The translations under genes and the position numbers were made by a program. A stretch of DNA of 21,559 nucleotides, taken from positions 1 to 21,559 of the IMG/VR virus record IMGVR_UViG_3300043548_000705, one strand, 5' to 3'. The notes under the pieces were generated by a model. The model saw nothing but the letters and a program-made list of their open reading frames with translations, was not told the DNA's origin and ran no database searches. Source of the DNA: a virus. Below are positions 1 through 21,559 of this stretch, piece after piece (the first letter of the stretch is position 1; every line of letters begins with the position of its first letter).

Positions 1-234
1 AACGAATTAACAAAATACATTAGTAAAGTGACTATAGGTTCTAAAGAATTGGATCTTTTTTCTTTAGACTTTAAAAACCGTGTTAAAGTAGTTGAACAAT
101 TGCCTACTAATATTATTAATAAGGTATTAAAGTATATTGAATCCTATAGAAATAAAACTAAAGAGTTAACTTCGGTTAATGTAAGCGGTGTTAATAAAGA
201 TATTCCATCAGACGCTTCATTTTTTAATATGTAG
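1..234 (+). CDS. C-terminal part of a probable T4 gp26-like baseplate hub assembly protein (5'-truncated)
   Basis: The frame is open from the first base of the window, so the GTG at 28 is probably an internal valine and the gene starts upstream. About 77 residues are visible. They contain a short helical stretch (DLFSLDFKNRVKVVEQLP, then NKVLKYIESY) and end in SDASFFNM. This pattern, with an LP motif followed by an amphipathic helix and a short polar tail, resembles the C-terminus of T4 gp26-like baseplate hub proteins. Its place directly before the tape measure gene fits the T4 order 26-51-27-28-29. Identification rests on a short fragment and on position. It could equally be another hub or tail-assembly chaperone. 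The stop codon TAG is at 232-234, leaving a 33-nt gap to the next gene. Confidence 0.45.
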   Translation, partial: NELTKYISKVTIGSKELDLFSLDFKNRVKVVEQLPTNIINKVLKYIESYRNKTKELTSVNVSGVNKDIPSDASFFNM

Positions 235-242
235 TTTTAGTC

Positions 243-270
243 CATCTTCTTAAATAATATATAGAAGATG
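243..270 (+). promoter_or_regulatory. Start-codon hairpin or late-promoter-like element before the tape measure gene
   Basis: A perfect 8-bp inverted repeat (CATCTTCT at 243-250, AGAAGATG at 263-270) encloses the 12-nt loop TAAATAATATAT. The ATG at 268-270 forms the end of the 3' arm. The 11-mer CTTAAATAATA (249-259) recurs exactly before gp25. Read as RNA, the hairpin would hide the start codon. Read as DNA, the TAAATA core resembles the T4 late promoter core TATAAATA, with transcription starting near 263. The sequence alone does not decide between these. Confidence 0.5.
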
Positions 271-2688
271 ACCACCACAACAGTAGACGAATTAGCTAAA
301 TTATTAGCGGGAAAGTTTGACATCTCTGATAGTCTTTTAAAAGAACTTACTAATAAAGCTGTAGGAATTGCTAATAAAAAAGCTGAAAAGACTATTAAAG
401 AAAGATTTAAAGAAGGTGGTGTTTTTGGTTTAGCTAAAGACTTTTTTACAAAGAATAAACCTAAAGAACAAGATAATAAAGGCATTTTAGGTTCTTTAAA
501 AGATTTATTTGAAAAGAATAAACCTAAAGAACAAGATAATAAAGGCATTTTAGGTTCTTTAAAAGATTTATTTGAAAAGAATAAACCTAAAGAACAAGAC
601 CTCATTAAAGAGGAGCAAAAACCACAAAAAGTTTTAATTGACGGTATCACGGATACGGGTTATAGAGACTTAGCTGAAAAAATGCCTGATATTTTAAAGG
701 GTGTTTTTGACAAAACCAAAACAAAAGAATATAAAGAAAAAACAACTGCAGATATTGGTGGTGGGGGTCTTTTAAGCTTATTACCTAAAGGTATAACTAA
801 ATTATTAGGAGGAGCTTTGATGGCAGGGGGTGGAATTGCTTTATTGTTAGGTGGAGTAGCTGCCTTAATAACAGGTCTCAATACGGATGGTCCTTTTAAA
901 GGTCTTTTAAAAATTTTAAGCACAGCTGGTATAGCGGGTGGTTTAAAACTTTTGGAAAAAGGTGCTTTAAATCTTATCAAAAATTTAAAATCTTTTATTG
1001 AAGCTCCTGTAAAACTTTTTCAAACTGCTTATAAAGGATTGAGAGGAATCTTCGGTAAAGGTATTAGTAAGACTATTACAGGAGCATTAGCGAAAACTCC
1101 TGGATTGCTTACGAAAATGCTTGGTGGTCTTACCAAATTTATTACCCCTTTATTAAAAAAACTACCTCTTATAGGTACTGTAATTAGTTTAGGTTTTGCT
1201 TATACTCGTTTTAAATCCGGAGATGTAGTTGGAGGTATTATAGATGTATTATCGGGTTTAGCTTCCTTAGTACCAGGTTTTGGTATACCTATAGCAATTG
1301 GTTTAGATGTCCTTAATGCATTTTTAGATGCTAAAGCAGGAGGGGCCACAGGAGAAGCTAGTCAAAAGAAAGCAGGAATGATTAAAGACTTCTTCGGGGG
1401 AATTTATGATTTTATAGCAGAAAAACTCAGTAGTGCATTTAATTGGGTTGTAGAAATCGGTAAAAAGGTATTAACTGGTAATTGGGGTGAAGCATTTATT
1501 GAAGTTGCTAAACTCGTTCCGGGAATGGGTTGGGTGGTAGATTTAATGGGCGGTGAAGAAGCCGTAGCAACTGCAGGAAATGTAATGGGTGGACAAGCTT
1601 TAGATTTTTACAAAGGGATTAAAAATTACGTTTTTGAAAAAATAAATTCTGCTATGGGTTGGATTGGTGAAATTGGTAAAAAAATATATGATGGTAAGTG
1701 GGGAGAGGTTTTCACTGATATTACCAAAATTGTCCCTGGATTGTATTGGGTTGTGAATTTAATGGGAGGAGAAGAAGCTGTCGCAACAGCTGGTAATGTA
1801 ATGGGTGGACAGGCTGTAGATTTAATGTCATCCATTAAAGATAAAATTATGGGTGTATTTGAACCTATTTTCGGAAAGTGGATAGAAATTGGTAAAAAAA
1901 TAGGCACTGATCCAGGAGCTGCAGTAGTTGATATTATTAGAATGATACCTGGTTTAGGTTGGATGGCAGATTTATTAGGAACAGACAATCTTTCATCTTC
2001 CATAAACACTGCGGTAGAAAAAGCAGGGTCTGGCGATATATTTGGTTCTATTGCTGGGTTATTTACTGATATCAGTCAAACCATTAAACAAAAGTTTTTA
2101 GATAATGCTTTGGCTTTAATACCTGATACTATTTTAGGGTTTCCTGTTAGAGCATTAATAGCACAAAAATTAGGATTACCTATTCCCCCTGGCACTACTA
2201 TTAAAGCAGAAGGGTGGATGGCTGAAAGAATTGCTGGTGCTGCGGGTTACGACCAAAAAGCTTTAGAAAACATAAAACCACCCGAAACTTCTACTTCAGA
2301 AACACAAACAGCTTCTGTGACTGAAACACCTAAACCTAAAGAAATGGCAATCGGCGGTGTTGTGACGAAACCAATAAATGCTATAGTCGGAGAGGCAGGC
2401 CCAGAAGCAGTTATTCCTTTAGACAAATATATGTCACCTGAAGGATTCAAAATTAGTAATGATCTTTTAGGCACTATAGCTAATAATACAGCAACTACCA
2501 ATGAAACTATTATGAATTTAAGTAGAGCTATTTTGCAATTAGCCGGAGTATTCGATAAAAAACAAACCAATTCCAATAACATTATTGTTAACGGACAAAA
2601 TCAACCTCAACAATATCCATCTGCAGCGCAAGTAGCTGCCTCTAATGTCGACCCCATTCGACAAATTAGAATGCAATTTGCTGTTTAA
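268..2688 (+). CDS. Tail tape measure protein (T4 gp29 position)
   Basis: 806 residues. The C-terminal region holds IGGVVTKP and IVGEAGPEAVIPLDKY (about 700-725), a signature common in phage tape measure proteins. The middle is rich in glycine and hydrophobic residues, with membrane-like stretches at about 166-205 and 315-352, also typical. Such proteins span the tail lumen during tube assembly and set its length. At about 0.15 nm per residue, 806 residues allow a tail of up to roughly 120 nm. Two sets of internal repeats are present: 21-residue units at 62-111 and 72-residue units at 374-572. The N-terminal third is Lys/Glu rich and probably helical or disordered. The ATG at 268 is the first in frame after the upstream stop, and it lies in the 3' arm of a hairpin. 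The next gene follows after 14 nt, with tube and baseplate genes downstream, as expected for this function. Confidence 0.85.
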   Translation: MTTTTVDELAKLLAGKFDISDSLLKELTNKAVGIANKKAEKTIKERFKEGGVFGLAKDFFTKNKPKEQDNKGILGSLKDLFEKNKPKEQDNKGILGSLKDLFEKNKPKEQDLIKEEQKPQKVLIDGITDTGYRDLAEKMPDILKGVFDKTKTKEYKEKTTADIGGGGLLSLLPKGITKLLGGALMAGGGIALLLGGVAALITGLNTDGPFKGLLKILSTAGIAGGLKLLEKGALNLIKNLKSFIEAPVKLFQTAYKGLRGIFGKGISKTITGALAKTPGLLTKMLGGLTKFITPLLKKLPLIGTVISLGFAYTRFKSGDVVGGIIDVLSGLASLVPGFGIPIAIGLDVLNAFLDAKAGGATGEASQKKAGMIKDFFGGIYDFIAEKLSSAFNWVVEIGKKVLTGNWGEAFIEVAKLVPGMGWVVDLMGGEEAVATAGNVMGGQALDFYKGIKNYVFEKINSAMGWIGEIGKKIYDGKWGEVFTDITKIVPGLYWVVNLMGGEEAVATAGNVMGGQAVDLMSSIKDKIMGVFEPIFGKWIEIGKKIGTDPGAAVVDIIRMIPGLGWMADLLGTDNLSSSINTAVEKAGSGDIFGSIAGLFTDISQTIKQKFLDNALALIPDTILGFPVRALIAQKLGLPIPPGTTIKAEGWMAERIAGAAGYDQKALENIKPPETSTSETQTASVTETPKPKEMAIGGVVTKPINAIVGEAGPEAVIPLDKYMSPEGFKISNDLLGTIANNTATTNETIMNLSRAILQLAGVFDKKQTNSNNIIVNGQNQPQQYPSAAQVAASNVDPIRQIRMQFAV
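451..599 (+). repeat. Perfect 63-bp in-frame tandem repeat in the tape measure gene
   Basis: Units at 451-513 and 514-576 are identical at every base, followed by 23 identical bases of a third unit at 577-599. Each unit encodes 21 residues, beginning KNKPKEQDNKG and ending LKDLFE. A more diverged copy (GVFGLAKDFFTK) precedes the first. The absence of any synonymous difference means the duplication is recent or kept uniform by recombination. Confidence 0.95.
1387..1985 (+). repeat. Older 216-bp (72-residue) internal repeat in the tape measure gene
   Basis: Units start at 1387, 1603 and 1819, exactly 216 nt apart. Copies 1 and 2 share EIGKKV/I, WGE, VPG and the block GGEEAVATAGNVMGGQ. Copy 3 keeps EIGKKIG, IPGLGW and DLLG, then diverges. 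Copies 1 and 2 differ at many synonymous positions while the protein block is unchanged, so this duplication is older than the 63-bp one and under protein-level selection. Confidence 0.85.
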
Positions 2689-2702
2689 TTATTTTACGTA
2701 TT

Positions 2703-3602
2703 ATGACTCAAGACGAACAAGAGACACAAAATGCTATAGGAAATCCTGCTGCGGGTGCGGGTCAATATCTTTATAAAGTAACAGGAGAAAAATTTAATGT
2801 GGTTGACGAATACCGTTGGACATTATCGAAAAAAAATGATGAAACTCCTTATGTTACCTTGATAGAATATGAAGTTAATGAAAGTACTATTGCAACACAG
2901 CTTGGTTATTATCAAAAAGCGACAAAAAATTTATTAAGTGATGATCCCATGTCACCATACGAAGGATTATTTCCACGTACATCTACAGGAAACACATTTA
3001 AAATGCCTTATTTCTCAGACGTGAATTTTGAAATTAATACACCGGTTTGGCAATCTTTAGACACTCTCCAAGAAGGGGCAAATGTTGTTAAAGGAGTAGC
3101 GGGGTTTGTAGGAGGTGAAAAAGTAGCTAATGCAGTTGGAGGTCTCATTTCTGGCGGGGCAGCTATAGGAGGCGCTGTCTTAACTTCACTTTACCCTAAA
3201 GTAGGTATTATGGATAGACCTCGGCTATGGCAGAATCATGAATTTAGAACAATTTCTATTAAATTTCCTCTATTCAATACAGTTGATCCTGACGACTGGA
3301 AAAAAAACCATTGGCTTTGCTGGGCATTAGTTAACAACAATCTTTTTATTAAAAGAAATTTTATTACCAGTATTCCCCCCGTTTATTACGAAGTTAAAAT
3401 TCCAGGACAGCATTACAGTTACGCGTCTTGTGTAACTAATTTGGTTATCTACAACAGAGGAAATATGAGAATGTTAACAAATGATAGAGGTAAGAAAGTA
3501 GTGGTTCCAGACGCTTACGAAGTTAATATGACCTTGACCGATATGGTAATGCCTAGTAGAAATTTATTTCAAAACATTGATGAGGTAGTAGTAGAAAAAT
3601 AA
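2703..3602 (+). CDS. Probable baseplate/tail-tube cap protein (gp48/gp54-like)
   Basis: 299 residues with a soluble N-terminal domain (about 1-125), a glycine/alanine-rich hydrophobic segment (about 130-160), and a beta-rich C-terminal half. The C-terminus contains YEVKIPGQHYSYASC, then VVPDAYEVNMTLTDMVMPSRNLF. A closing beta-sandwich with an 'xPxAYEVxxTLxDMxMPSRN' ending is what I associate with tail-tube-like proteins capping the baseplate (T4 gp48 or gp54). I cannot tell which of the two. The position, after the tape measure and before LysM and hub genes, supports a tube-initiator role. The hydrophobic segment could be an insertion loop packing in the tube lumen. The start ATG at 2703 has no Shine-Dalgarno sequence. 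The following gene starts 4 nt after its stop, so this is part of a tightly packed tail operon. Confidence 0.5.
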   Translation: MTQDEQETQNAIGNPAAGAGQYLYKVTGEKFNVVDEYRWTLSKKNDETPYVTLIEYEVNESTIATQLGYYQKATKNLLSDDPMSPYEGLFPRTSTGNTFKMPYFSDVNFEINTPVWQSLDTLQEGANVVKGVAGFVGGEKVANAVGGLISGGAAIGGAVLTSLYPKVGIMDRPRLWQNHEFRTISIKFPLFNTVDPDDWKKNHWLCWALVNNNLFIKRNFITSIPPVYYEVKIPGQHYSYASCVTNLVIYNRGNMRMLTNDRGKKVVVPDAYEVNMTLTDMVMPSRNLFQNIDEVVVEK

Positions 3603-3606
3603 ATTT

Positions 3607-3960
3607 ATGAAACAAAATACTATTTCAAATTTACCTAAATTGAAAAGAAGTAGTTATGAAAACATTTTCAATGTTTACGCTGACGAAAATGGGAGATACT
3701 ATTATAATCTTTTACAAACTGTTGTTATTCCTAAAGACTTACCTGAAGGATATTTTTTAGAATATAATGTAAGGTATGGAGATACCTGGCCTTTTATTTC
3801 TTATAAAGTTTATAAGAACCCAAACCTTTGGTGGTTAATAACGGATGTAAATAATATATTAGACGCCACAACCATACCTGAACCAGGGTCAACCATTAAA
3901 ATTTTAAAATCAGAATCTGTTACTATCATTTTAGACCAAATCGCAACAGCTAAATTATAA
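3607..3960 (+). CDS. LysM-like baseplate protein (T4 gp53-like wedge subunit)
   Basis: 117 residues. Residues about 51-100 form a LysM-like module: LEYNVRYGDTWPFISYKVY, then NPNLWWLITDVNN, then IPEPGSTIKI. In contractile injection systems a LysM-domain protein sits between hub and wedge. T4 gp53 is the equivalent and carries a similar 'Y-x-NPxLWW' stretch. The protein is shorter than T4 gp53 (about 196 residues), so it is nearer the minimal LysM type seen in other myoviruses. It lies 4 nt after the tube-cap-like gene and 1 nt before the hub gene, consistent with coupled translation. Peptidoglycan binding is not implied, because this family is structural in tails. Which wedge or hub partner it binds is inference. 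Confidence 0.6.
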   Translation: MKQNTISNLPKLKRSSYENIFNVYADENGRYYYNLLQTVVIPKDLPEGYFLEYNVRYGDTWPFISYKVYKNPNLWWLITDVNNILDATTIPEPGSTIKILKSESVTIILDQIATAKL

Positions 3961-3961
3961 T

Positions 3962-5578
3962 ATGCAAATTTACAATGACGCCGTATTTGATACTAAATTT
4001 AATCACGTAAAACATATAGTTGAAATATATCTAGATAGTAGTAATGGTGAGTCTGATAATCCTATTTTCAAATACCCAATTAACCCTAATGCGATAGTTA
4101 ATCTTACTATAGATGATACATTATCAGATTGGGTAGTTAAAGGTAATTTAACATTTCTTTATAATCCTGAAGTAGCATCGAGTGAAATGAATAAAGCTAT
4201 GGAGGCTGCTGGAATAACTAGTTTAAATCCAGATCCATTTTATAATTTCAGAGCAGACGGAAATGATCGCTTGAGAATAAGAATAGTACCAGATTTAAAT
4301 GATACTAATCTTAACAATGAAAATACAGGATTGACACAACTTCCAGACAGAAAACATTGGACTATGTCTTATCTTTTTAGCGTTTATGATATAGAAGATA
4401 TAGGTTCACCGCCAGGAGCTCAAAATGCTGCTTCCGCTTCTATTAAATGTTTAAAAATTTATTTTTGGGATGAATGGTATCAAAAAATGATTACTGATAT
4501 CATGGAGTATTCTACTGCTAAATCTAATTTAGACCAAAAATTAGAAACAGGAGAAGCGATGAAAGAAATTGTCGAACAATCATTAAGAGGATTAGATTCT
4601 ACAGACGGAGTTCCTATTAATCAATCAGAATGGGAAAGGGGATCATCTAAAATATTTTTTACTTCACCTACACAAACTACTGCGTATGAAAGTTTAATGT
4701 ACATTTATGATAAACATATAAGTGAAGTAAGTTTAGCAGGTTCAGGTGAAGATAAGCTTTATGATTTTAGTTTGTTAATTAAAGAAAAAGGACCAGAAGA
4801 AACGAGTGTCGGGCAACTCACTCTAAAACCTGTTAGTACATTTTTCGAAAAAGCTGGAATTGATTCACCTGGGGAATATCAAATTGAACACTTCTTTTTA
4901 CAAGGATATGGTAATGAGGAAACTCCTGCAGGTTTAAGAAGAGGTGCTCCGTTATCTGATAGTTCTGATGGATTGATTGATTTCAAATCTGCTAAATACG
5001 GAACCATAACTAGTTATAGATTTGTAGACATATCTCCGATTATGAATTTCGGAGAATTTTGTACTTCTCCTATATACTCTTTTGATTTTAAAAATAGAAA
5101 ATATAATATTGAATTTAAAAATAATTCAGTCGAAGAAGCCCGAAAATTTATTTCCAAAAAATACATTGAAAATGTTTATAAATCAGGTGATCCAGAAAAA
5201 CTTTTCCTCATTACTTTAGATAGAGATAAAGAAAAGAATCGCAATATTAAACCTACATTTTCTGTTTATGGTGATGAAGAAGATATAAGTTTAAGACAAT
5301 CTCAAGGATTACAAAAACTCCTTTATTTGGGTTTGTTTCAAAATGAGTGTATTCATTTTAGAACCTTAGGATTATCTTTTAGAGAACCAGGAAGATTCAT
5401 AGGTATTGATAAACCAGAAGGGGTGGAATCTGGAGATTTCCAAGATAAATTTTTCGGGCAATGGTTTGTTATAAATGTGAGACACGTTTTTGAAGCAGAA
5501 ATTTACTATAATGAAATAACTGCAGTAAAAATTCATCGACATCAAGAACCAAATTACAATTTCCCAGGAACATTTTAA
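3962..5578 (+). CDS. Baseplate hub protein (gp27/gpD-like)
   Basis: 538 residues. The C-terminal section contains FRTLGLSFREPGRFIGI (about 460-480), then GQWFVINVRHVFEAEIYYNEITAVKIHR near the end. This matches the usual closing domain of hub proteins related to T4 gp27 and P2 gpD: a 'rxPG..i.i' beta element followed by 'G.w.V..v.H.f....Y.t.i.a.k'. The N-terminal half holds acidic beta-rich domains with no motif I recognise. The hub forms the trimeric ring at the tip of the tail tube and seats the spike. No lysozyme or spike (gp5-like) domain is visible here, so the spike is either elsewhere or unrecognised. The length exceeds T4 gp27 (391 residues), suggesting added domains. It starts 1 nt after the LysM gene, without a Shine-Dalgarno sequence. 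Confidence 0.6.
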   Translation: MQIYNDAVFDTKFNHVKHIVEIYLDSSNGESDNPIFKYPINPNAIVNLTIDDTLSDWVVKGNLTFLYNPEVASSEMNKAMEAAGITSLNPDPFYNFRADGNDRLRIRIVPDLNDTNLNNENTGLTQLPDRKHWTMSYLFSVYDIEDIGSPPGAQNAASASIKCLKIYFWDEWYQKMITDIMEYSTAKSNLDQKLETGEAMKEIVEQSLRGLDSTDGVPINQSEWERGSSKIFFTSPTQTTAYESLMYIYDKHISEVSLAGSGEDKLYDFSLLIKEKGPEETSVGQLTLKPVSTFFEKAGIDSPGEYQIEHFFLQGYGNEETPAGLRRGAPLSDSSDGLIDFKSAKYGTITSYRFVDISPIMNFGEFCTSPIYSFDFKNRKYNIEFKNNSVEEARKFISKKYIENVYKSGDPEKLFLITLDRDKEKNRNIKPTFSVYGDEEDISLRQSQGLQKLLYLGLFQNECIHFRTLGLSFREPGRFIGIDKPEGVESGDFQDKFFGQWFVINVRHVFEAEIYYNEITAVKIHRHQEPNYNFPGTF

Positions 5579-5581
5579 ATT

Positions 5582-5836
5582 ATGAAAAAATATTTTACAT
5601 CTCTTGACTTAGAAGAAGGAAAATATGTGGGATCTGTCTATGATCCAGATACTAATCAAGTGGTCTATAAAACAAAAGGGTATAATTCTCAATCTCAAGT
5701 AACTTCAGATATTAATGAATATCTTACTAAATTAAAACCCGCTGAAAGTAAAGTACAACCTGCAGGACAAACTATTGTTAACACGGCAGTATATAAAACC
5801 TCTACAACCTATCAAAAAAGGTGTTGTGGGCGTTAA
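5582..5836 (+). CDS. Small protein of unknown function with C-terminal CCGR
   Basis: 84 residues, 3 nt after the hub gene and last in the tail operon. The N-terminus is charged (MKKYFTSLDLEEGKYVGSVYD). Residues about 12-35 look like a small beta element (YVGSVYDPDTNQVVYKTKGY), followed by a helix and a Thr/Val-rich tail that ends RCCGR. The vicinal cysteines are the only ones in the protein and lie four residues from the end. I do not recognise a family. Tight spacing to the hub gene suggests a minor baseplate or spike-associated component. The stop codon overlaps that of the convergent clamp loader gene in a shared TTAA. The gene probably is real, since it sits in the operon with the same base composition. 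Confidence 0.65.
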   Translation: MKKYFTSLDLEEGKYVGSVYDPDTNQVVYKTKGYNSQSQVTSDINEYLTKLKPAESKVQPAGQTIVNTAVYKTSTTYQKRCCGR

Positions 5837-6747
5837 TAAATTTTTAAACAGGTACTAAACCAATTAATTTCTTTATCTACCACAATAGCATCTTTATACA
5901 TTCCCTCAGATATAGTCAGAAGTAAAGAAGATTTTTTATTTTGGTCTATTTCTAATTTGAATATTATTTCAAACATCTCTTTCATAAGTTGAAGATAATC
6001 ATTAGAAAATTCTGATTCTCTTTCAATTACAAATTTTCTTAATTCAGAAGGATTGGTTTTTTGAAGAATTTTATCAACAACTTTTTCTGCTAAACCTCTA
6101 GCATTATTTTCTTTAATAGTAAGAGTTCCGTTATAAGAAAATTTTTGAATATCATTAATAATTCTTCGGAGGTCTGGATAACCATTTCTCACTAACTCTA
6201 CTAATTTGGATTTCTCTTCTACAGGAACTTGAATCCCTTCTGTTTTTAAAATATGAATAATTCGATTAAGAATACCTTCTAATGGAGGAGTCAAATTAAA
6301 GATTTGACAACGAGATTGAAGAGGTGGAATAATCTTAAAAAGATAATTACACGTAAAAATAAAACGAGTATTGTTGGAATACTCTTCAATCACATTACGA
6401 AGAGCTTTCTGTGCATCTAATGAGATAGAGTCAGATTCATCACATAAAACGACTTTCAACTTACCATCCAGAGATTTAGTGCAAGCAAACCCCATAATCT
6501 TCGAACGAATAGTATCAATTCCGTTCTCGTCAGAAGCATTGATATAAAGATATTGACAATCCAATATATCTTTAATAAGAATTTTACTGAGAGAGGTTTT
6601 GCCTGTACCTGGTGGACCAGTAAAAAGAAGATTAGGGATTTCTTCTTTCTTTTTAAGTGAAGAAAAGAAATCCCTATGTTCTGGTGAAAGAACAATATCT
6701 TCTAAGGTTTTAGGTCTAAATTTTTCTATTAAAAGATTTTCGAACAT
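5833..6747 (-). CDS. Sliding clamp loader large subunit (T4 gp44 / RFC small-subunit type)
   Basis: 304 residues; an AAA+ ATPase that loads the DNA polymerase sliding clamp at primer ends. Visible motifs: N-terminal EKFRPKTLEDIV, Walker A GPPGTGKT (44-51), NASDENGIDTIR (70-81), Walker B VVLCDESD (99-106), sensor 1 FTCN (131-134), the SRC arginine-finger motif (145-147) and sensor 2 DLRR (192-195). The NASDE..GID and SRC signatures match archaeal/eukaryotic RFC small subunits and T4 gp44. The length is close to gp44 (319 residues). Its ATG shares one base with the dUTPase stop (TAATG), so it is probably translated by reinitiation. No gp62-like small subunit is in the window. Its stop overlaps that of the convergent 84-residue gene. 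Confidence 0.92.
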   Translation of the reverse strand: MFENLLIEKFRPKTLEDIVLSPEHRDFFSSLKKKEEIPNLLFTGPPGTGKTSLSKILIKDILDCQYLYINASDENGIDTIRSKIMGFACTKSLDGKLKVVLCDESDSISLDAQKALRNVIEEYSNNTRFIFTCNYLFKIIPPLQSRCQIFNLTPPLEGILNRIIHILKTEGIQVPVEEKSKLVELVRNGYPDLRRIINDIQKFSYNGTLTIKENNARGLAEKVVDKILQKTNPSELRKFVIERESEFSNDYLQLMKEMFEIIFKLEIDQNKKSSLLLTISEGMYKDAIVVDKEINWFSTCLKIY

Positions 6748-7193
6748 TATCGTCCAGTAGAACCAAAACCATTTTCTCCTCTTGTGGTTTCTTCGGCAAC
6801 CTCAATCCAAGAAGAGGTACTAGAAATAAGAGGATATACTACCAATTGAGCAATGCGATCACCTTTCTTAACCCAGTAATCAGTATCGGAATTGTTATTA
6901 ATTTTAGCTCCAAGATCTCCACGATATTGACAATCAATAATACCATTAAATGCTGATAGATTATGTTTGAATTGTAAACCAGATCTCGACTCAATACGGA
7001 TCCAATATCCGGGAGTGATATAACCCAATTTCAAACCAACTGGAACTACTGTACCTCCTCTTGCTTTAATAAGACAATCTTCTACTGCAGTAAGATCATA
7101 TCCGGAATCTCCCGTCAAAGGATCATTATGCTTTTTTTCAGGTAAAATAGCATCTTCGTGAGTCTTGACAAATTTAATTTCTACGTTATTCAT
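6747..7193 (-). CDS. dut: dUTPase (trimeric, all-beta)
   Basis: 148 residues; hydrolyses dUTP to dUMP and pyrophosphate, keeping uracil out of phage DNA and feeding dTMP synthesis. All five motifs of the trimeric family are present. Motif 1 is GDSGYDLTA (28-36), motif 2 is ESRSGL (68-73), and motif 3 is NGIIDCQYRGDLGAKI (83-98), with catalytic Asp87 and the uracil-stacking Tyr90. Motif 4 is GDRIAQLVV (111-119), and motif 5 is the C-terminal RGENGFGSTGR. The length is normal for the family. The start ATG lies within the last codons of the upstream small gene (8-nt overlap), and the stop overlaps the clamp loader start, so the three genes form one operon. A purine stretch, AGGAAGG, lies about 10 nt before the ATG, further than usual for a ribosome binding site. 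Confidence 0.96.
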   Translation of the reverse strand: MNNVEIKFVKTHEDAILPEKKHNDPLTGDSGYDLTAVEDCLIKARGGTVVPVGLKLGYITPGYWIRIESRSGLQFKHNLSAFNGIIDCQYRGDLGAKINNNSDTDYWVKKGDRIAQLVVYPLISSTSSWIEVAEETTRGENGFGSTGR

Positions 7194-7356
7194 TGATCAA
7201 TTGCCTTCCTGTAAATTGAGTGTTATCGTTAGTAGTTTCGCGAATAGGTTGTGCACCAGCTTTAACAGCATTTTGTTGAAGCCAAGCCAATAGTTGATCT
7301 GCTTTTTCTCTTGGAACAATAAAGGTTCCATAAATAGTGTTTACTGTAATTTCCAT
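7186..7356 (-). CDS. Small protein of unknown function, first gene of the dut operon
   Basis: 56 residues from the ATG at 7356 (MEITVNTIYGTFIVP...GRQLINE). It reads as a short beta hairpin (ITVNTIYGTFIVP), an amphipathic helix (REKADQLLAWLQQNAVK), then a polar tail. I chose this start because a promoter-like sequence (-35 at 7387-7392, -10 at 7365-7370) would begin transcription at about 7358, giving a near-leaderless message. Longer options exist: ATG at 7374 (62 residues), which has a purine-rich upstream stretch, and TTG at 7392 (68 residues). Those would need a promoter further up, inside the divergent gene. It overlaps dut by 8 nt. I do not recognise a family. Its fixed place ahead of dut suggests a role in nucleotide metabolism or replication, but that is only position. 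Confidence 0.6.
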   Translation of the reverse strand: MEITVNTIYGTFIVPREKADQLLAWLQQNAVKAGAQPIRETTNDNTQFTGRQLINE

Positions 7357-7364
7357 ACATTTAA

Positions 7365-7392
7365 AATATAACATATTCTTTCTTTTTTTCAA
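7365..7392 (-). promoter_or_regulatory. Sigma70-like promoter for the small protein-dut-clamp loader operon
   Basis: On the minus strand, TTGAAA (7392-7387) is followed by a 16-nt spacer and TATATT (7370-7365). The predicted start is near 7358, one or two bases before ATG 7356. The intergenic gap is only 55 nt, and some promoter for this strand must lie in or near it. In AT-rich DNA such matches also arise by chance. Confidence 0.4.
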
Positions 7393-7400
7393 CCATTGTC

Positions 7401-7406
7401 TAAATA
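7401..7406 (+). promoter_or_regulatory. Late-promoter-like TAAATA before the terminase gene
   Basis: TAAATA lies 5 nt before the ATG at 7412, in the 55-nt divergent gap. The same hexamer stands 5-11 nt before the tape measure, fibre-like, gp25 and last giant genes. It resembles the core of the T4 late promoter. The arms around it form only a 4-bp CATT/AATG pairing, so the hairpin seen at other genes is not convincing here. Confidence 0.3.
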
Positions 7407-7411
7407 TCTTT

Positions 7412-7918
7412 ATGAATGAATCTCTTGATACTTTATTAGAAGAATTATCTTCTTTCGATTACTCGACTGTCAAACCCTCTAAAAAAGAAAATGAAATTGA
7501 AATTAATGAGGATAACATTAATGATTATATTTTAAAAAAGACAGGAAATTTAGTAGAAGCGGGTTTAGGCGCTGTCGAAGATTTAAAAGAATATATTGTG
7601 CAAGGTCAAAACCCTGACGAAATTGCAGCTCTTTCAGAATTAATATCTTCTACAACTAAAGCTATAGAAGCACTAAATCGTATTAATTTACATAACAAAA
7701 AGACTAAAGACACTAAAGAACTTAAAAGAATGGATATTGAAGGTAAAAAAGAAATTGCTTCTTTAGTAACAGGAGACACCACAGTCAATAACAATATAGT
7801 AATAGCTTCTAGAGCCGAGATTTTAGAAAGGCTATTTGCTACAGCTTCTGATTCTAATAAAGATTTTGAGATGGTTGAAGTAGATCTTAGCAGTACCAAA
7901 TTAATTGAGGATAAATAA
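7412..7918 (+). CDS. Probable terminase small subunit (T4 gp16-like)
   Basis: 168 residues from ATG 7412 (MNESLDTLLEELSSFDYS). The layout follows T4 gp16 (164 residues). It has an acidic, disordered N-terminus (1-60). A long helical central section (about 65-125, including DEIAALSELISSTTKAIEAL and LHNKKTKDTKELKR) follows. The C-terminal segment VNNNIVIASRAEILERL parallels the T4 segment NIQNATVFMGSPTELMDEI. Small terminases form rings that recognise DNA and stimulate the large ATPase/nuclease during packaging. No large terminase is in the window. An in-frame GTG/ATG extension back to 7337 exists, but it would overlap the divergent small gene and adds a hydrophobic leader unlike the family. 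The gene is first of a two-gene plus-strand island, 5 nt before the fibre-like gene. Confidence 0.6.
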   Translation: MNESLDTLLEELSSFDYSTVKPSKKENEIEINEDNINDYILKKTGNLVEAGLGAVEDLKEYIVQGQNPDEIAALSELISSTTKAIEALNRINLHNKKTKDTKELKRMDIEGKKEIASLVTGDTTVNNNIVIASRAEILERLFATASDSNKDFEMVEVDLSSTKLIEDK

Positions 7919-7923
7919 CATAT

Positions 7924-8523
7924 ATGGCTTACGAATTCATTGATAGAGAAGAATGCATTGGAGATTCTTTATACAAAATTAACAATAACTCTGCTAACTT
8001 TGATTCCCGTATCAATACCTTAAACACTAATTTAGTTACAAATACTCAGTCTCTTTCTTCTCAGGTATTCAAACAAGGTGCGGTTTTAACTGCCTATTTT
8101 CATTCATTTTCTGACAGTACAACTAGATCCGGTGATTTAAGAAACTATGGTTCTGTAAACAACGGAACTTTACCAGTTATTTCAACCAGAAGCAATTCCA
8201 GGTTTTTAATCACTGTTAATGCTTGTGGATATACGGCACCAGGAGCAACAGGTGCGAATATAGGAATTAATCGCACCATATTAACAACAACCACTAGATT
8301 ATTAGGAAGAGACGGTAATGATGGGGATTCGTGGATGGGTACCAGTAACGGTCATTATGGGGCTTTTAGCATTACTAGAACTTTTTTAGACGTTCCTCTT
8401 CAACCAGCAGGGACTACTATTTTTTATAGTATGCTTCATGGACATTGGTCGGCGGGTACTTCTTTTATAAATTATCCGGGTTACGTGGGACAAAGTTCTG
8501 TCGTAGTATACGAAATAATTTAA
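7924..8523 (+). CDS. Probable fibre-like or decorating virion protein
   Basis: 199 residues. The N-terminus MAYEFIDREECIGDSLYKIN is followed by a short heptad-like stretch (SANFDSRINTLNTNL) of the kind found at the base of trimeric tail fibres and collar proteins. Residues from about 55 onward are beta-rich and Gly/Thr/Ser rich, with ISTRSNSRFLITVNACGY and a closing SSVVVYEII. This suggests a jelly-roll or fibre-tip type domain. No catalytic motif is visible. It lies 5 nt after the small terminase, with TAAATA (7912-7917) overlapping the terminase stop. A virion surface role is inference from composition and context. Its stop shares TTAA with the convergent nrdA stop, and a possible hairpin follows. 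Confidence 0.5.
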   Translation: MAYEFIDREECIGDSLYKINNNSANFDSRINTLNTNLVTNTQSLSSQVFKQGAVLTAYFHSFSDSTTRSGDLRNYGSVNNGTLPVISTRSNSRFLITVNACGYTAPGATGANIGINRTILTTTTRLLGRDGNDGDSWMGTSNGHYGAFSITRTFLDVPLQPAGTTIFYSMLHGHWSAGTSFINYPGYVGQSSVVVYEII

Positions 8524-8550
8524 CCTTCACAAGATTTACAGGTTAAAATA
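8516..8550. terminator. Inverted repeat at the fibre-like/nrdA convergent junction
   Basis: TTTAACCT (8519-8526) pairs with AGGTTAAA (8540-8547) across a 13-nt loop. Allowing one A-A mismatch the stem extends to 8516-8550. It spans both stop codons and the last codons of nrdA, and could end transcription from both sides. The stem is AT-rich and neither side has a long U tract, so termination would be weak. Confidence 0.35.
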
Positions 8551-10175
8551 CTACGAGCTAATTCTTGGGCGGGATTGGCACTCCTTTGATAATAGAGACT
8601 CTTAATTCCTTGTTCCCAAGCAAAGATCATTAATTCATTAACCTCTTTGGGTTTAGTATTTGGCGGAATCATTAAATTCAATGATTGGCCTTGATCAATA
8701 TACTTTTGTCTTTGTGCTGCTTGGATAACAATTTCTTTTTGTGAAATTTCACCAAAGGTTTTAAATACCTCTTTTTCTTCTGAAGATAAAAAATCTAAAT
8801 GTTGAACAGAACCTCCATGAACTAAAATGGACTTCCAAACTTCATCTGTATCATGATCTTTAGATTTAAGAAGATTTTTAAGATAAGGATTTTTGTAAGT
8901 GAACTTTCCTTTAGCTAAGTCTTTAACAAAGTAATTACTATTCAATGGTTCAATAGATGGGGATACTTGACCTAGAATAAAAGAACTGGAAGTAGTAGGA
9001 GCAATGGCTAATGTAGTGGTGTTTCTTCTTTTATCTTCAGAATCTTTGTATATAGGAGCTTCACCAAAAAATTTAGCCAATTCTTTTGTAGCTACATCAG
9101 CTCTGTCTCTAATAGTTTTCCAAATTAAATTATTAGACATTTTAGCTTCCATGGATTCAAAACCTATCATTTTAGATTGGAGATAAGAATGCCATCCAAG
9201 AACACCCAAACCTAAAGCTCTTTGATTCATAGCAAATTTTCTAGGAGCTTCCATGAATTTCATTCCTTCAGTCTTTTCAATAAATTCAGACATTACAGCA
9301 TCCAAGAAATAAATCATGGTTTCTACAGCATCTGTATCTTTCCACTCTTCCCATTTTTCAAGATTCATAGAAGATAAATCACATACAAAGGATTCATCAT
9401 CTTGATTGGAAAGCATAATTTCAGAACAAAGATTAGAATTATTAATCTTTAATCCTTTATCTTTATAAATTCGAGGTGCTTGATTATTAGCATTATCAGA
9501 AAAGAACACATAAGGGTAACCAGATTCAAATCTCTTCTTAATAACCAATCCCCAAATACGGCGAGCTTCTTTATCACCTTCGACCATTTTCTTCATCCAT
9601 TCATCAGAAACACAAACACCAATAGACAAATCTTGAATTTCATTACCTTCAGAACGAATTTTCAAAAATTCTTCAATATCCGGATGATCAATAGGAAGAT
9701 AAGCAGCGAAAGAACCTCTACGAACATTTCCTTGGGAAACTACGTTCATCAAACGATCGAAAAGTTCCATGAAGTGAACAGAACCTGTAGATTCTCCACC
9801 AGAAGAGATGGGAGTACCTCTTCCTCTTACAGCACCAAAGTAAGCTGATGTACCACCACCAACAGCAGTCATAACTCCAACCTCTGCTACCTTGTCCATA
9901 ATACCTGAAAGAGTGTCTGGAACAAAAGAACCGAAGCAAGAAATAGGGAGACCTCTTTTACGACCAAAATTAGACCATATAGGACTAGAAAGGCTATAAA
10001 AACCTTTGTGCATATAGTTTTCAAATTTATCAGCAAATCCTTTAATATTAAGATATTTTTCAGCAGTTGCAGCAATATCTTTAATTCTTTGTTCAGCTGT
10101 TTCACCCTCTAACAAGTAACCTCGTTCCAAAAATTTCCGAGAATCCCGGTTGAGCCAATAAATGTCTTTATTCAT
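8520..10175 (-). CDS. nrdA: Ribonucleotide reductase class I large (alpha) subunit, compact form
   Basis: 551 residues; reduces ribonucleoside diphosphates to deoxyribonucleotides together with NrdB. Visible residues: redox Cys80 (SCFGSF); active-site Asn248, Cys250 and Glu252 (NLCSEI); second redox Cys265 (VCDLSSMNL); the SPSIEP motif; radical-transfer tyrosines 528-529 (LYYQRSANP); and the C-terminal thioredoxin/glutaredoxin-reactive pair CKSC (546-549). A GGG loop (106-108) lies in the expected specificity-site region. Only 79 residues precede the first redox cysteine, so there is no ATP-cone and most of the usual N-terminal domain is missing. Cys80 to Cys250 is also about 44 residues shorter than the E. 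coli interval. A longer start is ruled out by nrdB ending 36 nt upstream. It is translated after nrdB and its stop overlaps that of the convergent fibre-like gene. Confidence 0.95.
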   Translation of the reverse strand: MNKDIYWLNRDSRKFLERGYLLEGETAEQRIKDIAATAEKYLNIKGFADKFENYMHKGFYSLSSPIWSNFGRKRGLPISCFGSFVPDTLSGIMDKVAEVGVMTAVGGGTSAYFGAVRGRGTPISSGGESTGSVHFMELFDRLMNVVSQGNVRRGSFAAYLPIDHPDIEEFLKIRSEGNEIQDLSIGVCVSDEWMKKMVEGDKEARRIWGLVIKKRFESGYPYVFFSDNANNQAPRIYKDKGLKINNSNLCSEIMLSNQDDESFVCDLSSMNLEKWEEWKDTDAVETMIYFLDAVMSEFIEKTEGMKFMEAPRKFAMNQRALGLGVLGWHSYLQSKMIGFESMEAKMSNNLIWKTIRDRADVATKELAKFFGEAPIYKDSEDKRRNTTTLAIAPTTSSSFILGQVSPSIEPLNSNYFVKDLAKGKFTYKNPYLKNLLKSKDHDTDEVWKSILVHGGSVQHLDFLSSEEKEVFKTFGEISQKEIVIQAAQRQKYIDQGQSLNLMIPPNTKPKEVNELMIFAWEQGIKSLYYQRSANPAQELARSILTCKSCEG

Positions 10176-10211
10176 AAGATGTATTAAACACTATAAAGCA
10201 AATTTATCAAT

Positions 10212-11183
10212 TTAAAATAAGTCGTCTTCAGAGAACGATTGACTTTTTTTGGAGTATTCTACCGGTCTACCATGGAAAAAATCCGTCATGTTATTACCTA
10301 GAAGTTCTTCTGAAAACCATATTGTATGTGAAATAAGTTCTTTATCAATTTCAAAAGCTGCGGGGAATTGAATCATTTTTAAAGACTCATTAATACGATT
10401 TTTGACAAATTCTTTAAGAATGTCAGCAGACAGTCCTTCCTCTTGAATACCATTGACCATCCAGTCAATAATTTTAGCTTCAGCAATGTAAGCTTCTTGA
10501 GCTTCGCTTAAAATTCTTTCTTCTAATTCTTTGTCAAACAATTCAGGATACTCTTCTCTAATAGTATTAATAATCTTAGCACCCACTAAAGCATGAATAT
10601 TCTCTTCGTTGCGAGTGTATTTGACTTGTTGGTCTGTGTCTTTAAGAACATTTTTAAACCGAGCAAACCAATTAATAACATAAAATTGACTAAACAAAGA
10701 AACATTTTCTACAAAGAGAGTAAAAAGAATTAATGCGTAAAGATACTGTTTCTTAGAATCTTTATAAAATTTGTGAGTATACTTTTTAAGGTATTTTACT
10801 CGACCTTGGATCCATTCTAATTTTAAATTTTCTTCGAAAACATCTTCCATGTCCATTACAGACAAAAGACGTTCGTACGCATTGTTGTGAATTACCTCAG
10901 TATTAGCCATCACATAACCCAAATCTTGTAGAGAAGGGTGAGGTAAGTTTTCACCTAACTTAGCCCAAAAGGTTTTAACAGCTACTTCAATCTGACCAAT
11001 AGCAGATAAAGTTCTAATAATGATTTGTCTTTCTTGTTCTGATAACTTTACTTTAAATTGTTGGACATCAGATTTAAAAGAAAATTCTTTATCTGTCCAG
11101 AATCCGTTGTGCATAGATTCTATAAATTGTTCAGTCCAAGGATATAAATTAGGTTTGCGAGAAATTTGTTCGTTAAAAATCAT
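10212..11183 (-). CDS. nrdB: Ribonucleotide reductase class I small (beta) subunit
   Basis: 323 residues; houses the metal site and tyrosyl radical that starts NrdA chemistry. Probable metal ligands are Glu66 (GQIEVAVK), Glu96 and His99 (TEVIHNNAY), Glu159 (FVENVSLF), and Glu194 and His197 (EENIH). Tyr103 sits seven residues after Glu96, as E. coli Tyr122 does after Glu115, so the radical tyrosine is retained. The C-terminal tail (SQSFSEDDLF) is acidic and hydrophobic, as needed to dock on NrdA. The SAIGQIEVAVKTFWAK stretch recalls marine T4-like phage NrdB. Here nrdB is upstream of nrdA, the reverse of T4 and most bacteria. A possible promoter lies in the 60-nt gap upstream (11213-11240). 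The ATG at 11183 has no Shine-Dalgarno sequence. Confidence 0.95.
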   Translation of the reverse strand: MIFNEQISRKPNLYPWTEQFIESMHNGFWTDKEFSFKSDVQQFKVKLSEQERQIIIRTLSAIGQIEVAVKTFWAKLGENLPHPSLQDLGYVMANTEVIHNNAYERLLSVMDMEDVFEENLKLEWIQGRVKYLKKYTHKFYKDSKKQYLYALILFTLFVENVSLFSQFYVINWFARFKNVLKDTDQQVKYTRNEENIHALVGAKIINTIREEYPELFDKELEERILSEAQEAYIAEAKIIDWMVNGIQEEGLSADILKEFVKNRINESLKMIQFPAAFEIDKELISHTIWFSEELLGNNMTDFFHGRPVEYSKKSQSFSEDDLF

Positions 11184-11212
11184 AGGTTTAAATTATTTTT
11201 GAGCATAGTGCT

Positions 11213-11240
11213 AGTATAGCTTATTTTGAGTGTTTTTCTA
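11213..11240 (-). promoter_or_regulatory. Possible sigma70-like promoter for nrdB-nrdA
   Basis: On the minus strand, TAGAAA (11240-11235) is followed by a 16-nt spacer and TATACT (11218-11213), about 30 nt before the nrdB ATG. The -10 matches 5 of 6 consensus bases and the -35 matches 4 of 6. It would separate nrdBA from the upstream 182-residue gene. A 60-nt gap in an otherwise compact genome supports a regulatory site here, but the match is weak. Confidence 0.3.
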
Positions 11241-11243
11241 CTT

Positions 11244-11792
11244 TTATCGAGTAGGTAAAGGTTCCCAACCTGTGTAAGGTTTCGATACGTCATGCTTGAC
11301 TGTACTATTAGGGATCTTTACGTTTTTGTTTTGAAGATTGATATCAAAGTCTTTGTCAGACTTTGCTTGAGTCTCTTCAGGTTTAATGGTGATTTTAGAT
11401 TTTCTTTTGACACTATCGGGTACTGGTCCTGTATTAATACCGTCATCCATCAATTCCAAAGATTCAATAGGAACAGTCATTGGAGTTCTATAAAGACCTG
11501 GAGCATACTCAATGATAACATCAACGTAGATACTATCAGGAGATTCAGTACCACCACGATAATTTTGAGAAGTAGTGGGGTAAATGGATTTAACTGCAGA
11601 AACTCTTAAATTTAAATCAAAACTTTCATCCATGCATGATTTAACAAGATCGATAAATCCTTGTGCTTTATGCTTGAAAAAGTCTAATCGTAAACAATCT
11701 TTGCGGTAACGAACTCTATCACCAACAACAAACCCACCTTGTTGATAACGTTCTAACATACCTTCATATAGTGTATTGAACTTCATATCCAT
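11244..11792 (-). CDS. Protein of unknown function with SH3-like N-terminal segment
   Basis: 182 residues from ATG 11792; a second ATG two codons on is equally possible. Residues 1-45 include LYEGMLERYQQGGFVVGDRVRYRKD, where GDRVRY resembles the first strand of an SH3-like or KOW-like barrel. Residues about 60-115 are a mixed alpha/beta region (LNLRVSAVKSIYPT, then DSIYVDVIIEYAPG, then PIESLELMDDG). The last 65 residues are polar and Lys/Pro rich, probably disordered, ending GWEPLPTR. I do not recognise a family. It lies upstream of nrdB on the same strand and diverges from gp25. A TAAATAAT motif on its own strand (11816-11809) lies 16 nt before the ATG, which could mark it as a late gene rather than part of the early nucleotide module. 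Confidence 0.7.
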   Translation of the reverse strand: MDMKFNTLYEGMLERYQQGGFVVGDRVRYRKDCLRLDFFKHKAQGFIDLVKSCMDESFDLNLRVSAVKSIYPTTSQNYRGGTESPDSIYVDVIIEYAPGLYRTPMTVPIESLELMDDGINTGPVPDSVKRKSKITIKPEETQAKSDKDFDINLQNKNVKIPNSTVKHDVSKPYTGWEPLPTR

Positions 11793-11810
11793 AATTTAAT
11801 TTTGTATTAT
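11782..11810 (+). promoter_or_regulatory. Possible sigma70-like promoter for the gp25 operon
   Basis: TTCATA (11782-11787), a 17-nt spacer and TATTAT (11805-11810) would start transcription near 11817, upstream of the gp25 hairpin, so that the hairpin would be in the message. This matters because gp25 is preceded by a divergent gene, and its message needs a local start. The hexamers match consensus at 4 of 6 and 5 of 6 positions. In this AT-rich sequence the match may be chance. Confidence 0.22.
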
Positions 11811-11822
11811 TATTTATCGGAT

Positions 11823-11848
11823 TTATCTCTTAAATAATAGAGAGATGG
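11823..11848 (+). promoter_or_regulatory. Start-codon hairpin or late-promoter-like element before gp25
   Basis: ATCTCT (11825-11830) pairs with AGAGAT (11841-11846). G-U pairs can extend the stem at both ends (11823-11824 with 11847-11848, and 11831 with 11840). The loop contains AAATAATA, and CTTAAATAATA (11829-11839) is identical to the tape measure site. The ATG at 11845-11847 lies in the 3' arm. The stem sequence differs from the tape measure site but pairing is kept. Confidence 0.45.
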
Positions 11849-12345
11849 CAATTAAAATTAAAAATTTAGAACAACTATCTAATGATTATACCATAAAAAA
11901 ATATGTTTATAAAGATTTATCATTGGATATAGGTCTTACTAAAATTGAATCTCCAGGATTCAATTTGCCTATTCCTGGTGCCGACATCAAAGCGTCTTTT
12001 GATATAAGCGCTATTGCCAATTCTCTAACAAATCTTTTTAATACACTTCCAGGACAACGTTTTTTATTCCCCGAATATGGGTTAGACCTTTATCAATTTC
12101 TTTTTGAACCTATAACTGATTTTAATGCAGAAATTTTAGGAAGAAGAATACTCGATGGTATTAAAAAATTTGAATCTCGAGTAAACACATTACAAATTAA
12201 AGTAAAACCTAACCCAGACGAAAACACTTATTACGTTACTGCGGTTTTAAAGATACCCATTTTAAACACTACAACAGAAACTATGTTTTTATTAGATACA
12301 AAAAGACAAACTTTTTTATTTTTACCAGCAGCAAAAAATAATTAA
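11845..12345 (+). CDS. Baseplate wedge protein gp25-like
   Basis: 166 residues. Residues about 53-90 carry the gp25 family core: a helix (DISAIANSLTNLFNTLPGQR) followed by FLFPEYGLDLYQFLFEPI. In T4 gp25 and its relatives in contractile injection systems, this core links the sheath to the wedge. The C-terminal part holds alternating beta strands (VNTLQIKVKPN, YYVTAVLKIPI) and ends in a short beta hairpin. The length is somewhat above T4 gp25 (132 residues), because of an N-terminal extension of about 35 residues. It is the first gene of the right-hand plus-strand block, and gp6 follows after 2 nt. gp25 and gp6 interact in the wedge, so this adjacency supports both calls. Translation may be controlled by the hairpin over its start codon. 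Confidence 0.85.
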   Translation: MAIKIKNLEQLSNDYTIKKYVYKDLSLDIGLTKIESPGFNLPIPGADIKASFDISAIANSLTNLFNTLPGQRFLFPEYGLDLYQFLFEPITDFNAEILGRRILDGIKKFESRVNTLQIKVKPNPDENTYYVTAVLKIPILNTTTETMFLLDTKRQTFLFLPAAKNN

Positions 12346-12347
12346 AT

Positions 12348-14174
12348 ATGGCTACAAATACAACAAATAATACTTTTGATATTCCTAAAGGAGGGTACGT
12401 GGCGTTTGATGCCATGTCTTTAAGAGATCTTATTTTAAATCGCTTAAATGAACAAAAAATTTTTACCGATCAAAATTTCTTAGGGTCTAATTTAGCGTCC
12501 ATTATTGATATTATTGCTTATTCGTACCATACTTTAATATACTATCTCAATAAAACATCATCAGAATCCATGTTTTCAGAAGCCCAGCTTTATGAAAATA
12601 TTAACAGAATAGTTAAACTAATAGATTATTCTCCTGTAGGTTTTCAAACGTCCACTCTCACGTTTAATTGTTCAGCTCAAGTACTAACACCAGGTCTTTA
12701 TACTATACCTAGATATTCCTATGTTTTAACCAATGATATCCCTTTTTCATTTAACGAAGATATTACCTTTATTAAAACCAGTACAGGAATTGAATCGTTA
12801 AATGAATTAGCACAACAAAAATTACTCTTTCAAGGGTTTTACGAAGAAAATCCTATATACACTGCTGCTGGCGATGAAAATGAAATTGTAATTTTAGATA
12901 CCGCAGGTCAAGATGTAGATCACTTTAATATAGATGTTTATGTCAAAAATAAACTAACAGGAGTGTGGCAACAATTTACCAAAACTAGTAACCTTTTTTT
13001 AGAAGATGGTAGTGCAAAAAAATGCGAAATTAGGATTAACTCTAATAAAAGATATGAAATTAAATTTGGCAATGGAGTCAATGGTGTTAAATTAGAGTCA
13101 GGCGACGAGGTCGCCATTTATTATCTTGTTTCAAATGGCAGTAACGGTGTTATAGGGGCTAATGCTTTAGGCGCCAACACCCGACTTATTCGTTATGATA
13201 CTACACAATATAACACTATTTTAAATGATATATTTTCTGATAATGTTACATTTTTATCAAATTTAGAATCAGGCAACTTAATTTTTGGAAACGATAATAG
13301 TTCAACCACTCCAAAAGAAGCTGAAACTGTAGAAGAAATTAGACAAACAGCACCCTCTGTTTATAAAAGCCAATATCGTTTAGTAACTACTAGAGATTTT
13401 GATGTTTTTATAAAGTCAAATTTTTCAAATTTAATATCAGATGTTAGATGTGTAAATAATTGGGCTTATACATCACAATATTTAAAATATTTTTATGATC
13501 TTGGAATTCAAGATCCTTCTAAAACTCAAAGAGCTTTATTCAATCAAGTAAATTATGCAGACTCATGTAATTTTAATAACATTTACATGTTTATAACGCC
13601 TAGATCTGCTACACAAAATTTAGATTATTTAAGTCCAGCTCAAAAAGAACTAATAAGTTCTTCATTACAACCCATTAAATTAGCAACCATTGAACCTGTT
13701 TTTATTGATCCTGTCTATAAAGCTGTGAGTTTAGGAGTAACATCATCCCAAGAAACGTTAGATCCCATCACAGAAGAAGAATTTTGTCGTTTAGAAGTCA
13801 TAAAAAGATCTTCATCTAGAAGAAATAATGAATCCATTGCTCTGGATATAGTTAACATTATTAAAAATTATTTTAACAGAACACAAACGCAATTTGGGGC
13901 TTTAATAGATACTCGGTTTTTGACACAACAAATTTTATCAATTGACGGTGTTGAAAGAATTTACACAACTAGAACTGATAACCCTTCATTGAAAGCAGAA
14001 GGAGTTTCTTTATTTTTATGGAACCCAATTTATCCTGAAAATGATAAACAATCATCAATTAATAATATCCCATTAAGATTTTTTGAATATCCATTTTTTA
14101 ATAATTTAAATAATTTATATTCAAAAATTAATGTCATTACTGTAAATAATAATTTTGAAATTACAGAGTATTAA
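12348..14174 (+). CDS. Baseplate wedge protein gp6-like (baseplate J family)
   Basis: 608 residues, close to T4 gp6 (660). The N-terminal region has FDAMSLRDLILNRLN and FLGSNLASIIDIIAYSYHTL, then SEAQLYENINRIVKLIDYSP. This helical opening is what I recognise in T4-like gp6 proteins. Further along is a gp6/baseplate-J type stretch (FGNGVNGVKLESGDEVAIYY, about 240-260). It is followed by the section with the conserved YRLVTTRDFDVFIKSNFSN (about 342-362). A C-terminal beta/alpha domain ends with IYTTRTDN and GVSLFLWNP. gp6 dimers form the inner wedge ring that joins neighbouring wedges. It starts 2 nt after gp25 and is followed after 2 nt by the large multidomain protein. No Shine-Dalgarno sequence precedes the ATG. 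Confidence 0.85.
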   Translation: MATNTTNNTFDIPKGGYVAFDAMSLRDLILNRLNEQKIFTDQNFLGSNLASIIDIIAYSYHTLIYYLNKTSSESMFSEAQLYENINRIVKLIDYSPVGFQTSTLTFNCSAQVLTPGLYTIPRYSYVLTNDIPFSFNEDITFIKTSTGIESLNELAQQKLLFQGFYEENPIYTAAGDENEIVILDTAGQDVDHFNIDVYVKNKLTGVWQQFTKTSNLFLEDGSAKKCEIRINSNKRYEIKFGNGVNGVKLESGDEVAIYYLVSNGSNGVIGANALGANTRLIRYDTTQYNTILNDIFSDNVTFLSNLESGNLIFGNDNSSTTPKEAETVEEIRQTAPSVYKSQYRLVTTRDFDVFIKSNFSNLISDVRCVNNWAYTSQYLKYFYDLGIQDPSKTQRALFNQVNYADSCNFNNIYMFITPRSATQNLDYLSPAQKELISSSLQPIKLATIEPVFIDPVYKAVSLGVTSSQETLDPITEEEFCRLEVIKRSSSRRNNESIALDIVNIIKNYFNRTQTQFGALIDTRFLTQQILSIDGVERIYTTRTDNPSLKAEGVSLFLWNPIYPENDKQSSINNIPLRFFEYPFFNNLNNLYSKINVITVNNNFEITEY

Positions 14175-14176
14175 AA

Positions 14177-17100
14177 ATGTTTAACGCAAATTTTACAATA
14201 TCTCCAAGTTCAGGTGATGTCAGAGCCACTGAATTTACTTTTCAAGATCAAACATCTGGAGGTTCAGTGTTTCGATATGTTTGGGATTTGGGAAATGGTG
14301 ATTTGATTTATAATATTTCTTCACCCACTTACACTTTTAAACACCCTGGAAATTATAATATAACTTTATCTGCCACAGATTTTGATGGTAATACTTCTAG
14401 TATTACAAAACAAATTTATGTGGATTTAGTATACAGAGATTATTTAAAGTTTACCCAAATTCCTGAGACGTACGCGGACCCAGGCAAAAAAACAGATGTT
14501 CCATTTAAAATTGAAGTTATATCATCAAATCCAGACAAACCATTATTAGTAGATCTTTTTGCCACAAATTCTAAATCGATACCACACAAATACGTTCCAG
14601 AAAAATGGAATTTCTTAACACCTACATGGAAATTTTTAGATAAAGACTCTAACATAGTAACGACACTTTCTGTAGACCCTGTTAAAATTTATAAAAATAA
14701 CGAAGTAGTTGCCGTCTCTGGTATAGGAGAATTTTATTATGTAGATTCGATGAGTACGGGTAACCCTGCTAATAATTGCCCGTTATTAATCACCGCAACA
14801 TTACAAACTTCTGGTTTTACTAACATAGCAGATTCTTCGGTTTATAATTACGATTCTTATGCTAACAATGAATCAGTCCGTGCGGCTTTAGTGTGGCAAG
14901 TAAATGATCTTTTCCCTTCCAGGCTTAAAATAACAGGAAATTATTTGGATCCTATTAACAAATTACAATGGAAAAATATAAAAATACCCATTTTAATAAC
15001 AGTACACTCCAACCGATCCGATTTAATTCCTGGTAGTAAAGACGAATTAAGTGAAGTGGTATTTTCTTATCCTAAAGACAATACATTTAAAAAATTAAGT
15101 GAAGTTTTTGCAACAAAAGAAATTAAAATTATAGTCATAAAAGATTATCTTTCTTTAGATCAATTTACTGGATATCTTTTACAGGAAAATAGTGACAAAA
15201 TTTTATTAGAACTTTCTGACATTTATATTTCAAGTATTATTTCTACTTTGGATGATGGAAAATATGTTTTAAATGATAGTCCACTTTATTTTAAATCTAC
15301 AGATTCTGAGGGTTTCAATACTGGTGGGTATTTATTCACTACTGCAACAGTATTATCTTCGATCGAAAATGCGTCAATTACTATTCAAACCCTTGGTATA
15401 GGTTCAGATCAAATCACTAATAATTTTATATACCCTGATGGATTTTCTCCTAATACCTCAGTTTGGATTTCGAACCCGGGACAAGGTGCTCTTAATAAAA
15501 TTACTTTAGTTCCTAATAATGGAAATTGTGAAACTATCAATTATTTTAAAAATAAAAAATTATTAGTTGATGGTATTATAAAAGAAGTTAAAGTGCCTAT
15601 TGTTGAGACAACTAATACTATTAATAATTCTTTATCCGGATTTTCTGGTATTTATAGTATAGCTATTGATCCAAGAAATTATGATGTTGTTGCAGCAGAT
15701 ACCGAATTAGACAGAATTTATAAAATTTCAAATAAAGGAGAGATTACTAAAACGTTTAGTTTATCTAGTTTAAATGATTATGATTCAAGAAAAAAAATGC
15801 TTGATTCTTGGTCTTGGAAAACACCATCCCAATCTCTATCATCGACTAACTATATTTTTTACAGTCCTGCGTTTAGATCATTAAACTATAAAAATTATAT
15901 TGCGACTTTAGATGGTTTAATTTTACCGACAAATCATATTCAAATTCCGGACTATCAAACAGTAAGAATTTCAGCCCCATCTGGTATTAATGTCCCATTA
16001 AACAGAGAAGCATATCCTCCAGAAAATTTAGAATTCAATGTTATCCAAATTTTCAATCCTTTATTACCTAACTCGTATATCGATTCTATAGATTCGTGGA
16101 CTTATGAAACAAGTACGTCAACTAATTCCTTCCCCTTAACGGGTTCTTTAACAATTTTAAATAATTCTAAAAGATTTATTGTAAGTGTTGATGGTTTTTA
16201 TACAACACCTTCAGAATATTCAATCAACACATCCACACAACAATTGATATTTACTAATCCAGTTTCACCACAAAAGGTAGTCAATATTCATTATTTTAAA
16301 AATTCTTTAACTCCTGCGTATTGGGAAAACAATTTATTATCAGATACAAATACTATACCATTAACAGGCAATAACGATTATATTGCTGATGATAAATCCG
16401 GTTTTATTGTAGCAGTAGACAGAAAAATAATAAATCCAAATACCTACTTTTTTGACCTTACGAGCAAACAATTATTTTTTAATCAAAATTTATTAGCAGG
16501 TTCTACTGTATCAATTACTCAAATTAGTGTTGATGAAAATTTAGATATTCCAGCAGCTTATACGCCATCGAGTGTTTCTATAGATAAAAATTATAATGTT
16601 TGGGTTACTCTTTTTAATACAGTTTCTGTATTAAAATTTGATCCGGATTTAAATTTACTTTTCAGCACAGCTCCAGAAAATATACATTGGGAAACCAGAC
16701 CATGGTCTACAATGCCCTCTGGTATTGATTACCAAGCTTCTATATTCGGTTCTACAACAAGACAAGTTAATCCCGTATTGTCACAAGAAGACCTATATAC
16801 AGATGATTTTTTCTTAAAACCTTCTGTTGCGGAAACTGACAAAGAAAATAATTGTTGGGTTACTTACTCAAACTCTCTTTGCAGTCTTTTAGTAAAATAT
16901 GATCCAAACGGTAAACAACTTACCCAAATTCCTACCGGATTATATTCAACACCAACAAATTTAGCTATCACTTCATTTAACAATGTTTGGGTAGCTAATT
17001 CTCATGATTCTTCATTTGAGTATACTCCTTTATCTGGAAGTTTAGATCTTTTTGATGGAGAAACTTATCAAAAAATAAAATCAGTAAAGGGCATATCAAA

Positions 17101-18361
17101 ACCACAATATTTGTCTATTGATAGATCTAACAATTTATGGTTTTCACATGGGTTAAGAAGAATTGGATATTATAATTCTTACACTAATGTATTGTCATCC
17201 TGGGTTTTAGACTTGTCTGGTAATTTTACTTTATTCGAAATGCCATCTGGTAATTTGAAAAATTTTGATGAAATAGATAACGAAGAAAATAATGAAATTG
17301 GTGGTCTAGCTGTAGATGTCTATGATAGAGTATGGATTTTAGACAATTTGACTAATAATGTTTGGGTTATATCAGCCACTCCATTTTTTAATGATGTTGA
17401 AATTAGAAAATTTAAAGCAAAACCTGAAAATTTAATCGGGTATTATATTGATCCTAAAGATGGTAGTCAATATACAGAATCCAAAAATTATTATTATAGT
17501 TCAATTGTTGCAAACGGAGATTGGACAGGCAATAAATGGTATCAAAAATATATTACATCAGAATCTTTATCGTCTGTATTACTCTCTGGTGTTTCTGACA
17601 TTTTTTCTGTAAAAGATTTTGAAGATGTTAATAGAATAAGAAGGGTCAATGAGTCTTTTAATAATGCGAAATATTTTAAAGATTTGGCATTACCTGAAAT
17701 ATTAAAAAACAATACAAAATTATTTGATGATTTTTTTGCAGGTACAGTTGGTACATCTTATCTAAGTGCTAATGAAGATATAGGACAAACAATCTATGAA
17801 AAAATAGCAAACTTTGTTTCTAATCATGGAGATGTAGATACGTGTAATGTTGATCAATTGTTAAGTTTTGCAGAGCAAGTAGATGAACCCGTTTTAGATT
17901 ATGCAGCAAATTACCCGTTCGAACTTAAACGTCTCATAGATATATTTTCTGTACCTCGTTCTAAATTATGGGGATTAAAAGAACAAAAACCACTTTTTCC
18001 TCAAAGTATAGGTTCACAATATAGTGATTCTGATTTTATTCAAGCTGGTGAAAAAATTATAGCTAAAAATAGGTTTGACAATTCAATTAAAATAATTTCA
18101 GTCCCTGTACAAAATGGAGAAACTACATACAGATTATCAGAATTTTTAGGTTATGGATTACATCAACCTATTTTATCAAATTATCTATTTTATAGATATA
18201 CTCCGGTATATTCTGGAAATTATATCGAAAATATAATTGATTGGAATTCTGAATTTACTACATTATCGCCTTATCTATCGTCTTATGATGAGTTATATGG
18301 TGAAGGAGGCTCTGTAGAAAATGCCTTTAGATATCTATTGACAAAAAAACTTATTAGTTAA
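14177..18361 (+). CDS. Large virion protein with PKD domain, fibre-type repeats and beta-propeller, in the gene 7 position
   Basis: 1394 residues. Residues 1-83 form a PKD/Ig-like domain (YVWDLGNGD, then SPTYTFKHPGNYNITLSATD). About 490-510 is a propeller-like blade (YSIAIDPRNYDVVAADTE). Three 'xxVxVDGxxxxPxxY' fibre-type beta modules follow near 570, 665 and 741 (for example RFIVSVDGFYTTPSEYS). Four or five further blades with the NHL/Vgb pattern 'xxxSIDxxxNVWV' lie at about 795, 885, 925, 975 and 1041. The C-terminal 300 residues are helical, with NHGDVDTCNVDQLLSFAEQV and LIDIFSVPRSKLWGLKEQKP. Its position directly after gp6 equals that of T4 gp7 (1032 residues), the outer wedge protein. 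I cannot show homology to gp7. The propeller may bind a receptor, glycan or fibre. It starts 2 nt after gp6. Confidence 0.75.
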   Translation: MFNANFTISPSSGDVRATEFTFQDQTSGGSVFRYVWDLGNGDLIYNISSPTYTFKHPGNYNITLSATDFDGNTSSITKQIYVDLVYRDYLKFTQIPETYADPGKKTDVPFKIEVISSNPDKPLLVDLFATNSKSIPHKYVPEKWNFLTPTWKFLDKDSNIVTTLSVDPVKIYKNNEVVAVSGIGEFYYVDSMSTGNPANNCPLLITATLQTSGFTNIADSSVYNYDSYANNESVRAALVWQVNDLFPSRLKITGNYLDPINKLQWKNIKIPILITVHSNRSDLIPGSKDELSEVVFSYPKDNTFKKLSEVFATKEIKIIVIKDYLSLDQFTGYLLQENSDKILLELSDIYISSIISTLDDGKYVLNDSPLYFKSTDSEGFNTGGYLFTTATVLSSIENASITIQTLGIGSDQITNNFIYPDGFSPNTSVWISNPGQGALNKITLVPNNGNCETINYFKNKKLLVDGIIKEVKVPIVETTNTINNSLSGFSGIYSIAIDPRNYDVVAADTELDRIYKISNKGEITKTFSLSSLNDYDSRKKMLDSWSWKTPSQSLSSTNYIFYSPAFRSLNYKNYIATLDGLILPTNHIQIPDYQTVRISAPSGINVPLNREAYPPENLEFNVIQIFNPLLPNSYIDSIDSWTYETSTSTNSFPLTGSLTILNNSKRFIVSVDGFYTTPSEYSINTSTQQLIFTNPVSPQKVVNIHYFKNSLTPAYWENNLLSDTNTIPLTGNNDYIADDKSGFIVAVDRKIINPNTYFFDLTSKQLFFNQNLLAGSTVSITQISVDENLDIPAAYTPSSVSIDKNYNVWVTLFNTVSVLKFDPDLNLLFSTAPENIHWETRPWSTMPSGIDYQASIFGSTTRQVNPVLSQEDLYTDDFFLKPSVAETDKENNCWVTYSNSLCSLLVKYDPNGKQLTQIPTGLYSTPTNLAITSFNNVWVANSHDSSFEYTPLSGSLDLFDGETYQKIKSVKGISKPQYLSIDRSNNLWFSHGLRRIGYYNSYTNVLSSWVLDLSGNFTLFEMPSGNLKNFDEIDNEENNEIGGLAVDVYDRVWILDNLTNNVWVISATPFFNDVEIRKFKAKPENLIGYYIDPKDGSQYTESKNYYYSSIVANGDWTGNKWYQKYITSESLSSVLLSGVSDIFSVKDFEDVNRIRRVNESFNNAKYFKDLALPEILKNNTKLFDDFFAGTVGTSYLSANEDIGQTIYEKIANFVSNHGDVDTCNVDQLLSFAEQVDEPVLDYAANYPFELKRLIDIFSVPRSKLWGLKEQKPLFPQSIGSQYSDSDFIQAGEKIIAKNRFDNSIKIISVPVQNGETTYRLSEFLGYGLHQPILSNYLFYRYTPVYSGNYIENIIDWNSEFTTLSPYLSSYDELYGEGGSVENAFRYLLTKKLIS

Positions 18362-18377
18362 ATAATTTCTAGTGAGT
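18349..18377 (+). promoter_or_regulatory. Start-codon hairpin or late-promoter-like element before the last giant gene
   Basis: ACTTATTAG (18349-18357) can pair with CTAGTGAGT (18369-18377), nine pairs of which two are G-U. The loop is TTAAATAATTT. The GTG start at 18372-18374 lies in the 3' arm, and the upstream stop TAA (18359-18361) is in the loop. The layout matches the sites before the tape measure and gp25: a TAAATAAT loop with the start codon in the 3' arm. The G-U pairs would favour an RNA structure. Confidence 0.42.
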
Positions 18378-21300
18378 AATATTAGCAACCAACAGATTTT
18401 AAGAAGACAGGCAGAACCTATATTCATATCTGCCAATAAAACGGATATTAATAGTCCTCTTTCTTATAAGGAGTGGGTTGCTTCTCATCAAGGTATTGTC
18501 CCCGGACTAGAATTTAAACAATACAATGAGTATTTAGTTAATTGGTATAAAAATAAATCATTAACTGTTGTTGATAACAATTTACAAATTAAATTAAATT
18601 ATCTCAATCTTTTAAAACAGTTACAACTATTTTTTAGTATAGAAGAAGCAGAAAATTGGTATAATAAAGTTAATGTAGATGACGAAAAGGAACTTCTTTT
18701 AGCTATACCTTATTTCGCAAAAAAATTAAAAGATATATCCTTTTATTATTTAGAATTAAGAAAAAAAATTAAGGAAACTCGTCTTCGTTATAATCAAACA
18801 GGTACCAATGTAGGTTTGATTCAACAAATACAAAACATAATTTTAAAAAATTATTCAAAAACAAATAACGGAGCAATTACTCTTCCTTCAACGTTATGGG
18901 CTGACATACCCGAATTAAGTGCTTTAAACACAAATTTAGCAATTCAATTAGAAGAACTTTACGATTTTCAAGATTATTTTGATAAATCCCCGACCACTCC
19001 CCTTTCTTCTTTTATTGATGTAAACTCAGAAGATCTTAAAAATTTCTTATTAACTAAAAATTTATTATTGTCTTCTACTGACTGGATTTATAAATTAGGA
19101 TTTAATTCTTTATCATCATCAGATGAAGAAATATTTGAATTATCTAAAAAACTATCTGAAAAATATTTAGGCGAAGATAAATTTCTTTTTTCCGAAACGC
19201 CCACTTTAAGCACTAAAACAGATGTTTATGATATTTCTATAATAAACGGTAACAATTCTTTTTATTGGCCTGGTGTTGTTTATGATACCAAAGCTTTATC
19301 ATTGACTCGTTATGAACCTGTAGCATTATCTTCTTTGGGTTTAGAAACTTTAGCTACCGCGGGTTCCAGTATTGAATTTGCTGATACTATTTTCGTTAAA
19401 AGCGTTTTAGGAACTCAAGGTGCATGGTTGAGAAATCATTTATTTGATTTTAAAAATTTAACCATGACGGCTACATTAGACTCGTCAATTAAAACCACAT
19501 TTAGATTCCCCTTCCCTGGAATTGGTTTATCGGGGGAAGATCTGGAGTGGACTGGATTTGGATTACAAACAGATAAGAGATATGAATTTTTAGAAGAAAA
19601 TATTAAAAGAGGAATTGAAGAACTTTATTGGAGTACTACCACCGAAGCCTCTTCAATTAACCCTCTATCAATTAATAATTCTACACTCATAGAAAATAAA
19701 GCTTACGCTCATAAAAATTATAATCACTCAGATAGAATTAAAGTTTGGTTCATTACCCCAGAATACAATGAAACTAGTGTGTCTGACGCTGCGAATGAAG
19801 CATGGCTTTATAGATTCGATAAAACAGATATTTCAGTTGGAGCCGGGCAGGAAAACGTCATTTATTGGCCTTATGAAAAAATAAACACAGAAAATGATTT
19901 CCCTTCTTATTACCCAGAAACAATGTCTGATGTTTGTTCGCCAATTAATTTGTCAGATATTGATCTACAATTTGCAATTGCTGGAAATACTCTTTCTTCG
20001 TCAGATGTAATTTATAAAATTAATAATTACAAACAAGGAACAGAAAGTGCAGTTGAATGTTCGTGGTTGTCTGGTTCCTTAATTGAAAATTCTTCTGAAG
20101 AAATTCGGTTTATTGATCAATCCTCATTACAATTAATTTTAAGTGCAGGGCAATACTCCTATTTTACTTGGACCGGTAATGATTATACTTTAGCAGACAA
20201 CGTTTTTAAAAGTTTACAACATCAACCAGATTGTAAATTTGTCAATGCACAATACAGTAGTTATCTTGACCATGAAAAATGTTCGTGTTCCGTAACTAAC
20301 TTTACACCCTTCGGACACCCGGGAAATATTTTTACTGATAATAAATCATTAACAGATTTTATTATAGAGGATAATTTTTCACCTAAAATTTTAAATTTAG
20401 GGAATTGGAAAGATTCTTATAACACGAACTATCTTTCAAGTTCTGCATTTGGTTGGTTTAAAACAAATACCACAATTGGATGGGGGGATGGTTCTTGGGT
20501 TTGCGGTGATGAACAAATAGGAAATAGATTTTATCTAAGAAATGGTAAAAAATACATTTACTTTAGATCTAACATAAAACATATAGATCCCGAAATTAAT
20601 AGTTTACCAAATTATGCACTCAAATATAAATACCCAAATAAACAAAATTCTTCAGTATGGGTAAACGCTAAAAAAGACGAAACTGGAAATTGGATTAATG
20701 AAGGTTCTTCATCTTCTATGATTTTAAATCCTGGGGATCTTTTAATTTATTCAAGGAAAAACAGCACTCATTTTACACTTACAGGGACAGAGGTGCAAGA
20801 CATTGATGTAGCTGAAAATAGAGGATCTATATGGAGTAATTATGATTACGTTTCTTTGGGTAATAATAGATCAATAATTGTATCTTATCCTTTTAATGTA
20901 CCGCCTACTGACGACAAACAAAATCCAAAAGTAAATTTCACCAATATTCTTCGTTATTATAATTGGAGAGTTTCTGGCCCTATTGGTAATCCATTATCTT
21001 CTGTAGCTAATTTTACAAACCAATCGTCATTTCTTTTCCTTCCTCAATTAAGCGGAATATATACGGTAACTTTATCAGCTCTTTCTGGTAATCCTGCAAC
21101 CACTATAAATGGTTCTTATACTCTTTCTGGAATTTATACGTTCACTGATATTCCTGCTATTACAGCCATTCCTTCATTTACGCTAGTTGAATCTTTGACG
21201 AGTTATTCGGCAGGAGCACCTAGTTATGTGATTAATGTTCCGTTAAAAGGATGGGACTATAACACAAACACATTTAATAATTTTTCTAAAAAAGCAAATC

Positions 21301-21559
21301 AAGGAGCAAAACCTTTTTGGGCTAAAATTTATAACGATAAAGATGAATTTACAGGATTTAAGGGAATTGAATCCATCGGTAATGTTTTAAGATTAACGGA
21401 TGATTATAACATAATATCACAACCAGAATTTTCAGACATAGTATTCAATATGGGTAATAAAATTGAATACTACAGAAATTACCCGGTTAAAATGAATTGG
21501 GTTCAACCCATTGATTTTGAAATTTTAATAGATCAAAATAATTGGTGTACATTAGAATT
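18372..21559 (+). CDS. Giant virion structural protein, 3'-truncated by the window
   Basis: The frame is open from GTG 18372 to the last base (1062 full codons). No ATG lies nearby, and an in-frame stop at 18363-18365 limits extension, so GTG is the likely start (MSNISNQQILRRQAEPIFIS). Residues 1-230 are helical with Tyr/Asn-rich segments (YKEWVASHQGIVPGLEFKQY). From about 270 the protein is mostly beta, with many Ser/Thr/Trp/Gly turns. A cysteine cluster, HEKCSCSVTNFTPFGHPG, lies at about 634. Residues about 859-930 form an Ig/PKD-like module (YYNWRVSGP, then SGIYTVTLSAL). Position after gp6 and the gene-7-position protein suggests an outer baseplate wedge or fibre-network component, as T4 genes 8-10 would be. 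I see no enzyme motif. The start is 10 nt after the previous stop. Confidence 0.75.
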   Translation, partial: MSNISNQQILRRQAEPIFISANKTDINSPLSYKEWVASHQGIVPGLEFKQYNEYLVNWYKNKSLTVVDNNLQIKLNYLNLLKQLQLFFSIEEAENWYNKVNVDDEKELLLAIPYFAKKLKDISFYYLELRKKIKETRLRYNQTGTNVGLIQQIQNIILKNYSKTNNGAITLPSTLWADIPELSALNTNLAIQLEELYDFQDYFDKSPTTPLSSFIDVNSEDLKNFLLTKNLLLSSTDWIYKLGFNSLSSSDEEIFELSKKLSEKYLGEDKFLFSETPTLSTKTDVYDISIINGNNSFYWPGVVYDTKALSLTRYEPVALSSLGLETLATAGSSIEFADTIFVKSVLGTQGAWLRNHLFDFKNLTMTATLDSSIKTTFRFPFPGIGLSGEDLEWTGFGLQTDKRYEFLEENIKRGIEELYWSTTTEASSINPLSINNSTLIENKAYAHKNYNHSDRIKVWFITPEYNETSVSDAANEAWLYRFDKTDISVGAGQENVIYWPYEKINTENDFPSYYPETMSDVCSPINLSDIDLQFAIAGNTLSSSDVIYKINNYKQGTESAVECSWLSGSLIENSSEEIRFIDQSSLQLILSAGQYSYFTWTGNDYTLADNVFKSLQHQPDCKFVNAQYSSYLDHEKCSCSVTNFTPFGHPGNIFTDNKSLTDFIIEDNFSPKILNLGNWKDSYNTNYLSSSAFGWFKTNTTIGWGDGSWVCGDEQIGNRFYLRNGKKYIYFRSNIKHIDPEINSLPNYALKYKYPNKQNSSVWVNAKKDETGNWINEGSSSSMILNPGDLLIYSRKNSTHFTLTGTEVQDIDVAENRGSIWSNYDYVSLGNNRSIIVSYPFNVPPTDDKQNPKVNFTNILRYYNWRVSGPIGNPLSSVANFTNQSSFLFLPQLSGIYTVTLSALSGNPATTINGSYTLSGIYTFTDIPAITAIPSFTLVESLTSYSAGAPSYVINVPLKGWDYNTNTFNNFSKKANQGAKPFWAKIYNDKDEFTGFKGIESIGNVLRLTDDYNIISQPEFSDIVFNMGNKIEYYRNYPVKMNWVQPIDFEILIDQNNWCTLE

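Follow-up and report, generated by a model that had tools for sequence, protein, structure and literature searches.

A conserved start-codon hairpin with a predicted T4-type late promoter in its loop at the tape measure gene of uncultivated T4-like phages

A 28-nucleotide dyad at the start of the tape measure gene of an uncultivated virus, present in a record of 21,559 nucleotides (hereafter the window), is probably a conserved RNA hairpin that sequesters the start codon and carries a T4-type late promoter in its loop, a switch of the kind found at T4 e, soc, 49 and I-TevI. The tape measure gene sets tail length. If our reading is correct, a classic form of T4 control, described so far for a handful of genes and for close relatives of T4, reaches the tape measure gene in a large group of uncultivated T4-like phages, and the turnover of stems there is strong enough to reveal selection on pairing. 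It would also offer a testable account of why synthesis of the tail-length protein is tied to late transcription, and would suggest that T4-type late transcription here gives mRNA without a leader, in contrast to T4. No report of a start hairpin combined with a late promoter at a tape measure gene was found in openly licensed papers; the arrangement itself is known from a few T4 genes, and what is new is the target gene, the depth of conservation, the stem turnover and the near-leaderless setting.

Results

Gene context of the dyad

The 21.6-kb window encodes several T4-type proteins (gp25, gp6, gp53, the gp44 clamp loader, NrdA, NrdB and dUTPase); no gp55 gene was seen in this fragment itself. 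Its tape measure gene (positions 268-2688, plus strand, 806 aa) sits between the 3' end of a gp26-like baseplate hub/chaperone gene (1-234, plus strand) and a gene in the gp48 position (2703-3602, plus strand). Both the 806-aa protein and its relative in locus L025 are weak matches to phrog_10093 (tail length tape measure protein). Gene order in L025 is gp17, a 210-aa gene, sheath, tube, a second tube-like gene, a 317-aa gene, gp26-like, tape measure and gp48-position; the C-terminus of the window's gp26-like protein aligns by eye with the 276-aa L025 protein, which matches PF12322 (T4_baseplate, 1.9e-8) and phrog_150. The gp26-like gene adjoins the tape measure gene upstream on the same strand, its stop codon lying 33 nt ahead of the ATG at 268, and is the likely source of a read-through mRNA; no terminator-like site was found in the window sequence between 234 and 268. 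Not far into the tape measure gene, tandem repeats that stay in frame (430-600, KNKPKEQDNKGILGSLKDLFE) might serve to set length.

No close isolate was recovered by tblastn with the gp48-position or gp26-like protein against 50,697 phage records, and a gp48-position profile search of GTDB genomes, made for clues to the host, found no relative. NrdA proteins 67-76% identical to that of the window occur in metagenome-assembled genome (MAG) contigs L213 and L215 (Flavobacteriaceae) and L211 (Lokiarchaeota), which belong to unrelated phyla and may be stray phage contigs; spread over MAGs of several phyla, NrdA relatives are uninformative as host indicators.

A perfect dyad over the start codon

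The 28-mer at 243-270 consists of a 5' arm, CATCTTCT (243-250, plus strand), a 12-nt loop, TAAATAATATAT (251-262), and a 3' arm, AGAAGATG (263-270, plus strand), which is the perfect 8-bp complement of the 5' arm and includes the ATG (268-270) of the 806-aa open reading frame ending at 2688. An earlier note on this DNA had described just such a dyad, with the ATG ending the 3' arm, and the sequence agrees. Folded alone, the 28-mer reaches -7.3 kcal/mol (shuffle z -3.8), and no shuffle was equally stable. The window nevertheless has 43 listed dyads, nested ones counted, whose arms reach 8 bp or more and whose loops do not exceed 20 nt; in so AT-rich a sequence such dyads are common, so this one alone is weak evidence. 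The improbable part is its coincidence with a promoter, a start codon and the same arrangement in relatives.

The loop core as a T4-type late promoter

The loop opens with TAAATA (251-256, plus strand), a hexamer that stands ahead of many late genes, on either strand, in related contigs. Among 238 distinct starts, the distance d from the T of TAAATA to the first ATG takes each value from 6 to 10 only 0-2 times, and then the values 11, 12 and 13 are found 39, 31 and 30 times. TAAGTA, which replaces TAAATA as the late promoter core in L134, L137 and L140, has the same edge at d=11 (74 starts), and the edge is missing for control hexamers such as AATAAA, TATAAA and TTAATA. T4 late promoters start transcription 6 nt past the last A of the core. 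The edge would follow from a start at this point, since a nearer ATG would be cut off from the mRNA; many late mRNAs of these phages would therefore be leaderless.

Homologues of gp55 were found in 8 of 13 related large contigs (7 at E<1e-7, and one weak match). Judged by this sigma factor and by the 11-nt minimum distance, TAAATA is best read as a T4-type (gp55) late promoter core and not as a protein-binding RNA loop. Transcription of the tape measure gene should then begin near 262 (plus strand; the last A of TAAATA plus 6), a position predicted from the d=11 edge, and the 5' arm at 243-250, which lies upstream of it, should be left untranscribed.

Late promoter cores also occur in the window without a hairpin, at 7401-7406 (plus strand, ATG 11 nt downstream, predicted leaderless) and 7912-7917 (plus strand, ATG 12 nt downstream); a divergent core at 11811-11816 belongs to a minus-strand gene of 182 aa. 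The core-to-ATG distance of 11-13 nt recurs at many genes (7401-7413 and 7912-7924 in the window, and many other loci) and implies late mRNAs with no leader or hardly any; where T4 was examined, the same distance is mostly 19-37 nt.

Pairing is kept while stems change

Tape-measure starts were gathered through protein homology of the neighbouring gp48-position gene, without use of the motif, giving 37 starts, 28 of them non-redundant; starts from a motif-selected pattern scan were kept out of this set for the statistics. A stem of at least 6 Watson-Crick base pairs covers the start in 89% of the 28 non-redundant cases, a figure that the choice of start by hand at distant loci (first in-frame or promoter-preceded) could inflate in some cases, whereas the share is 20% both in dinucleotide shuffles and among 165 other starts with a late promoter. 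Stems of at least 8 bp are found at 61% of tape-measure starts, 2% of shuffles and 8% of the other late-promoter starts; the combined p values are 4e-19 against shuffles and 8e-11 against the other starts. The latter contrast is conservative, as the 165 controls still held a few tape-measure starts from the motif scan. Pairing is strongest at positions -5 to 0, counted from the A of the ATG.

Distant stems and loops are hard to align by MAFFT, and an arm-swap test stood in for R-scape or a covariance model. When 5' segments were exchanged among 25 non-redundant starts (L116, L117 and L143 being left out), pairing fell (p=0.0002); with one sequence per stem family, the sum was 102, whereas the permuted sums averaged 77 and did not exceed 95. 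Own arms thus pair better than swapped ones.

The element in the subgroup of the window reads TCTTCT-TAAATA-variable-AGAAG-ATG, with a loop of varying length, and the stem sequence is invariant in the largest subgroup. T4 late promoters are a -10-like element with no conservation upstream (PMC7892883), so a promoter role does not account for the conserved TCTTCT. Stems elsewhere are ATCTCTTCT/AGAAGAGAT (L040), TCTTTCT/AGAAAGA (L042), CATCCA/TGGATG (L052), GGCATAAA/TTTATGCC (L055), CTTCCAT/ATGGAAG (L087), CATGATT/AATCATG (L110), TCTATTAT/ATAATAGA (L129), TGTCATATA/TATATGACA (L134), CATATATTAAT/ATTAATATATG (L137) and ATACTAAT/ATTAGTAT (L151); those of L109, L117, L123 and L142 are weak or placed differently. 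Nearly every tape-measure hairpin contains TAAATA or TAAGTA at T4 spacing, in the loop or in an arm, and in nearly all loci the 5' arm ends upstream of the predicted transcription start. Conserved pairing, stem turnover, and the identity and spacing of the promoter are thus computed features of these loci, and a tape-measure start hairpin whose stems change while pairing is kept is strongly supported by the sequence comparison.

The upstream gene is codirectional in 33 of the 37 loci, with its stop codon 21-48 nt before the tape measure start; the exceptions are L116, L117 and L143, together with L140, where the start is too close to the locus end. One long palindrome, with 12- and 15-bp arms in L116 (near 3600) and L143 (near 5572), respectively, is common to two divergent late promoters there and has both start codons inside. 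In these two loci the neighbouring gene runs divergently on the minus strand from a late promoter of its own, so read-through into the tape measure gene from upstream is not expected, despite the long dyad.

Predicted effect on start codon access

Under the switch that we consider probable, RNA polymerase that runs on from the gp26-like gene would make an mRNA with both arms, whose stem would hold the tape measure AUG and block ribosome entry. Late transcription from TAAATA (251-256), dependent on gp55, would instead give an mRNA starting at about 262, without the 5' arm and with the AUG exposed on a leader of about 6 nt. The source of tape measure protein would thus be the late transcript of the gene itself and not the longer read-through RNA, as for the T4 lysozyme gene e; the purpose may be the timing or the dosage of a hydrophobic tail protein.

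Computed energies for opening the AUG are consistent with such a block. For tape-measure genes the median is 4.6 kcal/mol when the RNA is read-through and 0.6 kcal/mol when it begins at the predicted late start; other late-promoter genes give 1.6 and 0.6 kcal/mol, and the window itself 7.1 and 0.5 kcal/mol. Together with the 28 starts and the swap test, these values strongly support the earlier proposal that an RNA hairpin with changed stems and kept pairing hides the tape measure start. A transcription start at about 262-264 had been taken in the same note as evidence against the hairpin; such a start is indeed predicted, but it leaves the hairpin standing, because the read-through RNA alone folds, and a start near 262 completes a switch of the T4 gene e type.

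Hairpins at other gene starts

Two further sites in the window had been described as having the same layout, and all three do share TAAATAAT, although only the tape-measure hairpin is clearly kept in relatives. At the gp25 start (11823-11848, plus strand, late promoter 11831-11836), the dyad has 6 Watson-Crick pairs (ATCTCT/AGAGAT) plus wobbles; stems of at least 6 bp occur at 2 of 13 promoter-bearing gp25 starts, and in L006-L011 and L013 TAAATAATAGA is kept and the pairing is gone. The wobble-rich dyad at the start of a 1062-aa gene (18349-18377, plus strand, late promoter 18359-18364) requires two G-U pairs, and 1 of 3 promoter-bearing starts of this gene, which has few relatives, has a stem of at least 6 bp. 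The three sites therefore do not form one family: the 11823 dyad, not conserved as a hairpin in relatives, is not part of the tape-measure element, and the 18349 dyad, a less clear case, is probably not conserved as a hairpin. Chance or base composition is the likeliest account of the former, perhaps also of the latter.

Sorted by gene, stems of at least 6 bp are found at 91-95% of the starts of tape measure genes, 62% of those of second tube-like genes (24 promoter-bearing starts) and 5 of 9 terminase starts, and are rarer at gp19 tube (10%), gp26-like (0 of 23) and gp48-position (9%) starts. The second tail-tube-like gene (protein of about 268 aa, weak phrog_45 match) shows covarying start hairpins around a late promoter in L163, L083, L138, L151 and L142, with stems including TAGCAATA/TATTGCTA, CAAAGACATA/TATGTCTTTG and ATCTGACATA/TATGTCAGAT. 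In a scan of four large related contigs, a gene for a 104-113-aa protein, to which a family search gave no name, had start hairpins in three phages, the stem differing from one to the next (L179:142, L184:8523 and L191:2492, the last on the minus strand): ATATGTAG/CTACATAT, GTATGTAG/CTACATAC and GTTTAACAT/ATGTTAAAC. Both genes lie outside the window, and their hairpins covary as judged from these stems. We tentatively suggest, with somewhat more doubt than confidence, that start hairpins with an embedded late promoter are a general device of this clade, whose late mRNAs would as a rule have little or no leader, and that chosen genes (tape measure, second tail-tube-like, small protein) are translatable only from their own leaderless late transcripts. 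Such a device would separate the dosage of these genes from the operon that also transcribes them.

Discussion

Alternative explanations

The hairpin might instead be part of the main late transcript, started upstream of 243, and act as a constant damper on tape-measure synthesis. The protein is a low-copy virion component and the computed hairpin strongly reduces access to the AUG, as a damper would require; however, TAAATA or TAAGTA lies at T4 spacing in almost all of the hairpins, and the d=11 edge puts the predicted start downstream of the 5' arm, which makes this account unlikely.

The earlier note favoured a protein-bound translational operator, in which a regulator such as RegA or gp43 would recognise the hairpin with its fixed TAAATAAT loop and repress the tape measure gene. 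RegA and gp43 operators of T4 act at start regions of phage mRNA, and the TCTTCT/AGAAG arms, invariant in the subgroup of the window, make sequence-specific recognition possible there. The loop core, however, corresponds to the late promoter, which most late genes have without any hairpin; the loops differ in length and sequence, stems outside the subgroup are wholly different, and TAAATA falls in loop or arm. We found no conserved RNA loop or site apart from the promoter role, and we consider an operator quite improbable.

That the dyad works as DNA, as the site of a dimeric repressor or activator or as a cruciform acting on the late promoter, is more improbable still: it does span the promoter, but it is missing at other late promoters, its stems change among lineages with variable arm spacing, its pairing is anchored on the start codon, and sequences upstream of T4 late promoters show no conservation (PMC7892883). 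Accidental pairing of a pyrimidine-rich upstream segment with a purine-rich leader, suggested by the 43 listed dyads and by the gp25 dyad, which resembles an accident, has next to no credit at the tape measure gene, where the shuffle, matched-gene and swap controls refute it.

Comparison with known systems

The probable switch at the tape measure gene can be set beside several T4 systems. RegA and gp43 operators differ from it in being protein-dependent; the tape-measure hairpin gives no sign of a protein. Gene 29 of T4 and the cyanophage and pelagiphage tape-measure genes are comparable as genes, the cyanophage one also following gp26/gp51; the late promoter with start hairpin is absent at the tape-measure starts of T4 (gene 29), P-HM2 and ACG-2014j, and the Mosig start has a 6-bp dyad with no typical late-promoter layout.

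The late-promoter/hairpin arrangement of T4 e, soc, 49 and I-TevI has been reviewed (PMC3014915). The start regions of gene 49 and I-TevI, both nucleases, are sequestered in early RNA, and the I-TevI structure includes the late promoter (PMC3014915); their likeness to the tape-measure hairpin is drawn from this description. T4 soc, in the same scan, has a late promoter upstream and a 9-bp stem (CATGTAATT/AATTACATG) whose 3' arm includes the ATG; unlike the tape measure gene, it is a capsid decoration gene and has a Shine-Dalgarno sequence. In T4 gene e, which the scan also recovered (AATACCT/AGGTATT), the late promoter TATAAATA lies in the loop and the 3' arm over the initiation region, the longer transcripts are folded, and the late transcripts lack the 5' arm (PMC3014915). 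Gene e codes for a lysis protein behind a leader with a Shine-Dalgarno sequence, whereas the hairpin described here pairs the AUG itself, belongs to a tape measure gene and has predicted leaders of 0-7 nt in most members. What the two share is a start region paired in the longer RNA (here by prediction and conservation), a late promoter so placed that the transcript would lack the 5' arm (here by the predicted start), and the late sigma factor gp55, with homologues in 8 of the 13 related large contigs.
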